From NCBI GenBank assembly GCA_002733135.1, contig NVUJ01000006.1, positions 24,280 through 88,279 on the forward strand: a stretch of 64,000 nt of DNA, given 5' to 3'. The notes under the pieces were generated by a model that made no database searches, was not told the DNA's origin, and was given only the letters and a program-made list of their open reading frames with translations. Positions 1-64,000 of the stretch are shown piece after piece. The DNA is from Cycloclasticus sp. GTDB taxonomy: Bacteria > Pseudomonadota > Gammaproteobacteria > Methylococcales > Cycloclasticaceae. Made by a program: the position numbers and the translations under genes. The number at the start of each line of letters is the position of its first letter. Positions within the stretch are counted from its first letter, which is position 1.

Positions 1-692
1 GCGCCTTGCACCACCATTTCACCCAAGCCGTAGCTGGAGGTAATGAAAACCGCATCGCGAAAACCAGATTCAGTGTCTAATGTGAACAATACGCCAGAGG
101 CGCTGATGTCACTACGGACCATGCGTTGAATGCCAGCAGATAAGGCGACTTCGCTGTGCTCAAACCCTTGGTGAACACGATAAGAAATGGCACGATCATT
201 ATACAACGAGGCAAATACTTCCTTAATTGAACGGATAACATTATCAATGCCATCAACGTTTAAGAAGGTTTCTTGCTGACCAGCGAAAGAGGCATCCGGT
301 AAATCTTCAGCTGTCGCAGACGAGCGGACAGCCACAGAAAATTCGCTTTTTGCATCGGCTTGCATCTTTGCATAGGCATCTCTAATCGCCGATTCCAGTT
401 CGGGTTGGAAAGGGGTGTCAATTACCCATTGCCTAATTTCTTTGCCAACAACTGCGAGGGTGTTAACATCTTCAACATCCAAGGCGCTAAGTTTTACGTT
501 GATTTTATCGTCAATACCGCTTTGTGATAAAAAGTCTCTAAAAGCCGTTGCTGTGGTTGCAAAGCCGCCTGGAACATCCACGCCGACCGATGCCAAGTTG
601 CTGATCATTTCACCTAAAGAAGCATTTTTACCACCCACATGCTCCACGTCATCCATGCCTGTTGAATCGAGCCAAACGATGTATTCTTTCAA
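1..692 (-). CDS. ppsA: Phosphoenolpyruvate synthase, N-terminal part (gene runs off the window)
   Basis: Pyruvate, water dikinase: makes phosphoenolpyruvate from pyruvate and ATP for gluconeogenesis. About 230 N-terminal codons are present; the rest lies beyond base 1. Read on the complement, the protein opens KEYIVWLD and continues with [11 protein letters not shown], the start of the PEP-synthase ATP-binding domain. The start is taken as TTG at 692-690 because an AGAGGG ribosome site lies about seven bases upstream and family proteins begin at this point. It is divergent from ppsR, which encodes its regulatory kinase/phosphorylase, and the intergenic gap holds a palindromic repeat. Family assignment is firm; the start codon is inferred. 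Confidence 0.93.
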
Positions 693-729
693 CTTAGTAC
701 CCTCTGAATTAGTTTAAAATTATGCTAAC

Positions 730-868
730 GAGGCCTTTGCACGAAAGCTCTTTTGCCCCCATACTGCGTTAAAAGTGTGCTCAATCGGTCATTTACTAAA
801 GTAAACTTCCTCTTTCCGCGCGCTTTTGCCTTGTCTGGAAACAAAATCTTCTTCCGTGCAAAGGCCTC
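730..868. repeat. MITE-like palindromic repeat with 18-bp terminal inverted repeats
   Basis: The left end GAGGCCTTTGCACGAAAG (730-747) is matched in inverted orientation at 851-868 with one mismatch; the outer 14 bases are perfect. The roughly 100-bp interior is also imperfectly self-complementary around a TTTACTAAAGTAAA centre, so the whole 139 bp could fold into one long hairpin. No coding capacity is seen. It lies between the divergent ppsA and ppsR starts. A near-copy of one end occurs just after fur at 43378-43397. Confidence 0.7.
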
Positions 869-907
869 TTAATCCACCATTTTAACAAAAAAGCATATCT
901 ATATATA

Positions 908-1729
908 ATGAAAAATAGAACAATCTTCTTCGTGTCGGATAGAACGGCCATTACAGCAGAAACGTTGGGTAACAGCTTGATGACGCAGTTTGCGGGCGTG
1001 GAACGTGAGCGTCACGTTATTCCATTTATCGATAGTGAAGCGAAAGCTGAAGCAGTTCGGGAGCGTATTAACGCTTCTTATACTGTCAACGAAGGCAGGC
1101 CGCTTGTTTTTAGTACATTTACAAACGATAATTTACGTGAAATTTTATCTTCAAGTGATTGTATATTCTATGATTTATTTAACGATTATATTGCTAGAAT
1201 GGAAAGTGATCTCAGACAGGAGTCGTCTCATGAAGTAGGAAAGAGCCACGGTTTAGTTGATAAAAATTCGTACGAATCGCGTATCAGGGCGGTCAACTAT
1301 GCGCTGGAATATGACGATGGTGCAAAACTTGATCGGTATGACCAAGCAGATGTTATTTTGGTGGGTGTCTCTAGGACTGGTAAAACACCGACGTCTTTGT
1401 TTCTTGCGCTTCAATACGGTATATATACGGCAAATTTTCCGATTACGGACAGTGACTTAGATAATTACAGTTTGCCACGCGCACTTAAGCCGCATAAAAA
1501 GAAACTGTTCGGCTTAACTATCAGTGCCGAGCAGTTGAGCCGTATTCGTGAAGAGCGTCGACCAGGGAGTCCATACGCATCGTTACGAACGTGCCAACGG
1601 GAAGTTTCGCAAGTGGAAGAACTGTTTCAGTTGGAAAAGGTTCCGTTTTTAAATGTAACCGCTATTTCTATAGAAGAAATTGCAGCACAAATACGTCAAA
1701 CACGAGAGTTGGGTGAGAAGCATTTATAG
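908..1729 (+). CDS. ppsR: PEP synthase regulatory protein (bifunctional kinase/pyrophosphorylase, DUF299)
   Basis: ADP-dependent serine/threonine kinase and Pi-dependent pyrophosphorylase that inactivates and reactivates PEP synthase on a conserved threonine. The 273-residue length is normal for the family. The N-terminus FFVSDRTAITAETLG is typical, and the nucleotide-binding loop GVSRTGKT lies at residues 153-160 with the expected TPTSLFLA following. The gene is divergent from its substrate gene ppsA, a common pairing. No strong ribosome site is seen before the ATG, which lies about 40 bases beyond the MITE-like repeat, so that repeat probably carries or displaces the promoter. Identification is confident from sequence and context. 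Confidence 0.95.
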   Translation: MKNRTIFFVSDRTAITAETLGNSLMTQFAGVERERHVIPFIDSEAKAEAVRERINASYTVNEGRPLVFSTFTNDNLREILSSSDCIFYDLFNDYIARMESDLRQESSHEVGKSHGLVDKNSYESRIRAVNYALEYDDGAKLDRYDQADVILVGVSRTGKTPTSLFLALQYGIYTANFPITDSDLDNYSLPRALKPHKKKLFGLTISAEQLSRIREERRPGSPYASLRTCQREVSQVEELFQLEKVPFLNVTAISIEEIAAQIRQTRELGEKHL

Positions 1730-1804
1730 TAATATTGCATTGCGATAGATGGTGATAACTCTTATCATTGCCGACTTTAAATCGAACCGTAGGATTGTTA
1801 ATCA

Positions 1805-4657
1805 ATGAGTCAGCAGATTTTTCACGCAGGGCAACGTTGGGTTAGCCATTCTGAAACCGAGTTAGGTCTTGGCATGGTTGAGGATGTAGAAGGTAGGCAC
1901 GTGACCTTGTTATTTCCTGCAGTTGAAGAAACACGGGTCTATGCGCTCGATAATGCGCCGTTAAGCCGTGTGATATATGGTGTTGGTGATAGTATTCGTC
2001 ATGTAAACGGTGCGGCATTAACAGTTAATCAAACGCAAGAACACAACCATTGCATGATGTACCTGTGCACCAATGAACAGGGTGAAGAAGCAGTTGTTCA
2101 TGAGGTGGACCTAGACAGTGTTGGGGCCTTCAATAAACCGCAAAGTCGTTTATTTACTGGCCAAATTGATAAAAACAAGTTGTTTGATTTACGTCTTAAG
2201 ACACTAGCGTTTCAACGCCAATTAGATGTGTTTCCAAGTTTTGGTTTAACGGGGCCTCGTGTTCAGTTGTTGCCGCATCAGTTCTACATAGCGAGCAAAG
2301 TAACAGAACGCAGTGCGCCAAGGGTGTTACTTGCTGATGAAGTGGGTTTAGGGAAAACCATTGAAGCCGGTTTGATATTGCATCAGCAGTTGTTAACGGG
2401 CTCTATTGAGCGTGTGTTGATTGTTGTACCTGATGCGCTGATTCACCAATGGTTGGTTGAATTGCTACGACGTTTTAATTTATCGTTTACCATTTTGGAC
2501 CACGAACGTTGTGATGCGATTCGAGAAGAGGGCGATATTAACCCATTCGAAACTGCTCAATTGGTACTTTGCCAACTATCGTTTTTATCAGAACATTCCA
2601 ATTATCATGCGCTGGCAACATCGGCGGAATGGGATTTAATGATTGTTGATGAGGCTCATCACTTATTTTGGAATGAAGAAAAAGTCAGTGATGATTACCG
2701 CTGCATAGAAACGTTAGCGAATCGCATTCCGGGTTTATTGTTATTAACGGCAACGCCGGAACAATTAGGTGTGACGAGCCATTTTGCCCGTTTGAGGTTA
2801 TTAGACCCAGATCGATATTATAACTTAGCTACTTTTAAAGAAGAACAGGCGGGTTATCAGGGCGTCAATAATCTCATCAAACAGCTGATGACGCTTAAAT
2901 CGGTTGAAGAACTGTCGTTAGACCTAAAGTTAAACCAGCAATTGCTCAGCTTATTGGGAGAAGAGGTGATGTCGTCTGATGTGCTTACTCTTGAGTCGAT
3001 TATTGACGCTCTATTAGATCGGCATGGCACAGGTCGCGTGTTATTTAGAAACACGCGTGAAAATATTGATATTTTCTCATCTAGGCAACTACATGTGTAT
3101 GAGCTGCCAGCCCTTGATGTAGAACCTGAATTTGAACTTGATAATGAATTGGCACTAGCAAAAGCATTGTTGTCAGACGTGTTATTAGGTGATAACTGGC
3201 TTGAGCTGGACACACGAGTGCCTTGGTTGCTGGATTGGTTGGGTTCGCATAAGGATGAAAAAGTATTACTTATTTGTGCGCAACAACAAACAGCGCAAGA
3301 GTTACACGACTTTATAAAAACGCACACGGTATTTTCTTCAGCAGTCTTCCATGAAGACATGAGCTTGATTGCTAGAGACAGGGCTGCCGCGTATTTTTCT
3401 GATGCTGAAGATGGTGCGCAAATTCTTATTTGTTCTGAGATTGGTAGTGAGGGGCGTAATTTTCAATTTGCGCACCACCTCGTGCTATTCGATTTACCGC
3501 TCAATCCAGATTTATTAGAGCAACGTATCGGACGCTTAGATAGAATTGGGCAAACAGACACGGTACATATACACGTGCCTTGTATTGAAGGTTCACCACA
3601 ACAGCGGTTAATGCATTGGTATGACAAAGGGCTGAATGCATTTAGCCAAGTTTGTTCGACCGGGCATCACGTTTATGCTGCTGTTAAAGCAGAGTTAAAA
3701 GATGCTTTGTTAGATGATGACACGACGGATGACGTGTTTGAAAAAATTATCCAAAAAACAGCTGTTTTGATGCAGCAAAGCATTGAAGATATGCACGCTG
3801 GGCGTGATTTAATGCTAGAACTTAATTCGTGTAGGAAAGGTGAGGCACAGACTATTATTGATAACATTAGTTTATCATCTAGCCATTTAGAATTATCGCA
3901 TTATATGGAGGAAGTTTTTGAAAACTTTGGCGTTGAACAGCAGTATCACAGTGAAGATAGTATTGTTATCAAACCCACAGGGCATATGCAGGCAGAAAAA
4001 TTTCCAGGTTTGAATGAAGAGGGGTTGACTGCAACATTTAATCGAAAAATAGCCTTATCGCGTGAAGATTTCCATTTCTTGACGTGGGAGCACCCCATGG
4101 TAACGGGTGCAATGGAACAGATTATTAACAGTGAATTCGGTAACTCAACGTTCTGCACTATGGCGCTGCCGCCAATCCCAGCAGGAACATTGATATTAGA
4201 GGCAATATTTACGACACACTGCCCAGCGCCAAAACGCTTGCAGCTGCATCGTTATTTACCAAAAACAATGCAACGAATTGTGGTGGGCTCAAATGGTTTG
4301 GATATGAGTAATATTCTTAAGCCAGAACATATTGCGTCACGCATAACGTTCGTTAAAAAACAAATTGCCTTGAATATTATTGAACATGGGCAAGAAGCGA
4401 TTAAAATATTAATCAAAAAGGCAGAAGATCTAGTCGTTGAGCATCAGGCTTTATTGATAGAAGAAAGTGTCGGCAACATGCAGCAGCATGAATCGTTAAA
4501 CTTGGAACGGCTTACTTCATTAGCGAGAGTAAATGTTAACATTCGTGACACTGAAATTGCCGAGCAGCAACGTAAGATGGTTGACCTTAAAACCTATATA
4601 GAGCGAGCTTCATTTAAACTGGATGCTATTCGGGTTATATTGATAACAGATAAATAG
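1805..4657 (+). CDS. rapA: RNA polymerase-associated protein RapA (SNF2/SWI2 ATPase)
   Basis: SNF2-family ATPase that binds RNA polymerase and helps recycle stalled enzyme. The protein has 950 residues, close to the usual 960-970. N-terminal Tudor-like region (FHAGQRWVSHSETELGLG), Walker A with DEVGLGKT at residues 178-185, DEAHH Walker B at 282-286, motif III LLLTATPEQLG, and helicase C-terminal motifs (SEIGSEGRNFQFAHHLVLFD, QRIGRLDRIGQ). A long C-terminal RapA-specific region follows. It sits 75 bases after ppsR on the same strand and converges on yaaA, with no clear intrinsic terminator between them. Confidence 0.95.
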   Translation: MSQQIFHAGQRWVSHSETELGLGMVEDVEGRHVTLLFPAVEETRVYALDNAPLSRVIYGVGDSIRHVNGAALTVNQTQEHNHCMMYLCTNEQGEEAVVHEVDLDSVGAFNKPQSRLFTGQIDKNKLFDLRLKTLAFQRQLDVFPSFGLTGPRVQLLPHQFYIASKVTERSAPRVLLADEVGLGKTIEAGLILHQQLLTGSIERVLIVVPDALIHQWLVELLRRFNLSFTILDHERCDAIREEGDINPFETAQLVLCQLSFLSEHSNYHALATSAEWDLMIVDEAHHLFWNEEKVSDDYRCIETLANRIPGLLLLTATPEQLGVTSHFARLRLLDPDRYYNLATFKEEQAGYQGVNNLIKQLMTLKSVEELSLDLKLNQQLLSLLGEEVMSSDVLTLESIIDALLDRHGTGRVLFRNTRENIDIFSSRQLHVYELPALDVEPEFELDNELALAKALLSDVLLGDNWLELDTRVPWLLDWLGSHKDEKVLLICAQQQTAQELHDFIKTHTVFSSAVFHEDMSLIARDRAAAYFSDAEDGAQILICSEIGSEGRNFQFAHHLVLFDLPLNPDLLEQRIGRLDRIGQTDTVHIHVPCIEGSPQQRLMHWYDKGLNAFSQVCSTGHHVYAAVKAELKDALLDDDTTDDVFEKIIQKTAVLMQQSIEDMHAGRDLMLELNSCRKGEAQTIIDNISLSSSHLELSHYMEEVFENFGVEQQYHSEDSIVIKPTGHMQAEKFPGLNEEGLTATFNRKIALSREDFHFLTWEHPMVTGAMEQIINSEFGNSTFCTMALPPIPAGTLILEAIFTTHCPAPKRLQLHRYLPKTMQRIVVGSNGLDMSNILKPEHIASRITFVKKQIALNIIEHGQEAIKILIKKAEDLVVEHQALLIEESVGNMQQHESLNLERLTSLARVNVNIRDTEIAEQQRKMVDLKTYIERASFKLDAIRVILITDK

Positions 4658-4684
4658 ATAGATAGATATATTCTAAGTTACTGA

Positions 4685-5461
4685 TTAAGCTTCTATTTTT
4701 CTAAGAAACACCCATTCATCTTCTGTCGATTGCTCGGCAGAGAAAGCGTAACCCGCAGTATCGAATTGTTTAATATCACTGGGGCTTTGTAATCTGTTCT
4801 TAATGATGTAAGCACTCATCATGCCGCGGGCTTTCTTGGCATAAAAACTGATAATTTTGTATTTATCATTTTTCCAATCTTTGAAAATCGGTGTAATCAC
4901 TTTAGTTTTTAATTGTGCTGGTTTTACTGATTTAAAGTACTCATTTGAAGCGAGGTTAATTAAAACAGGGCTTTTTTGTTCAGTTAATTCCTGATTCAGT
5001 TTGTCAGTGATTTTAGTACCCCAAAACTCATACAAGTTTTTACCGCGTTGGTTATTAAAGCGAGTGCCCATTTCTAATCGATACGGCTGCATTAAATCTA
5101 ACGGCTTGAGTAGACCGTATAATCCCGACAAAATACGTAAGTGTTCGTTTGCCCAATTTAGGTCATCTTCAGAAAAGTTATTAGCATCCATGCCTTCGTA
5201 CACATCCCCTTTAAAGGCTAATAATGCTTGTTTGCTGTTTTCAAGTGTAAAGGGTACGGTCCATTCAATAAAACGATTGCTATTGAGTACGCCCAATTTA
5301 TCGCTAATGCTCATTAACGAGGAAATATCCGCAGGAGACAATGTTTTAAGTTGATCAATGAGTTCAGCAGAATCGTCAATGAACTCAGCATGAGAGAATT
5401 GCCGCGTTTGGGCAGGGGTGTCAAAATCTAAAGTTTTTGCTGGAGAAATAACCAATAGCAT
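4685..5461 (-). CDS. yaaA: Peroxide stress protein YaaA (DUF328/UPF0246)
   Basis: YaaA-family protein, known in E. coli to lower free intracellular iron during hydrogen peroxide stress and to bind DNA. The 258-residue protein starts [13 protein letters not shown], the hallmark N-terminus, and carries the family segments [19 protein letters not shown] and [13 protein letters not shown]. It is convergent with rapA and divergent from phaB. The molecular activity cannot be read from sequence; the family identification is firm. Confidence 0.93.
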
Positions 5462-5613
5462 CGCGAGTACTCGTGTTGTCGTTAAGAGGGTACATTGTAC
5501 GACGATATATAAAATATTGTAATTGGGGTATTCATTAGTAATAAATCAATCATTGATAGCCTCTTTTTTTCTAAAGAATATACCTGCGATTAATTATAAA
5601 ACGATTTGATAGA

Positions 5614-5622
5614 TGGTATACT
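5614..5622 (+). promoter_or_regulatory. Extended -10 promoter candidate for phaB
   Basis: TGG-TATACT resembles a sigma-70 extended -10 element (TGnTATAAT). It lies about 50 bases before the phaB ATG in the yaaA/phaB divergent gap. No good -35 is seen, as expected for extended -10 promoters. The phaB ribosome site TTGGAG follows at about 5653. Confidence 0.4.
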
Positions 5623-5670
5623 GCGTTGCAATATAAATAACTTAAGCTCTTAGTTGGAGATTCAAATAAT

Positions 5671-6417
5671 ATGAGTAATTCAGTAGCCGTAGTAACAGGT
5701 GGACTTGGTGGTATTGGTACCGAAATTTCAAGAAAATTAGCGAATAGTGGTTATACCGTTGTAGCAACAACTTTTAATAAAAAGGTTGAAAAATCTGATG
5801 AGTGGTTGGCAGAGCAAAAGGAAGCGGGTTTTGACTTTTTAGTGGAAGAAGCCGATGTTACGGATTTTGAAGCTTGCGGCGAAATGATTAAACAGGTTGA
5901 AGACACAGTAGGCCCAATTAATGTGCTTGTTAACTGTGCGGGTATTACTCGTGATAGCTTTTTAAAGAATATGGATGAGTCCAAGTGGGACGCAGTGTTG
6001 TCTACTAATTTAGACGGCGTTTACAATATGACCAAAAACGTATTGGACTTTATGTTGTCTCGACAGTTTGGCCGCATTATCAATATTTCCTCTGTGAATG
6101 GCCAGCGTGGTCAATTTGGTCAAACGAATTACTCTGCAGCTAAAGCGGGTATGCACGGTTTTACAATGGCTTTAGCTCAAGAAGTTGCGCGAAAAGGTAT
6201 CACCGTAAATTCAGTTAGCCCAGGTTATATTGCAACATCGATGGTAATGGGTATAGATGAAGACATTCGTGATGAATTAATATCTCAAATTCCAATGCAG
6301 CGGATGGGTAAGCCAACTGAAATTGCAAATACGGTTAACTTTTTAGCGTCTAATCAAGCGGATTACATAACGGGTGCCAATATTCCGGTAAACGGCGGTT
6401 TATTTACGAGCTTTTAA
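5671..6417 (+). CDS. phaB: Acetoacetyl-CoA reductase (PhaB-type short-chain dehydrogenase)
   Basis: NAD(P)H-dependent reduction of acetoacetyl-CoA to (R)-3-hydroxybutyryl-CoA, the monomer for polyhydroxybutyrate. 248 residues, normal length. The SDR cofactor loop TGGLGGIG is at residues 9-16, the catalytic serine at 140-141, and Tyr154-x3-Lys158 in NYSAAKAG. LVNCAGITRDSFLKNM matches PhaB, although the usual NNAG is NCAG here. A close alternative is FabG, but the ITRDS/FLKNM motif, the PGYI motif and the neighbouring phasin, phaC and phaE favour PhaB. First gene of the PHA cluster, with a good ribosome site. Confidence 0.9.
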   Translation: MSNSVAVVTGGLGGIGTEISRKLANSGYTVVATTFNKKVEKSDEWLAEQKEAGFDFLVEEADVTDFEACGEMIKQVEDTVGPINVLVNCAGITRDSFLKNMDESKWDAVLSTNLDGVYNMTKNVLDFMLSRQFGRIINISSVNGQRGQFGQTNYSAAKAGMHGFTMALAQEVARKGITVNSVSPGYIATSMVMGIDEDIRDELISQIPMQRMGKPTEIANTVNFLASNQADYITGANIPVNGGLFTSF

Positions 6418-6501
6418 CAGTGTTTTTTTATTGACAGTGTGGATTGGAAACGATATTACTAACATCAGTTACGTACCTTTTAATAACAAGGGGTGGTTAA
6501 T

Positions 6502-7308
6502 ATGCAAAAAGATATAATTAAAAAGTGGACTCAACTCAGCAAAAAAGCGAATGATTCCTTAAAAAAAATAAACATATTGAATACAAAGTCTATAAAGCAA
6601 TTAACAAAATTGCAGATGGACATGGTGAAAAGCTGTATTGAGGGAGGCGTTAAAAAAGCTAAAATAGTTGGTAAAACAACGTCAATGGCTGAGTTGATGA
6701 ATTTGCAATCGGGTTTATATAAAGAGTTATCAGAGAAAGTATTAGAAAGCGCTCAACAATCAGTTAAAATTGCGATGGAAACAAAAGAAGCGATGAGTGC
6801 GCTCATTAAAGAGGGACTAGCCGACGCACCAAAAATGGTGGTAACGGCTAGCGTTAAAAAGACTGCACCGAAAGCTACTAAAAAGAAAGTAGTGGCTAAG
6901 AAGGTCGCACCGAAAGTTGCTAAAAAGAAAGTAGTGGCTAAGAAGGTCGCACCGAAAGTTGCTAAAAAGAAAGTTGTGGCTAAGAAAGCAGCACCAAAAC
7001 CTGTAGCCAAAAAGGTAGTGGCTAAGAAGGCCGCACCGAAAGCTACTAAAAAGAAAGTTATGGCTAAGAAAGCGGCACCAAAACCTGTAGCTAAAAAGGT
7101 AGTGGCTAAGAAGGTCGCAACGAAAGCCGCTAAAAAGAAAGTAATCGCTAAGAAAGCTGCACCTAAACCTGCTGCGAAGAAAGTAATCGCTAAGAGGGCG
7201 GTAGTAGCCAAACCAGCTGCTAAAAAAGTGGCACCTAAGCCTGCTGCAAAGTTACAGATGCCAAAGCCATCTGGTCGCCCAATAACCGAAGGTGATGCAA
7301 AAAAATAA
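6502..7308 (+). CDS. Phasin with C-terminal histone H1-like lysine/alanine repeat tail (PhaF-like)
   Basis: PHA granule-associated protein. Roughly the first 110 residues are an amphipathic, helical phasin domain (KSIKQLTKLQMDMVKS and AMETKEAMSALIKEGLADAP). The rest is a highly basic tail of eight 14-residue repeats of the type APKxxKKKVVAKKA, ending in a proline-rich segment. This two-part design resembles Pseudomonas PhaF, whose tail binds DNA and helps distribute granules at division; that role is inferred here. ATG at 6502 is preferred over GTG at 6493 because AAGGGG ends about eight bases before it, which would overlap the GTG. It follows phaB, and a hairpin terminator follows the stop. 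Confidence 0.88.
   Translation: MQKDIIKKWTQLSKKANDSLKKINILNTKSIKQLTKLQMDMVKSCIEGGVKKAKIVGKTTSMAELMNLQSGLYKELSEKVLESAQQSVKIAMETKEAMSALIKEGLADAPKMVVTASVKKTAPKATKKKVVAKKVAPKVAKKKVVAKKVAPKVAKKKVVAKKAAPKPVAKKVVAKKAAPKATKKKVMAKKAAPKPVAKKVVAKKVATKAAKKKVIAKKAAPKPAAKKVIAKRAVVAKPAAKKVAPKPAAKLQMPKPSGRPITEGDAKK
6865..7200 (+). repeat. Eight 42-bp tandem repeats coding the basic tail of the phasin
   Basis: Exactly eight head-to-tail 42-bp units (336 bp), each encoding 14 residues beginning APK or ATK. Two unit types partly alternate: APK(A/V)(T/A)KKKV.AKK. and APKP(V/A)AKKV.AKK. Because the unit is a multiple of three, copy number can change without a frameshift. The repeats are coding, contiguous and lack spacers, so this is not a CRISPR array. 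Confidence 0.92.
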
Positions 7309-7318
7309 TTATGATTTT

Positions 7319-7345
7319 AAGTGGCCGCAATGCCGCTTAGTTTTT
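7319..7345 (+). terminator. Hairpin terminator or attenuator between the phasin and the DUF6489 gene
   Basis: Stem AAGTGGC / GCCGCTT (one G-U pair), loop CGCAAT, then AGTTTTT. It follows the phasin stop by about ten bases and precedes the next gene, so it may reduce read-through into it. It also argues against the GTG at 7321 as that gene's start. Confidence 0.6.
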
Positions 7346-7362
7346 ATTACATTGAGATAGTT

Positions 7363-7629
7363 ATGAAAGCAACCATAGAAATTGATGCAACCCCTCAAGA
7401 AATGCGTGAGCTACTGGGCCTGCCTGACGTCCAAAGCTTGCAGCAAGAAGCGATGGAGAAAATTCGCGAAAAGATGCTGGCGGGTATTGAATCTAACGAT
7501 ATGCGAGACTTGATGAAGCTGTATATGCCAATGCCAGAACAAATGTCTGCCATGGAAGGTTTTCAAAAAACTATGTGGGATGCAATGACACAGAGTATGA
7601 GCGTGTCGACTAAAAAGGCTGATAAGTAG
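7363..7629 (+). CDS. Small PHA-cluster protein of DUF6489 type
   Basis: Short acidic protein of 88 residues beginning MKATIEIDATPQEMRELLGLPDV. This resembles the DUF6489 family, whose role I do not know. It is Met-rich near the C-terminus (KLYMPMPEQMSAMEGFQKTMWDAM), with an amphipathic helical look reminiscent of small granule proteins, but no catalytic motif is visible. ATG at 7363 is chosen over GTG at 7321 because a hairpin terminator covers the latter and the family begins at MKATI. It lies between the phasin and convergent phaC. Confidence 0.75.
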   Translation: MKATIEIDATPQEMRELLGLPDVQSLQQEAMEKIREKMLAGIESNDMRDLMKLYMPMPEQMSAMEGFQKTMWDAMTQSMSVSTKKADK

Positions 7630-7632
7630 TTG

Positions 7633-8679
7633 TTATTTCAACCAGGTGTTTAATGTATTGATGAGGTCGCGCTGTGTTTTTAGGCTAGTAAACGCGCCAA
7701 TATGCCCGCCGTGAAGAAGATGCTTCGTATATAAGCTTGGCTTGATGTGCTTGCGAAGCGCCTGTGCTGAAGTAGGTGGAACGATATGATCCTTCGTTGC
7801 ATAAAGGTTTAGAACAGGGCAGTTGATCTTTTCTAGTAGTACTTTTTCTTTACCGATAAACAATTGATTATTCAGCAAACCGTTGTTTTGGTAAAAGCTT
7901 TCCATAAACTCACTGGCAGCAGCACCCGCCAAATCAGGGCCATCGCTTAGCCATTTTTCCATACGTAGGAATGTATCTAAATGCCTTTTTTTACTAACCA
8001 CATGACTGAGTTGCCGATACTTTTCCCGATTTAATTGGAAAGGTTTCAGTGTTTTAAATAACTGGCTAATTAAATGGCTCGGAATATTGCCGGCGTTATT
8101 TGTTAAAGCGGTGTGTTGGATGCCGTTTGCCCATAAGCTTAACAAGTTACTCTCTGAATGAAAGTCGACAGGGGTAACGAGGGTAATTAATTGGCGAATT
8201 TGTTTGGGTTTGAGTGCGGCATAGCACAAAGAAAAAACACCGCCTTGGCAGATGCCTAGGAGGTTTACTTTTTGGGTGTTGGCGTTGCGTTTTGTATGCT
8301 GCACACAGCGATGCATTAAGCCATTAATATAATCGTTTAGGTTAGTAAAGCAGTCACTACTATCTGGGTAGCCCCAATCAATTAGGTAGATAGGGTGTCC
8401 GTGTTCTAAGAGACGTAAGACGAGCGATCTGTCGGGTTCTAGATCAACAATATAAGGTCGGTTGACTAAGGCGTATGTGATTAATAGGGGTGTTTTTTTT
8501 TGTTTAACGCCCAAAGGCAGGTAGCGATATAACTTAAGTTTGTTTTCGGTGTAAATGAGCTCTTTTGGGGTGGTGCCAACTTCTGGTGAGTTGATGTTAT
8601 TACCGTCGCCTAATTGTTCCATCAGCAAGCTGAAGTCATTTTGCCAAATATCATCCATTGTTAAATCGTTGCTTGGCAT
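7633..8679 (-). CDS. phaC: Class III PHA synthase catalytic subunit PhaC
   Basis: Polymerises (R)-3-hydroxyacyl-CoA into polyhydroxyalkanoate as a complex with PhaE. The 348-residue alpha/beta hydrolase has the class III length (about 355). The lipase-like box is GICQGG with catalytic Cys144; the matching Asp297 lies in ATKDHIVPP and His326 in GGHIGAF. NRPYIVDLEPDRSLV and LIDWGYPD are conserved PhaC segments. It lies nine bases downstream of phaE on the same strand, an expected phaE-phaC operon, and is convergent with the DUF6489 gene with only a few bases between stops. Confidence 0.95.
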   Translation of the reverse strand: MPSNDLTMDDIWQNDFSLLMEQLGDGNNINSPEVGTTPKELIYTENKLKLYRYLPLGVKQKKTPLLITYALVNRPYIVDLEPDRSLVLRLLEHGHPIYLIDWGYPDSSDCFTNLNDYINGLMHRCVQHTKRNANTQKVNLLGICQGGVFSLCYAALKPKQIRQLITLVTPVDFHSESNLLSLWANGIQHTALTNNAGNIPSHLISQLFKTLKPFQLNREKYRQLSHVVSKKRHLDTFLRMEKWLSDGPDLAGAAASEFMESFYQNNGLLNNQLFIGKEKVLLEKINCPVLNLYATKDHIVPPTSAQALRKHIKPSLYTKHLLHGGHIGAFTSLKTQRDLINTLNTWLK

Positions 8680-8688
8680 ATTAATAGG

Positions 8689-9441
8689 TTATTTCTTCTG
8701 AAGTTTTTTAATGGTGCTTGTTAATTGATGTATGTCAGCCGTTGTTTGTTCTCGGTACGCTGCAAACTCAATTCTTAATTCATGTAAACCTTTTTGCAAG
8801 TCAGTGATAGAGCGATGGGAAGGCAAGCCTAGCAGAGTAGAAAATTGTTCTGATAATGCTTGTTGTGTTCTGCTTAATTCGCTTAATGCATTGAATAATG
8901 ATTGTTGTGTTTGAACGTACTCATCAGTCTGGCTTATGTATGAAAAGGCCTGCTCGCCAGCTTTAAGCCATAACTGACACAGCTGTTCATTAGAGTCTGT
9001 ATCGGCCTCATTTCGTAAACGCTCGAACCGTTGTAATGCGTCGTTGCTCAATTCGCCATGTAAGGCACTCATTTTTGTTAACGCTGATTGGAATGTTTTG
9101 ATATGGTCGGGCGCTTGTTGTGAAAACTGGTGTATGGCAGCAGTATATTGTTCTGCCACGGTGGTATTGGCAGATGTTGAAAAGCCGTTTATATCAAAGA
9201 AAGATTGAAACCAATTAGGTTTACTGTGCGTTGTTGAGCTAAACCCTAGGGTGTTTGGTAAATCCCAAAAACTGGCAAGGTTATCGTTTCCTTGTATACT
9301 TTGAAGAAGTTGATTGTAAAAAAAACCTTGTTCTTGAAAGTTTTGTAAGAGTGTTTTGTATTCATCAGGAATATTACTTTCAATCAGTGAATTAAATTGT
9401 TCAAAAATTGAAGAGGCGTTATTTTCTGTTTTACTTGTCAT
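8689..9441 (-). CDS. phaE: Class III PHA synthase accessory subunit PhaE
   Basis: Non-catalytic subunit needed for PhaC activity in class III synthases. 250 residues, shorter than the roughly 360 of classical PhaE. It is Gln/Ser-rich and mostly helical, with the family-like WFQSFFDINGF segment and WLKAGEQAFSYISQTDEYVQTQ, and ends in a coiled coil (residues about 210-250) finishing KKLQKK. Identification rests on this pattern and on its place immediately upstream of phaC. No enzymatic motif is expected or seen. Confidence 0.88.
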   Translation of the reverse strand: MTSKTENNASSIFEQFNSLIESNIPDEYKTLLQNFQEQGFFYNQLLQSIQGNDNLASFWDLPNTLGFSSTTHSKPNWFQSFFDINGFSTSANTTVAEQYTAAIHQFSQQAPDHIKTFQSALTKMSALHGELSNDALQRFERLRNEADTDSNEQLCQLWLKAGEQAFSYISQTDEYVQTQQSLFNALSELSRTQQALSEQFSTLLGLPSHRSITDLQKGLHELRIEFAAYREQTTADIHQLTSTIKKLQKK

Positions 9442-9512
9442 TACTATTTACCATTGCTCATTGAATAGAATTCTATTGAAACACGAGAAGAACGTACAGC
9501 TGAATTCGTTGA

Positions 9513-10415
9513 TTAATTTGAATGAAATAAGATTGAAGGTTGTCTTTTGATATTATTTAGCGACCAGTGCTTGATTCCCCAACTAAGAATGTCGCTCACA
9601 GAGCCATCTAATAAACCCTCTATAGGGTTTAAGTTTAAATACGCCAATATGCTTATTAACGTTTGTTTAACGGGCGAAAGGGATACATCATCTGCGAACG
9701 TTTGTTTGCTGAGTTTTGCGCCCTCTACGTTGCTTATGACGGGAATATGAGCGTAATTTGGTGTATGTAGCCCTAATATTTGTTGCAGCATAATTTGTCT
9801 CGGTGTGCTGGCTAATAAATCGTAACCGCGCAGAACATCGGTTATTTTCTGCTCATGGTCATCTAGTGCAACGGCTAGATGATAGGCGGCCACATGATCT
9901 TTGCGAAAAACAATAAAATCGCCGACGTCTTTTTTTAAATATTGTTTAACGTCTCCTTGTATTTGGTCATTAAAAATAAGTCTATCGACGGGCAGTTTAA
10001 TTCTTAACGCATGTGGTTGAATATTTTGAGCGGCAGAATTTAAACAATGTTGGTCGTATATACCGTTGGGGATACGGCGCTCGGTCAACTCTTTTCTAGA
10101 GCAGCTACATCGGTATAGGAAGTTATCTTTTTTTAATTCGGCCAGTGCGGTTTTATAGGCAAGGTGACGAGTGCTTTGGTAAAAGATAGTTTCGTCCCAA
10201 GTGAGACCAAATTGTTCGAGTGTTTTGAGTATATGTGTGGAATAGACTTGCTTGCAACGCAACGGGTCTAGATCGTCAATCCTTACGAGCCATTTTCCAC
10301 CCACCGAGCGAGCTTGTAGAAAGCTGGCAACCGCGGTATATAAAGAACCAAAGTGTAAAGGCCCAGTGGGAGATGGTGCGAAACGCCCCCTGTAGGCTAT
10401 TTGCTCTGAAGACAA
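9513..10415 (-). CDS. gluQ: Glutamyl-Q tRNA(Asp) synthetase
   Basis: Class I aminoacyl-tRNA synthetase paralogue that attaches glutamate to queuosine in the anticodon of tRNA-Asp. 300 residues, matching GluQ and lacking the anticodon-binding half of GluRS. N-terminus GRFAPSPTGPLHFGSLYTA carries the HIGH-like motif (HFGS at 21-24); zinc-site cysteines occur in YRCSCSRKEL; the KMSKS-like motif is GAKLSKQTFADD. It lies 25 bases downstream of dksA on the same strand, the classic gammaproteobacterial dksA-gluQ pair. Confidence 0.95.
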   Translation of the reverse strand: MSSEQIAYRGRFAPSPTGPLHFGSLYTAVASFLQARSVGGKWLVRIDDLDPLRCKQVYSTHILKTLEQFGLTWDETIFYQSTRHLAYKTALAELKKDNFLYRCSCSRKELTERRIPNGIYDQHCLNSAAQNIQPHALRIKLPVDRLIFNDQIQGDVKQYLKKDVGDFIVFRKDHVAAYHLAVALDDHEQKITDVLRGYDLLASTPRQIMLQQILGLHTPNYAHIPVISNVEGAKLSKQTFADDVSLSPVKQTLISILAYLNLNPIEGLLDGSVSDILSWGIKHWSLNNIKRQPSILFHSN

Positions 10416-10440
10416 GGGGTTAATATTAACAAAAAGAAAA

Positions 10441-10878
10441 TTATAATTTTTGCTTTTCTCTTATCTCGTCCAGTGATTTACAGTCAATGCACTGAGTTGC
10501 GGTAGGGCGCGCTTCAAGACGTTTTAGGGCGATTTCAATGCCACATGAATCACAAAAACCGTATTCACCGGAATCAAGAGTGATTAGAGACTCATCAATT
10601 TTTTTAATTAATTTGCGTTCGCGATCCCTGGTGCGCAATTCAAGGCTGAAATCTGATTCCTGAGTTGCTCTGTCTGTTGGGTCAGGAAAATTAGACGCTT
10701 CATCTTGCATGTGATGAACGGTACGGTCAACGTCTTCCATTAGTGAGTCTTTCCACTGAAGGAGAATCGCTTTGAAGTGCTCCGATTGATTGGAGTTCAT
10801 GTGCTCTTCGCCTTTTTTTGCCCTATAGGGCTTAAATTCTAGGTTACTTGCGTCTAATGATTTTTTTGATGTAGCCAT
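10441..10878 (-). CDS. dksA: RNA polymerase-binding transcription factor DksA
   Basis: Binds the RNA polymerase secondary channel and works with ppGpp in the stringent response. 145 residues, close to the usual 151. Coiled-coil region at about residues 33-100 with the conserved acidic tip (FPDPTDRATQESDF), then a four-cysteine zinc finger: Cys109, Cys112, Cys130 and Cys133 within GFCDSCGIEI and TQCIDCKS. It heads the dksA-gluQ unit and is divergent from the aminotransferase gene across a 156-bp A+T-rich gap. Confidence 0.96.
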   Translation of the reverse strand: MATSKKSLDASNLEFKPYRAKKGEEHMNSNQSEHFKAILLQWKDSLMEDVDRTVHHMQDEASNFPDPTDRATQESDFSLELRTRDRERKLIKKIDESLITLDSGEYGFCDSCGIEIALKRLEARPTATQCIDCKSLDEIREKQKL

Positions 10879-11034
10879 TATTGTCTTATTACCAACAGTT
10901 AAAAAATATTTAAGCGCGCATAGATATCAGATAATAGAATTTAGCGCAATGTTTTTCTTTCTTTATGAATATATTTGTCCTTAATACATAGTTTAAAATA
11001 TAGACCTAAATAGGGATTTCTTCAAAGGTTTTTT

Positions 11035-12207
11035 ATGGTTTTAAAAAAAGTGTCGAATAAGATGCAGTCCGTATCTTCATTTTTTGTTATGGAAGTTATG
11101 GCGCGCGCGAAAACTCTTGAGGGACTAGGGCGAGATATTGTTCATATGGAAGTGGGGGAGCCAGACTTTTCAACGCCGCAACCGATTATTGATGCTGGGA
11201 TAGAGTTTTTACAACAGGGTGATGTTCATTACACTAGAGCCCAAGGGTTGCCATCATTACGTAATAAAATATCAAGATTCTATCGTCAGCAATACAGTGT
11301 TTTAGTGTCGCCGGATCGTATCTTTATTACGCCTGGTGCATCGGGTGCCTTAACGGTGGCCTTAGCAACCTTATTGAACAGTGGAGACGAGGTGCTAATG
11401 GCAGACCCCGGCTACCCTTGTAATAGTAATTTGGTAACACTGTTTGGCGGAAAACCTAAGGCCGTTGCCGTTACTTTGGCTGATAAATTTCAATTGAGCG
11501 CTGACAGCGCGTCACGAGCATGGGGCGCAACAACTCGTGGTGTGATGATTGCATCACCATCAAACCCAACGGGTACTATGGTTAACCATGAACAATTGAG
11601 TGCGCTTGTTGGATTGGTGTCAGACAAGAGGGGTTTTTTGATTTCGGATGAAATATACCATGGCTTAAACTATGAAGAACCAGCAGTAAGCGCATTGGAA
11701 CTTTTCGATGAAGCTTTTGTATTAAATAGCTTTTCAAAATTTTTCGGGATGACGGGTTGGCGCTTAGGTTGGCTTATTGTTCCTGATTATGCCGTGTCGG
11801 CAGCAAATCGCTTGATGCAAAATTTATACATATCAGCGCCAACACATTCGCAGTTTGCAGCGCTAGCCGCTTTTGATGAGCCTACGCAACGTATTTTATT
11901 GCAGCGTAGAGATGAATTTAGGCGACGAAGGGATATGTTATACGAGGGTTTAGCAGAGTTGGGCTTTGTATTAGGTGATAAGCCATCAGGTGCTTTTTAT
12001 ATTTACGCAAATTGCAGTGCATTCACAACCGACAGCTATACGTTTGCAATGGAATTATTGGAGCGAGCGGGCGTTGCGATAACGCCGGGTGTGGATTTTG
12101 GTGAAAATAATGCTAATCAATATCTTCGTTTCGCCTATACAACATCTATAGAGCGAATAGAACTTGGGTTACAACGCATTAAAGATTTCTTAGCAGGTCA
12201 TTTGTAA
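11035..12207 (+). CDS. Class I/II pyridoxal-phosphate aminotransferase
   Basis: Fold-type I PLP enzyme of 390 residues. Characteristic segments in order: HMEVGEPDFSTPQPI near the N-terminus, ITPGASGALTVAL, DPGYPCN, the SPSNPTGTM substrate motif, SDEIYHGLNY (PLP-ring Asp and Tyr), and SFSKFFGMTGWRLGW, which holds the Schiff-base lysine. C-terminal arginine in YLRFAYT. The exact amino donor and acceptor cannot be read from the sequence; aspartate/alanine-type transaminases are the nearest group. Monocistronic, divergent from dksA and convergent with galE. Confidence 0.88.
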   Translation: MVLKKVSNKMQSVSSFFVMEVMARAKTLEGLGRDIVHMEVGEPDFSTPQPIIDAGIEFLQQGDVHYTRAQGLPSLRNKISRFYRQQYSVLVSPDRIFITPGASGALTVALATLLNSGDEVLMADPGYPCNSNLVTLFGGKPKAVAVTLADKFQLSADSASRAWGATTRGVMIASPSNPTGTMVNHEQLSALVGLVSDKRGFLISDEIYHGLNYEEPAVSALELFDEAFVLNSFSKFFGMTGWRLGWLIVPDYAVSAANRLMQNLYISAPTHSQFAALAAFDEPTQRILLQRRDEFRRRRDMLYEGLAELGFVLGDKPSGAFYIYANCSAFTTDSYTFAMELLERAGVAITPGVDFGENNANQYLRFAYTTSIERIELGLQRIKDFLAGHL

Positions 12208-12253
12208 CTTCGTGAATTAGAACAACTTAAGACTATTGATACAGTTGTGCCAG

Positions 12254-13240
12254 CTATTGTTTAGCTAGTTTGGCCTCCCAATCAAGCGATGTTCTTATGA
12301 TGAAGTTGAGGTTGTCGTATTGCGGTTGCCAGCCAATTTTTTGTCGAATTTCGTCTGCTATGGAAATTAATTGTGCCGGATCGCCGGCGCGACGAGGGTT
12401 TTCTTCAACATTGATTGGTGAACCGTGCTCTTCGTTTATTGCTTTGATAACGTCCTTAACGCTAAATCCGTGGCCATAGCCGCAATTGAGTGTTGCCGAA
12501 GTGCCATTATTTCTCAGGTAATCCAGAGCGTTTATATGGGCAGTCGCAAGGTCAGATACGTGGATATAATCACGAATACCTGTGCCGTCAGGGGTCGGGT
12601 AATCTGTGCCATAAACCAGAAGTTTTTTGCGTTTACCGGTGGCGACTTCAGCGGCTACCTTAATAAGGAGGCTGGCTTCCTTGGTTGACTGGCCAATTTG
12701 CCCGTCCGGATCGGACCCAGCAACATTGAAGTAACGTAATATTACGTGTTTAAGATCGCTAGCGTTTGACGTGTCACGAAGCATTTGTTCGCTCATTAAT
12801 TTAGAACTGCCGTAAGGGTTTATAGGAGCCGTTGGTGTTTCTTCTGAGGCAAAGCCAGTTTCTAATTCACCGTATACAGCAGCTGTAGAGCTAAATATGA
12901 AATGTTTCACCGCAGCCTTTGAGCAACATTCAAGTAAATTACGTGTATTGCCGGTATTGTTCCGATAGTACTTTAATGGGTTTTTGACGGATTCAGGGAC
13001 GATAGTGTGTGCAGCAAAATGTAAGACCGATTCAATGTTGTGTTGTTGTAAGATGTTTTGAACGAATTCTTGGTCACCAGTATTCCCAACTATAAATTCA
13101 CCATGAAGAACCGATTGTTCAAAGCCTGTTGATAGATCATCTAGAACAACAATTTTTTCGTTTTGCTCCCCTAATAACTTAACAACATGGCTACCAATGT
13201 AACCTGCACCGCCAGTTACTAAAATAGCGCCTTTGCTCAT
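12254..13240 (-). CDS. galE: UDP-glucose 4-epimerase
   Basis: NAD-dependent interconversion of UDP-glucose and UDP-galactose, supplying surface polysaccharide precursors. 328 residues, normal. N-terminal Rossmann loop TGGAGYIGSH, the FSSTAAVYG segment with catalytic Ser/Thr, Tyr-x3-Lys in NPYGSSKLM, RYFNVAGSDPDG and the RDYIHVSDLA motif. Its ATG overlaps the moeA stop by four bases, so it is probably translated with mobB-moeA although it is unrelated in function. Confidence 0.95.
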   Translation of the reverse strand: MSKGAILVTGGAGYIGSHVVKLLGEQNEKIVVLDDLSTGFEQSVLHGEFIVGNTGDQEFVQNILQQHNIESVLHFAAHTIVPESVKNPLKYYRNNTGNTRNLLECCSKAAVKHFIFSSTAAVYGELETGFASEETPTAPINPYGSSKLMSEQMLRDTSNASDLKHVILRYFNVAGSDPDGQIGQSTKEASLLIKVAAEVATGKRKKLLVYGTDYPTPDGTGIRDYIHVSDLATAHINALDYLRNNGTSATLNCGYGHGFSVKDVIKAINEEHGSPINVEENPRRAGDPAQLISIADEIRQKIGWQPQYDNLNFIIRTSLDWEAKLAKQ

Positions 13241-14466
13241 AAATTGTTTCCGATTAATTGAATGCTGACCATCTGGCCCTTTTCGATATTACCAGAATCT
13301 TGTTCTAAAACGATTAGGCAATTCGCTTTCGACATAGAGCTTAGCATGTGCGACCCTTGTCCTCCTGTTGATGAAACGAATAATTGGCCATCAATATTTT
13401 CGATAAAACCCCGTTGAAATTCTATTCGACCGGGTTGTTTGAAGATAGTTTCTAGTGTAATCGCTTGTAAAGAAAGAGGTTTAAGCTCTTTGCTGTAGCC
13501 CATCATTTTATGTAACGCGGGGAGTACGACTTGTTGGTATGTCACCATAACGGAAACCGGGTTACCAGGAAGTCCAAAAAAGACAGTGTCGTTAATTGAA
13601 CCAAAAACGAGTGGCTTGCCGGGCTTGATGGCAATTTTCCATAAATTAAGTTTTCCAATTTTAGCGAGTACGTCAGTAATAAAGTCTGCTTCCCCAACGG
13701 ATACACCGCCACTGGTAATAATCACGTCACATAGCCCTGCTGCGGATAATAGTGCTGTTTCAACGGCTTCAGGGTTGTCTGCTATAACACCTAAGTCTAA
13801 TGGTGTGGCACCGGCCTGTTCAATCAAGGCATGGAGGGTGTAGCGATTGCTGTCAAAAATTTGCCCAAGTTTGAGTTGGGAACCAATCGATATAAGTTCA
13901 TCACCTGTTGAAAAAAAACCGACTGTTATAGGCTTATGAACTGAAATATCTGCGATGCCACAGGATGCTAAAAGGCCAATATCTGCGGCGGTGATTAATT
14001 TTCCTGAAGGTATAATCGTTTGGCCTTGTTGTTTGTCGCTAGCAATATTTCTAATATTATCAAATATTTGAGGAGTATTATTAATCTTAATTATATCATT
14101 ATTACGAGTAACGTTTTCCTGCATTACAACGCTGTCGCAATCACTAGGAACATAAGCACCCGTAAATATTCGAACACATTGTCCAGCTGTAAGCGTGCCA
14201 GTATATGGCTTACCTGCCCATGAAGTACCAACAACTTTTAATGTGCTTGTAAGGTCATCATTAATGCGTATGGCGTATCCATCCATGGAAGAGTTTCTGA
14301 AGCTGGGTACATCAATAGCCGAGATACATTCTTTGTAAGAGGCACGGTGTAATGCTTTTTTTAGGGGCAAGTACTCGTAGCCTTTGTGATTTGGTAAGGC
14401 GTTAAGAATTTGAGCTAAGGCCTGCTCAAGTGTCAATAATTCAGGGCTTGCGCAAGAGTCATTCAC
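13237..14466 (-). CDS. moeA: Molybdopterin molybdenumtransferase MoeA
   Basis: Inserts molybdate into adenylated molybdopterin to give molybdenum cofactor. 409 residues, as in the family. Signature segments: SSMDGYAIR near residue 65, RIFTGAYVPSDCDSVVMQE, the STGDEL motif, SGGVSVGEADF and FGLPGNPVSVMVTY. It overlaps mobB upstream by eight bases and galE downstream by four, forming a tight unit. Having mobB-moeA implies that molybdoenzymes are made, though none is encoded in this window. Confidence 0.95.
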   Translation of the reverse strand: MNDSCASPELLTLEQALAQILNALPNHKGYEYLPLKKALHRASYKECISAIDVPSFRNSSMDGYAIRINDDLTSTLKVVGTSWAGKPYTGTLTAGQCVRIFTGAYVPSDCDSVVMQENVTRNNDIIKINNTPQIFDNIRNIASDKQQGQTIIPSGKLITAADIGLLASCGIADISVHKPITVGFFSTGDELISIGSQLKLGQIFDSNRYTLHALIEQAGATPLDLGVIADNPEAVETALLSAAGLCDVIITSGGVSVGEADFITDVLAKIGKLNLWKIAIKPGKPLVFGSINDTVFFGLPGNPVSVMVTYQQVVLPALHKMMGYSKELKPLSLQAITLETIFKQPGRIEFQRGFIENIDGQLFVSSTGGQGSHMLSSMSKANCLIVLEQDSGNIEKGQMVSIQLIGNNL

Positions 14467-14986
14467 AATTATTTTCTTTAAAAAATTGATGGATAATGAA
14501 ATCAGCTACTTGGTCGGGTTCGTTAATATTTAAACATGGGATGTCAGTTGATAGGATTTTGTTACTGGCTATCGCAATAATGGAACTATCTTCAGTATGC
14601 AAAAAAGTACAATTAAGTTCAGATCTATGTAGTTCAATTTTAGCGAATTGCTCATGTTTGAAGCCTTCGACTATAACCAAATCAACAGGTTGGTTCGAGA
14701 AACAGTAAAGTTGTTCATGCAACGTTGGTTCACTCGATGCTAATTCTGTAATAACAGCACGGCGATGGCTAGACACAAGCACGACTGGGGACGCCCCCGC
14801 TTTGCGTAAGCGATAACTGTCCTTGCCTGGTTGGTCAATATCAAAATCGTGATGGCTGTGTTTAATTAAGCCAACTTTGAAGCCTCGCTCATTTAATATA
14901 GGAATGAGGCGGCTTATTAACGTTGTTTTTCCTGTGCCGCTACTCGCAGCAAAGCCAAGTACCGGCGGCAAAGAATAGTTCCCCAT
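14459..14986 (-). CDS. mobB: Molybdopterin-guanine dinucleotide biosynthesis adapter protein MobB
   Basis: GTP-binding P-loop protein that assists MobA in making the guanine dinucleotide form of molybdenum cofactor. 175 residues. P-loop SSGTGKTTLISRLI near residue 15, then KVGLIKHSHHDFDIDQPGKDSYRLRKAGA, the diagnostic MobB stretch, and VDLVIVEGFKHE. Start at ATG 14986. It follows nhaD by 16 bases on the same strand and overlaps moeA. Confidence 0.94.
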   Translation of the reverse strand: MGNYSLPPVLGFAASSGTGKTTLISRLIPILNERGFKVGLIKHSHHDFDIDQPGKDSYRLRKAGASPVVLVSSHRRAVITELASSEPTLHEQLYCFSNQPVDLVIVEGFKHEQFAKIELHRSELNCTFLHTEDSSIIAIASNKILSTDIPCLNINEPDQVADFIIHQFFKENNCE

Positions 14987-15002
14987 GTTATGTCAGTAAT
15001 AC

Positions 15003-16448
15003 TCAGAAAAGAGATGCATTAATCCACATGTGCACATAAATGCTAGCCGCATAGCCAAGGGCGATAACCGGTGTCCACTTAAGGTGCGACGCGAAGGTGT
15101 ATATACCGCGTGCTTGCCCCATTAGGGCCACACCAGCAGCAGAACCGACTGATAATAAGCTACCACCTACCCCAGCAGTTAAAGTGACTAACAACCATTG
15201 TCCATGAGACATCTCAGGTTGCATGGTTAACACAGCAAACATAACAGGAATATTGTCGACAATCGCTGACAGTATACCGACGAGAATATTGGCATTGGTT
15301 GCGCCAAGCTGGCCGTACATTGCTTCAGAAGCCATAGCTAGATAACCCATAAACCCAAGACCACCAACAGCCATAATAACGCCATAGAAGAAGAACAAAG
15401 TGTCCCACTCAGCGGCAGCTACTTTTTGAAAAACATCAAAGCCCTTTGTCTCAAGACCTTGACGTGGTGAAGACTCAACATCCATTCTTTTTTCAAACTC
15501 GTCTTCAGGATCAGTGTTTTGGGGATAAGTGGTTATTTTTAGGTAATAACCAAAAAATTTCAAATATGCTAAACCCGTCATCATGCCAATGGCTGGCGGT
15601 AAGTGAAGGAAGTTGTGGAAACTAACAGCGGTAACGATAGTGAGTAAAAATAACACCACGATAATGATTCCTCCGCGTTTCATTATAATTTCTTCCCCTT
15701 CAACCGCATCGGGTGAGCCTGTCGGTATAAAGAAATGCATAATGGCAGCTGGTATCACGTAGTTAACAACCGAGGGAAGGAATAGTACAAAAAACTCGGA
15801 GAATTGCACGATACCTTTTTGCCAAACCATTAGTGTTGTAATGTCGCCAAACGGGCTAAACGCACCACCTGCATTGGCACCAACAACGATGGCAACACAA
15901 GAAATGGCTACAAACTTAGGCGCTTTCGCTCCCACTGTTAATGCTACGGTACACATAATGAGCGCAGTGGTAAGGTTATCTGCTACCGGCGATATAAAGA
16001 AAGCAAGGATACCTAGTAACCAGAATAAGGCTTTGTAGCTAAAACCTTTTTTGACCAACCAGCCCCTTAATACGTCAAATACGCCGCGTTCTATCATCGC
16101 GTTGATGTAGGTCATTGCCACTAATAAGAAGAAGAATAGTTCTGCGAATTCTAGGAAGTTATGCCTTATGGCAATTTCAGCAGCGTGGTCAAAGCCGTGC
16201 TGCTGGTAGACAAAGGCAATCATTATCCAAATAATACCGGCAGCCAATAAAACAGGTTTTGATTTACGTAAGTGAAGTTGTTCTTCAAAAATGACTAGGG
16301 TATAAGCTAAAACGAAGACTGTAAGTGCTAAATAACCAGCTGTGTGACTGGTTAGATCAAGTTGAGTGTTTTCACCTGAACTAGCCGAAAAGGCTAATGT
16401 AGGAACTAAAAGGAGTAAAAAACTTATGCTTTGAGGCAGAAAATTCAT
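15003..16448 (-). CDS. nhaD: Na+/H+ antiporter of the NhaD type
   Basis: Inner-membrane sodium/proton antiporter of the ion-transporter superfamily, fitting a marine or salt-exposed lifestyle. 481 residues with about a dozen hydrophobic segments after an N-terminal signal-like helix ending FSASSGE. Family motifs include RHNFLEFAELFFFLLVAMTY, FFISPVADNLTTALIM and GANAGGAFSPFGDITTLMVWQ. The next genes on the strand are mobB-moeA-galE, 16 bases away. The small exported-protein gene at 16675 is divergent across a 226-bp gap. Confidence 0.93.
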   Translation of the reverse strand: MNFLPQSISFLLLLVPTLAFSASSGENTQLDLTSHTAGYLALTVFVLAYTLVIFEEQLHLRKSKPVLLAAGIIWIMIAFVYQQHGFDHAAEIAIRHNFLEFAELFFFLLVAMTYINAMIERGVFDVLRGWLVKKGFSYKALFWLLGILAFFISPVADNLTTALIMCTVALTVGAKAPKFVAISCVAIVVGANAGGAFSPFGDITTLMVWQKGIVQFSEFFVLFLPSVVNYVIPAAIMHFFIPTGSPDAVEGEEIIMKRGGIIIVVLFLLTIVTAVSFHNFLHLPPAIGMMTGLAYLKFFGYYLKITTYPQNTDPEDEFEKRMDVESSPRQGLETKGFDVFQKVAAAEWDTLFFFYGVIMAVGGLGFMGYLAMASEAMYGQLGATNANILVGILSAIVDNIPVMFAVLTMQPEMSHGQWLLVTLTAGVGGSLLSVGSAAGVALMGQARGIYTFASHLKWTPVIALGYAASIYVHMWINASLF

Positions 16449-16674
16449 TTAAGTATCCTAGATAATGGAGTTAACGAAACGAAAAATCTAATATTATAAG
16501 GGTTGTAAAGCTTGAGTAACAAACTTAAAAAAGAAAAAAATCAAAAGATGGGTGGCGCATCTCTAAGTTAGAGTGATGTTTAGTTAAAAAAACGTTATTT
16601 TATTGACGGGCATTGAACTTTTTGTGCGATAAGTAAACTATTAATAATAGATATAATTTAAAGGGGAGTGGTTG

Positions 16675-17238
16675 ATGGGAAAAGGTATTTTAATGGTATT
16701 GTTTTTTGTGAGCGGTAATCTACTTGCGCACGGGAATATCGACAACAAGCACGGTGCTTGTACTTTAAACGTAGCGCCGGAACGGGGTATTCACCTGACG
16801 GCGTATCAGCCATCTACGCATGAGGGGGAGGTTTTTTGCCAAGATGCGCCAGATTTGGTTGAAACAACCATTGTGTTGGACTTTATGGAAGAAGATTCAA
16901 AAAAGCTTCCTTTCTCATTTTCAGTGACCTATATGAATGGCGATATAGCTGAGCCAGTTAGCGCGCTACCTTTAGCGTTATATCCAACTGGGTCTATGTT
17001 GTTGACGTTTATGCCAAAAGCGGTTGGTAAATATCACGGCAAAGTGATGTTTTTAGATAAAGACGGGCATGACACTTCTAGAGAGTTTGATTTCTATATC
17101 GGACAACGCAGTCCAAATAGCAGTGAGCCATCGAGCACACAAACAGTTGTAAAGTGGCTAGTTATCTTGTTATTTGTTTTTGGCGGGGCCTATATGTTGT
17201 ATACAAAAAGGATGAATAGAGAAGATGATGTGGATTAG
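16675..17238 (+). CDS. Exported small protein with C-terminal membrane anchor, function unknown
   Basis: About 187 residues: N-terminal signal peptide (GILMVLFFVSGNLLAHG), a periplasmic beta-rich domain with two cysteines (GACTLN and VFCQDAP), and a C-terminal membrane helix (WLVILLFVFGGAYMLYT) followed by basic residues. No catalytic motif is seen. The region ALYPTGSMLLTFMPKAVGKYHGKVMFLDKDGHD looks like an immunoglobulin-type fold, perhaps a copper or cofactor chaperone, but that is a guess. ATG at 16675 is used because AAGGGGAG lies six bases upstream. It is followed by a decayed second copy at about 17307-17849. Confidence 0.7.
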   Translation: MGKGILMVLFFVSGNLLAHGNIDNKHGACTLNVAPERGIHLTAYQPSTHEGEVFCQDAPDLVETTIVLDFMEEDSKKLPFSFSVTYMNGDIAEPVSALPLALYPTGSMLLTFMPKAVGKYHGKVMFLDKDGHDTSREFDFYIGQRSPNSSEPSSTQTVVKWLVILLFVFGGAYMLYTKRMNREDDVD

Positions 17239-17267
17239 CGAGCTAATTTTTATTAAGCCATACTCTA

Positions 17268-17305
17268 AAACACCCCTTCATTTATTCCAATTGTCGGGGT
17301 TTTTT
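17268..17305 (+). terminator. Candidate intrinsic terminator after the exported protein
   Basis: AAAACACCCC pairs with GGGGTTTTTT (one mismatch) across a loop of about 18 bases, ending in a T run. The long loop makes it a moderate rather than strong candidate. Confidence 0.45.
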
Positions 17306-17306
17306 A

Positions 17307-17849
17307 TGTGCGCTTATTTTAAGCGTTATTTCCCTAAGTACGTATACCCATGGTGGTGTAGATATAGAGAAAGATACCTGTACCTGTAGAACAGAAGGGT
17401 ATTTGCTTTACAGCTTACCAGCCAAGTGTTTCAGCGGATAAAGAGCTGTGCAAGGAAATCCCTACATCTGTCGAAACGATTCTAGTTATAGATTTTATTG
17501 ATGAAGGCTTGCGCACTATTCCAATCGGGTTAAGCATTAGGAAATTAGTAGGAGCCGATTATGTTGATGTTGAAAAATTACTGGAAGCGTTATATCCGAC
17601 TGGCACAACAATAATCTCTTTGGGGGAAGTGGAGTTAGGTCAGTATCAGTTGTTGATAGATTTGGCTGATTCTAAAGGGCATAATCATCAGCAGACGCTA
17701 CATCAGGCAGGTACTTAAATTATTTTGTTACTCAGGAAACGAGTGAATTGGGTACTGGTTTCTTTGAAAAAAATAGTTGGCTTATCTATTTAGTGTTTAT
17801 TGGTATTTTTGTTTATTTCTTGTCGAATAGGTATAAAAGTAAAACTTAA
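17307..17849 (+). pseudogene. Decayed paralogue of the exported membrane-anchored protein
   Basis: The homology to the 16675-17238 gene is spread over three frames. A signal-peptide-like stretch (LCALILSVISLSTYT) leads into HGGVDIEKDTCT in one frame. A second frame then gives KGICFTAYQPSVSADKELC and VETILVIDFIDEG, and on to ALYPTGTTIISLGE and DSKGHNHQQ. A third frame gives the C-terminal anchor SWLIYLVFIGIFVYFL ending NRYKSKT. The frame changes fall near 17385 and 17705, and an in-frame stop (17365) precedes the second block. No in-frame start codon is seen for the first block. Tandem duplication followed by decay is the simplest reading; sequencing error at both sites is less likely. Confidence 0.72.
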
Positions 17850-17853
17850 CGGC

Positions 17854-18774
17854 TTACCTTTTTTTCTTCCAGTTAGCTTTTCGATTAGCTTTTTTTGCTT
17901 CTTTATCGGCAATCATTTTTTCTGTTTTAGCGATTTCAATTTCAACTGACGTTGGATTTTCTAAGGTGACATTTCCCAGTGTTCCATTACGATATTCGTG
18001 AATAAAAATAGCCGATGCTTTATTGAGGTTAACGCGTCCACCGCTGACTAATGCGCCGCGCTTGCGACCAATAGCTTCTAATAGAGCCGTTTCATCTCTC
18101 GGCAGTTCTTCTAATTCGTAACGTTGCATGAGCATATCGGGGTGGTGGCCTAAGAAATACTCAGCCGCGTAGTAGGCAATATCCTCGTAGTCTATGGCGG
18201 TGTCCTTAATAGCGCCTGTTACAGCTAGGCGGTAACCACTGTCTTTATTCTCAACCTTCGGCCAAAGTAGGCCGGGCGTATCAAATAAAATAATGTTGTT
18301 ACCTAAGTCTATACGTTGTTGAGTTTGCGTAACAGCAGGCTCATTACCTGTTTTAGCGATAGAACGACCAGAAAGTGTGTTGATTAAAGTAGATTTTCCC
18401 ACATTGGGAATGCCTGTAATTAGGCAAGTGATGGGCGATATTTTTGTACCTTTGTTAGGCACAAATTTACGGCACAGTGAAAAAATTTGTTTGCTTTTGT
18501 TGGGTAGGTGTAAATTTAACGCGAGCGTTTTTGTATTATTTTTTTGCTCAAGATACCTCTGCCACTCTTTGGTTTTATCTTCTTCCGCTAGATCCGTTTT
18601 GTTGAGTATCTTAATGCAAGGTTTATCGCCACGAATGCTGGCGAGCATTGGGTTTTCAGAACTGTAAGGAATTCTAGCGTCTAATACCTCGATAAACATG
18701 TCGACTTCAGGGAGGCGTTTTTTAATCTCCTTTTGGGCTTTGTGCATGTGCCCTGGGTACCAGTTGATGCTCAT
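17854..18774 (-). CDS. rbgA: Circularly permuted ribosome-assembly GTPase (RbgA/YlqF family)
   Basis: GTPase expected to act in large ribosomal subunit maturation. The G motifs come in permuted order: G4 ILNKTDLAEE first, then G1 GIPNVGKSTLIN, then G3 DTPGLLWP. ATG at 18774 gives the family N-terminus SINWYPGHMHKAQKEIK; an upstream in-frame TTG at 18816 would overlap slyX and adds residues the family lacks. About 306 residues, with a basic Lys/Arg tail likely to contact rRNA. Last gene of deaD-slyX-rbgA. Confidence 0.92.
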   Translation of the reverse strand: MSINWYPGHMHKAQKEIKKRLPEVDMFIEVLDARIPYSSENPMLASIRGDKPCIKILNKTDLAEEDKTKEWQRYLEQKNNTKTLALNLHLPNKSKQIFSLCRKFVPNKGTKISPITCLITGIPNVGKSTLINTLSGRSIAKTGNEPAVTQTQQRIDLGNNIILFDTPGLLWPKVENKDSGYRLAVTGAIKDTAIDYEDIAYYAAEYFLGHHPDMLMQRYELEELPRDETALLEAIGRKRGALVSGGRVNLNKASAIFIHEYRNGTLGNVTLENPTSVEIEIAKTEKMIADKEAKKANRKANWKKKR

Positions 18775-18790
18775 GTATTTAGTTGATGTG

Positions 18791-18997
18791 TTAATAATGC
18801 GGTGGAATGTCGTCAATAATAGACTGACTGTCTTTAGAGTCTTCCGACATGTCCTTGGTTGTTTCTGTGAGTTGTTTGAACTGTTTTTTTAATGCGTCAA
18901 TCTGGTCTTGCTGACGGCAGATAACACTATCCAGTTGTTGGATAGTGTCTTCCTGATATGCGACTTTAATCTCAAGTTCGGTAATTCTTTTATCCAT
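18791..18997 (-). CDS. slyX: SlyX family coiled-coil protein
   Basis: 68-residue protein that is almost entirely a coiled coil (ELEIKVAYQEDTIQQLDSVI, then QDQIDALKKQFKQL) and ends in DDIPPHY, the typical SlyX ending (PPHY). Function is unknown. Its start is two bases after the deaD stop, so it is likely co-translated with that gene. Confidence 0.92.
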   Translation of the reverse strand: MDKRITELEIKVAYQEDTIQQLDSVICRQQDQIDALKKQFKQLTETTKDMSEDSKDSQSIIDDIPPHY

Positions 18998-18998
18998 A

Positions 18999-20798
18999 TT
19001 AGTTTTTATACAGACTTGTTTTTTTCTTCTTAGGTTTTTTAGTATAGGTTTTTTTCTTACCTTTAGCTGGCTTTGCAGACGTTGTGGCTACTTTAGCCAC
19101 GTGGTCGGTATGCTCAATGTTTAAAGGTCGATTGCGCACACGAATTTTCTTCAGGCTTTGGAAAACTATCTTTGGCATGCCTACAGGTAATTCGATAAAG
19201 CTGTGGTCATCGCACAATTCAATATGACCAATATGTCTTGGTTCTACATCGGCTTCGTTAGCGATGGCGCCAACAATGTCTCCAGGCATCACGTTGTGAT
19301 TTTTGCCCACTTCAATTCGGTAGTTTTCTTTCGGAACGATGGGCTTTCCACGCTTGTTTTTAGGCGGGTCTTCTTTATCAGGCCTGAATGACTTGCTGCG
19401 CTTGTCGCCTCTGTCACCCCTTGCAGGCCTATCGTCGCGTTGGTATTTGTTTTCTTTTTTTGCGGATTTTTTAGATGATTCTTCAAGTTCAAGAGGTTTA
19501 TCCTTTTGAGCCAAATATGCTAATGCTCCTGCGAGTAGAATTGGGTCAGCATCGTGCTCATCTAAATAAGATTGAATAAGATGGTGGAAAAAATCTAATT
19601 TCTTATTAGCTAATATTTGCGTAAGGTTAGCTTTGAAATCGTCAGAACGTTTCTCGTTAACTTGTTGGCGAGTCGGAAGTTCCATCGGCGTAATGGGTTG
19701 CTTTGTAGCATTCTCAATAGCGCGTAATAAACGGCGTTCTCTAGGGGCTACAAACAAAATAGCTTTACCCGTTCTTCCGGCGCGCCCTGTGCGCCCAATA
19801 CGGTGAACGTAAGCCTCTGTATCGTAAGGGATGTCGTAGTTAATCACGTGGCTAATGCGCTTTACATCAATGCCTCGTGCGGCGACGTCTGTAGCAACCA
19901 AAATATCAATTTGTTTTTTCTTTAACTGAGTAATCGTGCGTTCGCGTAAAGCCTGCGTCATATCGCCATTAATCGCAGATGCAGAATAACCACGCGCTTC
20001 GAGTTTTTCTGCTAATTCAACGGTTGATGTTTTCGTGCGTACAAACATGATGATGCCGTCGAAATCTTCGACTTCTAAAATACGCGTAAGTGCATCCAGT
20101 TTGTGTAAGCCACTCACCAACCAAAAGCGTTGTTCAATGCTTTCAACTGTAGATGTTTTAGAGGCAATTTTAACGACCTTAGGGTTGTTTAAATATTTTT
20201 CAGCCACGCGGCGAATTGGTGCAGGCATGGTTGCAGAGAACAGAGCAACCTGACGTTGTTCTGGTGTTTGATCTAAAATCCACTCAACATCGTCGATAAA
20301 GCCCATGCGTAACATTTCATCGCCTTCGTCTAATACGATGGTTTGAAGGTTGTTGAGTTTGAGCGTTTTACGACGTAAATGGTCCATCACGCGACCTGGT
20401 GTGCCAACGACGACGTGAACGCCACGTTTTAACTGGCGTAATTGAGTGTCCATCGCTTGGCCGCCGTATATAGGCAATACATTAAAGCCTTTCATGCCGC
20501 TGGCGTACGTTTTAAATGCTTCAGCCACTTGAATAGCCAATTCACGTGTGGGTGCTAACACCAATACTTGAGGTTCGGTTATCTTCAAATCAATGTTGGA
20601 TAAAAGCGGTAGAGCAAACGCAGCCGTTTTACCGGTGCCGGTTTGCGCTGTGCCTATTAAATCCTCACCGTTTAATAGGTGAGGAATAGCTTCTGCTTGA
20701 ATTGGCGACGGTTGTTCGTAGCCGATGCGTTTTAGCGCGTCCATAACAGACGAAGACAGCGCTAAATCAGCGAAGCCTATGGTTGGTTGGGATGTCAT
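18999..20798 (-). CDS. deaD: ATP-dependent DEAD-box RNA helicase DeaD/CsdA with DEGD motif II
   Basis: Cold-shock RNA helicase acting in ribosome biogenesis and mRNA decay. 599 residues: Q motif (GYEQPSPIQ), motif I AQTGTGKT at 51-58, Ia APTREL, Ib GTPGR, motif III SAT, motif VI HRIGRTGRAGR, a charged linker, and the DbpA-type RNA-binding domain (YRIEVGKNHNVMPGDIVGAIANEADV). Motif II reads DEGD (157-160) rather than DEAD; codon 159 is GGC at 20322-20324. The 170-base upstream gap contains a short hairpin (AGCGGT/ACCGCT at 20896-20912), perhaps part of a cold-responsive leader. First gene of deaD-slyX-rbgA. Confidence 0.93.
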   Translation of the reverse strand: MTSQPTIGFADLALSSSVMDALKRIGYEQPSPIQAEAIPHLLNGEDLIGTAQTGTGKTAAFALPLLSNIDLKITEPQVLVLAPTRELAIQVAEAFKTYASGMKGFNVLPIYGGQAMDTQLRQLKRGVHVVVGTPGRVMDHLRRKTLKLNNLQTIVLDEGDEMLRMGFIDDVEWILDQTPEQRQVALFSATMPAPIRRVAEKYLNNPKVVKIASKTSTVESIEQRFWLVSGLHKLDALTRILEVEDFDGIIMFVRTKTSTVELAEKLEARGYSASAINGDMTQALRERTITQLKKKQIDILVATDVAARGIDVKRISHVINYDIPYDTEAYVHRIGRTGRAGRTGKAILFVAPRERRLLRAIENATKQPITPMELPTRQQVNEKRSDDFKANLTQILANKKLDFFHHLIQSYLDEHDADPILLAGALAYLAQKDKPLELEESSKKSAKKENKYQRDDRPARGDRGDKRSKSFRPDKEDPPKNKRGKPIVPKENYRIEVGKNHNVMPGDIVGAIANEADVEPRHIGHIELCDDHSFIELPVGMPKIVFQSLKKIRVRNRPLNIEHTDHVAKVATTSAKPAKGKKKTYTKKPKKKKTSLYKN

Positions 20799-20967
20799 TT
20801 AAGGGCCTTAACTTAAGAAGTGGTAATAGTGATAGGTTGTAAAACACCTATATTCCCTATTGGGAAAAGAGTCATTATACGCTGATATGGGTTGTAGCGG
20901 TGAATAACCGCTGCCCCAAATGAACCCGCTCATAAAACTGGAATTTAATCAGTTATTTGCACTCTAA

Positions 20968-21612
20968 ATGGATAGAATGAAATTTATGTATAAACACTAT
21001 GTTGATGTTCTTTTGAAAATGAAATCTTGTTCGGTAAATCGTATCTTTTTAGTATTAATCATACCCATTTTCTTATGGTTATCAGCCTGTGGTAGTCCAT
21101 TACCAAGAACTGAAGATATCACTAAATCTCCCTGGGAATCATTTAATCAAGCAATGGAAGCATACGATAAAGTCATTCTTAATCAAACAACCGTGAAAGA
21201 ATTGCGCCAATTAGGTTTTGACCCGTATTCAACGCCTAATGTAAAAATACTGTCTTATTTGGACGTTATCCAAAAGTTTATGCCCACTAACTCTGTCACA
21301 TTAGAGCAGCTGCCGTTAAGCGTGAGGAACTGTTTAGCTAAACAAGAAAAATGCATTGCATATGAGGCACACCCAGGCATCATAAAAAGAAAACGCGTGG
21401 GTAGTGTATTTAATGATTTGCTTGGGTTTAAACGTAAAACAATAGAAACTGGTTGGCGTTTTGATGCTCTAATCGTGTTAGATGAGGGTGTGGCTGTGTA
21501 TAAAATTTGGAGTGGCATTCCAATTATGGATTCAGAAAAATCACGTAAAAACCCACTAGGCCCTTTGCAAGGGTCTGGAGGCTCTTTAACGCGAGATGCG
21601 CTTGGGATTTGA
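20968..21612 (+). CDS. Putative lipoprotein, function unknown
   Basis: 214 residues from the first ATG, or 197 from an internal ATG at 21019, which gives a textbook lipoprotein signal peptide (SVNRIFLVLIIPIFLWLSAC, lipobox LSAC with Cys41 in the long numbering). The mature part has no motif I recognise. Segments such as ELRQLGFDPYSTPNVKILSY and GWRFDALIVLDEGVAVYKIWSGIP suggest a compact periplasmic domain anchored to a membrane. It stands alone just before the accessory island. Confidence 0.7.
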   Translation: MDRMKFMYKHYVDVLLKMKSCSVNRIFLVLIIPIFLWLSACGSPLPRTEDITKSPWESFNQAMEAYDKVILNQTTVKELRQLGFDPYSTPNVKILSYLDVIQKFMPTNSVTLEQLPLSVRNCLAKQEKCIAYEAHPGIIKRKRVGSVFNDLLGFKRKTIETGWRFDALIVLDEGVAVYKIWSGIPIMDSEKSRKNPLGPLQGSGGSLTRDALGI

Positions 21613-21623
21613 ATGAATGAAGG

Positions 21624-21641
21624 CCAACTGATATCAGTTGG
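21624..21641. repeat. Perfect 18-bp palindrome at the left edge of the accessory island
   Basis: CCAACTGATATCAGTTGG is fully self-complementary, twelve bases after the lipoprotein stop. There is no T run, so it is a poor terminator. It could be an operator, or a recombination or repeat remnant. Confidence 0.5.
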
Positions 21642-21846
21642 GGCGGCTGCTACCAATAAGTTCTTGTATCTACTTGAAATAAAAGACTAACTTTTAATCA
21701 TTCATTACTAGATACCCTCAAAAATACCCTTTCTTGCTTTTAAACTATGAATGGTAAGTGATACTTGTTTAGTGATACATTTATTGAAAGCATCCACGGC
21801 ACTTAAGTTAGTCGATTTACGGAATATCAACCAGAAGGGAGTGGTG

Positions 21847-22348
21847 ATGGCAGGGTTTAGTGAGTGGCAATGGGAGAAAATTAATAAAGAGTTTAGGTAT
21901 AACCCTAATCGTTATGGCATGCCTATAAAGCGTAAAGGGTCAGTAACAATTGCTTCATTCAATACTCTCAAGCTCGGTAGGGGGCAGGATGGTGTAAAAC
22001 ATTGGGGTCTTTTGAAGAACTTTGCTTCACGTTGCGATTTGCTAGCGCTTCAAGAGGTAATGGATGAATTGTCTGGCATTGGGCGGCTGCATAAATCTCT
22101 TGGTAGAAGTTTCAAACTCACTATTTCTGATACCACGGGTGCTTTTCCTGGTACTAGGGGGCTGCGTGAGCCGATTGGCTTTCATATACAAGCCATCACG
22201 AGTCAAATTAAAGGAGTTGGTGGCCGATCTTACCTATGATTGGTCTGTTGTAACAGCATCTAAAAAGAAAACTTTGTTGAGAAATGTTAAGGCGGATTTT
22301 TCTGACCATATGCCGATATGGGTGAGAGTACCAATCTCAGGATCTTAA
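21847..22348 (+). pseudogene. Truncated endonuclease/exonuclease/phosphatase-family gene
   Basis: The start (ATG 21847, AGAAGGGAG upstream) encodes the family N-terminus VTIASFNTLKLG and CDLLALQEVMD. The frame then closes at 22239 after GVGGRSYL. In another frame, LTYDWSVVTASKKKTLL and DFSDHMPIWVRV give the family C-terminus with its SDHMP catalytic histidine motif, ending at 22348. The central 100 or more residues expected between them are missing, so this is an internally deleted and frameshifted gene (DNase I-like fold). It marks the left side of the defence island. Confidence 0.78.
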
Positions 22349-22364
22349 TTCATATGAATATAAA

Positions 22365-22387
22365 ATTGCGGCGATAATCGCCGCAAT
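22365..22387. promoter_or_regulatory. Inverted repeat 1, candidate AbiEi operator
   Basis: Perfect inverted repeat ATTGCGGCGAT-A-ATCGCCGCAAT. It lies upstream of the candidate abiE promoter and shares the TGCGGC/GCCGCA arms with the repeat at 22441-22461. AbiEi antitoxins of other bacteria bind paired inverted repeats in their own promoter. Confidence 0.65.
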
Positions 22388-22395
22388 AAAGAATG

Positions 22396-22425
22396 TTGGT
22401 AAATAATCAAAAAACATGATAGTTT
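22396..22425 (+). promoter_or_regulatory. Candidate promoter of the abiE genes
   Basis: TTGGTA (-35 like) and TGATAGTTT (extended -10 like) with an 18-base spacer, placed between the two inverted repeats. Weak by consensus, but the location fits autoregulation. Confidence 0.4.
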
Positions 22426-22440
22426 AAGAATAACTATGAA

Positions 22441-22461
22441 ATGCGGCGCAATATGCCGCAT
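22441..22461. promoter_or_regulatory. Inverted repeat 2, candidate AbiEi operator
   Basis: ATGCGGC-N7-GCCGCAT, ending about 20 bases before the abiEi ATG. It shares its TGCGGC half-site with the repeat at 22365-22387. Confidence 0.62.
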
Positions 22462-22480
22462 ATAAGCTTAAAGGAAAATC

Positions 22481-23260
22481 ATGTCTGCGTTAACACCAAA
22501 GCAACAACTTGATGAGCTATTGCCTTATAACTTGATTACTACTAGAAAGTGGCTGGCATCTAAGGGAATGACGCGACACGCAATAGATAACGCGCTCAAA
22601 AGTAACAGGCTAAGATCGCTTGCAGTTGGAGTCTATACTCGCATGGAGTCACCACTTTCTTGGCAAAGTATAATATGTTCATTACAGTTGATGGTAGATC
22701 AAACCGTATATGTTGGTGGTCTGACTGCGTTACATCAGCAAGGCCTTGCTCAATATCTAAGTGGTACTTCAGTTACTACTATTCATCTTTATTCTGCGGG
22801 TAGGCTTCCTTCTTGGATAGAAAAAATAGAAAGCGATATACGGTTTATATGGCATAGCACTAAAACTTTATGGACAGAAAACCTGTTTACAGAGGAATCA
22901 TTCTCAAGAGAACTAGATTGGCACCAAAGTCTGCCAACTTTAAAAGTATCTTGCCCAGAAAAAGCATTTTTAGAAATGATGGCGGATGTGCCGAAGAACA
23001 TTAGTTTTGATCACGCTAATGAAATAATGCAAGGACTGACAAGTTTGTCTCCTAACAGGTTAGAAAAATTACTTAAAGGTTGTCGTAGTATAAAGTGTAA
23101 AAGGCTGTTTTTATGGTTTGCAGAAAAGCAAGGGTACGCATGGTTCAAAAGGTTGGATCTTTCAGGTGTGGACTTAGGCGTTGGTAACCGCGTTATAGCG
23201 AAAAGAGGGAAGCTTGATAAGAAATATTTAATAACGGTTCCAGAACACTTGTATGGATAG
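22481..23260 (+). CDS. abiEi: AbiEi-type antitoxin / autorepressor
   Basis: Antitoxin of the type IV AbiE toxin-antitoxin and phage-abortive system. 259 residues with an N-terminal winged-helix domain (LITTRKWLASKGMTRHAIDNALKSNRLRSLAVGVYTR) and the AbiEi body (VYVGGLTALHQQGLAQYL, the CPEKAFLEMMADVP segment). The start has AAAGGAA nine bases upstream. It overlaps abiEii by eight bases. Two inverted repeats upstream are candidate self-binding sites. Identification is by domain pattern plus its partner gene. Confidence 0.88.
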   Translation: MSALTPKQQLDELLPYNLITTRKWLASKGMTRHAIDNALKSNRLRSLAVGVYTRMESPLSWQSIICSLQLMVDQTVYVGGLTALHQQGLAQYLSGTSVTTIHLYSAGRLPSWIEKIESDIRFIWHSTKTLWTENLFTEESFSRELDWHQSLPTLKVSCPEKAFLEMMADVPKNISFDHANEIMQGLTSLSPNRLEKLLKGCRSIKCKRLFLWFAEKQGYAWFKRLDLSGVDLGVGNRVIAKRGKLDKKYLITVPEHLYG

Positions 23261-24179
23261 CGGTAATATTTATTACAAACAAGTTCAACTGCTTGTTCAG
23301 GTGCTCCCACTAGTTGCCGAAGAGAGCTGCTTTGCTTTGAAAGGGGGTACAGCTATAAACTTGTTTATACGTGAGTTACCACGGCTTTCAGTTGATATTG
23401 ATTTGGTCTATTTACCCATGCAAGATCGTAATGATGCAATAGCTGAGATTACAGCGGCATTAACGCGCATCAAACAACGTGTTCTTCAGGCGCTACTAAA
23501 ATCTAAGATAGTTGAAGCTTACAAAAATAAACCTGATGCTCTGCGATTAGTAGTTTCTCACAACAATGTACAAATAAAAATTGAACTCTCTCCCGTATTG
23601 CGTGGAACAGTATTTGAACCAGAATTGTTAAATGTTTGCACGAAAGTAGAAAATGAATTTGGTTATGCGGAGATTAACGTTGTTTCATTAGCCGATCTTT
23701 ATGCGGGCAAAATATGTGCGGCACTTGATAGACAACATCCACGTGATTTATTCGATGTTATGTGGCTGCTGAAGATGGAAGGTTTTACTGATGACGTTAG
23801 AAAAGCACTCATCGTCTACATTATTAGTCATCCTTCTCCAATAGTTGAATTACTTGATATTAGATACAAGGATATTGAGCAGATATATCAAGGTGAATTC
23901 CTGAATATGACAGAAATACCAGTATCGTTAGAAGAGCTGGAATCGACACGAGATGAATTAACTGAGCTTATCAGAACAACACTATCAGATGATGAAAAAC
24001 AGTTTTTGCTTTCATTTAAAAATATGGCTCCTCAATGGGGTTTATTAGGGCTTGAGGGCATTGAAAACCTGCCAGCCGTAAAATGGAAGCTGATAAACCT
24101 GCATAATATGTCCAAGGGTAAACATAAAGCGGCATACGAAAAGTTAGAACGTTGTTTATTAACAGGGAGTAATAACTAA
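23253..24179 (+). CDS. abiEii: AbiEii-type nucleotidyltransferase toxin
   Basis: Toxin of the AbiE pair, a nucleotidyltransferase-fold protein (DUF1814); related toxins modify tRNA acceptor ends or other nucleotides. 308 residues. Motif I FALKGGTAINLF with Gly31-Gly32 precedes the metal-binding Asp48 and Asp50 in LSVDIDLVYLP; DLYAGKICAALDRQHPRDLFDV is the second conserved block. All expected catalytic residues are present. It overlaps abiEi upstream, and its stop overlaps the hsdR start (TAATG), linking this toxin to a restriction system. Confidence 0.9.
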   Translation: MDSGNIYYKQVQLLVQVLPLVAEESCFALKGGTAINLFIRELPRLSVDIDLVYLPMQDRNDAIAEITAALTRIKQRVLQALLKSKIVEAYKNKPDALRLVVSHNNVQIKIELSPVLRGTVFEPELLNVCTKVENEFGYAEINVVSLADLYAGKICAALDRQHPRDLFDVMWLLKMEGFTDDVRKALIVYIISHPSPIVELLDIRYKDIEQIYQGEFLNMTEIPVSLEELESTRDELTELIRTTLSDDEKQFLLSFKNMAPQWGLLGLEGIENLPAVKWKLINLHNMSKGKHKAAYEKLERCLLTGSNN

Positions 24180-26560
24180 TGACATCTAAAAAAGATCTAT
24201 CTGAGAGGGATATTTGCACAAAATATATCCAGCCAGCACTAGTAAAAGCAGGCTGGGATACGCTCACTCAAATTCGTGAAGAAGTCTCTTTTACTGATGG
24301 GCGCATCTACGTTAAAGGCAACCTAACAAGCCGTGGCAAGCAAAAACGAGCGGATTATATTCTCTATTACAAACCCAATATTCCTATTGCCATTATTGAA
24401 GCTAAAAGCAATAAGCTCTCCGTGAATGCAGGCATACAGCAAGGTTTAAACTATGCTGAGATATTGGATATTCCATCCGTCTACAGCAGCAATGGTGATG
24501 GTTTTTATGAGCATGATCGCACTTGCACCGATGGTGAAATTGAAAAAGAATTCTCACTCGATGAATTCCCATCGCCAGAGGTATTGTGGCAACGCTATAA
24601 AAAATACAAAGGTATCGAAACACCAGAACAAGAGCGTATTTCTTCACAAGATTATTTCTTTGATGGTACAGATAGAAAACCGCGATACTATCAACAAATA
24701 GCCATTAACCGTGCAGTAGAAGCTATTGCAAAAGGGCAAGGACGTCTATTACTAACGATGGCAACAGGCACAGGTAAAACCTACACCGCCTTTCAGATCA
24801 TTCATCGTCTATGGAAAAGTAAGACTAAAAAACGCATCCTGTTTTTAGCGGATAGAAATGCCTTAATTGATCAAACAAAACGCGGTGATTTTCGTCATTT
24901 TAAAGACAAAATGACTGTTATCAAGAATAAGAACATTGATAAATCTTATGAAATTTATCTCGCCCTTTACCAGGGGCTAACCAACTATGATGAAGACAAA
25001 GATGCCTATCGTAAATTCAGCCCAGATTTCTTTGATCTCATCGTGATTGATGAGTGCCATCGTGGGAGTGCATCAGAAGACAGCGCATGGCGTGAAATTC
25101 TAAACTATTTTGGCAATGCCACGCATATTGGCCTAACCGCCACCCCTAAAGAAACAGAAACCATTTCAAGCACCGATTATTTCGGTGACCCTATCTATAC
25201 CTACTCACTAAAACAAGGCATACAAGACGGGTTCTTAGCGCCCTATAAAGTGCTAAGAATTGGTTTGAATGTCGATTTGGAAGGCTGGCGACCAGAACGA
25301 GGTAAAACAGACAAGGAAGGCCAGTTAGTTGATGACCGCATCTATAATCGTAAAGATTTTGATAAAAACCTCATCATAGATGAACGAACCCAAACCGTAG
25401 CCAGAAAAGTTACCGAATACCTCAAGAAAACCAACCGTTTTGATAAAACCATCATCTTCTGCACAGATATTGACCATGCCCAACGCATGAGAAGCGCCAT
25501 AGCCAATGAAAATAGCGATTTAATGGCCATCAACAGCAAATTTGTTATGCAAATTACAGGCGACAACGAAGAAGGCAAGCGAGAGCTAGACAACTTTACT
25601 AATCCCGAAGAAAAACACCCCGTAGTCGCCACCACTTCAAAATTAATGACCACAGGCATTGATGCACAAACCTGCAAAATTATTGTGCTCGATAGCAACA
25701 TCGCCTCCATGACAGAGTTCAAGCAAATCATCGGTCGCGGCACACGAATCAACGAAGAGTTTGGCAAATCATTCTTCACCATAATGGATTTTCGTAATGT
25801 AACCGACCTTTTCGCCGATCCTGATTTTGATGGCGACCCGGTAAGAGTAAAAGACATTGCTGAAGATGATGAAATCGAATCACCCGAAGATGAATTAGAA
25901 ACAGGCGACCCCATTATTGATGATGACGGTGAAGAAATCACCTTTGATCCGCCAGAACCACCGGAAATTATCGGTGGTGGCGATATTATCAGCGAGCCAA
26001 AAGCAAAGTATTACGTCAATGGTGTCAATGTTGCCATCCTCAATGAGCGCATTCAATATATGGATGGCAACGGAAAGTTGATTACAGGAAGTTTAAAAGA
26101 CTACACCAAACAGAAAGTGCGAGAGCAGTACCAATCATTAGATGACTTTATCAATAAATGGAATAACGCCGATAAAAAACAAGCGATTATTGATGAACTA
26201 ACAGAACAAGGCATTATCTTTGAAAACCTAAAAGAAGCGATCAGTAAGGATATGGACATCTTCGACCTCATCTGCCACACCGCCTTTGACCAACCGCCAC
26301 TTACTAGAGCAGAGCGCGTAAACAACGTCAAAAAACGAGACTACTTCACCCAATATGGCGAACAAGCCCGCAAAGTATTGGAAGCCCTGCTTGAAAAATA
26401 CGCCGATGAAGGCATAGAAAATATAGAAGACATAAAAATACTCAAAGTAAACCCATTTGATGACTTTGGTACACCGATGGAAATTATCAGCTTGTTTGGT
26501 GGTAAGAAACAATATCTTCAGGCTATTACTGAACTTGAAATGGAAATTTATGCAGCATAG
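24179..26560 (+). CDS. hsdR: Type I restriction endonuclease subunit R (EcoEI family)
   Basis: Motor and nuclease subunit of a type I restriction-modification complex: translocates DNA using ATP and cuts at a distance from unmethylated sites. 793 residues, typical of EcoEI-type HsdR. N-terminal PD-(D/E)XK nuclease with Asp59 and Glu74-x-Lys76 (RADYILYY, IAIIEAKS); Walker A ATGTGKT at 195-201; DECH at 291-294; LTATP motif III; helicase motif VI near IGRGTRIN; then an acidic linker and EcoEI-R C-terminal domain. It begins inside the abiEii stop. Codons are visibly richer in C-ending forms than in flanking backbone genes, suggesting transfer. Confidence 0.95.
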   Translation: MTSKKDLSERDICTKYIQPALVKAGWDTLTQIREEVSFTDGRIYVKGNLTSRGKQKRADYILYYKPNIPIAIIEAKSNKLSVNAGIQQGLNYAEILDIPSVYSSNGDGFYEHDRTCTDGEIEKEFSLDEFPSPEVLWQRYKKYKGIETPEQERISSQDYFFDGTDRKPRYYQQIAINRAVEAIAKGQGRLLLTMATGTGKTYTAFQIIHRLWKSKTKKRILFLADRNALIDQTKRGDFRHFKDKMTVIKNKNIDKSYEIYLALYQGLTNYDEDKDAYRKFSPDFFDLIVIDECHRGSASEDSAWREILNYFGNATHIGLTATPKETETISSTDYFGDPIYTYSLKQGIQDGFLAPYKVLRIGLNVDLEGWRPERGKTDKEGQLVDDRIYNRKDFDKNLIIDERTQTVARKVTEYLKKTNRFDKTIIFCTDIDHAQRMRSAIANENSDLMAINSKFVMQITGDNEEGKRELDNFTNPEEKHPVVATTSKLMTTGIDAQTCKIIVLDSNIASMTEFKQIIGRGTRINEEFGKSFFTIMDFRNVTDLFADPDFDGDPVRVKDIAEDDEIESPEDELETGDPIIDDDGEEITFDPPEPPEIIGGGDIISEPKAKYYVNGVNVAILNERIQYMDGNGKLITGSLKDYTKQKVREQYQSLDDFINKWNNADKKQAIIDELTEQGIIFENLKEAISKDMDIFDLICHTAFDQPPLTRAERVNNVKKRDYFTQYGEQARKVLEALLEKYADEGIENIEDIKILKVNPFDDFGTPMEIISLFGGKKQYLQAITELEMEIYAA

Positions 26561-26566
26561 TAAAAG

Positions 26567-28798
26567 ATGATTACAAAAATAACTAAAATTAAAAACCTTG
26601 GCTTATTTAATGATTACTCTGCGGATGCGGCTCTCCTAGACTTTAAGAAATTCAACCTTCTTTATGGGTGGAATGGAACAGGTAAAACAACGTTGTCTGA
26701 GTTGTTTACAGCGTTTAATGATGGGGCTCTGAAGGATTATCCCAGCCTTGAATACCAATTTAAAGCTGATGGTCAAACTTATTCTCAAAACACACCGTAT
26801 GACAAAAACATACGTGTATTTAATCAAAAGTATATAGCTGAAAATGTTGATGTCATTTCAGGAAGCGCAAAATCAATTTTTATTCTCGGAAAAGAGAATA
26901 AAGACTTAATCGAAGTTATCAAACAAGATGAAAAAATATTAAATGGAGATCCAGAAAAAGAAGGTGATTTAGGGAAAATAAAAGAATTATTCTCAAAAGA
27001 GCAAGAGTTAAAGACGAAAGAAAAAGAAAAAAACACAAAATTTACAGACGTTGCAAGAATCATCAGCGCCAACACTAGTGGTGTTTCTGCAAGAAATTAT
27101 AATAAAGGAAATGCTGAGAGGGCTTTTAATCAACTAAAGAATACGTCCCTGTTATCTAAAGAGGAAATTCAGCAAAATTCTACAACCTTAAAACAACAAC
27201 AGAAATCCACACTGACTCTAATTAATACCGATATAACCAAAAATATTGAGCAGATTATTTTGGACTCAAGATCTGTTCTAGAAAAAACTGTTGAAACCGT
27301 AATAATTGAGAGACTGAAAGAGCACGCCGATATTTCCCTATGGGTCGAAAATGGCATTAAATTACACAAAGAAAAAGAATCGACTACTTGTGAATTTTGT
27401 AATCAGCCATTACCTGAAAGTAGAATCCCTGACTTGCTATCTTATTTTAATGATGCTGATAAGGCACTTAAAACGGAGATAGACATATTACTTGATAAAA
27501 TTAGACAGCTTTATTCGTCAATAGATAAACTAAGTATTTTAGATAAAGCAAACCTCTATGATGAGTTTCAAATCTCTTATGAAGCAGCGATAAAAGAGGT
27601 AAATCATCATAAAACAGATCTATTATCAAAAGTTGAAGATCTAGGTAAAAAAGTTAAGGACAAAAAACAGCATACGACTGAAAAATTGACACTAACAATT
27701 AGTATTGATGACTCTGTATTTCTTGATGCAATGATTACTGCAAATTCATTTATCACTGCTTGTAATGCAAAAACTAATAGTTTTACTAAAACTAAGGCTG
27801 TCGCAGAGAAAAAATTAGAGAATCATTATTTAAGTGAGATTCATGATGATATAGAAAAGCTTACAAAACTAATTTCCAGTTTAGAAACTGACATTCAACA
27901 TCTCAACAGTGGAAATCCAGATAAAGATGATGAGGTAGGAATTCAGAGTATTCAAGATAGAATTGTGGAAAACAAAACTAAAGTATCTGCCTCTGGCACT
28001 GCATGCGATGAGATCAATAAACAGCTACAAACATTCTTAGGGAGAAACGAACTTTCTTTTGAAGTTGTAGAAGAAGGTTACATAATTAAGCGAAAAGGGA
28101 AGCCTGCCAAAAACTTAAGTGAAGGTGAAAAAACAGCTATTGCCTTTGTGTACTTCACTATTCATTTACAAGATCAGGATTTTGATATTCAAAATGGCAT
28201 TATAGTCATTGATGATCCAATTTCCAGTATGGACTCTAACTCAATATTCCAGGCATTTTCTTTCCTAAAGAATGCGGTGAAAGGTGCTCAACAAATTTTT
28301 ATACTCACCCATAATTTTGATTTTCTGAAACTAATTCTAGGTTGGCTAAAACGAATGCCGAGTAAGTTTTATATGATCAAAAACAGTTATAACGAAAGTA
28401 ATGATAGAGTTGCTCGGATAGAACCACTAGATAAACTTTTAACTAGCTACAATAGTGAATATCAGTATTTATTTAACTTACTGTCTAATTTCAGTTCGGA
28501 CGGTACTATTGCATCCGTCTACCACATCCCTAATATTGCCAGAAAAACACTTGAGTACTTTTTAATGATCATGATTCCTAATAGTGACAAAATGTTTTCT
28601 AAAATGGAGCAATTAGATTTTGATGAAACTAAAAAGACGGCTATTTATAAATTCACAAATGATCAATCACATATAACTGGGGGGGGATTTGATCCATCAC
28701 TAGTACCTGAATGCCAGAATAATGTGAAATATTTGCTAGAAATGATCGAAAAACTATTTCCTGCACACTATAAAATTCTAATGGAATGCAATCAATGA
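26567..28798 (+). CDS. AAA_13 family ATPase related to PrrC/RloC, candidate anticodon nuclease
   Basis: 743 residues. ABC/Rad50-like ATPase head: Walker A GWNGTGKTT at 34-42, signature LSEGEK at 517-522, Walker B IIVIDDPISSMD at 545-556, H-loop THNFDF at 581-586. Between them are long coiled-coil stretches with a Cys275-x2-Cys278 pair (TTCEFCNQPLP), recalling the RloC zinc hook. The C-terminal part has Arg659-x3-Glu663 and His702 (ARKTLEYFL, TNDQSH), laid out like the Arg-Glu-His triad of PrrC/RloC tRNA nucleases. Such nucleases are typically encoded inside hsd loci, as here between hsdR and hsdM. Nuclease activity is inferred; a DNA-sensing ATPase without tRNase activity is the alternative. 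Visibly A+T-rich. Confidence 0.72.
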   Translation: MITKITKIKNLGLFNDYSADAALLDFKKFNLLYGWNGTGKTTLSELFTAFNDGALKDYPSLEYQFKADGQTYSQNTPYDKNIRVFNQKYIAENVDVISGSAKSIFILGKENKDLIEVIKQDEKILNGDPEKEGDLGKIKELFSKEQELKTKEKEKNTKFTDVARIISANTSGVSARNYNKGNAERAFNQLKNTSLLSKEEIQQNSTTLKQQQKSTLTLINTDITKNIEQIILDSRSVLEKTVETVIIERLKEHADISLWVENGIKLHKEKESTTCEFCNQPLPESRIPDLLSYFNDADKALKTEIDILLDKIRQLYSSIDKLSILDKANLYDEFQISYEAAIKEVNHHKTDLLSKVEDLGKKVKDKKQHTTEKLTLTISIDDSVFLDAMITANSFITACNAKTNSFTKTKAVAEKKLENHYLSEIHDDIEKLTKLISSLETDIQHLNSGNPDKDDEVGIQSIQDRIVENKTKVSASGTACDEINKQLQTFLGRNELSFEVVEEGYIIKRKGKPAKNLSEGEKTAIAFVYFTIHLQDQDFDIQNGIIVIDDPISSMDSNSIFQAFSFLKNAVKGAQQIFILTHNFDFLKLILGWLKRMPSKFYMIKNSYNESNDRVARIEPLDKLLTSYNSEYQYLFNLLSNFSSDGTIASVYHIPNIARKTLEYFLMIMIPNSDKMFSKMEQLDFDETKKTAIYKFTNDQSHITGGGFDPSLVPECQNNVKYLLEMIEKLFPAHYKILMECNQ

Positions 28799-28850
28799 TC
28801 AATCACAGCGACATCACAAGAGCAAAACACAAGCCAATGAGCCAAAACTA

Positions 28851-29825
28851 ATGCCCTACAACCCACCCTACACAATAACTCCTAAAATCCTATCACTGGT
28901 TGCACAAATCAGTGAGGCAGTTGCGGGTGCTAATCTGCTTGAAATTCAAAACTCGCCACAGCTTCGTAAGCAAAACCGCGTTAAGACGATTACAGGTACG
29001 TTGGCGATTGAGGGGAATACGCTTAGTTTAGATCAGGTATCGGCGATTATTGAGGGTAAGCCTGTTCGTGGCTCGCAAAGGGAGATTGCTGAGGTGCGAG
29101 GAGCGATTAAAGCTTATGAAGCCTTGACGCAGTATCAGGCGCATAACATGGATGATTTGCTGGATGCCCATCAAAAAATGATGGAAGAGGTTTTGCCTGA
29201 TGCGGGGCGTTTTCGACGCGGTAATGTCGGTATTCATAAAGGCGATAAAGTGGTTCATGTTGCACCACAGGCTGATCGTGTTCAATTTTTAATGAATGAT
29301 TTGCTGAACTGGCTGAAACGTACCGATGATCACCCTTTAATACGTAGTTGCGTTTTTCATTATGAGTTTGAATTTATTCATCCCTTTAGTGATGGTAATG
29401 GCAGAATGGGGCGGCTTTGGCAGACGTTGATTTTAGGCCAATGGCGACCACTGTTTTATTCTTTACCAATTGAAAATAGCATTAAGAATAACCAACAAGC
29501 CTATTATAATGCGCTCGCCAGTGCTGATGATAAAGCGGACAGCACGGTATTTATCGAATTTATGCTGGAGATTATTTTAGATAGCATCAATGCCAGCGAC
29601 CCAGTAGACGACCCAGTAGACGACCCAGTTGAAAAGCTCTTATCTGTAATGGGCGAAGGCTATTTAAGCAGTGCCCAAATCATGGCGAAAGTAGGGTTGT
29701 CGCATAAACCGACATTTAGAAAAAACTACCTGCTTCCTGCCTTAAAACAAGGGCTAATAAAAATGAGCCACCCTGACACACCCAATAGCCCAAAACAAAA
29801 ATACACCAAGGAAAACATTAAATGA
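28851..29825 (+). CDS. Fic family protein (first copy), adenylyltransferase fold
   Basis: Fic-domain enzyme of 324 residues, expected to transfer AMP or another nucleotide group to a target protein. Complete Fic motif HPFSDGNGRMGR at residues 177-188 with catalytic His177. An inhibitory helix motif TLAIEG (Thr50-x3-Glu54-Gly55) lies N-terminal, so this is a self-inhibited class II Fic. The C-terminus is a winged-helix-like region (SSAQIMAKVGLSHKPTFRKNYL), preceded by a DPVDDPVDDPVE stretch coded by 12-bp repeats (29598-29630). Its TGA overlaps the ATG of the hsdM remnant (ATGA), showing the original hsdR-ATPase-fic1-hsdM order. Confidence 0.9.
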   Translation: MPYNPPYTITPKILSLVAQISEAVAGANLLEIQNSPQLRKQNRVKTITGTLAIEGNTLSLDQVSAIIEGKPVRGSQREIAEVRGAIKAYEALTQYQAHNMDDLLDAHQKMMEEVLPDAGRFRRGNVGIHKGDKVVHVAPQADRVQFLMNDLLNWLKRTDDHPLIRSCVFHYEFEFIHPFSDGNGRMGRLWQTLILGQWRPLFYSLPIENSIKNNQQAYYNALASADDKADSTVFIEFMLEIILDSINASDPVDDPVDDPVEKLLSVMGEGYLSSAQIMAKVGLSHKPTFRKNYLLPALKQGLIKMSHPDTPNSPKQKYTKENIK

Positions 29826-29980
29826 GCAACATCAGCGGCATCGTTAAATCAGCACGAAAAATCATGCGTCAAGACATCGGAACGGGCAGTAATGAATTGT
29901 GTGTTCTTCAATTGGAGCGGACGCCGCTTTTAAACATATTCAGTCATAAAAAATTAGCATTTATTCAAAGGAGTATGTGA
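29822..29980 (+). pseudogene. Truncated duplicate of the hsdM 5' end
   Basis: Reads MSNISGIVKSARKIMRQDIG then TGSNELCVLQLERTPLLNIFSHKK and stops after 52 codons. It matches the first 40 or so residues of the full hsdM at 31216 (TGSDELRILQLGWMLFLKIFSDKD) with roughly one base in five changed. Similarity continues a few bases upstream (ACATTAA before both ATGs). It is therefore a direct repeat flanking fic2 and a fossil of an earlier fic1-hsdM junction. Confidence 0.85.
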
Positions 29981-29981
29981 A

Positions 29982-31085
29982 ATGAACCCCTATATTTCCA
30001 ACACTTTACCATTAGAAAATTTAGACTATAAAATGCTATTTGCATATGTAGGTGAAGCTAACGCTGCTCTTGCTCGTTATGATGGATTGTTACAAGGTTT
30101 AGTGAATCCAGCCATATTACTCTCACCTATTACGACACAAGAGGCGGTACTGTCTTCGAAAATTGAAGGTACACAGGCAACATTGGATGAGGTGCTAGAA
30201 CATGATGCTGGCATCCAGATGGATGAGAAAAAAACACAAGATATCCACGAGATTATTAATTACCGCAAGGCACTATCTATTGCTAGCGAAGAGCTTGAAC
30301 GCCGCTCTATGTCATTATCACTTATCAAATCTATTCATGCGGTGTTGCTTGGTAGTGTGCGTGGTAAAGACAAAACGCCGGGGGCTTTTCGCATAAAGCA
30401 AAACTGGATCGGTGCGGCTGGGTGTAAAATTGAAGAAGCGACGTTTGTTCCCGTTTCACCACTAAGCTTGCAAGCTGATTTAGATGCTTGGATAGCTTAT
30501 GTGCAATCTGAAGATATTGATTCCTTGTTACAAATGGCAGTGGTACATGCTCAATTTGAGCTTATTCACCCATTCTTAGATGGTAATGGTCGTATTGGAC
30601 GTTTGTTAATTCCGCTATTTCTTTACCAAAAGAAAAAGTTGGCCTCCCCCATGTTCTATTTAAGTGCTTATTTAGAAGCAAATCGTGATGAATATTATGC
30701 GGCATTAAATGCCATTTCTTCTAAACAAGATTGGAATGGCTGGATTGTTTTCTTTCTTAAAGGAATAGCACTGCAAGCAGATGACAATGCGGTGAAAGTA
30801 AGGGCTATTCAGTCATTATATGATGATATGAAACAGCATATTGTTGATATTACGCATTCACAATATTCGATTAAGATCCTTGATGCGTTATTCACTAGGC
30901 CCATTTTTAAAACCTCCGAATTGGTGAAGCATACAGGCATCCCTAAGCAGACATTAATGCCTTTGATCAGGCAAATTCGTGAGTCCGGCTATTTAACCAT
31001 TGTGAAAGAAGCGAGAGGGAATCAGGCTGCCACCTTGGCATTTCCTGAACTTATTAATATTGCAGAAGGTAAAACCGTATTATAA
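29982..31085 (+). CDS. Fic family protein (second copy) with C-terminal winged helix
   Basis: 367 residues. N-terminal Fic_N domain with inhibitory motif SSKIEG (Ser58-x3-Glu62-Gly63), complete Fic motif HPFLDGNGRIGR at 196-207, and a C-terminal winged-helix DNA-binding region (FKTSELVKHTGIPKQTLMPLIRQI). This is the SoFic-like architecture and is clearly distinct from the first Fic. AAAGGAG lies 10-11 bases before the ATG. It is bracketed by the truncated hsdM start and the full hsdM, so it looks like a cassette inserted in the hsd operon. It may regulate its own promoter through the winged helix; not shown. Confidence 0.9.
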   Translation: MNPYISNTLPLENLDYKMLFAYVGEANAALARYDGLLQGLVNPAILLSPITTQEAVLSSKIEGTQATLDEVLEHDAGIQMDEKKTQDIHEIINYRKALSIASEELERRSMSLSLIKSIHAVLLGSVRGKDKTPGAFRIKQNWIGAAGCKIEEATFVPVSPLSLQADLDAWIAYVQSEDIDSLLQMAVVHAQFELIHPFLDGNGRIGRLLIPLFLYQKKKLASPMFYLSAYLEANRDEYYAALNAISSKQDWNGWIVFFLKGIALQADDNAVKVRAIQSLYDDMKQHIVDITHSQYSIKILDALFTRPIFKTSELVKHTGIPKQTLMPLIRQIRESGYLTIVKEARGNQAATLAFPELINIAEGKTVL

Positions 31086-31183
31086 ATTTGTGTCCGACGA
31101 ATCATACACAAATCCATTTGTGTCCGATATTACTTGTAATTTCGGACACAGTTTGATTTGTGGTCATAATCTCGGACACAAAT
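31086..31183. promoter_or_regulatory. Nested inverted repeats of TTTGTGTCCGA between fic2 and hsdM
   Basis: Two forward copies of ATTTGTGTCCGA (31086-31097 and 31116-31127) and two reverse copies (about 31141-31151 and 31172-31183) form a nested inverted arrangement. The inner pair makes a hairpin at 31119-31150: nine base pairs, a T-T mismatch, five more pairs (ATTAC/GTAAT) and a TT loop. No T run follows. The best guess is an operator or structured leader for hsdM. Confidence 0.6.
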
Positions 31184-31215
31184 ATTTTCAAGCATTAAAA
31201 ACAATGGAACATTAA

Positions 31216-32640
31216 ATGAGCAACATCAGCGGTATCGTAAAATCAGCACGAAAAATAATGCGTCAAGACATTGGAACAGGTAGTGATGAACTGCGTATTC
31301 TGCAATTGGGTTGGATGCTGTTTTTAAAAATATTCAGTGATAAAGACAAAGAGCTTGAGCTGATTCAAGATGATTACACTTCACCGATTCCTGTTGAACT
31401 GCACTGGGATGAGTGGGCAGCAAATGATGAGGGTATGACAGGTGATGAATTACTAAAATTTGTTGATCAAATACTATTCCCAACGCTGGGCAATCTTGAT
31501 CTTTCTACGGGCAATAAACGTGCGGTGCTGGTGCATGAGGTGTTTGCCAATAACTACAATTATATGAAATCGGGCATTCACCTACGCCAAGTGATTAACA
31601 AGCTCAATGAGATTGATTTTAACAACAGCAAAGACAAACATGTTTTTGGGCAGATTTATGAATCGTTTTTAAGCGAACTGCAAAGCGCAGGGACATTAGG
31701 CGAGTTTTATACCCCGCGTGCGATTACTGAATTGTTAGTCGAACTCACCAACCCACAAGCGCATGAAAAGCTATTAGACCCTGCTTGTGGTACTGGCGGC
31801 TATTTAACTGCCGCACTAGAGCATTTAAAAGCCAAAGCCACCACCGTGGCAGAGCGCGAAGCGATACAACATAACGTCACAGGTTGGGAATATAAACCAC
31901 TGCCTTATTTGCTCGGCAACACCAATTTAATTCTGCATGATATTAGCCTGCCTGATATTCGCTATGGGGATTCATTAGAACGCCCCTTATCAGAATATCG
32001 TCAAAAAGACCGCGTGGATATTATCCTCGCCAACCCACCGTTTGGTGGCGTGGTATCCAATAATAACGAAAACAACTTTCCACAAACCTACCGCACTAAA
32101 GAATCAGCTGATTTATTTTTAATCTTAATGATTCACCTGCTTAAAGACGGTGGTAGAGCCGCGATTGTATTGCCCGATGGTTCGCTCACAGGCGATGGCG
32201 TGAAACAACGCATCCGTCAAAAACTATTAGAAGACTGTAACCTACACACCATTATCCGACTGCCTAATTCGGTGTTTCAGCCCTATGCCTCAGTTGCCAC
32301 TAATTTACTGTTTTTCACCAAAGGCGAACCGACCAAAAGTGTTTGGTATTATCAGCATAAACTACCCGAAGGCTACAAAGCCTACTCTAAAACCAAACCC
32401 ATACAGCTCGCTGAATTTGATGGCTTAAAAAAATGGTGGGCGAATAGAGAAGAAAACGAACGAGCATGGCAAGTGGATATAGAAACCATTAAAGCCAATG
32501 GCTATAACCTTGATATTAAAAACCAACATCAGCCCGAAGAAGAACAGCAATATAGCAGTGGGGAATTGCTAGAACTATTGCATCAATCTTTTGCCAAAGG
32601 GGATGAACTGTTGGGGCAGTTGCGGAAGGAATTAGTTTAA
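31216..32640 (+). CDS. hsdM: Type I restriction-modification DNA adenine methyltransferase subunit M
   Basis: N6-adenine methyltransferase subunit that, with HsdS, protects host DNA and forms the core of the restriction complex. 474 residues: N-terminal HsdM helical domain, SAM-binding motif I DPACGTGG at 188-195, and catalytic motif IV NPPF at 273-276. The C-terminal region QQYSSGELLELLHQSFAKGDELL is typical of EcoEI-like HsdM. The stop overlaps the hsdS ATG (TAATG). It is separated from hsdR by three genes, unlike standard hsd operons. Confidence 0.95.
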   Translation: MSNISGIVKSARKIMRQDIGTGSDELRILQLGWMLFLKIFSDKDKELELIQDDYTSPIPVELHWDEWAANDEGMTGDELLKFVDQILFPTLGNLDLSTGNKRAVLVHEVFANNYNYMKSGIHLRQVINKLNEIDFNNSKDKHVFGQIYESFLSELQSAGTLGEFYTPRAITELLVELTNPQAHEKLLDPACGTGGYLTAALEHLKAKATTVAEREAIQHNVTGWEYKPLPYLLGNTNLILHDISLPDIRYGDSLERPLSEYRQKDRVDIILANPPFGGVVSNNNENNFPQTYRTKESADLFLILMIHLLKDGGRAAIVLPDGSLTGDGVKQRIRQKLLEDCNLHTIIRLPNSVFQPYASVATNLLFFTKGEPTKSVWYYQHKLPEGYKAYSKTKPIQLAEFDGLKKWWANREENERAWQVDIETIKANGYNLDIKNQHQPEEEQQYSSGELLELLHQSFAKGDELLGQLRKELV

Positions 32641-34739
32641 TGGGAAGGGGGCGTAAACCTAAGAGTATAAAAAAATTGGATTACAATACAGTTTTCTTTA
32701 ATTCGGTTGGTAGTTATGTCCAAAGGATTAATGATTATTTGTCTCGTCAAATAAAACCAGAACCATTATCAAGTCATATCAGAATAGCTGGTGGATTTGC
32801 GTTTAAAAGTACGGATTACTTAGAAGAAGGCGTTCCTGTTATTAGGATATCTGATTTTAGTGATGAAAAAATTGTTTTAGAAAATGTAAAATTTTACAAA
32901 GAATCTGAATCGTTAAAGAAGTATGAATTGGAATCTGGAGACATTATTATTGCCCTTACTGGAGGTACTATTGCCAAGTTGGGGATCGTTCAAGATGGTC
33001 TTGGGAAATTATATTTAAATCAGCGGGTTGGTAAGTTTGAGGTTTTAAACCCATCTGAATTCGAAAGTGAATATGTATATTGGATTGCAAGAAGTGTTCA
33101 GACGACTATTAAAGACTTGGCCTGGGGCGCTGCGATTCCAAATGTAAGTCCAAAGCAAATAGAAAAAATTAAATTCCCTATTCCAGATAGAAAAGTCCAA
33201 CGTGGGATAGTTATGTTTCTCAATGATTTAAGGAAAAATAACATTGTAGTTGGGAAGTGTTATTTTCATGCTGAAACTGAATCAGAAATTCTTTTTATAC
33301 ATAAAAGGTCATTAGACAGTGCAGGCATCGTTTCAGAATTGAGTCGCCAAAAAACCCTACTAAAAAAACTCCGTCAACAAATATTACAAGAAGCCATCGA
33401 AGGTAAACTCACCGCCGATTGGCGCGAACAAAATTCCCCTCCTGTGGAGGGGTGTCCGCAGGACGGGGTGGTTGAACCTCCTGTGGAGGGGTGTCCGCAG
33501 AGCGGGGTGATAGTCAAATCACGCAACACAAAAAACTACCTTAGCCTTCCCTACAACCCCAAACTAAAACAAAGAGGAAGAGAACTTAGAAAAGCCGGAA
33601 ATCTCTCAGAAGTTTTGTTCTGGAACCAGGTAAAAAGAAAACAGTTTTTGGGATTGGATTTTGATCGGCAAAAAATCATAGGTAATTATATCGTTGATTT
33701 TTATTGTGCCAATGTTCAGACGGTTATTGAAATTGATGGCAGTAGTCATGATGATAAACAGGAGTATGACGCTAAAAGGGATGCTTATTTGGAGGGGTTG
33801 GGGCTAACGGTTATTCATATTTTAGATGCGGATGTTAAAAATAACTTAGAGGGAGTGATATCTTGGTTACATCAGCATGAGGCTTTTGTATTAATAAATT
33901 CCCCTCCCTTGGAGGGGTGCCCGAAGGGTGGGGTGGTATCTTCCCCGAAGGGTGGGGTGGTTGAGCATATAGAAAAGAACCACCCCGACCGCTTTGCGCC
34001 CACCCCTCCAGAGGAGGGGAATTGGGAAAGTGCCAATGAACTACTAGCACGCATACAGGCAGAAAAAGCCCAACTGATTAAAGATAAAAAAATCAAAAAA
34101 CAAAAACCACTGCCACCGATTAGCGAGGAAGAAAAACCGTTTAAATTACCCGATGGGTGGGTTTGGTGTCGGTTGGGGCAAATATCAGATGTGAAAGTTG
34201 GGGCAACTCCAGCAAGAGAGAATCCTGAATATTGGAATGGCACTTTAAATTGGGTATCAAGCGGTGAGGTGGCGAATAATTATATTTTCACTACAAAAGA
34301 AACTCTTACAGAAAAGGGGGTGAATGAATCATCCGCAAAAATAAATCCCAAAGGTAGTGTGCTGGTTGCAATGATTGGACAAGGAAAGACTCGAGGTCAA
34401 ACAGCAATTTTAAATATTGATGCAGCTACAAATCAGAATGTAGCTGCAATTCGACTTCGGAAAGGAATAACATCAGAAATTATTTGGCTTTTCTTTCTGT
34501 CACGTTACGAAGTTACACGAAGTGGAGCATCAGGAGGGAATCAGCCGGCACTAAATGGCCTAAAAATTAAAAATACTATTTTTGCTCTCCCCCCACTCCA
34601 AGAACAAAAAACCATCGTAGCCAAAGTAGAAAAACTACTCACCGTATGCGATCAACTAGAAACCCAAATTACCGACAATCAAACTCACGCCGAGCAACTA
34701 ATGCAAGCGGTGTTAAAAGAGGCCTTTTCGCAGGCGTAA
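32640..34739 (+). CDS. hsdS: Type I specificity subunit HsdS carrying an in-frame DUF559 domain
   Basis: Target-recognition subunit, 699 residues where 400-500 is usual. Target-recognition domain 1 is at about 40-190, with a coiled-coil spacer at 232-262 ending EAIEGKLTADWREQN. An extra block follows at about 265-460. After it the normal HsdS resumes (ESANELLARIQAEKAQLIK, KKQKPLPPISEEEKPF), with domain 2 at about 500-650 and the final coiled coil QEQKTIVAKVEKLL. The extra block holds a complete DUF559 domain (300-412; NPKLKQRGRELRKAGNLSE, VDFYCANVQTVIEIDGSSH) whose Asp353, Glu364 and Asp366 fit a Vsr/PD-(D/E)XK fold. It is bordered by repeat-coded linkers (PPVEGCPQDGVV). No frameshift is seen, so the protein may still work. 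Alternative: a tolerated insertion that alters domain spacing. Confidence 0.93.
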   Translation: MGRGRKPKSIKKLDYNTVFFNSVGSYVQRINDYLSRQIKPEPLSSHIRIAGGFAFKSTDYLEEGVPVIRISDFSDEKIVLENVKFYKESESLKKYELESGDIIIALTGGTIAKLGIVQDGLGKLYLNQRVGKFEVLNPSEFESEYVYWIARSVQTTIKDLAWGAAIPNVSPKQIEKIKFPIPDRKVQRGIVMFLNDLRKNNIVVGKCYFHAETESEILFIHKRSLDSAGIVSELSRQKTLLKKLRQQILQEAIEGKLTADWREQNSPPVEGCPQDGVVEPPVEGCPQSGVIVKSRNTKNYLSLPYNPKLKQRGRELRKAGNLSEVLFWNQVKRKQFLGLDFDRQKIIGNYIVDFYCANVQTVIEIDGSSHDDKQEYDAKRDAYLEGLGLTVIHILDADVKNNLEGVISWLHQHEAFVLINSPPLEGCPKGGVVSSPKGGVVEHIEKNHPDRFAPTPPEEGNWESANELLARIQAEKAQLIKDKKIKKQKPLPPISEEEKPFKLPDGWVWCRLGQISDVKVGATPARENPEYWNGTLNWVSSGEVANNYIFTTKETLTEKGVNESSAKINPKGSVLVAMIGQGKTRGQTAILNIDAATNQNVAAIRLRKGITSEIIWLFFLSRYEVTRSGASGGNQPALNGLKIKNTIFALPPLQEQKTIVAKVEKLLTVCDQLETQITDNQTHAEQLMQAVLKEAFSQA
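33432..34023. mobile_element. DUF559-bearing palindromic element inserted in frame in hsdS
   Basis: The left end (33432-33473) begins AATTCCCCTCC and ends GGGGTGGTT; the right end (33978-34023) is its inverted counterpart, beginning AACCACCCC and ending GGAGGGGAATT. Each end contains its own small palindrome (CCCCTCC..GGAGGGG). Further direct copies lie inside at about 33474-33511 and 33897-33937, with a partial copy at 33940-33962. The interior encodes the DUF559 domain in the hsdS frame. I recall similar G/C-rich palindromes next to DUF559 genes in other genomes; that is memory, not a search. No target duplication is obvious. Confidence 0.72.
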
Positions 34740-34820
34740 GTATTTTGTAGCTGAGTAATAAACTGCTTTTGTTTTAGGGGGAGGTACGATTACAACATTA
34801 CATGGAAAGCAATCAGGCAC

Positions 34821-34847
34821 TAAAAAGCCCGCTACAAAGCAGGCTTT
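34821..34847 (-). terminator. Intrinsic terminator downstream of ssrA
   Basis: On the complement, AAAGCC-x-GC pairs with GC-x-GGCTTT around a TTTGTA loop, followed by TTTTTA. It lies 33 bases beyond the tmRNA 3' end and would end ssrA transcription. Read on the + strand it could weakly end the hsd operon too. Confidence 0.7.
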
Positions 34848-34879
34848 AAAGTCTTTTCGGTTCTAAATGAACCATTTTT

Positions 34880-35256
34880 TGGTGGAGGCGGCGGGAATTG
34901 AACCCGCGTCCGCAAGCACTCCGCCCTCGGCTCTACATGCTTATCCTATAACTTTTAGTTTAATTAGTGGCTACCCGATAGGCTAGGAAGACCAATAACG
35001 ATTCCGGTTAAGTTTTAGTAGATCTGCCCCGAACGAGCTTCACTACGATCTTATGAGCTATGATGCCTGAGATGATCCGAAGATCGCTGGACGCATAAGC
35101 ACGGCTCCAGTCAGACAGCAATCTCACTGTTTCTTAGGCAGCGATTGCGTAGTTGTCGTCGTTTGCAACTATAATTTTTCAGATGTTTTACGAGATTCCT
35201 GAAAGCTCGGCATGCACCTAAGGTTTTGCTACCCACGTCGAAGCCAGGTCGCCCCC
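34880..35256 (-). ncRNA. ssrA: Transfer-messenger RNA (tmRNA)
   Basis: Rescues stalled ribosomes and tags the nascent chain for proteolysis, together with SmpB. 377 nt. The 5' end GGGGGCG pairs with CGCCTCC near the 3' end (one G-U), followed by ACCA encoded in the DNA; the T arm is GCGGG-TTCAATT-CCCGC. The tag frame at 35166-35134 reads GCA AAC GAC GAC AAC TAC GCA ATC GCT GCC TAA, giving ANDDNYAIAA, one substitution type away from other gammaproteobacterial tags. Its 3' end faces the defence island, a classic integration position for islands, although no integrase is present. Confidence 0.97.
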
Positions 35257-35338
35257 ATTGGTCTTAGGTTTGATACTATACGCCTGTAGAAGTTCATAAA
35301 ATAGCGAATAGTTCTTTAATTTAGTTTGGGTGAAAGTA

Positions 35339-36028
35339 ATGTCAAATAAAATGTTTCCCGTGTCCTTGGTGTTGTTGTTTGTGATGCTGGGTTTTATTTT
35401 ATGGCCAAATGTTACCAACTTAGGTGATTTGTTTTCGTTTGCAAAAAACTTTGATTACAAAGGTATCCCGCTTTCACAATTATTCTTTTCTGAATTAGTT
35501 ATATTGCTCACGGTGTGGCTGGTGTTGAGTACCTATAAAAAGGGTAAAAGCATTGTATATGGCGATGAGTACATGATTAGACACTGTATTTTATTACTCT
35601 TCGTTACGGGACAGGTTTTTATGGGTTTTTTTGCGGGCGGTATTGTGTCGTATCAGGATGTAACTTCAAGCCAAACCGCCCATGAAGTGAGTAATGTGAT
35701 GGAGTCACAGGCTGTTATTTTCATGGTTTGTTATCCATTGTATTTATTTTTTGGGGGTACTGCTTTTATATACGCAAGAACTAGGCTGCCAGAATTTTTA
35801 AGTAATAAGCGGGTGCCTTTTATGATGTTGACGTTTGCACCGATGGCTTTTTTGCCTTATTACGACGCAAGTATAGGGGACTTCAATAAAAGTGTTTTTG
35901 AATGGCTTTATCGGATTGATTATTGGTTGCTCAGTATTGCATGGGTTGTTATAGGTGTATTTCATATAGCTGTTAGTGCATCTAAGGAAATTTATAAAGG
36001 GCTATCTAACCCTTATGAAGAGATGTAA
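35339..36028 (+). CDS. Multi-pass membrane protein, unknown function (tandem paralogue 1)
   Basis: About 229 residues from ATG 35339 (an upstream in-frame GTG at 35330 is less likely). Roughly six hydrophobic segments; conserved with the next gene in NLGDLF, GQVFMGFFAGG, VCYPLYLFFGG and FAPMAFLPYYDAS. No known family motif is recognised. The acidic C-terminal tail is LSNPYEEM. It stands alone between ssrA and its paralogue and shares the promoter-like block TTTGATACTAT (35269-35279) with it. Confidence 0.72.
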   Translation: MSNKMFPVSLVLLFVMLGFILWPNVTNLGDLFSFAKNFDYKGIPLSQLFFSELVILLTVWLVLSTYKKGKSIVYGDEYMIRHCILLLFVTGQVFMGFFAGGIVSYQDVTSSQTAHEVSNVMESQAVIFMVCYPLYLFFGGTAFIYARTRLPEFLSNKRVPFMMLTFAPMAFLPYYDASIGDFNKSVFEWLYRIDYWLLSIAWVVIGVFHIAVSASKEIYKGLSNPYEEM

Positions 36029-36198
36029 TAATGGTGTTGTGTGAGAATTAGAAAGGTATTAAGCTTTATGTTCAGAATTGATGAGGTTGTATGCCCGTTT
36101 AGATGGTTGTGCTGTTTTACATAAGCAATATATTGACGTATTAGGCTCCTATGGCTAAAGGGTAGAGCGGAGTAGAAGGTTATTACAACAACCTGTAA

Positions 36199-36235
36199 CG
36201 AAGCCAGACTCATTTGTTGTCGGATTTGATACTAT
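36199..36235. repeat. Duplicated upstream block shared by the two membrane-protein genes
   Basis: CGAAGCCAG (36199-36207) and TTTGATACTAT (36225-36235) repeat the block at 35239-35279, where CGAAGCCAG belongs to the 5' end of ssrA. AAGGTT shortly upstream in both places extends the match. This suggests the tandem duplication unit, about 960 bp, began inside ssrA. Confidence 0.5.
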
Positions 36236-36295
36236 GTTCGAACAATGGTTATCAAAATAATCATTTAAAATTAGATCGTTTAGTTTGGAGTACAG

Positions 36296-36988
36296 ATGGT
36301 TTCTGAAAATAAACTACCACTGGCAGTTGTTTTTTTATTTTTAATGTTGGGCGTTATTTGGTGGCCAAGTTTCTCAAATTTGGGGGACTTGTTTGGCTAT
36401 GCTGCTAAAGCAGAATATAAGGGCGTTTCTCTACTTAATTTTTTTAGAGCTGAGCTGGTCGTTTTAGTGACTGTTTGGGCGGTCTTAATTAGTTATAAAG
36501 AACAGAATGACATGGTTGATGGCAATGCATATGTGACGCGCTTTTTAATATTGGTGATGTTTGTTATCGGGCAAGTGTTCATGGGGTTTTTCGCAGGTGG
36601 TTTTCTTGTTCACCAAGACGCATCTTGGTATCAAGTGATTCACGAAGCGAATGAAGTGATGCCCTCACAAGCCGTTATTTTATTGGTTTGTTATCCTCTT
36701 TACTTGTTTTTTGGAGGTAGTGCTTTTATTTATGCGAAGACACGGCTGCCAAAATTTTTAAAGGGTAAAGAATTTTCATTTATGGTGTTAACGTTTGCAC
36801 CCTTAGCATTTTTACCGTATTACGACTCTAGTTTTATGCAAGCTAAAAAAGATTTGTTTGAAATAGCTTATTTATCAGTCTATTGGCTTTTAAGTGTGGG
36901 TTGGGTGGTGATAGGCGTGCTTTATATTATTCTTAAAGCCTCGCAAGGAATATTTAAAGGCTTAAGTGATCCTTATGGCGAGATGTAA
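36296..36988 (+). CDS. Multi-pass membrane protein, unknown function (tandem paralogue 2)
   Basis: 230 residues, collinear with the preceding gene and closely similar across its whole length (SNLGDLFGYAAKAEYKGV, GQVFMGFFAGG, VCYPLYLFFGGSAFIYAKTRLP, FAPLAFLPYYDSS, tail LSDPYGEM). About six membrane segments; no catalytic or transport motif recognised. A TTGGAG ribosome site precedes the ATG. A recent-looking tandem duplication. Confidence 0.72.
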   Translation: MVSENKLPLAVVFLFLMLGVIWWPSFSNLGDLFGYAAKAEYKGVSLLNFFRAELVVLVTVWAVLISYKEQNDMVDGNAYVTRFLILVMFVIGQVFMGFFAGGFLVHQDASWYQVIHEANEVMPSQAVILLVCYPLYLFFGGSAFIYAKTRLPKFLKGKEFSFMVLTFAPLAFLPYYDSSFMQAKKDLFEIAYLSVYWLLSVGWVVIGVLYIILKASQGIFKGLSDPYGEM

Positions 36989-37000
36989 CCTCATATAATT

Positions 37001-37477
37001 TTATGAGTGCTTTATGATGCGTTGTTTCTCTCGTTGCCAGTCCTTGTCTTTAGATGATGCGCGCTTATCATGTAATTTTTTGCCTTTAGCCGCCCCAATT
37101 TCAAGTTTCACACGGCTTTTTACCCAATACATAGATAAGGGAACAATGGTGTAGCCTTTTCGTTCCACTAGGGCGACTAAGTTAATTAATTCACGCCGGT
37201 TTAATAACAGTTTTCTTAAACGAGTTTGTTGAGGGTCGATATGTGTGGATGCTGATAGTAAGGGCGAGATGTGGGCCCCGGATAACCAAGCTTCACCATT
37301 TTTTAACGTGATATAACCTTCTTTCAGTTGTACTCTACCGTCACGGATGCTTTTAACTTCCCATCCTTCTAATACCATGCCCGCTTCAAAACGCTGTTCA
37401 ATGAAATAGTCGTGAGTTGCTTTTTTATTGGACGCAATATTATTGCTGTTTTTTTGCTTTTTCTTTTTTCCTGCCAT
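37001..37477 (-). CDS. smpB: SsrA-binding protein SmpB
   Basis: Binds tmRNA and brings it to stalled ribosomes. 158 residues, normal. Core motifs: [24 protein letters not shown] (split here as ATHDYFIEQ and [20 protein letters not shown]), the HISPLL region, and the conserved basic C-terminus [20 protein letters not shown]. It lies about 1.7 kb from ssrA on the same strand, with the two membrane genes between on the opposite strand. Divergent from the sodium symporter. Confidence 0.97.
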
Positions 37478-37589
37478 GAGGGGTATTCTATGCGAGCAGG
37501 AAATATAGTGCTAGAAAAGTGAGTTAATAACTTGGTTAAATAGTGAAGTTAGGGTAATTTAAATACCATAATAATTAGGACTAATTCCC

Positions 37590-38942
37590 ATGAGTAAAAA
37601 TTCGCAACATGGCCAATGGTCGTCACGTTTGGCATTTGTGTTAGCAGCGACAGGTTCTGCCGTTGGGTTGGGCAATATATGGAAATTTCCATACATAACC
37701 GGTGAAAATGGCGGTGGGGCATTCGTGCTGGTTTACTTGACCTGTATTTTAGCGATTGGTATACCGATTATGATGGCTGAAGTTATGTTGGGGCGTCGTG
37801 GCAGGCAAAGCCCTGTTAATACCATGCGTGACTTGGCGAAAGAGGCGGGTTCTAGTCCGTTATGGTCATGGTTAGGCTGGGTTGGAGTTGTCGCAGGTTT
37901 CTTAATTTTGTCGTATTACAGTGTTATTGCCGGTTGGGCAATGGCCTATGTTGTGCGTGTGGCCTCTGGTGTTTTCGAAGGGGCAACAGCGGATGGTGTT
38001 AGTAATATATTTGGACAATTTATTGCCGATCCTGAGAAGTTATTAGCTTGGCATAGCTTGTTTATAATTGTCACTATGCTAGTAGTTGCACGTGGTGTTA
38101 AAGGTCTAGAGAGAACAGTTAAATTTTTAATGCCAGCTTTGCTCGTGATTTTGGTGTTATTAGTGGGTTACTCAATGGATCAAGGTGCATTTCAACAAGG
38201 CGTTTCTTTTTTGTTTGAACCTGATTTTAGCAAAATTGATAGCGATGGTGTTTTAACGGCGATGGGGCATGCGTTTTTCACGCTTAGCTTGGGTATGGGG
38301 GCAATTATGGTATATGGGGCATACCTGCCGTCAAATGTATCGATTGGGTCAACAGTCATCATTATTTCTATAGCCGATACTGCTGTGGCGTTATTAGCTG
38401 GGTTAGTTATATTTCCTATTGTTTTTGCTAATGGCCTTGAACCTGGTAGCGGGCCTGGATTAATTTTTCAAACACTTCCGATAGCGTTCGGGCATATGGC
38501 GTACGGTTCGTTGTTTGGAACATTGTTTTTTGTTTTATTGGTGTTTGCAGCATGGTCATCCTCAATATCATTGATTGAGCCAGCCGTTGCATGGTTGGTT
38601 GAAAATAAAAGCATGAGTCGGATGCGTGCTTGTATATGGGCAGGGCTGGTGACGTGGCTAGTGGGTATAGGTACTGTTTTGTCTTTTAATATTGGTGCAG
38701 ATATTAAATTCTTTGATAAAACCTTTTTCGATATTCTTGATTACTTAACAGCAAATATAATGTTGCCATTAGGTGGTTTGTGCATTGCTTTGTTTGCTGG
38801 TTGGGTAATGAAAAAAGAAGTCAGCGCAAATGAATTAAGCCTAAAGCATGCGTGGGTGTATGCGGTCTGGCGGTTGTTGATACGTTTTGTATCGCCCATT
38901 GCCGTTATTATTGTATTTTTAAATGTTGTGGGGTTGATTTAA
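37590..38942 (+). CDS. Sodium-dependent transporter of the NSS/SNF family
   Basis: Sodium-coupled symporter for amino acids or related compounds in the inner membrane. 450 residues with 11-12 membrane segments. The N-terminal signature WSSRLAFVLAATGSAVGLGN then IWKFPYITGENGGGAFVLVY is the conserved sodium/substrate site of LeuT-type proteins; FTLSLGMGAIMVYGAY and AAWSSSISLIEP mark helices 6 and 8. Substrate unknown. It is immediately followed by ratA, four bases away. Confidence 0.93.
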   Translation: MSKNSQHGQWSSRLAFVLAATGSAVGLGNIWKFPYITGENGGGAFVLVYLTCILAIGIPIMMAEVMLGRRGRQSPVNTMRDLAKEAGSSPLWSWLGWVGVVAGFLILSYYSVIAGWAMAYVVRVASGVFEGATADGVSNIFGQFIADPEKLLAWHSLFIIVTMLVVARGVKGLERTVKFLMPALLVILVLLVGYSMDQGAFQQGVSFLFEPDFSKIDSDGVLTAMGHAFFTLSLGMGAIMVYGAYLPSNVSIGSTVIIISIADTAVALLAGLVIFPIVFANGLEPGSGPGLIFQTLPIAFGHMAYGSLFGTLFFVLLVFAAWSSSISLIEPAVAWLVENKSMSRMRACIWAGLVTWLVGIGTVLSFNIGADIKFFDKTFFDILDYLTANIMLPLGGLCIALFAGWVMKKEVSANELSLKHAWVYAVWRLLIRFVSPIAVIIVFLNVVGLI

Positions 38943-38946
38943 TTAC

Positions 38947-39384
38947 ATGCATAAAATCGAAAGAATCGCGCTGGTTCAACACTCAGCATTAGATATGTTT
39001 CACTTAGTGAACGATGTTGTTTCGTACCCTAAATTTCTTAAATGGTGCAAAACGAGTAGAGTGTTGACTGAATCGTCGACCGAGATGACGGCTGAACTTG
39101 AGGTCGCGTGGAAGGTTTTGCATAAAATGTTTAGTACCAAGAATACTTTGCTGGAAGGCAAAAGTATTCAATTGGAATTACTGGACGGACCTTTTGAATC
39201 CATGTACGGGGAGTGGAATTTTAAACACCTGCGGGATGATGCTTGTAAAATAACAATGGAAATAGATTTTGAATTTAAGAGTTCAATCAGCAACATGGTT
39301 TTTTCAGCTATTTTCAGCCAAATTTGCGGTTCATTGATGGACTCCTTTATTAAACGAGCAGACGAGATTTATGGGCAAAGTTGA
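38947..39384 (+). CDS. ratA: RatA family (START/coenzyme Q-binding-like) protein
   Basis: 145 residues of the polyketide cyclase/START fold shared by RatA and Coq10. In E. coli RatA is reported to block 70S assembly; in other settings the family aids ubiquinone function. Signature stretches: [27 protein letters not shown] near the start (split as [14 protein letters not shown] and [12 protein letters not shown]), [15 protein letters not shown] and the FSAIFSQIC region. It overlaps ratB by 14 bases. The smpB, ratA, ratB neighbourhood is conserved in gammaproteobacteria. Confidence 0.92.
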
Positions 39385-39679
39385 AGTGGCGCATGCCACA
39401 CCAGAAAAACAATTAATTTTAGCAGTCCCGTTTCAGCAGGGATTGACAGCGGAAAATGCTATCAACGCCTCAGGTATTTTGACGCGCTTCCCTACGATAG
39501 ACTTATCAAGTGATGCGATTGGTATCTTTAGTAAACCATGCAAATTGGATACGGTCTTAAGGGAGGGTGATCGTGTTGAAATTTATCGCCCGCTCATCGC
39601 AGATCCGAAAGAAGTACGAAGGCAACGGGCGGAAGCTGGAAAGGTGACGAAAAAAGGAGCAGGTGCTGTTAACGATTAG
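39371..39679 (+). CDS. ratB: RatB/RnfH family ubiquitin-like protein
   Basis: 102-residue protein of the RnfH (UPF0125) family with a beta-grasp fold. [38 protein letters not shown] and [18 protein letters not shown] are the diagnostic segments. Partner of RatA by constant linkage; biochemical role unknown. It begins inside the ratA 3' end. Confidence 0.93.
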
Positions 39680-39686
39680 ATTGGGT

Positions 39687-39714
39687 TTGAAATAACAAAG
39701 AAATAGATTATATT
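39687..39714 (+). promoter_or_regulatory. Promoter candidate for the leuA leader transcript
   Basis: TTGAAA, 16-base spacer, TATATT: a good sigma-70 match just after the ratB stop. Transcription would begin near 39721 and give a leader of about 200 nt before leuA. Confidence 0.6.
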
Positions 39715-39721
39715 ATTGTTT

Positions 39722-39900
39722 ATGGAGATTACACGCGCTGAAATTCTATCTAGCATCACGTTCAGTGACGCAGCTCTGTGCCGCCTTAATAGTGATCTCT
39801 TTGTGAGCGCTCTCCGTCTGCCGCGTTGCGGCTAACGATGATTCCTGGCGAGGTGAAACGCCATCACCCTATATATTATTTAGTAAATTTGTCATCAAAG
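39722..39900 (+). promoter_or_regulatory. Structured leader upstream of leuA, possible attenuator
   Basis: Several mutually compatible or competing stems: CGCTGAA/TTCAGTG, GGAGA..GCGCT/AGCGCTCTCC, GCCGC-GTT-GCGGC, and alternatives GGCG/CGCC versus GGTGA/TCACC. An open frame of 37 codons (39722-39835) has six leucines, all CTN and none TTA/TTG, although TTA and TTG are common in the window. It has no ribosome site, so a leader peptide is uncertain. Confidence 0.45.
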
Positions 39901-39920
39901 ATGACAAGCGGAGTTTATAA

Positions 39921-41474
39921 ATGAGTAAAGAAAAATTAATAATCTTTGACACCACCTTGCGCGATGGCGAACAAAGCCCGGGTGCGTCAATGACGCCTGA
40001 GGAAAAGTTACGTATCGCTAAAGCCTTAGAGAAAATGAAGGTGGATATTATCGAAGCAGGTTTTCCAGTGTCCAGCGAAGGTGATTTTTTGGCTGTTCAA
40101 GGCATTGCAAGAGCTGTTAAAAACAGTGTGGTTTGTGGTTTAGCACGAGCCAATGACTTGGATATCAATAGAGCAGGTGAGGCGCTTAAAGACGCAAATG
40201 CTGCACGTATTCATACGTTTATAGCAACGTCACCTTTGCATATGCGCGATAAATTGCAAATGACGCCGGATCAGGTATTTGAACAAGCAATAAAAGCAGT
40301 AAAGCTTGCGCGTAATTTCACCGATAATGTTGAGTTTTCACCAGAAGATGCGGGGCGATCTGACCTTGATTTTTTATGCCGTGTTATTGAAGCGGTAATT
40401 AACGCCGGTGCAACGACGATTAATATCCCAGATACAGTGGGGTATAACTTGCCTCAGCAATACGGCGAAACTATTCGCCAATTAATTGAGCGTGTGCCAA
40501 ATTCACATAAGGCTATTTTTTCTACGCATTGTCATAATGACTTAGGTATGGCAGTCGCTAATTCTTTAGCAGGGGTTATGAATGGAGCTAGGCAAGTAGA
40601 GTGTTCTATTAATGGTTTGGGTGAACGTGCAGGTAATGCAGCACTTGAGGAGATTGTGATGGCGGTACGTACAAGACAGGATATGTTGCCTTGTGACGTT
40701 GGTTTGGATACCACGCAAATCATGACGTGCTCAAAGTTAGTGTCTGGTATTACAGGGTTTGCTGTGCAGCCAAATAAGGCGATTGTTGGTGCCAATGCCT
40801 TTGCTCACGAGTCAGGGATTCATCAAGACGGTGTGTTGAAATCGCGTGAAACTTACGAAATTATGCGTGCTCAAGACGTTGGCTTAAGTTCCAATAAAAT
40901 AGTGCTTGGTAAGTTGTCGGGCCGTAGCGCGTTTAAAGCTCGCTTGGAAACTTTAAATGTAGCTATTGATAGCGAAGAAGAACTAAACAAAGCATTTAGA
41001 CGCTTTAAAGATTTGGCCGATAAAAAATCTGAAATTTTCGATGAAGATATTCACGCCTTAGTGTCTGACTTTAAAATGGAAGAAACGTTTGCTGAATGTA
41101 TTAAACTTATTTCAATGAAAGCTTGTTCTGAAACTGGTGAAGTGCCGCAATCTACAGTCACACTACTGTTTGACGAGGAAGAAAAAACCGCACATGCAAC
41201 AGGCGGTGGTTTAGTTGATGCGACATTTAAGGCGATTGAAGAGATTGTCGCTAGCGATACTAATTTACAGCTTTATTCAGTGAGTAATGTGACGCAAGGG
41301 ACTGATTCACTAGGTGAAGTAGCGGTAAGGCTCGAAAAGGCTGGTCGAATTGTTAATGGCCAAGGGTCTGATACAGATATAGCTATAGCTTCTGCTAAGG
41401 CATATATCAATGCGTTAAATAAATTAATAGCTCCAATGGACCGGATACACCCCCAAACCTATGAAGGAGTTTAA
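39921..41474 (+). CDS. leuA: 2-isopropylmalate synthase
   Basis: First committed step of leucine synthesis: condenses acetyl-CoA with 2-ketoisovalerate. 517 residues, the long proteobacterial form. [15 protein letters not shown] at the start, the metal-binding [24 protein letters not shown], and the C-terminal allosteric LeuA-dimer domain ([16 protein letters not shown]). GGAG lies eight bases before ATG. It stands apart from leuBCD and has its own promoter and leader; an intrinsic terminator follows. Confidence 0.97.
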
Positions 41475-41488
41475 GGTTAATAAAGCAT

Positions 41489-41519
41489 AAAAAAGCTCGG
41501 TATTGTGCCGGGCTTTTTT
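41489..41519. terminator. Strong intrinsic terminator after leuA
   Basis: AAAAAGCTCGG / CCGGGCTTTTTT with a TATTGTG loop; an A run on one side and a T run on the other make it work in both directions, serving leuA and the convergent thioesterase gene. Confidence 0.88.
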
Positions 41520-41531
41520 ATCTCTACATAG

Positions 41532-41981
41532 TTAATCAATTGGGTCGTTGTTAGATAGAAGGAAGTGGCCTCTTGCCAATGCGATAGGGCTATTTATATC
41601 ATCTTGCCAAGTTTTGACATTACATAAAGCAACACGTTTCCCTAAACGAATGATATCGCAATGAGAATAGGTAGTAACCGCTTGGCCTGGACGTAAATAA
41701 TCAATAGAAAAATCAATTATTTTAGGTATGTTGAGAACTTCAATTTCCCACAGTAGGTGAAATAATGCTGAGTTTTCCATAAAACCTGCAATGACACCGC
41801 CATGAAGAGCGGGTAAGGCGGGATTACCAATATTGTCATTCATGTAAGGAAGGTTAGAGACGATTTTATCGCCAACCATACTCGTTTCAACACCTATAAA
41901 TTTGGCGTAGGGAATTAAGTCAACGAGCCCCTCATAATCGTGAACGGCTTTTAACGAATTTATTTGTGATACAAGTGACAT
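41532..41981 (-). CDS. Hotdog-fold thioesterase (PaaI-like), copy B
   Basis: 149 residues of the PaaI/YdiI-type acyl-CoA thioesterase group. Hotdog segments: IPYAKFIGVE, PALHGGVIAGFMENSALF with the catalytic-helix HGG motif, IDFSIDYLRPG and the typical strand VALCNVKTWQ. Its ATG overlaps the stop of the preceding paralogue (TAATG). The substrate is not predictable. Confidence 0.85.
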   Translation of the reverse strand: MSLVSQINSLKAVHDYEGLVDLIPYAKFIGVETSMVGDKIVSNLPYMNDNIGNPALPALHGGVIAGFMENSALFHLLWEIEVLNIPKIIDFSIDYLRPGQAVTTYSHCDIIRLGKRVALCNVKTWQDDINSPIALARGHFLLSNNDPID

Positions 41982-42412
41982 TATTCAGTATGAGGAAATT
42001 CTTTATTAGAGCGCATAAATGTACCGACTGCGGTTGCAATAGGGTTAGTAATATCGTCTTCATAAACAGTAACGTTCACAAAAGCAATGGTGTGGGTTAG
42101 CTTGTAACATTCAGCAGTAGCGAATATTTCATTACCCAAAATTGCTGGGCGCTGATGATCTATTCTCAAGTCAAGAGTGGCCATCGCGCGGGTATTATTT
42201 TGTGTTTGAAATATAGATACACCGCAGGCCGTGTCAACTAAGGTAGTAATGGCGCCACTATGAATATAGCGATTAATAGGGTCGCCAATGATTGAATCGT
42301 TAAAAGGGAGCTTTAAGGTAATTGTGCAACCCTCAGCGGTGACCAGTTGTAATCCTAGTTTTTTTGCGTGAGGTGTGTGATTGATTTGTTTAAGAAAAGA
42401 CTTAATAGACAC
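41981..42412 (-). CDS. Hotdog-fold thioesterase (PaaI-like), copy A
   Basis: About 143 residues, paralogous to the next gene: TPHAKKLGLQLV, YIHSGAITTLVDTACG in place of the HGG helix, DLRIDHQRP and FVNVTVYEDD. GTG at 42412, directly after the bamE stop, is preferred; a longer frame from a TTG at 42442 overlaps bamE. The two tandem thioesterases may form a heteromer, which is an inference. They probably share a transcript with bamE. Confidence 0.8.
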   Translation of the reverse strand: MSIKSFLKQINHTPHAKKLGLQLVTAEGCTITLKLPFNDSIIGDPINRYIHSGAITTLVDTACGVSIFQTQNNTRAMATLDLRIDHQRPAILGNEIFATAECYKLTHTIAFVNVTVYEDDITNPIATAVGTFMRSNKEFPHTE

Positions 42413-42413
42413 G

Positions 42414-42911
42414 TTAATATTTTTCTTTGTACTCAATACCAATACTATGCAGTACTTTTTCTATTGTGCCAGGCTCTTTAACTTCTCTTTTAGGCACGTC
42501 AACAACCTCAGTGTTTATTGTCATCGGTTTGAATTCGTTGCTTGGTTTAAAGTTACCTTTTAGGCCGCTTAGCTTCATGTCCTCGTCGAACATAAGGGTA
42601 ATTCTTTCGTGCTTTTGTTCTTTGCCTGCAACGTTAAGTGTATAAAAATAATCCCAGCGGTTTGCATGGAAAGGGTCAATGAGTAGGGGCGTGCCTAGCA
42701 GGAACTTCACTTGTCGTTCATCCATTCCGGGGCGCAGCTGATCGACCATATCTTGGGTGACTAAGTTACCCTGAGAGACATTTATTTTATAAATGCCTGG
42801 CAAATTGTCAGCAGCCTCCAGCATCCTAGCATTTAAATCTGTAGTCGTGGAGCAAGCTATTAATTGGGTGATCGAAATAAGTATGGATATTAGAATGAGA
42901 AGCTTTCGCAT
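42414..42911 (-). CDS. bamE: Outer membrane assembly lipoprotein BamE (OmlA/SmpA)
   Basis: Lipoprotein component of the BAM complex that folds outer-membrane proteins. 165 residues. Lipoprotein signal peptide ending LIACSTTTD with the acylated Cys at residue 20; the BamE core has GNLVTQDMVDQLRPGMDERQ, VKFLLGTPLLIDPFHANRWDY and LMFDEDMKLSGL. Divergent from fur, the usual gammaproteobacterial arrangement. Confidence 0.95.
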   Translation of the reverse strand: MRKLLILISILISITQLIACSTTTDLNARMLEAADNLPGIYKINVSQGNLVTQDMVDQLRPGMDERQVKFLLGTPLLIDPFHANRWDYFYTLNVAGKEQKHERITLMFDEDMKLSGLKGNFKPSNEFKPMTINTEVVDVPKREVKEPGTIEKVLHSIGIEYKEKY

Positions 42912-42968
42912 TTCGGCTGTACTGTGTATGATTAAGAGCTTGAGATGATACCCTATTTTGAGGTTCTA

Positions 42969-43379
42969 ATGGAGTCCAAAGATATACGATCTGCAGGTTT
43001 AAAGGTGACTTTGCCGCGCTTGAAAATTCTCGATATGCTTGAAAATAGTGGCAATAAACATTTGTCTGCTGAAAATGTGTATAAAGCTTTATTGGATGAA
43101 GGTGAGGAGGTTGGCTTAGCGACTGTTTATCGAGTTTTAACTCAGTTCGAGAGTGCGGGTTTGGTTAAACGCCATCACTTCGAGGGTGGTAATTCGGTAT
43201 TTGAATTAAACCAAGGAGAGCACCACGATCATATCCTATGTGTTAAATGTGGGCGAGTAGATGAGTTTCAGGACGAAGTAATCGAGCAACGTCAATTAGA
43301 TATAGCTAAACAAAAAGGCTACAAAATGACGGATCATAGCTTATATATTTATGGCGTTTGCTCAGGTTGTACTAAATGA
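42969..43379 (+). CDS. fur: Ferric uptake regulator Fur
   Basis: Iron-dependent repressor. 136 residues from ATG 42969, which matches the family start (ESKDIRSAGLKVTLPRLKIL); an upstream in-frame start would add eight unconserved residues. N-terminal winged helix (GLATVYRVLTQFESAGLV), regulatory metal site HHFEGG..FELNQGEHHDHILCVKCGRV (given in parts) and a C-terminal CSGC motif. The 57-bp gap to bamE must hold both promoters. Confidence 0.96.
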   Translation: MESKDIRSAGLKVTLPRLKILDMLENSGNKHLSAENVYKALLDEGEEVGLATVYRVLTQFESAGLVKRHHFEGGNSVFELNQGEHHDHILCVKCGRVDEFQDEVIEQRQLDIAKQKGYKMTDHSLYIYGVCSGCTK

Positions 43380-43397
43380 GGCTTTTGCACAAAAGCC
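43378..43397. repeat. Short palindrome resembling one end of the MITE-like repeat
   Basis: GAGGCTTTTGCACAAAAGCC overlaps the fur stop. GGCTTTTG-CA-CAAAAGCC is a perfect eight-pair inverted repeat, and the sequence matches the left end of the 730-868 repeat at 17 of the first 19 positions. It lies between fur and convergent recN and may also act as a weak transcription barrier. Confidence 0.5.
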
Positions 43398-43398
43398 A

Positions 43399-45069
43399 TC
43401 AAATAGCATTTTCGACCATTTCTTTCGCGTGAGCAATAGTTTTATCTGAGACATCAATTCCTCCTAACATACGCGCAACTTCTTCGATGCGTTTTTCTGT
43501 GTTAAGTAAGGAAATTTCCGTTTTTGTTTTCTGTTCTTGTTGATTCTTGCTGACGTATAAATGTTGATGCCCTTGAGAGGCTACTTGTGGCAAATGGGTC
43601 ACGCACAATACTTGCCGATCAGACGCTATTTCACGCAAGCAGAGGCCGACGGTTTCAGCGACGCCACCACCAATACCAGCGTCTACTTCGTCAAAAATAA
43701 GCGTTGGTGTTGTATTGTTTTGTGAGGTGACGACTTGTATCGCAAGACTGATTCTAGAGAGCTCTCCGCCAGAAGCTACTTTACCGATTGGTGACTGAGG
43801 CATGCCAGGATTAGTTGTGACTAAGAAGGATATATCATCCAAGCCGTTTCTTCGTGGTTGTTCGTTAAGAATGGGGCTTACTTTAATTGTAAGTTGACCG
43901 TCAGGTAGACCGAGTGTTTTTAAGATGACCGTGATTTTCTCACTAAGTTTAGCGGCCGTTTTCACACGTTTTAAATGCAATGTTTTTACAATTTTTTGAT
44001 AACTGTGGAGTGCTTGGCTAATTTCTTGTTGCAGTGAGCTTAAACGTTCATCCCGATTTTCGAGCATATCTAGCCGAGAAACTAATGAATTAAAATTTTC
44101 AAGAAGTTGTTGTGGCTCAATATGAAGCTTTCGGGCCAAATCATGTATTTTGCTTAATTGCTTGTCTAGTAAATTGAGGTTCTCTGGGTCTGTTTCTTGT
44201 TGATCAATTTGATGTCTTAAGTCCCGACTAGTTTCTTGAATTTGAATTACCGCTTCGTTAATTTGTTCGGATAAGGGTTGAAATATGGGTGAGAGTTCAG
44301 CTAATAAAGCCAATTCATGTGCTGATCGTCCCAGTTGTGTGTGAATTGAATTCGTCTCGTGTTCATATAAAACGTCGGTCTGCTTTTCGGCCAGTTCAAT
44401 AATCTTATTCATATTAGATGCCAAGCTATGATCCCGTACTAATTCATCATAATTAATGTGGATAATGTCGGCTTGTTCTAATTCCTGAATCTGATACTTG
44501 AGAAGTTGTTTTTCGCTGCCGTTATCATCATTCCCTTCAGTTAAAAGCTGTAATTCGCTATGCAATTTTTTCCATTGGTCATAGGCCGCATGACAACCAT
44601 AAAGAGCGTCTTTAGAAGTTTGGTGATTATCTAGTAACTCACATTGTTTATGAGCTTGTAGCAAGTCTAAATGAGCGTGCTGGCCATGAATACTGATGAG
44701 GTGTCCTGATAATTGTTGTAATGATTTTAAATTGACCGCTTGGCCATTAATAAACGCTCTAGAACGGCCATCGGCATTGATGGTGCGACGTATGATGCAC
44801 TCTTTGTTGTCTTCTAGTTCATTCTGTTGAAGCCAATTTAAAGCAGGCACTCGTTGGGCTATATCAAAATCTAACGAAATGTCTGCTTTTTCAACCCCAG
44901 GTCTTAAAAGCGTCGCATCAGCACGGTCGCCTAAACAGAGTTTCATGGCGGTCAGTAAAATAGATTTCCCGGCACCCGTTTCACCGGTGAGTACGGTCAT
45001 TCCTTGCTGAAGCTCTAGGTTCAGTTGTTCAACGACAGCAAGTCCCTTTATATCAATAGATTTAAGCAT
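43399..45069 (-). CDS. recN: DNA repair protein RecN
   Basis: SMC-like ATPase acting in double-strand break repair. 556 residues, normal. Walker A GETGAGKS at 29-36, central coiled coil, ABC signature SGGELSRISLA, Walker B TLIFDEVDAGIGGG and the H-loop CVTHLPQVAS. Follows nadK by six bases on the same strand, a common pairing. Confidence 0.96.
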   Translation of the reverse strand: MLKSIDIKGLAVVEQLNLELQQGMTVLTGETGAGKSILLTAMKLCLGDRADATLLRPGVEKADISLDFDIAQRVPALNWLQQNELEDNKECIIRRTINADGRSRAFINGQAVNLKSLQQLSGHLISIHGQHAHLDLLQAHKQCELLDNHQTSKDALYGCHAAYDQWKKLHSELQLLTEGNDDNGSEKQLLKYQIQELEQADIIHINYDELVRDHSLASNMNKIIELAEKQTDVLYEHETNSIHTQLGRSAHELALLAELSPIFQPLSEQINEAVIQIQETSRDLRHQIDQQETDPENLNLLDKQLSKIHDLARKLHIEPQQLLENFNSLVSRLDMLENRDERLSSLQQEISQALHSYQKIVKTLHLKRVKTAAKLSEKITVILKTLGLPDGQLTIKVSPILNEQPRRNGLDDISFLVTTNPGMPQSPIGKVASGGELSRISLAIQVVTSQNNTTPTLIFDEVDAGIGGGVAETVGLCLREIASDRQVLCVTHLPQVASQGHQHLYVSKNQQEQKTKTEISLLNTEKRIEEVARMLGGIDVSDKTIAHAKEMVENAI

Positions 45070-45075
45070 ATTAAT

Positions 45076-45963
45076 TCATGACTGGGGCGCTCTACTCCAA
45101 TCTAGTTTGACTCGGAGGGTCTTGAAAAAGTCGTGGTCTGTTGGGTGCAATAAACGAATTTTATTGGCGTGTCGTTTAATGCTAATAAAGTCTCCTTCAA
45201 GAATGTCTGGGAGAATGACGTTGTCGCACGTTAGTTGAGCTTTGTGTTTGTCTCGTTGGCTAAATTTTATGCCTATGTGACTTTTCCCATCAACAACAAT
45301 GGGTCTATTGGTCAGTGTGTGTGGGTTAATGGGGACTAAAACTATTGCGTCGAGAGACGGGTGCATAAGGGGGCCGCCACCTGATAATGCGTAAGCTGTG
45401 GATCCCGTTGGTGTCGCAATAATCAGCCCGTCAGAACGCTGTGAATTCAAGAAGTTATCATTAACATAGGTTTCAATATCAATTAAGCCTGGTGATTTAA
45501 GGCGATGTAACGCGACCTCATTAAACGCCGCTTGCTCGAAAATAACCGCCTCGTCGCGAATAATTTTTGTGTTTAAGATGATGCGTTCTTCTTCAAGGTA
45601 ATGGCCTTCAAGTATTTGTTTGATTTTTATACTCATCTCATCAGGTGAAATGTCCACCAAAAAACCAAGGCGTCCTAAGTTAATACCAATAAGAGGGATG
45701 TCTTTGTTTACCAGAGCCCGTGCTGATGATAATAGAGTGCCGTCGCCACCAACTGACATGATTAGATCGCAATAATCTGCTAGTTCGTCGGTTGCCAGTA
45801 TTTGTTCGCTAGGCACAGTGATATGCCGAGCCGTTTCACGGTCGATGTAGACTGTAATACTCAACTGAGTTAAGAGTCCAGTCAAAGCCTGAATCGTTGG
45901 AGAAATCTCATCTGCGTCTGGTTTAGATATGAGACCAATTTTTTTAAATACGCTGTTCATCAA
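45076..45963 (-). CDS. nadK: NAD kinase
   Basis: Phosphorylates NAD to NADP. 295 residues. GGDGTLLSSAR with the catalytic Asp, GINLGRLGFLVDI, the NEVALHR motif, and TPTGSTAYALSGGGPLMHP are conserved NadK elements. Divergent from hrcA, upstream of recN. Start ATG 45963 matches the family N-terminus KKIGLISKP. Confidence 0.96.
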   Translation of the reverse strand: MMNSVFKKIGLISKPDADEISPTIQALTGLLTQLSITVYIDRETARHITVPSEQILATDELADYCDLIMSVGGDGTLLSSARALVNKDIPLIGINLGRLGFLVDISPDEMSIKIKQILEGHYLEEERIILNTKIIRDEAVIFEQAAFNEVALHRLKSPGLIDIETYVNDNFLNSQRSDGLIIATPTGSTAYALSGGGPLMHPSLDAIVLVPINPHTLTNRPIVVDGKSHIGIKFSQRDKHKAQLTCDNVILPDILEGDFISIKRHANKIRLLHPTDHDFFKTLRVKLDWSRAPQS

Positions 45964-46044
45964 TGCCCTCTTAATAGAGGTGAAAAGTGTACACGAAGTA
46001 AGTCAGCTTGCGCCTAAAATGTAAATTTTTTTAAAGAAATATTT

Positions 46045-46071
46045 TTAACACTCTCTATTTTTGAGTGTTGA
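46045..46071. promoter_or_regulatory. CIRCE operator upstream of hrcA
   Basis: TTAACACTC-N9-GAGTGTTGA, agreeing with the CIRCE consensus TTAGCACTC-N9-GAGTGCTAA including the exact nine-base spacer. It lies 23 bases before the hrcA ATG, so HrcA likely represses its own transcription and perhaps the whole cluster. Confidence 0.85.
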
Positions 46072-46093
46072 ATTAACTCATAATGCATCTACT

Positions 46094-47131
46094 ATGAGCG
46101 AATTAAACAAAGAACTAAATGACCGCTCTCGTCAATTATTGAAGTTATTGATTGAGCGTTATATCTCAGATGGACAACCTGTGGGTTCTGCTGCGTTATC
46201 CCGAGAGAAAGGTCTAGACGTGAGTTCGGCGACAATTCGTAATGTCATGTCCGAGTTAGAGGAACTAGGTTTGATCCATTCGCCTCATACATCGGCTGGC
46301 CGTGTTCCTACTAATTTAGGGTACCGTTTTTTTGTGGATTCTTTGTTAACGGTGAAGCTACCTGAGCACAAGCAACTTAGTGAGCTTAGAGTTAATGTCG
46401 AAAAACAACGCGGTAGCAGTCAAATTATCACCTCTGCGTCTCAGTTATTGTCAGGTATTACACATTTGGCCGGCGTAGTGAGTTTACCCAAACGTAAGTC
46501 CGCTAGTTTCAGGCAAATTGAATTTATGCCGCTATCAAAAAGAAAAGTATTAGTCATTTTGGTAACGAATGATGATGAAGTTCATAACAGGGTGATACAA
46601 ACGTCGAAAGATTTAACGACATCAGAATTGCAGCGGGCATCAAATTACTTAAATACGTTATTCGCTGGGCAAAGTCTGCGTCAGGTTTTGTCAATAATTA
46701 CGCGAGAAATGAGCGAAACGCGAGAACAGATGAATCAGATGATGATTGATGCCATTAGCCTTGCCCGTCAAAGCGTTAGTGCTGAAGAAACTGAGGATAT
46801 TGTGTTATCGGGTGCTACCAATCTTATGGATTTTCAAGAGTTAGCAGATGTTGACCATTTGCGTGATTTGTTCGAGGCTTTCAGTCAAAAACAAGACATC
46901 ATGCACCTACTAGACCGCAGTATGAATGCGGATGGCGTACAAATATTTATTGGTGACGAGTCAGGCTATAAAGCGTTTGATGGGTGTAGTCTTGTGACGG
47001 CGCCTTACACTGTCGATAACCAAACAATCGGCGTGCTAGGTGTTATAGGGCCAACGCGTATGTCCTATGACAAGGTTATACCGCTGGTAGACGTTACCGC
47101 AAAAGTTTTGGGCGAAGCCTTGAAATCTTAA
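46094..47131 (+). CDS. hrcA: Heat-inducible transcription repressor HrcA
   Basis: Represses heat-shock genes by binding CIRCE; activity depends on GroEL in known systems. About 345 residues. N-terminal winged helix (RQLLKLLIERYISDGQPVGS, SSATIRNVMSELEELGLI, HTSAGRVPTNLGYR) and the C-terminal GAF-like dimer domain. ATG 46094 is chosen because it gives the family N-terminus and because an upstream TTG at 46061 lies within the CIRCE site. First gene of hrcA-grpE-dnaK-dnaJ; its 3' end carries a sigma-32 type promoter for grpE. Confidence 0.95.
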   Translation: MSELNKELNDRSRQLLKLLIERYISDGQPVGSAALSREKGLDVSSATIRNVMSELEELGLIHSPHTSAGRVPTNLGYRFFVDSLLTVKLPEHKQLSELRVNVEKQRGSSQIITSASQLLSGITHLAGVVSLPKRKSASFRQIEFMPLSKRKVLVILVTNDDEVHNRVIQTSKDLTTSELQRASNYLNTLFAGQSLRQVLSIITREMSETREQMNQMMIDAISLARQSVSAEETEDIVLSGATNLMDFQELADVDHLRDLFEAFSQKQDIMHLLDRSMNADGVQIFIGDESGYKAFDGCSLVTAPYTVDNQTIGVLGVIGPTRMSYDKVIPLVDVTAKVLGEALKS

Positions 47132-47147
47132 AATTCACCACCATTTA
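47119..47147 (+). promoter_or_regulatory. Sigma-32 type heat-shock promoter for grpE
   Basis: CTTGAAA, 13-base spacer, CACCATTTA, close to the sigma-32 consensus CTTGAAA-N11-16-CCCCATnT. It overlaps the end of hrcA, 85 bases upstream of grpE. Confidence 0.65.
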
Positions 47148-47231
47148 GAACGAGCAATAGCTGACCTTTTTGCTTCTAGGTAAGGAGATGCTTGGCGTTA
47201 AACAACATATATTCAAAAAAGAGGGCATATT

Positions 47232-47852
47232 ATGGGTTCTGAAGAGTCTACAGAGCAGAACGAAGAAGGCCAGCAAGCTATCGATACGGAAGAAAGCTTA
47301 GTCGGTGAAGTTGTTGATGAGGTATTAGAGGGAGAGGTTGAGCAAGAAACAACTGTCGACTTGCAAGCTGAGTTAGAGACTGCAAATGCACGAGCTGATG
47401 AGAATTGGGAAAAAGTTTTATTGGCTAAAGCGGATGTTGAAAACATACGCAGACGTACACAAAAAGATATTGAGAAGGCGCATCGCTTTTCTGTCGAAAA
47501 ATTTGCCAAGGACATGCTCCCAGTTGTGGATAGTATAGAAATGGGTTTAGCGGCAGCAAGCGAAACATCCTCTGATGTTAGTGCAATTAAGGAAGGGATG
47601 GGTCTGACCCATAAGCAACTGCTGTCGTCGTTAGAAAAATCGGGCGTTAAGCAAATTAATCCTGAAGGTGAGGCATTTAATTCTGAATTACACCAGGCTA
47701 TTTCTATGGTGCCTAGTGCGGATTATGAGCCAAATATTGTTATGCAGGTTTTCCAGAAAGGTTATTCACTGAATGGCCGCTTGCTTCGTCCTGCGATGGT
47801 TATCGTGTCTCAAGCACAACCGGCGGCAGATACGAAGAAAGTTGATGAGTAG
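47232..47852 (+). CDS. grpE: Nucleotide exchange factor GrpE
   Basis: Releases ADP from DnaK in the Hsp70 cycle. 206 residues: acidic N-terminal tail (EESTEQNEEGQQAIDTEES), long helix (ENWEKVLLAKADVENIRRRT), then the beta domain FQKGYSLNGRLLRPAMVIVS. The ribosome site AAGAGGG precedes the ATG. Followed by dnaK with its own heat-shock promoter between. Confidence 0.96.
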   Translation: MGSEESTEQNEEGQQAIDTEESLVGEVVDEVLEGEVEQETTVDLQAELETANARADENWEKVLLAKADVENIRRRTQKDIEKAHRFSVEKFAKDMLPVVDSIEMGLAAASETSSDVSAIKEGMGLTHKQLLSSLEKSGVKQINPEGEAFNSELHQAISMVPSADYEPNIVMQVFQKGYSLNGRLLRPAMVIVSQAQPAADTKKVDE

Positions 47853-47853
47853 G

Positions 47854-47881
47854 CTTGAAAATTAAATTCAACGCCCCATAT
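47854..47881 (+). promoter_or_regulatory. Sigma-32 type heat-shock promoter for dnaK
   Basis: CTTGAAA, 13-base spacer, CCCCATAT: an essentially perfect sigma-32 promoter, 45 bases before the dnaK ATG. Confidence 0.85.
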
Positions 47882-47925
47882 CAGAACTAACAGAAAATTA
47901 ATTATTAAATTTTGGAGATATTCAA

Positions 47926-49848
47926 ATGGCTAAAATTATTGGTATAGATTTAGGTACAACGAACTCGTGTGTTGCCGTCTTGGATGGCGATAGCGCAAAA
48001 GTTCTTGAAAATAGCGAAGGCGCGAGAACGACGCCGTCTATTGTTGCCTTTACTGCGGAAGACGAAGTGCTCGTTGGGCAGTCAGCTAAACGTCAAGCCG
48101 TAACAAACCCTACTAACACGGTGTTTGCTACTAAGCGTTTAATCGGCCGTATGTTTAAAGATGACGTTGTACAAAAAGACGTCAGCATGGTGCCTTATAA
48201 AATTGTTGCTGCCGATAACGGTGATGCTTGGATTGAAGCACAAGGCAAAAAAATGGCGCCGCCAGAAATTGCTGCACGTATTTTAATGAAGTTGAAAAAG
48301 GATGCTGAAGCGTATTTAGGTGAAGAGGTTAACGAAGCGGTTATTACCGTACCGGCTTATTTTAATGATTCACAACGTCAAGCGACTAAAGATGCGGGCA
48401 AAATTGCTGGCCTAGAAGTTAAGCGTATTATCAATGAGCCAACAGCGGCTGCATTGGCTTATGGTATGGACAAGAAAACGGGTGATCGTACGATTGCTGT
48501 GTATGACTTGGGCGGCGGTACATTCGACGTATCCATTATTGAAATTGCTGAAATTGATGGCGAGCACCAGTTTGAAGTGTTGTCTACAAACGGTGATACA
48601 TTCTTAGGTGGCGAAGATTTTGATATGCGTATTATCGATTTCTTATCAGATGAGTTTAAGAAAGAAAACTCAGTGGATTTACACAACGATCCGTTAGCAT
48701 TACAGCGTTTAAAAGAAGCGGCTGAGAAAGCAAAAATCGAGTTGTCTTCTAATCAACAAACAGATGTTAATTTGCCATATATCACAGCAGATGCAACGGG
48801 TCCTAAACACTTAAACGTTAAATTAACACGCGCTAAATTGGAATCTTTGGTTGAAGATCTTGTGCAACGTACTGTTACGCCATGCGAAACGGCACTAAAA
48901 GACGCTGGCTTATCCACATCAGAAATTGATGATGTTATTTTGGTGGGTGGTCAAACACGTATGCCACTAGTTCAAGAAGTGGTTGCTAAATTATTTGGAA
49001 AAGAACCTCGTAAAGACGTTAACCCAGATGAAGCGGTTGCTGTAGGTGCAGCCATTCAAGCGGGCGTGCTAGCGGGTGACGTGACGGACGTATTGTTATT
49101 AGATGTAACACCATTATCATTGGGCATCGAAACAATGGGCGGCGTAATGACTAAGCTCATAGAAAAGAATACAACGATTCCTTCAAAAGCAGGGCAAACA
49201 TTCTCAACGGCTGATGATAACCAAACAGCTGTAACTGTCCATGTGCTACAAGGTGAACGCGAAATGGCATCGGGTAATAAGTCCTTAGGCCGTTTTGACT
49301 TGCAAGATATCCCACTAGCACCACGTGGTACACCGCAAATTGAAGTGTCTTTCGATATTGATGCGAACGGCATCTTGCATGTATCAGCTAAAGATAAAGC
49401 AACGGGCAAAGAACAATCTATTGTGATTAAAGCATCCAGTGGTTTGTCTGATGAAGAAGTTGAAAAAATGATTAGCGATGCTGAAGCACATGCCGAAGAA
49501 GATAAAAAATTACACGAGCTTGTGACAGCGAGAAACCAAGCTGACGGTATGATTCATGCGACTGAAAAGTCTATTGAAGAAATGGGCGATAAAGTTGAAG
49601 AAGCTGAAAAAGCAGATATTGAAACGGCGATTGAAGCACTAAAAGAAGCAATTAAAGGTGATGATAAAGCGGTTATTGAAGAAAAAACGGAAGCGCTTAC
49701 GACTTTATCTGGCAAATTAGCTGAGAAAATGTATGCGGATGCTGGCGCGTCTGAAGATCCGGCGGATGCAACTGCGGAAGGTGATTCAGCAGCAGATGAT
49801 GCGGTTGATGCAGAGTTTGAAGAAGTTAAAGAAGACGATAAAAAATAA
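47926..49848 (+). CDS. dnaK: Molecular chaperone DnaK (Hsp70)
   Basis: ATP-dependent chaperone. 640 residues. [14 protein letters not shown] at the start, [29 protein letters not shown]-like block ([17 protein letters not shown]), [11 protein letters not shown], the linker [15 protein letters not shown], the substrate domain, and the acidic tail ending [15 protein letters not shown] lies nine bases before ATG. Expressed from its own sigma-32 promoter plus read-through from grpE. Confidence 0.98.
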
Positions 49849-49904
49849 TTTTTCGTCAGCTTTAAAGCTGAGTGAAGTTGGGGTTGTTTTTTATTCCACT
49901 TCAA

Positions 49905-50050
49905 CGAAACTTATGCCCTTTGGGTATAGTTAACAATAACGGCCCTTATGGGCGATGACTAAGCCGCCGATTTACTCGGTGGCTTTGGCGTATATAAAGC
50001 TAAGTCAAACGGTTGTATCGTTTGTTCGAAACATATGCCCTTTGGGTGTA
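49905..50050. repeat. Imperfect direct repeat and hairpins in the dnaK-dnaJ gap
   Basis: Two 24-base copies (49905-49928, 50027-50050), differing at two positions, centre on TATGCCCTTTGGGT. Between them lie hairpins GCCC-TTAT-GGGC and AGCC.CCGA/TCGG.GGCT; CAGCTTTAAAGCTG precedes the first copy. The second copy ends 13 bases before the dnaJ ATG, so it could affect dnaJ translation or mRNA processing. Confidence 0.6.
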
Positions 50051-50063
50051 AAGATAAGTAAAC

Positions 50064-51188
50064 ATGGCAAAAGAAGATTTTTATAAAGTTCTAGAGGTCA
50101 CACGTAACGCAAGTGAACGAGAAATAAAAAAAGCGTATAGGCGTTTAGCGATGAAATATCATCCAGATAGGAATTCTGACAACCCTGACGCTGAAGAAAA
50201 GTTTAAGGTCATTCAAGAAGCGTACGCCGTCCTAAGTGATGAGCAAAAACGCGCCGCTTATGATCAATTTGGCCATGCCGGTGTTGGTCAATCGATGGGT
50301 GGTGGAGGCTTTAACCAGGGCGACTCTTTTAGTAATGTGTTCGGTGATGTGTTCGGTGATATTTTTGGTGGCGGCGGTGGTCGACGTAGCCAAGTAACAC
50401 GGGGTGCTGATTTACGCTATAACTTGGAGATGTCTTTGGAAGATGCAGTTTCAGGTCTTGAAACTAAAATTAAAATTCCAACATCGGTTAGTTGCGTTAC
50501 CTGTAAAGGCACGGGTTCAAAAAGTGCCGGTTCAACTACATGTTCTTCATGTGGTGGACATGGGCAAGTACGTATGCAGCAGGGTATGTTCTCGGTTCAA
50601 CAAACCTGCCCAACGTGTCGTGGTTCTGGCTCTGTAATAAAAGACCCGTGTGGCAAGTGTCGTGGTACAGGTAAAACGAAAGATCAAAAAACGTTATCCG
50701 TTAAAATTCCCGCAGGCGTTGATACCGGCGATAGAATTCGTTTAGGCGGTGAAGGTGAGGCGGGTGAACATGGTGGCCCTTCAGGCGACTTGTATGTCCA
50801 AGTAAATGTTCGTGAACACAGTATTTTTTCAAGAGATGGCGCAAACTTATATTGTGATATGCCGATTAGTTTTGCTGTGGCCGCAATGGGTGGTGAGCTA
50901 GAAGTTCCAACCTTGAAAGGTAAAGTAAAACTTAAAATTCCTTCGGAAACTCAAACGGGTAAATTATTTAGATTACGAGGCAAGGGTGTTAAACCTGTTA
51001 GGGGTGGAGCAATAGGTGATTTAATGTGCAGAGTTAATGTGGAAACGCCTGTAAATTTAACCGCAGAACAAAATAAAATGATACAACAACTAGAAACGTC
51101 ATTTAAAACAGGTGGCACTCGTCATAATCCGCAAGAAAACACGTGGTTAGATGGCGTTAAATTTTTTTTTGATAAGATGAAATCTTAA
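50064..51188 (+). CDS. dnaJ: Chaperone protein DnaJ (Hsp40)
   Basis: Stimulates DnaK ATPase and delivers substrates. 374 residues: J domain with the HPD motif ([16 protein letters not shown]), Gly/Phe region ([20 protein letters not shown]), four CxxCxGxG zinc repeats beginning CVTCKGTG, and the C-terminal peptide-binding domain. Lies 215 bp after dnaK, across a repeat-rich gap. Followed 12 bases later by dapB. Confidence 0.97.
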
Positions 51189-51200
51189 TAAAGGGCAATC

Positions 51201-52007
51201 ATGGCTGACATCGCAATATCAGGTGCAAGTGGACGTATGGGTCTTAACTTAATAAAGGCTTGTATGCAAAATAAATCAGCACTGCTTGTTGCAGCAATTG
51301 AACGAGAGGGTTCGCCTGCTGTTGGAAAAGATGCTGGTACCATAGCAAGCATTGAGTCGCAAGAGGTAACAGTTGTTGAGAGCCTAGAGAGTCAAGCTGC
51401 TAAGTTTGATGTATTGGTCGACTTTACACAACCTGATGCATGTCTTGAAAAGTTGGTTTTTTGTGAAGCGAATCAAAAAGCAATGGTTATAGGGACAACG
51501 GGTTTTACCGAAGAGCAAAAAGCTCGAATAACGTCTGCCGCTCAATCCATTTCGATTGTCTTTTCCCCTAATATGGGCATTGGTGTAAATGTTACGTTAA
51601 AGTTGCTAGAAATGGCTGCTAAAGCTATTGGTAACTCGGTGGATATTGAAATAATCGAAGCGCATCACAAGCATAAAGTAGATGCACCCTCAGGCACTGC
51701 GCTTAAAATGGGCGAAGTCGTTGCTGAAGCTATGGGTAAGAATTTGGACGATTGTGCCGTGTATGCGCGTGAAGGTATTACGGGAGAGCGTGAAGAGGGC
51801 GTTATTGGTTTTTCTACGATACGAGCGGGTGATATAGTGGGTGAGCATACGGTAATGTTTGCTGACGAAGGCGAACGTATTGAAATTAGCCATAAAGCAA
51901 CGAGCAGAATGACATTTGCCACAGGTGCTATAAGAGCAGCCTGTTGGGTGTCACAGCAACAACCGGGTTTATATGATATGCAGGATGTGCTGAATTTAAG
52001 GGGTTAA
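51201..52007 (+). CDS. dapB: 4-hydroxy-tetrahydrodipicolinate reductase
   Basis: NAD(P)H-dependent step of lysine and diaminopimelate synthesis. 268 residues. Rossmann loop [35 protein letters not shown], and the catalytic block [23 protein letters not shown] with His-His and Lys. It precedes the carbamoyl-phosphate genes, as in many gammaproteobacteria, but with a flavoprotein gene between. Confidence 0.97.
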
Positions 52008-52111
52008 ATGTTTTTTTCTAAGTAATGATTATCTGTTAATATCAGTCTAAAGATTGCTGTGTAGCAAGGATTTAAAATAAAAATTAATATAGAAACTGGG
52101 GAGAAATAACG

Positions 52112-53497
52112 ATGGGTATTTTTTGTAAAATAGCAGCAATGTTTGGGTTTGGATCGTGTGATAAAGAGGAGACTTCAACTACAAATGACCAATCGACAAA
52201 GAGTGCTGCTCAGGCACCAGCATCAAAAGCAGTTGAAACGGCGGCATCCGGATCCAAAAAATACGTACTTATAGGCGCAGGACCCGCATCGGTTCGGGCA
52301 GCTGAAACACTTCGTAAAGCTGATTCTTCATGCGCTATCACGATGATTGGCTTGGAAGTAGAATCACCATATTCTCGTATGGCACTGCCTTATTATCTAA
52401 GTGGAATGATCGAAGAACAAGGTACTCACCTTAGAAAATCAGACGTTCACTTTAAAGATTTAAATATTGACCATGTTCATGCCAAAGTTGAAAAAATTGA
52501 CGCAGAGAAAAATCAAGTAGTACTCGATAATGGCGATGTTTACGATTATGACAAACTAATGATTGCTACCGGTTCGCGACCAGCAAATTGCCCTTTCCCA
52601 GGCGCTGATAACACCGGTGTCGTTAATTGTTGGACAATAGCCGATGGTAGAGAGATTCTTGACACCATTAAACCTGGGTCGAAGGTTGCTTTACTAGGCG
52701 CTGGCTTTATTGCATGCATTATTGTTGAAGCTATGCTCAAAAGAAAGGTTGATCTTACCGTTATGTTGGGACGTACAGGTCAGATGGTGAGCCGAATGAT
52801 GGATGAGACAGCAGGCGGAATGATTAAGTCTTGGTGTGAAGCCAAAGGTGTCACAACGATATTGCCATCAAGCATTAAATCTATCGAGCCAGGCCCCGCT
52901 TTGAAACGTGATGATGATAGCCTGACGGAGTTCGATCTTATTATCGTTGCAACGGGTGTTTATGCAAACATTGAATTTCTAGAAGGTAGTGGTATTGAAA
53001 CAGATGACGGCATTATCGTCGATTCTGCATTGCGTACTAACGTGGATAATATTTATGCGGCTGGTGATGTTGCTCAAGGCGTGGACTTTTCAACGGGTGG
53101 CCAATCAGTGCACGCTATTCAACCAACAGCGGTTGACCATGGTCGTATTGCTGCGGTTAACATGATGGGTGGTTCTGCAAATTACAAAGGCAGTTTGGGC
53201 ATGAACGTGTTAGATACAGCGGGATTGGTGTCAACATCTTTCGGAAGCTGGGGTGGAGTAGAAGGTGGTGAAACGGCCACTTTATTAGATGAAGAAAACT
53301 ACAAATATGTTCGTTTAAACTTTAAAGATGACTTGTTAGTGGGTGCTATTACAGTTGGCCGTACTGATTACATTGGTGTCATGAGAGGCTTGATTCAATC
53401 GGAAGTACCTTTAGGTGAGTGGAAAGAAAAACTGACTGAAGACCCTACTTTATTAATGAATGCCTATTTGGCTCAATCGTTGGATATAGCGCGATAG
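52112..53497 (+). CDS. FAD/NAD(P)-dependent oxidoreductase of the pyridine nucleotide-disulphide type, substrate unknown
   Basis: 461 residues. The first 45 or so are unusual: MGIFCKIAAMFGFGSCDKEE then a Thr/Ser/Ala-rich linker, like a membrane-associating or tether peptide. The core starts at YVLIGAGPASVRAAETL (FAD loop GAGPAS), has the second dinucleotide loop KVALLGAGFIACIIVEAML, and the FAD motif TNVDNIYAAGDVAQ. It resembles the flavoprotein parts of nitrite-reductase and ferredoxin-reductase families but has no CxxxxC redox disulphide. GGGGAG precedes the ATG. It sits between dapB and carA with gaps of more than 100 bp on both sides, so it is probably a separate unit. Confidence 0.8.
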   Translation: MGIFCKIAAMFGFGSCDKEETSTTNDQSTKSAAQAPASKAVETAASGSKKYVLIGAGPASVRAAETLRKADSSCAITMIGLEVESPYSRMALPYYLSGMIEEQGTHLRKSDVHFKDLNIDHVHAKVEKIDAEKNQVVLDNGDVYDYDKLMIATGSRPANCPFPGADNTGVVNCWTIADGREILDTIKPGSKVALLGAGFIACIIVEAMLKRKVDLTVMLGRTGQMVSRMMDETAGGMIKSWCEAKGVTTILPSSIKSIEPGPALKRDDDSLTEFDLIIVATGVYANIEFLEGSGIETDDGIIVDSALRTNVDNIYAAGDVAQGVDFSTGGQSVHAIQPTAVDHGRIAAVNMMGGSANYKGSLGMNVLDTAGLVSTSFGSWGGVEGGETATLLDEENYKYVRLNFKDDLLVGAITVGRTDYIGVMRGLIQSEVPLGEWKEKLTEDPTLLMNAYLAQSLDIAR

Positions 53498-53636
53498 AAA
53501 TCATACAATTTGGTTCGAGTTGAGATGGACAAAGGGGTATAAAATCCAGTAAAATTCGCGCTCATACATATTAACAATCGAAGCGGGTAGTGCCAGTTAG
53601 GCTCTTCCCGTTTTGCATATCTAAAGGTGGTGTAAT

Positions 53637-54773
53637 TTGTCTGACATAGCGATACTGGTTCTTGAAGACGGTAGTGTTTTTCACGGGCAGTCAATTGGTG
53701 CTCAAGGCCTTACAACAGGTGAGGTTGTGTTCAATACCTCCATGACGGGATACCAAGAAATTCTGACCGATCCTTCATATTCACATCAAATTGTTACTTT
53801 AACGTATCCGCATATTGGTAACACGGGTGTTAATGCAGAAGATGAAGAATCTATAGCTGTTCATGCGCGCGGCCTAGTGATTCGGGATTTGCCTTTAACA
53901 CACAGCAACTGGCGTTCTGAAGAATCGCTAGCTGATTATTTGGTCCGTCATAATATTGTTGCTATCGCTGATATTGACACTCGCAAGTTAACGAGAGTGT
54001 TACGCGAAAAAGGCGCTCAACGTGGTTGCATTATCGCTGGACCAGATGTTGATGAGGCGCTTGCGTTAGAATCAGCAAAAGGGGCGGTTTCACTTAAAGG
54101 CTTAGATTTAGCTCAAATGGTGACCTCTGAAACAGCCTATGACTGGACTGATTCAGTTTGGCAATTAGAGCCTGAAACAAAGCCTAGCCAAGAAAAAGCG
54201 AGTTATAAAGTTGTTGCTTATGATTTTGGTGTAAAACGTAATATTCTAAGGTTATTAGTAGCGTCTGGTTGTGAGGTTCATGTGGTTCCTGCAAAAACCC
54301 CAGCCGCAGACGTATTGGCTATGTCTCCAGATGGTGTATTTTTATCAAATGGTCCAGGCGACCCCGAGCCCTGTGATTATGCCATTGATGCCATTAAAAC
54401 AATTTTAGAACAAAAGGTGCCAGTATTTGGTATTTGTCTTGGCCATCAGTTGCTAGCGTTGGCTAGTGGAGCGTCAACGGTCAAAATGAAATTTGGACAT
54501 CACGGCGCCAATCACCCTGTGCAAGATTTAGACTCACAACGTGTGATGATTACCAGTCAGAACCACGGTTTTGCAGTTGATGGCGACTCATTGCCAAGCC
54601 ATTTGAAAGCAACACACGTGTCATTGTTCGACAAAAGTCTGCAAGGTATTGAACGTACAGATTGTCCGGCGTTTGGTTTTCAAGGCCACCCTGAAGCCAG
54701 CCCTGGCCCACAAGATATCGTCTATTTGTTCGAAAAATTCACTGCAATGATGCAATCGCACAAAAACTCATAA
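53637..54773 (+). CDS. carA: Carbamoyl-phosphate synthase small subunit (glutaminase)
   Basis: Hydrolyses glutamine to feed ammonia to CarB for arginine and pyrimidine synthesis. 378 residues. N-terminal [17 protein letters not shown]; class I amidotransferase domain with GICLGHQ (Cys267) and the [12 protein letters not shown] His-Glu pair. The TTG start at 53637 has a clear AAAGGTGG site six bases upstream and matches the family start. carB follows after nine bases. Confidence 0.97.
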
Positions 54774-54782
54774 AAGAGAATT

Positions 54783-57700
54783 ATGCCAAAAAGAACCGAC
54801 ATAAAATCCGTTTTACTCCTAGGCGCTGGCCCAATCGTTATTGGTCAAGCGTGTGAGTTTGATTATTCAGGAACGCAAGCGTGTAAAGCGCTTAGGGAAG
54901 AGGGCTACAGAGTTATCTTGGTTAACTCAAACCCTGCTACGATCATGACGGATCCTGAAACAGCAGACGCTATTTATATCGAGCCGATTGATTGGCAAAC
55001 GGTCGAAAAAATTATTGAAAAAGAAAAACCAGATGTATTGCTACCAACAATGGGTGGTCAAACAGCGTTGAACTGTGCGTTGGATCTTGACCGCCACGGG
55101 GTGTTGGCTAAACATAACGTTGAAATGATTGGCGCGTCTAAAGAGGCGATTGATAAAGCCGAAGACCGTGATTTGTTTAAAAAAGCGATGACAAAAATTG
55201 GTTTATCTACACCGCGTTCTTTTGTGGCACACAATATGGATGAGGCGTACGAAGCTCTAGACTCTATCGGCTTTCCAACTATTATTCGTCCTTCATTTAC
55301 CATGGGAGGTAGTGGCGGTGGTATCTCTTACAATCGCGAAGAATTTATCGAAATCTGTGAACGTGGTTTGGATCTTTCTCCAACCAATGAATTACTGATT
55401 GAAGAGTCCGTACTGGGCTGGAAAGAATACGAAATGGAAGTGGTTCGTGACCATAAAGACAACTGTATTATCATCTGTTCGATTGAAAACTTTGATCCCA
55501 TGGGTATACACACAGGGGACTCAATTACCGTAGCGCCTGCGCAAACATTGACGGATAAAGAATATCAAATTATGCGAAATGCATCGATTGATGTATTACG
55601 TGAAATTGGTGTGGACACAGGCGGGTCAAACGTCCAATTTGCCATCAACCCTGAAAATGGCGCGATGATTGTTATTGAAATGAATCCGCGTGTTTCGCGT
55701 TCATCTGCGTTGGCTTCAAAAGCGACTGGTTTCCCGATTGCGAAAGTAGCGGCAAAACTAGCGATTGGTTATACGCTTGATGAGTTGAGCAATGAAATCA
55801 CCGGTGGCGCAACCCCAGCATCATTCGAACCATCCATCGATTATGTAGTGACCAAGGTGCCACGTTTTACGTTTGAAAAATTCCCAATGGCGGATGATCG
55901 TCTAACCACACAGATGAAATCTGTGGGTGAAGTGATGGCGGTAGGTAGAACATTCCAAGAGTCATTACAAAAAGCATTGCGTGGGCTTGAAACCGGTAAA
56001 TGCGGTTTAGATCCTATCGTGGATTTGGATGAAGAAGGTATTGAAGCTGTTTTACGTCGTGAAATCCAACAGCCAGGTGCAGATCGTATTTGGTATTTAG
56101 CCGATGCCTTTAGAAAAGGTTTTGGCCTTGAAAGCATTTTTGAGCAAACAAAAATTGATCGTTGGTTCTTAGTTCAAATAGAAGATATATTGAATGAAGA
56201 AACGGCGTTGTCAGGTGTTTCGTTAAATTCATTAGATGAAAAAACGATGTTCCGCCTAAAACGTAAAGGCTTTGCAGACGCTCGCCTTGCTGCGCTGCTA
56301 AATGTTGATGAAAGTGCGGTTAGAGCGGCTCGTCATGCATTGAACATTAGACCGGTTTACAAGCGCATCGATTCTTGCGCGGGTGAGTTCTCATCGCCTA
56401 CTGCTTACATGTATTCAACCTATGAAGAAGAATGCGAATCACGGCCAAGCAACCGTGAAAAAATCATGGTGTTGGGTGGTGGTCCGAATAGGATTGGTCA
56501 AGGTATAGAATTTGACTACTGTTGTGTTCATGCGGCTTTAGCGATGCGTGAAGACGGTTACGAAACTATTATGATCAACTGTAATCCAGAAACTGTATCA
56601 ACTGATTTTGATACCTCAGATCGCTTGTACTTTGAATCGTTGACCTTGGAAGACGTATTGGAAGTTGTGAATATTGAGAAACCGAAAGGCGTTATTGTTC
56701 AATACGGCGGCCAAACACCGCTTAAATTAGCTGAAGATTTGGAAGCAGCGGGTGTGCCTATTATTGGTACATCACCCGAGGCGATTGATTTGGCTGAAGA
56801 CCGTGAACGTTTCCAACAATTAGTTGAGAAGCTCGGTTTGCTTCAACCACCAAACAGAACAGCGCGTGAGCCAGAGCAAGCCGTTTTATTGGCTGAAGAA
56901 ATTGGTTACCCATTGGTTGTTAGGCCATCTTATGTATTGGGTGGTCGTGCGATGGAAATTGTTTATAACGAATCTGAATTACGTACCTATATGCGTGAAG
57001 CGGTTAGTGTGTCGAATGACTCTCCCGTGTTATTAGACCGTTTCTTAGACGATGCGGTAGAAGTGGATGTCGATGCTATTTTTGATGGTGAAGAGTTATT
57101 GATTGGCGCGATTATGGAACATATTGAGCAAGCTGGTGTTCATTCAGGTGATTCCGCGTGTTCATTACCGCCATTTGATTTAAGCCAAGACGTACAAGAT
57201 AGAATGCGCGTGCAAGCTAAAGATTTGGCCAAAGAACTAGGCGTTGTTGGTTTAATGAATATCCAGTTCGCGATTAAAGGCGATGATATTTATATTCTAG
57301 AAGTTAACCCACGTGCTTCACGTTCTGTACCGTTCGTGTCTAAAGTTACGGGCTACCCATTAGCTAAAATTGCCGCACGTTGCATGGCCGGGCAATCACT
57401 TAAAGAGCAAGGTACAACGGAAGAAATTATTCCTGAGTACTTCTCGGTGAAAGAATCAGTATTTCCTTTCGTTAAATTTCCTAATGTCGACCCTTTATTA
57501 GGTCCTGAAATGAAGTCAACAGGTGAAGTGATGGGCGTTGGCGATACTTTCGGTGAAGCGTTTGGTAAGGCTCAACGTGCAGCAGGCATTGATTTGTCTG
57601 ATGAAAATAATGTTATTTTCAGTGTGCGAGAAGCAGACAAAGTAAAAATGCTCGACTTAGCGCGAACACTGGTATCACGAGGAAAACACATATTTGCAAC

Positions 57701-57998
57701 ACGTGGAACGGCTGATGCATTAACAGCGGCGGGTATTGATTGTGAGGTGGTTAATAAAGTGGGTGAAGGCCGTCCGCATATTGTTGATGTGATTAAAAAT
57801 GAAAGCATTCAGCTGGTGGTTAACACAACAGAAGGCAAGCAAGCGATTACCGACTCATTTTCTATCCGCCGTGAATCATTGCAAAATAAAGCCACCTATT
57901 GCACCACAATGGCTGGTGCAAAAGCGACTATCGATGCGCTAGCAGATATCTCTGTTAAAGAAGTTCGAGAGTTGCACGACTTACAAGCCAGAAATTAG
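54783..57998 (+). CDS. carB: Carbamoyl-phosphate synthase large subunit
   Basis: Makes carbamoyl phosphate from bicarbonate, ammonia and two ATP. 1071 residues with the two homologous ATP-grasp halves, beginning [20 protein letters not shown] and, in the second half, [20 protein letters not shown]. Metal-site motifs [20 protein letters not shown] and [16 protein letters not shown]; the C-terminal MGS-like regulatory domain is present ([19 protein letters not shown]). Complete and typical. Confidence 0.98.
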
Positions 57999-58021
57999 AT
58001 AGACAAGTTTTAGGATAAATC

Positions 58022-58498
58022 ATGAATAAAACACCCTTAACTGTAAAAGGTGCAAAAACATTAACTGATGAATTGGATGTGCTTAAAAATATAAAGCGTC
58101 CGCAAATTACCGAAGCGATTGCCGATGCTCGAGCTCACGGAGATTTAAAAGAAAATGCTGAATACCATGCGGCACGTGAAGAACAAGGCATGGCTGAAGC
58201 ACGTATTAGGGATATAGAAAGTAAATTAGGCAGTGCACAAGTTATTGACGTGTCTACATTAAACGCGAACGGTAAAGTTGTTTTTGGTTGTACCGTTGAG
58301 CTAGAGAATATTGAGACAGAAGAGATTATTGTTTACACCATCGTTGGTGAAGATGAGGCTGATATTAAAAATAACTTAATATCCTACGCATCACCTTTCG
58401 CGAAAGCATTAATAGGCAAAGAAGAAGGTGATGTGGCTGAAGTTAGAGCACCTTCAGGTGTTACAGAATACGAGGTATTAGAAGTGCGTTACGAGTAA
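58022..58498 (+). CDS. greA: Transcription elongation factor GreA
   Basis: Rescues backtracked RNA polymerase by stimulating transcript cleavage. 158 residues: N-terminal coiled coil with the conserved acidic tip ([22 protein letters not shown] in parts: [15 protein letters not shown]) and the C-terminal FKBP-like domain ([29 protein letters not shown]). It follows carB by 23 bases, as in related bacteria, and its last ten bases overlap the yhbY 3' end. Confidence 0.97.
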
Positions 58499-58776
58499 TT
58501 TTTCTTGTCGATATTTTCTCTATACAGTACGGCAACAAAGCCAATAGTTTGAACAACCTCAGCTTGAGTTTTTTCAGCAATTTCAGTAATAATGTTCTTT
58601 TTATCGTCGCGATTTGCAGCAACTATCTTTATTTTAATCAGTTCGTGATGCTCTATCGATAATTCAATTTCATCAAGCACGGTAGCGGTTAGCCCAGACT
58701 GACCTAGTCGGACAACAGGTTTTAATGCATGGGCATGTATTTTTAAATTTTTCTTTTGTTGGTTTGAAAGAGACAT
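58489..58776 (-). CDS. yhbY: YhbY family RNA-binding (CRM domain) protein
   Basis: 95-residue protein that is a single CRM domain, associated with ribosome assembly. [20 protein letters not shown] contains the GxxG-like loop region, and [14 protein letters not shown] follows. It overlaps greA tail-to-tail by ten bases and is divergent from rlmE, the usual arrangement in gammaproteobacteria. Confidence 0.95.
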
Positions 58777-58851
58777 AGATACTATAAAAAAATTATTAGG
58801 CGGTTATGCCGCGCATTCTACGCTGTATTGCCTGACACGGGTACGTATTAA

Positions 58852-59472
58852 ATGACAAAACATAAGAACAAACAAAAGTGGCTTGATGAGCATTTTAATG
58901 ATGAGTACGTAAAAAAAGCCCAGCAGATGGGATTACGCTCCCGTGCGGTGTTTAAGTTAGAAGAAATAGACAAAAAGGACAAGTTGATACGCCCGAATCA
59001 AATAGTGGTTGATTTAGGTGCGGCGCCGGGTGGTTGGTCCGAATATGCCATAAAAAAAATGTCCGCTAAAGGTCAAGTCATCGCGTTGGATTTATTGGAT
59101 ATGGAACCCATAGTTGGTGTAGAGTTTATAAAAGGGGATTTTAGTAGTGATGACGTTTATGACGAACTTCAAGCAGTTATAAATGGGCAAGCTGTTGATG
59201 TGGTTTTATCAGATATTGCACCAAATATGAGCGGTGCGAAAGCGATTGACCAACCAAAATCAATGTATTTAGCAGAGTTAGCATTTGACTTCGCAAAAAA
59301 CTGCTTGTCAGCAAAAGGATGTTTTTTAATAAAGCTTTTTCAAGGAGACGGTTTTGACCAATTCGTACGTGAAGTAAAAAATACATTTGTTAGTGTGGCG
59401 ATTAGAAAGCCCAAAGCATCAAGAGCTCGAAGTAGAGAAGTGTACCTCTTAGCGAAGGGCTTGAAATTGTAG
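58852..59472 (+). CDS. rlmE: 23S rRNA 2'-O-ribose methyltransferase RlmE
   Basis: Methylates U2552 of 23S rRNA; heat-shock linked in E. coli. 206 residues. SRAVFKLEEIDKKDKLI, the SAM loop VVDLGAAPGGWSEYA and the catalytic set including LSDIAPNMSG and FLIKLFQGDG. Divergent from yhbY and followed by ftsH 89 bp downstream, the conserved rlmE-ftsH order. Confidence 0.97.
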   Translation: MTKHKNKQKWLDEHFNDEYVKKAQQMGLRSRAVFKLEEIDKKDKLIRPNQIVVDLGAAPGGWSEYAIKKMSAKGQVIALDLLDMEPIVGVEFIKGDFSSDDVYDELQAVINGQAVDVVLSDIAPNMSGAKAIDQPKSMYLAELAFDFAKNCLSAKGCFLIKLFQGDGFDQFVREVKNTFVSVAIRKPKASRARSREVYLLAKGLKL

Positions 59473-59561
59473 TACTCTATCCCCATATAGTATTGAACGA
59501 AATACAATTAACGTAGTCAGAAAGCTGTGTTAAGACTAAATAATAATTAAGGAGTTTTGCT

Positions 59562-61499
59562 TTGAACGAGATGGTTAAGAATATCATTATGTGGGTTGTT
59601 ATCGCCGGCGTATTAATGTCTGTGTTTAATAACTTTGGTGGGCAACAAAAAAAATCTAATAATACGTTAAGCTATTCACAATTTATCAACTCGGTAAACG
59701 CGGGTCAGGTCAGTCAAGTTTATATTGATGGCCCTAAAATTATTGGTCAAACAACTTCAGGTGAACGATTCACCACTCGTAGCCCAGGCGACATGCATTT
59801 AGTTGATGACCTGTTGAAAAATGGCGTTGAAATTGTGGCAAAAGAGCCAGAAGAAACATCTGCGTTGATGTCAATTTTAATTTCTTGGTTCCCTATGCTG
59901 CTATTGATTGGGGTATGGATATTCTTCATGCGCCAAATGCAAGGTGGTGGTGGCGCTGGTGGCCGTGGTGCGATGTCATTTGGTAAAAGCAAAGCAAAAT
60001 TGTTGACGGAAGATGAAATTAAAGTGACTTTTGATGATGTTGCTGGGATTCAAGAAGCAAAAGAGGAAGTGGCCGAAATTGTTGAATTTTTGAGAGAACC
60101 AGGGAAGTTCCAAAAATTAGGCGGCATGATTCCGCGAGGCATTTTGATGACAGGCTCGCCCGGTACGGGTAAAACATTGCTTGCTAAAGCGATTGCGGGC
60201 GAAGCCAAAGTACCGTTCTTTAGTATTTCCGGCTCGGATTTTGTGGAAATGTTTGTTGGTGTTGGTGCATCGCGTGTGCGTGATATGTTTGAACAAGCGA
60301 AGAAGAGTGCACCGTGCATTATTTTTATTGATGAGATTGATGCAGTAGGTCGCGCGCGTGGCGTCGGTATCGGTGGTGGTAATGACGAGCGTGAGCAAAC
60401 CCTGAATCAATTATTGGTTGAAATGGATGGCTTTTCTGGTAATGAAGGTGTCATTGTTATCGCGGCAACTAACCGTCCTGATGTGTTAGACCCAGCCTTG
60501 CTTCGTCCGGGACGTTTCGATCGCCAAGTTGTTGTTCCACTACCTGATATTCGCGGTCGTGAGCAAATATTAAAAGTGCACTTGAAGAAGGTGCCTGCTG
60601 GCGATAGCGTGAATCCAAATGTTATTGCGCGTGGCACACCTGGTTTTTCAGGTGCTGATTTAGCTAATCTAGTAAATGAAGCGGCTTTATTTGCCGCACG
60701 TGCTAACAAAAAAGTTGTTGACATGAACGACATGGAAAACGCCAAAGACAAAGTCTTGATGGGTGCAGAACGTCGTTCAATGGTGATGAGCGAAGACGAG
60801 AAAAAATGTACCGCTTATCATGAATCTGGTCATGCCATTGTGGGTCGTTTAGTGCCTGAGCATGATCCGGTGTATAAGGTGACGATTATTCCTCGTGGCC
60901 GTGCATTGGGCGTGACGATGTTCTTGCCCGAACGTGATCAAATCAGCATCAGTAAACAAAAGTTAGAAAGTCAATTATCGAGTTTGTACGGCGGCCGTTT
61001 AGCGGAAGAAATAATTTTTGGTGAAGAGGCCGTAACGACGGGCGCATCAAATGATATTGAACGTGCATCCGCTATCGCTAGAAACATGGTCACGCAATGG
61101 GGCTTCTCAGAAAAGTTGGGCGCGCTCAACTACGGCGAAGACGAAAATGCGATGGGTCCGATGGGTTATTCTGGCGGTCAAACAAAAATGATTTCAGACG
61201 ATACTACAAAGCTAATTGATGAAGAAGTGCGCGTGTTTATTGATCGTAATTATGATCGAGCAGAACAGCTATTAAAAGATAACATTGATATTTTGCATTC
61301 GATGGCGGAGTCGCTGATTAAGTACGAAACGTTAGACAGTGACCAACTTGATGAATTAATGGCTCGCACTGCAGTTAGTCCGCCAAAAGACTGGGAAGAT
61401 AACGATGAGCCCGGTACGGGCACTAAAACCACTACGGAAAAAGAAGTAGAAAAGAAAGATACCAAGTCAACTGTTGGCGGACGAGCTGAACAAACTTAA
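59562..61499 (+). CDS. ftsH: ATP-dependent zinc metalloprotease FtsH
   Basis: Membrane AAA protease for quality control and regulated proteolysis. 645 residues: two N-terminal membrane segments (about 7-22 and 106-123), Walker A GSPGTGKT at 198-205, Walker B IIFIDEID, second region of homology [18 protein letters not shown], and the zinc site HESGH at 420-424. TTG 59562 is taken as start: AAGGAG lies seven bases upstream, whereas the next ATG (59571) is 16 bases away. folP-glmM follow closely. Confidence 0.97.
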
Positions 61500-61503
61500 T
61501 TAA

Positions 61504-62334
61504 ATGCTAGATATTTCTAGCTTAATAGCTGAGCATAAGAACCCCCAAATCATGGGGGTTCTTAACATTACCCCGGACTCTTTTTCAGATGGCGGGTGTT
61601 TTACAACAAAGTCGGAAGCTATTCGTCAAGCGGAACTGATGACCAGACAAGGTGCTTCGATTATAGATATAGGCGGAGAGTCCACAAGACCCGGTGCCAC
61701 ACCTGTTTCGATAGACGAAGAATTGCATAGAGTCATCCCAGTTATAGAAGCGATTCGGTCTAAGTCCAATATGGTTATTTCAATCGATACCAGTAAGCCC
61801 GAAGTGATGAAGCAAGCTGTCGGAGCAGGTGCTGATATCATTAATGATGTTTTTGCTTTGAGACAACCTGGTGCACTAGAAATGGCAGCGTCGTTGAAGG
61901 TCCCCGTTTGTTTGATGCATATGCAGTCTACACCTGAAACGATGCAACATAATCCACGTTACAGTAACGTTATTGACGAAGTAAAAGCTTTTTTTGAGGA
62001 AAGAATCAATGCGTGTGAAAAAGCAGATATTGAAAAATCTAAAATAATTTTAGACCCTGGTTTTGGATTTGGCAAAAAATTGGAGCATAATCTTAGTTTA
62101 TTGGCGAATCTAGAAACGTTTAAATCTTACGGTTGTCCTTTATTAGTGGGTCTGTCCAGAAAGTCGATGTTTGGTGACTTATTGGGTAAATCGGTTAATG
62201 AACGAGCGTTGGCAAGTGTTACAGCGGCTCTATTAGCTGTTATCAACGGCGCATCGATTGTTCGAGTTCATGATGTGCAAGAAACATTCGACGCATTAAA
62301 AATATATAATGCTGCTCAAAGTTTAAATTTATAA
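61504..62334 (+). CDS. folP: Dihydropteroate synthase
   Basis: Condenses pteridine pyrophosphate with p-aminobenzoate in folate synthesis; target of sulphonamides. 276 residues. MGVLNITPDSFSDGG, DIGGESTRPGA, VISIDTSKPEVM, DPGFGFGK and the LLVGLSRKSMFG block are all present. It starts four bases after the ftsH stop and ends six bases before glmM. Confidence 0.97.
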   Translation: MLDISSLIAEHKNPQIMGVLNITPDSFSDGGCFTTKSEAIRQAELMTRQGASIIDIGGESTRPGATPVSIDEELHRVIPVIEAIRSKSNMVISIDTSKPEVMKQAVGAGADIINDVFALRQPGALEMAASLKVPVCLMHMQSTPETMQHNPRYSNVIDEVKAFFEERINACEKADIEKSKIILDPGFGFGKKLEHNLSLLANLETFKSYGCPLLVGLSRKSMFGDLLGKSVNERALASVTAALLAVINGASIVRVHDVQETFDALKIYNAAQSLNL

Positions 62335-62340
62335 ACGATT

Positions 62341-63681
62341 ATGATTAAAAAATATTTTGGCACGGATGGCATTAGAGGCAAAGTCGGAGAGGGTGTTATC
62401 ACACCTGAATTCATTCTAAAATTAGGCTGGGCGACGGGTAAGGTATTTGAAGAACAAGGCCACTGCAAAATAGTTATTGGTAAAGATACGCGTATATCGG
62501 GGTATATGTTCGAATCTGCCTTAGAGGCGGGCCTAGTGTCGGCAGGGGCAGATGTTCAGTTATTAGGTCCGATGCCAACGCCAGGCATCGCTTATTTAAC
62601 ACGTACCCTTCGGGCAAATGCCGGTATTGTTATCAGTGCATCACATAATCCGCATTATGATAATGGCATCAAGTTTTTTTCTAGCGAAGGTAAAAAGTTA
62701 CCTGATGAGATAGAACATGCGATTGAACAAAAACTTGATGAACCGTTAGTGGTTGTCGATTCTGCTAATTTAGGTAGGGCTAGCCGAGTTGACGATGCAG
62801 CGGGACGTTACATTGAGTTTTGTAAAAGCACGATTCCTCCAATGATGGATTTGTCTGGTTTAAAAATAGTTGTCGATTGCGCACATGGCTCAACCTACCA
62901 TATTGCACCTTTCGTTTTTGAGGAGCTAGGTGCGAAAGTTATTAAGATTGGCGCTGAACCGAATGGCATTAATATCAATGATGGTTTCGGTGCCACACAA
63001 CCCAATAACCTTAAACAAGCAGTGTTAGAAAACAAAGCGGATGTTGGCGTAGCACTCGATGGGGATGGCGATAGACTTATCATGGTCGATCACATGGGAG
63101 AAATACTCGATGGCGATGAAATCGTTTATATATTAGCTAAAACGCGTTTAGATGAAGGTAGTCTTGGTCCGGCAGTAGTAGGTACCCAAATGACTAATTT
63201 GGGCGTTGAGCACGCACTAAACAGATTGGGTGTTGAGTTGCTACGCTCTGCGGTAGGTGATAGACACGTTCTTAAAATGATGAAGGAATCCGGTGCAATC
63301 ATTGGCGGTGAAGGTTCTGGGCATATCATTTGTGCTGATAGGACAACAACAGGTGACGGAATCATTGCCGCCCTGCAAGTGCTCGAAACAATGTCACGCG
63401 GTTCTAAGCCACTAGCCGAGTTAAAAGGTGACGTTCAAAAATACCCACAATGCATGATTAATGTTCGGCTTCAAGGCGCTAATAAATTTGTCATGACAGT
63501 TGAGATAGAACAAGCGGTTAAGCAGATTGAAGGTCAGCTTAATGGTAATGGTCGAGTATTGCTTAGGCCTTCAGGAACAGAGCCGTTAGTTCGTGTCATG
63601 GTTGAAGGACGGGATATGGAATTAGTGGAATCATTGGCTACAAATCTTAGTGAAACAGTAGAGCGTATCTTAAAAGGATAG
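62341..63681 (+). CDS. glmM: Phosphoglucosamine mutase
   Basis: Converts glucosamine-6-phosphate to glucosamine-1-phosphate for peptidoglycan and lipopolysaccharide. 446 residues. [10 protein letters not shown] at the start, catalytic Ser101 in [16 protein letters not shown], metal loop DGDGDR at 240-245, sugar loop GGEGSGH and phosphate loop [12 protein letters not shown]. Last gene of ftsH-folP-glmM before tpiA. Confidence 0.98.
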
Positions 63682-63772
63682 CAACCCTCTACAATGCTTA
63701 TTAATTATAAATCGTATTGCTTTATTCGGAAATACTCGATACTCTGGCTCGTTTTTTAGTGTGGAAAACATG

Positions 63773-64000
63773 ATGCGCCAGCCGTTAGTTGTCGGAAATT
63801 GGAAAATGAATGGTTCGTTGCAGTTTATTAGCAATTTATTACATTCGATACAAAGCAATATTGATGATAAAATATCGTGTGAAATCGGTGTGTGTGTACC
63901 ATTCGTTTATGTAGGGTTAGCTATAGATGTCGCTGGAAAATCTTCAATAAAAGTTGGCGCACAAACTGTTTCAGAACATACATCAGGCGCATATACAGGT
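63773..64000 (+). CDS. tpiA: Triosephosphate isomerase, N-terminal part (runs off the window)
   Basis: Interconverts dihydroxyacetone phosphate and glyceraldehyde-3-phosphate. Only 76 codons are present. RQPLVVGNWKMNGS carries the catalytic Asn and Lys; CVPFVYVGLA and IKVGAQTVSEHTSGAYTG follow, the latter holding most of the AQN/GAFTGE-type segment. The second of two adjacent ATGs is chosen by family start; the first (63770) is equally possible. The C-terminal part lies beyond the window. Confidence 0.95.
   Translation, partial: MRQPLVVGNWKMNGSLQFISNLLHSIQSNIDDKISCEIGVCVPFVYVGLAIDVAGKSSIKVGAQTVSEHTSGAYTG

Follow-up and report, generated by a model that had tools for sequence, protein, structure and literature searches.

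Bacterial systems are known in which small palindromes surround a single DNA-cutting gene, and others in which palindromic DNA has become part of a coding sequence. The former are represented by the REPtrons, whose palindromes also occur elsewhere as palindrome-only copies, and the latter by the Rickettsia palindromic elements and other intragenic repeats, which are inserted in frame and translated; both are described in the relevant parts of PMC3733652. The same source, in its part on the subject, reports one large class of palindromic repeats without a dedicated transposase, and as far as tested the palindromes studied here fall outside that class. Regarding the nuclease, one paper, in the portion dealing with it, already places a DUF559 gene in the EDxHD family (PMC9403480), and the Caulobacter protein VsrA, a member of the same Pfam family (DUF559 / PF04480) as the domain discussed below, is presented in the pertinent passages of PMC12907096 as a Vsr-like protein that is functionally linked to a methyltransferase.

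The window, that is, the whole stretch of 64,000 nucleotides that was analysed, contains a type I restriction-modification operon in which hsdR (24179..26560, 793 aa; restriction subunit, PADLOC), hsdM (31216..32640; partner methyltransferase subunit, Pfam and PADLOC) and hsdS (32640..34739, 699 aa; specificity subunit) are each an open frame; these and all other features lie on the forward strand unless stated otherwise. The original prediction that hsdS is one frame of 699 codons with both recognition domains and the coiled coils was borne out: Pfam finds Methylase_S in two stretches of the product, together with DUF559 at residues 308-408, and the structure model keeps the two recognition domains and the spacer helices, with the DUF559 domain on low-confidence linkers. 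The first target recognition domain (residues ~43-199, 32766..33236; PADLOC specificity models at 43-196 and 41-199) is modelled with a confidence mostly >90, the modelled central spacer helix (residues 230-253, 33327..33398) stops just 5' of the element, and the second target recognition domain (TRD2) is located at 34149..34673 (Pfam Methylase_S, 504-678). With two recognition domains, spacer helices and adjoining hsdM and hsdR genes, the protein has the makeup of an HsdS subunit. The HsdS of EcoEI type, the type named in the original prediction, likewise has two recognition domains and spacer helices, whereas here the linker that precedes the second recognition domain is longer by 197 codons.

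The element itself (33432..34023, ends AATTCCCC...GGGGAATT), delimited by its inverted repeats and by comparison with element-free HsdS, is probably of a mobile type. It lies in the linker that leads from the central spacer helix to the second recognition domain, comprises 197 codons in frame and leaves hsdS open; the inverted palindromic repeats that had been proposed to bound it are indeed present. A 42-nt repeat occurs in three direct copies, at 33431, 33470 and 33896. At the 5' side, unit 1 (33431..33472, hairpin 33436-33452) is translated as SPPVEGCPQDGVV, and unit 2 (33470..33511, hairpin 33475-33491), 39 nt after unit 1, as PPVEGCPQSGV, in agreement with the peptide PPxEGCPxxGVV given earlier. 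At the 3' side, a direct unit (33896..33937, hairpin 33901-33917) is followed by a partial copy (33944-33961) and by a terminal unit in inverted orientation (33978..34023, reverse strand, hairpin 34003-34019). The hairpin has the sequence CCCCTCCNNNGGAGGGG in unit 1 and in the two full 3' units, and differs by two mismatches in unit 2. The arms of the inverted repeats are 33418-33460 / 33995-34037 and 33897-33919 / 34001-34023, and the single-stranded arrays fold more strongly than dinucleotide shuffles of them, with z-scores of -3.2 (5' array; 1/200 shuffles as good) and -6.2 (3' array; 0/200). Elsewhere in the genome, whose assembly is 83% complete, a hairpin search allowing up to 2 mismatches gave one match, on another contig, and no second DUF559 was found. 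Because neither another DUF559 nor further palindrome copies were found there, we read the copy in the window as, probably, a resident passenger; with its single copy, the genome gives no sign of current activity.

The DUF559 domain (residues 308-408, 33561..33863) is complete, as had been claimed, scoring 99 bits against a cut-off of 20.6 (PF04480), and no extra domain accompanies it in the 197 inserted codons. Its nuclease residues (E, D, D/E, H) are intact, E324, D353, E364, D366 and H370 all being present, and the spacing of E324/D353/D366/H370 equals that of E73/D102/D115/H119 in VsrA, as given in the accessible part of PMC12907096. In a Foldseek search, 3hrl was the sole match passing 1e-3; the homing nuclease I-Bth0305I (PDB 3r3p) also matched (E 2.6e-3, probability 1.00, TM by target 0.76), and Vsr was among the matches, weakly.

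Element-free HsdS homologues exist, and alignment with these uninterrupted proteins, as had been suggested, places the join between residues 264 and 462; as they align across the join without DUF559, the domain is not a constant, ancestral part of HsdS. Together with the structure model and the presence of this element type in frame elsewhere, they uphold the description of the insert as a domain-level passenger that preserves its host. The accompanying term intein-like was abandoned, because no splicing (Hint) family is among the Pfam matches at 1e-3. The same CCTCC palindromes are found in a second species of the genus (G006), only at the corresponding hsdS element, and related DUF559-palindrome loci are found throughout the order and across many phyla. 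In G006, the insert is kept next to a different TRD2, and across 101 DUF559 codons synonymous changes are absent. Between G000 and G006 identity does not drop sharply where the element ends: it is still ~94% over the 131 nt of linker that come next, and the break lies at TRD2, at 34167. Within one genus, the element is present in MetG of G047 and G078 and absent from that of G066 and G060; the flanks of occupied and empty sites are 84-89% identical in DNA, about 25 bp of linker also differ, and the DUF559 pair G047/G078 has a dN of 0.050 and a dS of 0.288. The HsdS protein with the element probably still works. Its specificity is expected to be retained, with a predicted nuclease domain, probably active, flexibly tethered to it, and the spacer should be unchanged because the element sits past the end of the spacer helix.

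We consider it reasonably likely that the insert is a translated passenger belonging to a class of hairpin-ended elements with a DUF559 nuclease of the Vsr/EDxHD type, probably self-mobilised and carried about with restriction operons. Of the 27 free-standing DUF559 loci of the order (26 loci from the best scores of a Pfam family search, plus L113), 26 have pyrimidine-rich palindromes no more than 300 bp away, and such palindromes are associated with 16/17 loci with fused frames of the order. The proportion was 74/80 for loci retrieved with a repeat-peptide query, a set whose palindrome and fusion rates are biased upward because the query included the repeat peptide, and 1/540 for control tiles taken at arbitrary places in the order genomes, unmatched to the DUF559 loci. 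Inverted flanking palindromes, by which REPtrons and RAYTs are recognised, were also found at DUF559 loci: the upstream and inverted downstream flanks matched beyond all 100 shuffles in 53 of the 77 loci used (out of 81), against 2/80 control window pairs. At the genome level (133/151 order genomes, own genus excluded), at least two CCCTCTCCC palindromes are present in 40/53 genomes with a strong DUF559 (hand-picked at E ~1e-27 or better) and in 25/80 without (Fisher p 5e-7), palindromes being common in some of the latter (142 in G074). Inside the DUF559 frame, 24/26 neighbouring palindromes are spaced by a multiple of 3, against 2/11 outside. Related elements built in this way, some free-standing and others in frame, occur across many phyla, and their palindromes fall into several families. 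On visual inspection, the palindrome family shifts with the DUF559 lineage.

Alternatively, the palindromes might be ordinary REP-like repeats moved by another enzyme, for example a RAYT (Y1 tyrosine transposase), with DUF559 as trapped cargo. REPs, intragenic REPs and RAYTs are established in the passages of PMC3733652 devoted to them, and Y1_Tnp is present in 132/151 order genomes. Moreover, the hsd operon L258 (Chitinophagales) has in-frame palindromes without DUF559 and a RAYT-like gene among its palindromes, relatives of which were found by tblastn in L024, L177 and L059. However, we regard this explanation as unlikely. No Y1 HUH tyrosine transposase was found by Pfam in the element, nor any Y1_Tnp match in its genome (assembly 83% complete), and the palindrome family varies, as judged by eye, with the DUF559 lineage. 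Furthermore, against the 26/27 of the free-standing DUF559 loci, only 3/18 Y1-transposase loci have pyrimidine-rich palindromes, and 0/18 on both sides, with the reservation that true RAYTs are under-sampled because the 18 loci used, of 30, were top-scoring matches that by their hairpins are probably IS200/IS605. CGTC-tagged REPs were rejected as the identity of the palindromes, the motif (a single form, with a stem starting in AT) occurring in 0/27 DUF559 loci of the order.

The host genes bear on a second alternative, namely that restriction systems took up DUF559 as a functional component, a tethered nuclease or nickase for cleavage, repair or regulation, which is kept by selection, with the palindromes as a by-product. 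By Pfam, DNA restriction/modification proteins account for 25/33 long frames in the repeat-peptide set (those of >=245 aa among the 80 loci; 6/33 without any host family) and for 11/16 in the order set (17 frames of >=380 aa with an E of 1e-27 or better, not counting the window and G006, of which L181, the sister of L182, was omitted from scanning). Besides this strong excess, recruitment can claim the use of the identical HsdS junction by two separate DUF559 lineages with different palindromes, the invariance of E324, D353, E364, D366, H370 and D377 in 49/49 fused rows compared, and the functional link of the Caulobacter Vsr-like protein to a methyltransferase in the passages of PMC12907096. 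Nevertheless, we find it no less improbable than the RAYT explanation: the hosts also include MetG, PheT, a C-terminal fusion to an AIR-synthase-type protein and a lipoyl-synthase-type frame, free-standing DUF559 copies are common, the same HsdM site is also taken by palindromes alone, and the MetG insert is missing in sister genomes. On the DUF559 tree, which has few columns and 51/121 inner branches open, the host label requires at least 33 changes, although starred branches alone force just 1 to 3 changes per host label. The in-frame cases are partly non-independent, the cores of L022 and L025 being identical, and the nine HsdR cases of the repeat-peptide set lie in one common HsdR region and may share descent. 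GIY-YIG inserts in HsdR (L008, L024) do not belong to the same element, CCCCTCC palindromes being absent from their 240-nt flanks. A viral or plasmid origin was rejected in view of the scarcity and distance of matches, which comprised 2/50,697 phage and 36/72,556 plasmid records, all at <60% identity, and 64 viral-contig relatives, one of them close (61%) and the others at 50% or less. Finally, an insert that landed by chance in a dispensable hsdS and just happened to leave it open, without lasting role or mobility, would fit the single copy in the genome but is very improbable, since hsdR, hsdM and hsdS are all open, the insert is kept beside a different TRD2 in a second species with 0 synonymous changes in 101 DUF559 codons, and there are many parallel in-frame cases.

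Returning to the hairpin-ended element with its own nuclease, two loci have exact duplications just outside the hairpin ends, of 54 bp in L074 and of about 60 bp in L077. In a search that covered duplications of at least about 36 bp, these 2/80 loci were the only ones with long direct duplications outside the palindromes, and none flanked the copy in the window or the MetG copies. We infer that DUF559 is the mobilising enzyme. The nuclease would recognise its own hairpin ends and cut or nick them, which would start the insertion of the element or of the palindromes alone. Copies in frame within flexible linkers would survive because the host protein keeps working, now with a tethered extra domain. 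Restriction operons often move between genomes. They would ferry copies across phyla, which may be why copies are so frequent in them. A bolder generalisation, which we put forward tentatively and think may well be wrong, is that a large superfamily of pyrimidine-rich two-hairpin palindromes owes its mobility to DUF559 proteins. This would be a transposon class in which an EDxHD/Vsr-like nuclease replaces the transposase, able to produce target duplications of ~50-60 bp and with ends and array periods that allow a reading frame to stay open, crossing phyla inside restriction-modification genes and turning specificity, modification and restriction subunits into nuclease fusions.

If the preferred reading is true, it provides a likely function for DUF559, a very widespread family of 'unknown function', and a possible enzyme for one class of palindromic repeats in bacteria. 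It would also describe a mobile element that resides within defence proteins without inactivating them, and mark sites where restriction subunits tolerate added domains. An HsdS, HsdR or Mod protein fused to an endonuclease domain may represent an element insertion and not a designed enzyme.

Among the open-licence papers listed by the literature searches, no title or abstract opening joins DUF559, COG2852 or PF04480 to palindromic repeats or to in-frame insertion into restriction genes, and in the available text of the VsrA paper (PMC12907096) a word search for 'palindrom' gave nothing and the passages do not mention fusion to restriction proteins. Taken singly, REPs, RAYTs, EDxHD homing nucleases and a Vsr-like protein of the DUF559 family are already known, and it is their combination that was not found in the literature searched. 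Compared with the REPtrons, whose enzyme is a HUH/tyrosine transposase, the nuclease here is PD-(D/E)XK-like, and in-frame coding copies that include the gene are frequent. Compared with the Rickettsia palindromic elements, which add some 20 to 30 residues or somewhat more in the part of PMC3733652 concerned, a full nuclease domain is inserted. The EDxHD homing endonuclease I-Bth0305I shares the fold of its catalytic domain with the DUF559 domain of the window, whereas EDxHD homing endonucleases carry a long DNA-binding tail, as the relevant part of PMC3943268 describes, for which no extra domain was found in the 197 codons. In contrast to those enzymes, the DUF559 elements involve no intron or intein, end in hairpins and occupy many different host genes.

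The hsdS gene (32640-34739) reads through as one frame of 699 codons. In agreement with the original prediction, it encodes, by Pfam, two stretches of Methylase_S and a DUF559 domain (residues 308-408). Also as predicted, GC-rich repeats flank the DUF559 domain. Upstream lie two direct copies; downstream, one copy is direct, another inverted and a third only partial. The element spans 33432-34023. Each full copy carries CCCCTCCNNNGGAGGGG as its hairpin, or a closely similar sequence. In the Cycloclasticus genome itself, whose assembly is 83% complete, there is one DUF559 match, and the hairpins (up to two mismatches) occur at this locus only, except for one match on another contig. The gene belongs to a defence island (22481-34739) encoding AbiEi/AbiEii, HsdR, an AAA_13 protein, two Fic-type proteins, HsdM and HsdS, whose end is adjoined by a tmRNA gene (34880-35256). 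The island is compact; its AAA_13 gene corresponds to PADLOC PDC-S06 with distant PrrC similarity, and its Fic-type genes are SoFic-type.

Sites without the element exist. When the HsdS sequences on either side of the element were fused directly and used as a query, 20 of 397 further genomes in the phylum sample gave matches (E 1e-10), and the displayed alignments cross the join without an insert. In most aligned homologues the element-free join reads GKLVPQDPNDEPASELL; closest in form is that of locus L197, GKGTENWRKNTKFEPANNLF, compared with GKLTADWREQN[element]WESANELL in the window. Because element-free homologues align across the join, alignment to uninterrupted HsdS places the element between residues 264 and 462. 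This position is where the central spacer helix ends, ahead of the second target recognition domain (TRD2), and by eye the insert lies between central helix and TRD2 in all six HsdS cases examined (the window and loci L009, L014, L167, L168 and L172b). In the predicted structure of HsdS, the first recognition domain and DUF559 have pLDDT values mostly >90, spacer residues 231-260 reach 89-94, and TRD2 exceeds 90 apart from a dip to 48-72 at about residues 521-570. Values below 50 mark the two stretches encoded by the repeats (272-302 and 427-458), as disordered tethers would be expected to show. The relative placing of the domains is unsure, because pTM is 0.54 and mean pLDDT 80.9.

The association between DUF559 and palindromes extends throughout the family. 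We scored strict hairpins (stem of at least 7, loop of 3-6, pyrimidine-rich and C-rich 5' arm, at most 300 bp from the core) around the best 80 of at least 565 encoding relatives from a contig scan, a set in which many phyla are represented. Such a palindrome was present on at least one side in 74/80 loci and on both sides in 50/80; the query used to retrieve this set contained the repeat peptide. Among 27 free-standing DUF559 genes of the window's order (26 drawn from the best scores of a Pfam family search plus L113, found separately), the values were 26/27 and 18/27, and 16 of 17 order loci with fused frames had one on at least one side. Only 1 of 540 control tiles of 300 bp, from 20 arbitrary 8.4-kb stretches, contained one. 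Furthermore, at 53/77 loci the two DUF559 flanks were inverted matches of one another to a degree that none of 100 shuffles reached, versus 2/80 control pairs. By eye, the palindrome varies with DUF559 lineage, being CCCCTCC in the group to which the window belongs and CCCTCTCC in most order loci; CCCCTTCG is among those of other loci. At several loci the repeat unit consists of hairpin A, TG, a variable hairpin B and CGGGGT(G/A)GT. The spacing of neighbouring palindromes is a multiple of three in 24/26 cases inside the DUF559 frame versus 2/11 outside.

Copy numbers follow the same association. In 133 order genomes, own genus excluded, at least two copies of the CCCTCTCCC palindrome were present in 40/53 genomes with strong DUF559 versus 25/80 without (Fisher p 5e-7), with the same direction inside families f4 and f8; some genomes without strong DUF559 are nevertheless rich in it (142 copies in G074). 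Exact CCCCTCCNNNGGAGGGG occurs in 22 of the 29 genomes of relative-set loci, three of which (G557, G559 and G565) have only two copies, both flanking an in-frame DUF559. The genome of locus L034 (G562) has 164 palindrome copies; among those listed, many follow one another in runs at intervals of about 1.2-1.4 kb, suggestive of gene arrays with palindromes in between.

Which proteins carry DUF559 in frame? Counting frames of at least 245 aa, which are not independent insertions, 25 of the 33 relative-set hosts are restriction-modification proteins by Pfam (nine HsdR, two HsdS, six type ISP, five Eco57I/type IIG-like, three type III or N6/N4 methylases), six have no host family, and two are others, namely PheT and a radical-SAM/lipoyl-synthase-type frame. 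In the order set, 11 of the 16 scanned frames, again not independent insertions, are DNA restriction/modification proteins (three HsdS, three HsdM, one HsdR, three N6/N4 methylases, one N6-methylase-like); the remainder are four methionyl-tRNA synthetases and one C-terminal fusion to an AIR-synthase-type protein. A restriction-modification gene was detected, with the fused hosts and HsdM/HsdS of the window as references for similarity, in the fetched flanks of 14/52 other relative-set loci versus 0/20 control stretches from other genomes. One main rival explanation sees DUF559 as having been co-opted into restriction systems as a functional component. The in-frame cases fall into two DUF559 clades with starred branches between them. 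The host label would have to change at least 33 times on a tree of 125 cores that is based on 109 columns and leaves 51/121 inner branches open; the starred branches alone force just one to three changes per host label.

Elements also lie in the methionyl-tRNA synthetase linker (L176, L178, L179, L180) and in PheT (L062); a second preferred group of hosts may be the aminoacyl-tRNA synthetases. At L074 the element follows a gene end that by eye resembles alaS. Free-standing DUF559 genes at L012, L023 and L037 (L035 partly visible) follow a near-identical gene end, HKKGLMQQLFP, hsdS-like by eye, whose final codons are supplied by the palindrome itself. Two DUF559-carrying HsdR proteins additionally contain GIY-YIG domains in frame (L008, residues 275-343; L024, residues 941-1012); no CCCCTCC palindromes were found within 240 nt on either side of these inserts, which may represent a further nuclease sharing this lifestyle.

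The fused copies retain the active site, because all 49 fused rows agree at thirteen positions (R, E, W, R, Q, D, F, E, D, G, H, D and R). The DUF559 model matches 3hrl (E 1e-6), also the only PDB match of the sequence profile, and the I-Bth0305I catalytic domain 3r3p (E 2.6e-3); Vsr (1vsr/1cw0) matches weakly by E-value (0.07-0.1), with some mitoribosomal proteins ranking in between. Passages in the literature describe Caulobacter VsrA as a DUF559 protein needed for the SOS response in cells without a cytosine methyltransferase (PMC12907096), and place DUF559 in the EDxHD homing family (a cyanobacterial genome paper, PMC9403480).

In one genus of the order, of which four genomes were searched, the element is present in metG of G047 and G078 but absent from that of G066 and G060. 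DNA identity in the flanks is 84-89%; the linker of the empty gene has the sequence HQQHTIQPIADTITIDDFAK, the linkers differ over about 25 bp, and this comparison revealed no target duplication. Between G047 and G078, dN and dS are 0.050 and 0.288 for DUF559, and 0.026 and 0.316 for the N-terminal MetG part. An exact 54-bp duplication in L074 and one of about 60 bp in L077 lie directly outside the hairpin ends; these are the only clean direct matches (score at least 36) in 700-bp flanks, the remaining matches including palindromes. In a second species, contig C169 of the same-genus genome G006 starts inside the 5' repeat array of the same hsdS, and therefore lacks the upstream half. Compared with the window, the element region differs at 5/568 positions (one amino-acid and zero synonymous changes in the 101 DUF559 codons) and the following 131-nt linker at eight, after which a different TRD2 starts. 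In the simplest reading of this alignment, TRD2 would have been exchanged with the element staying in place, which is not proof of recent movement.

Palindromes also occur without DUF559. The 13 exact palindromes found in one Chitinophagales genome are all in its operon L258 and all in frame, 11 of them in HsdR and two in an ORF identified by eye as HsdM; DUF559 lies between just some of them. One HsdM site (after YHNWR) corresponds by eye to the DUF559-element site of L171, L172 and L175. The other main rival explanation is that another enzyme, a RAYT (the Y1 tyrosine transposase associated with REP palindromes), moves the palindromes. Indeed, this palindrome-filled restriction operon contains a RAYT-like gene (7853-8626, between an hsdS-like gene and hsdR) in which ELHSPENAN is tandemly repeated; tblastn relatives occur in L024, L177 and L059. 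However, the Cycloclasticus genome has no Y1 transposase match, and 15 of 18 Y1-transposase loci lack these palindromes in 360-bp flanks (one side in 3/18, both sides in 0/18), a comparison in which true RAYTs are under-sampled.

What the data establish is the architecture, the association with palindromes, the range of hosts, the empty sites and the preserved catalytic residues. In the simplest account, the element would consist of hairpin ends and a nuclease acting on those ends, and we infer that DUF559 is its mobilising enzyme. It would insert itself, or leave palindromes behind; in-frame copies would be tolerated in host linkers, presumably with HsdS function unchanged, and restriction operons would carry copies across phyla. 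REPs, intragenic REPs and RAYTs have already been described, and CGTC REPs are stated to have no dedicated transposase, in passages of PMC3733652. Titles and abstract openings of the open-licence literature on DUF559/COG2852/PF04480 mention neither palindromic ends nor insertion into restriction genes. The element would thus belong among the small mobile elements that have palindromic ends and a gene for DNA cutting, and it has a fair chance of forming a class of its own.
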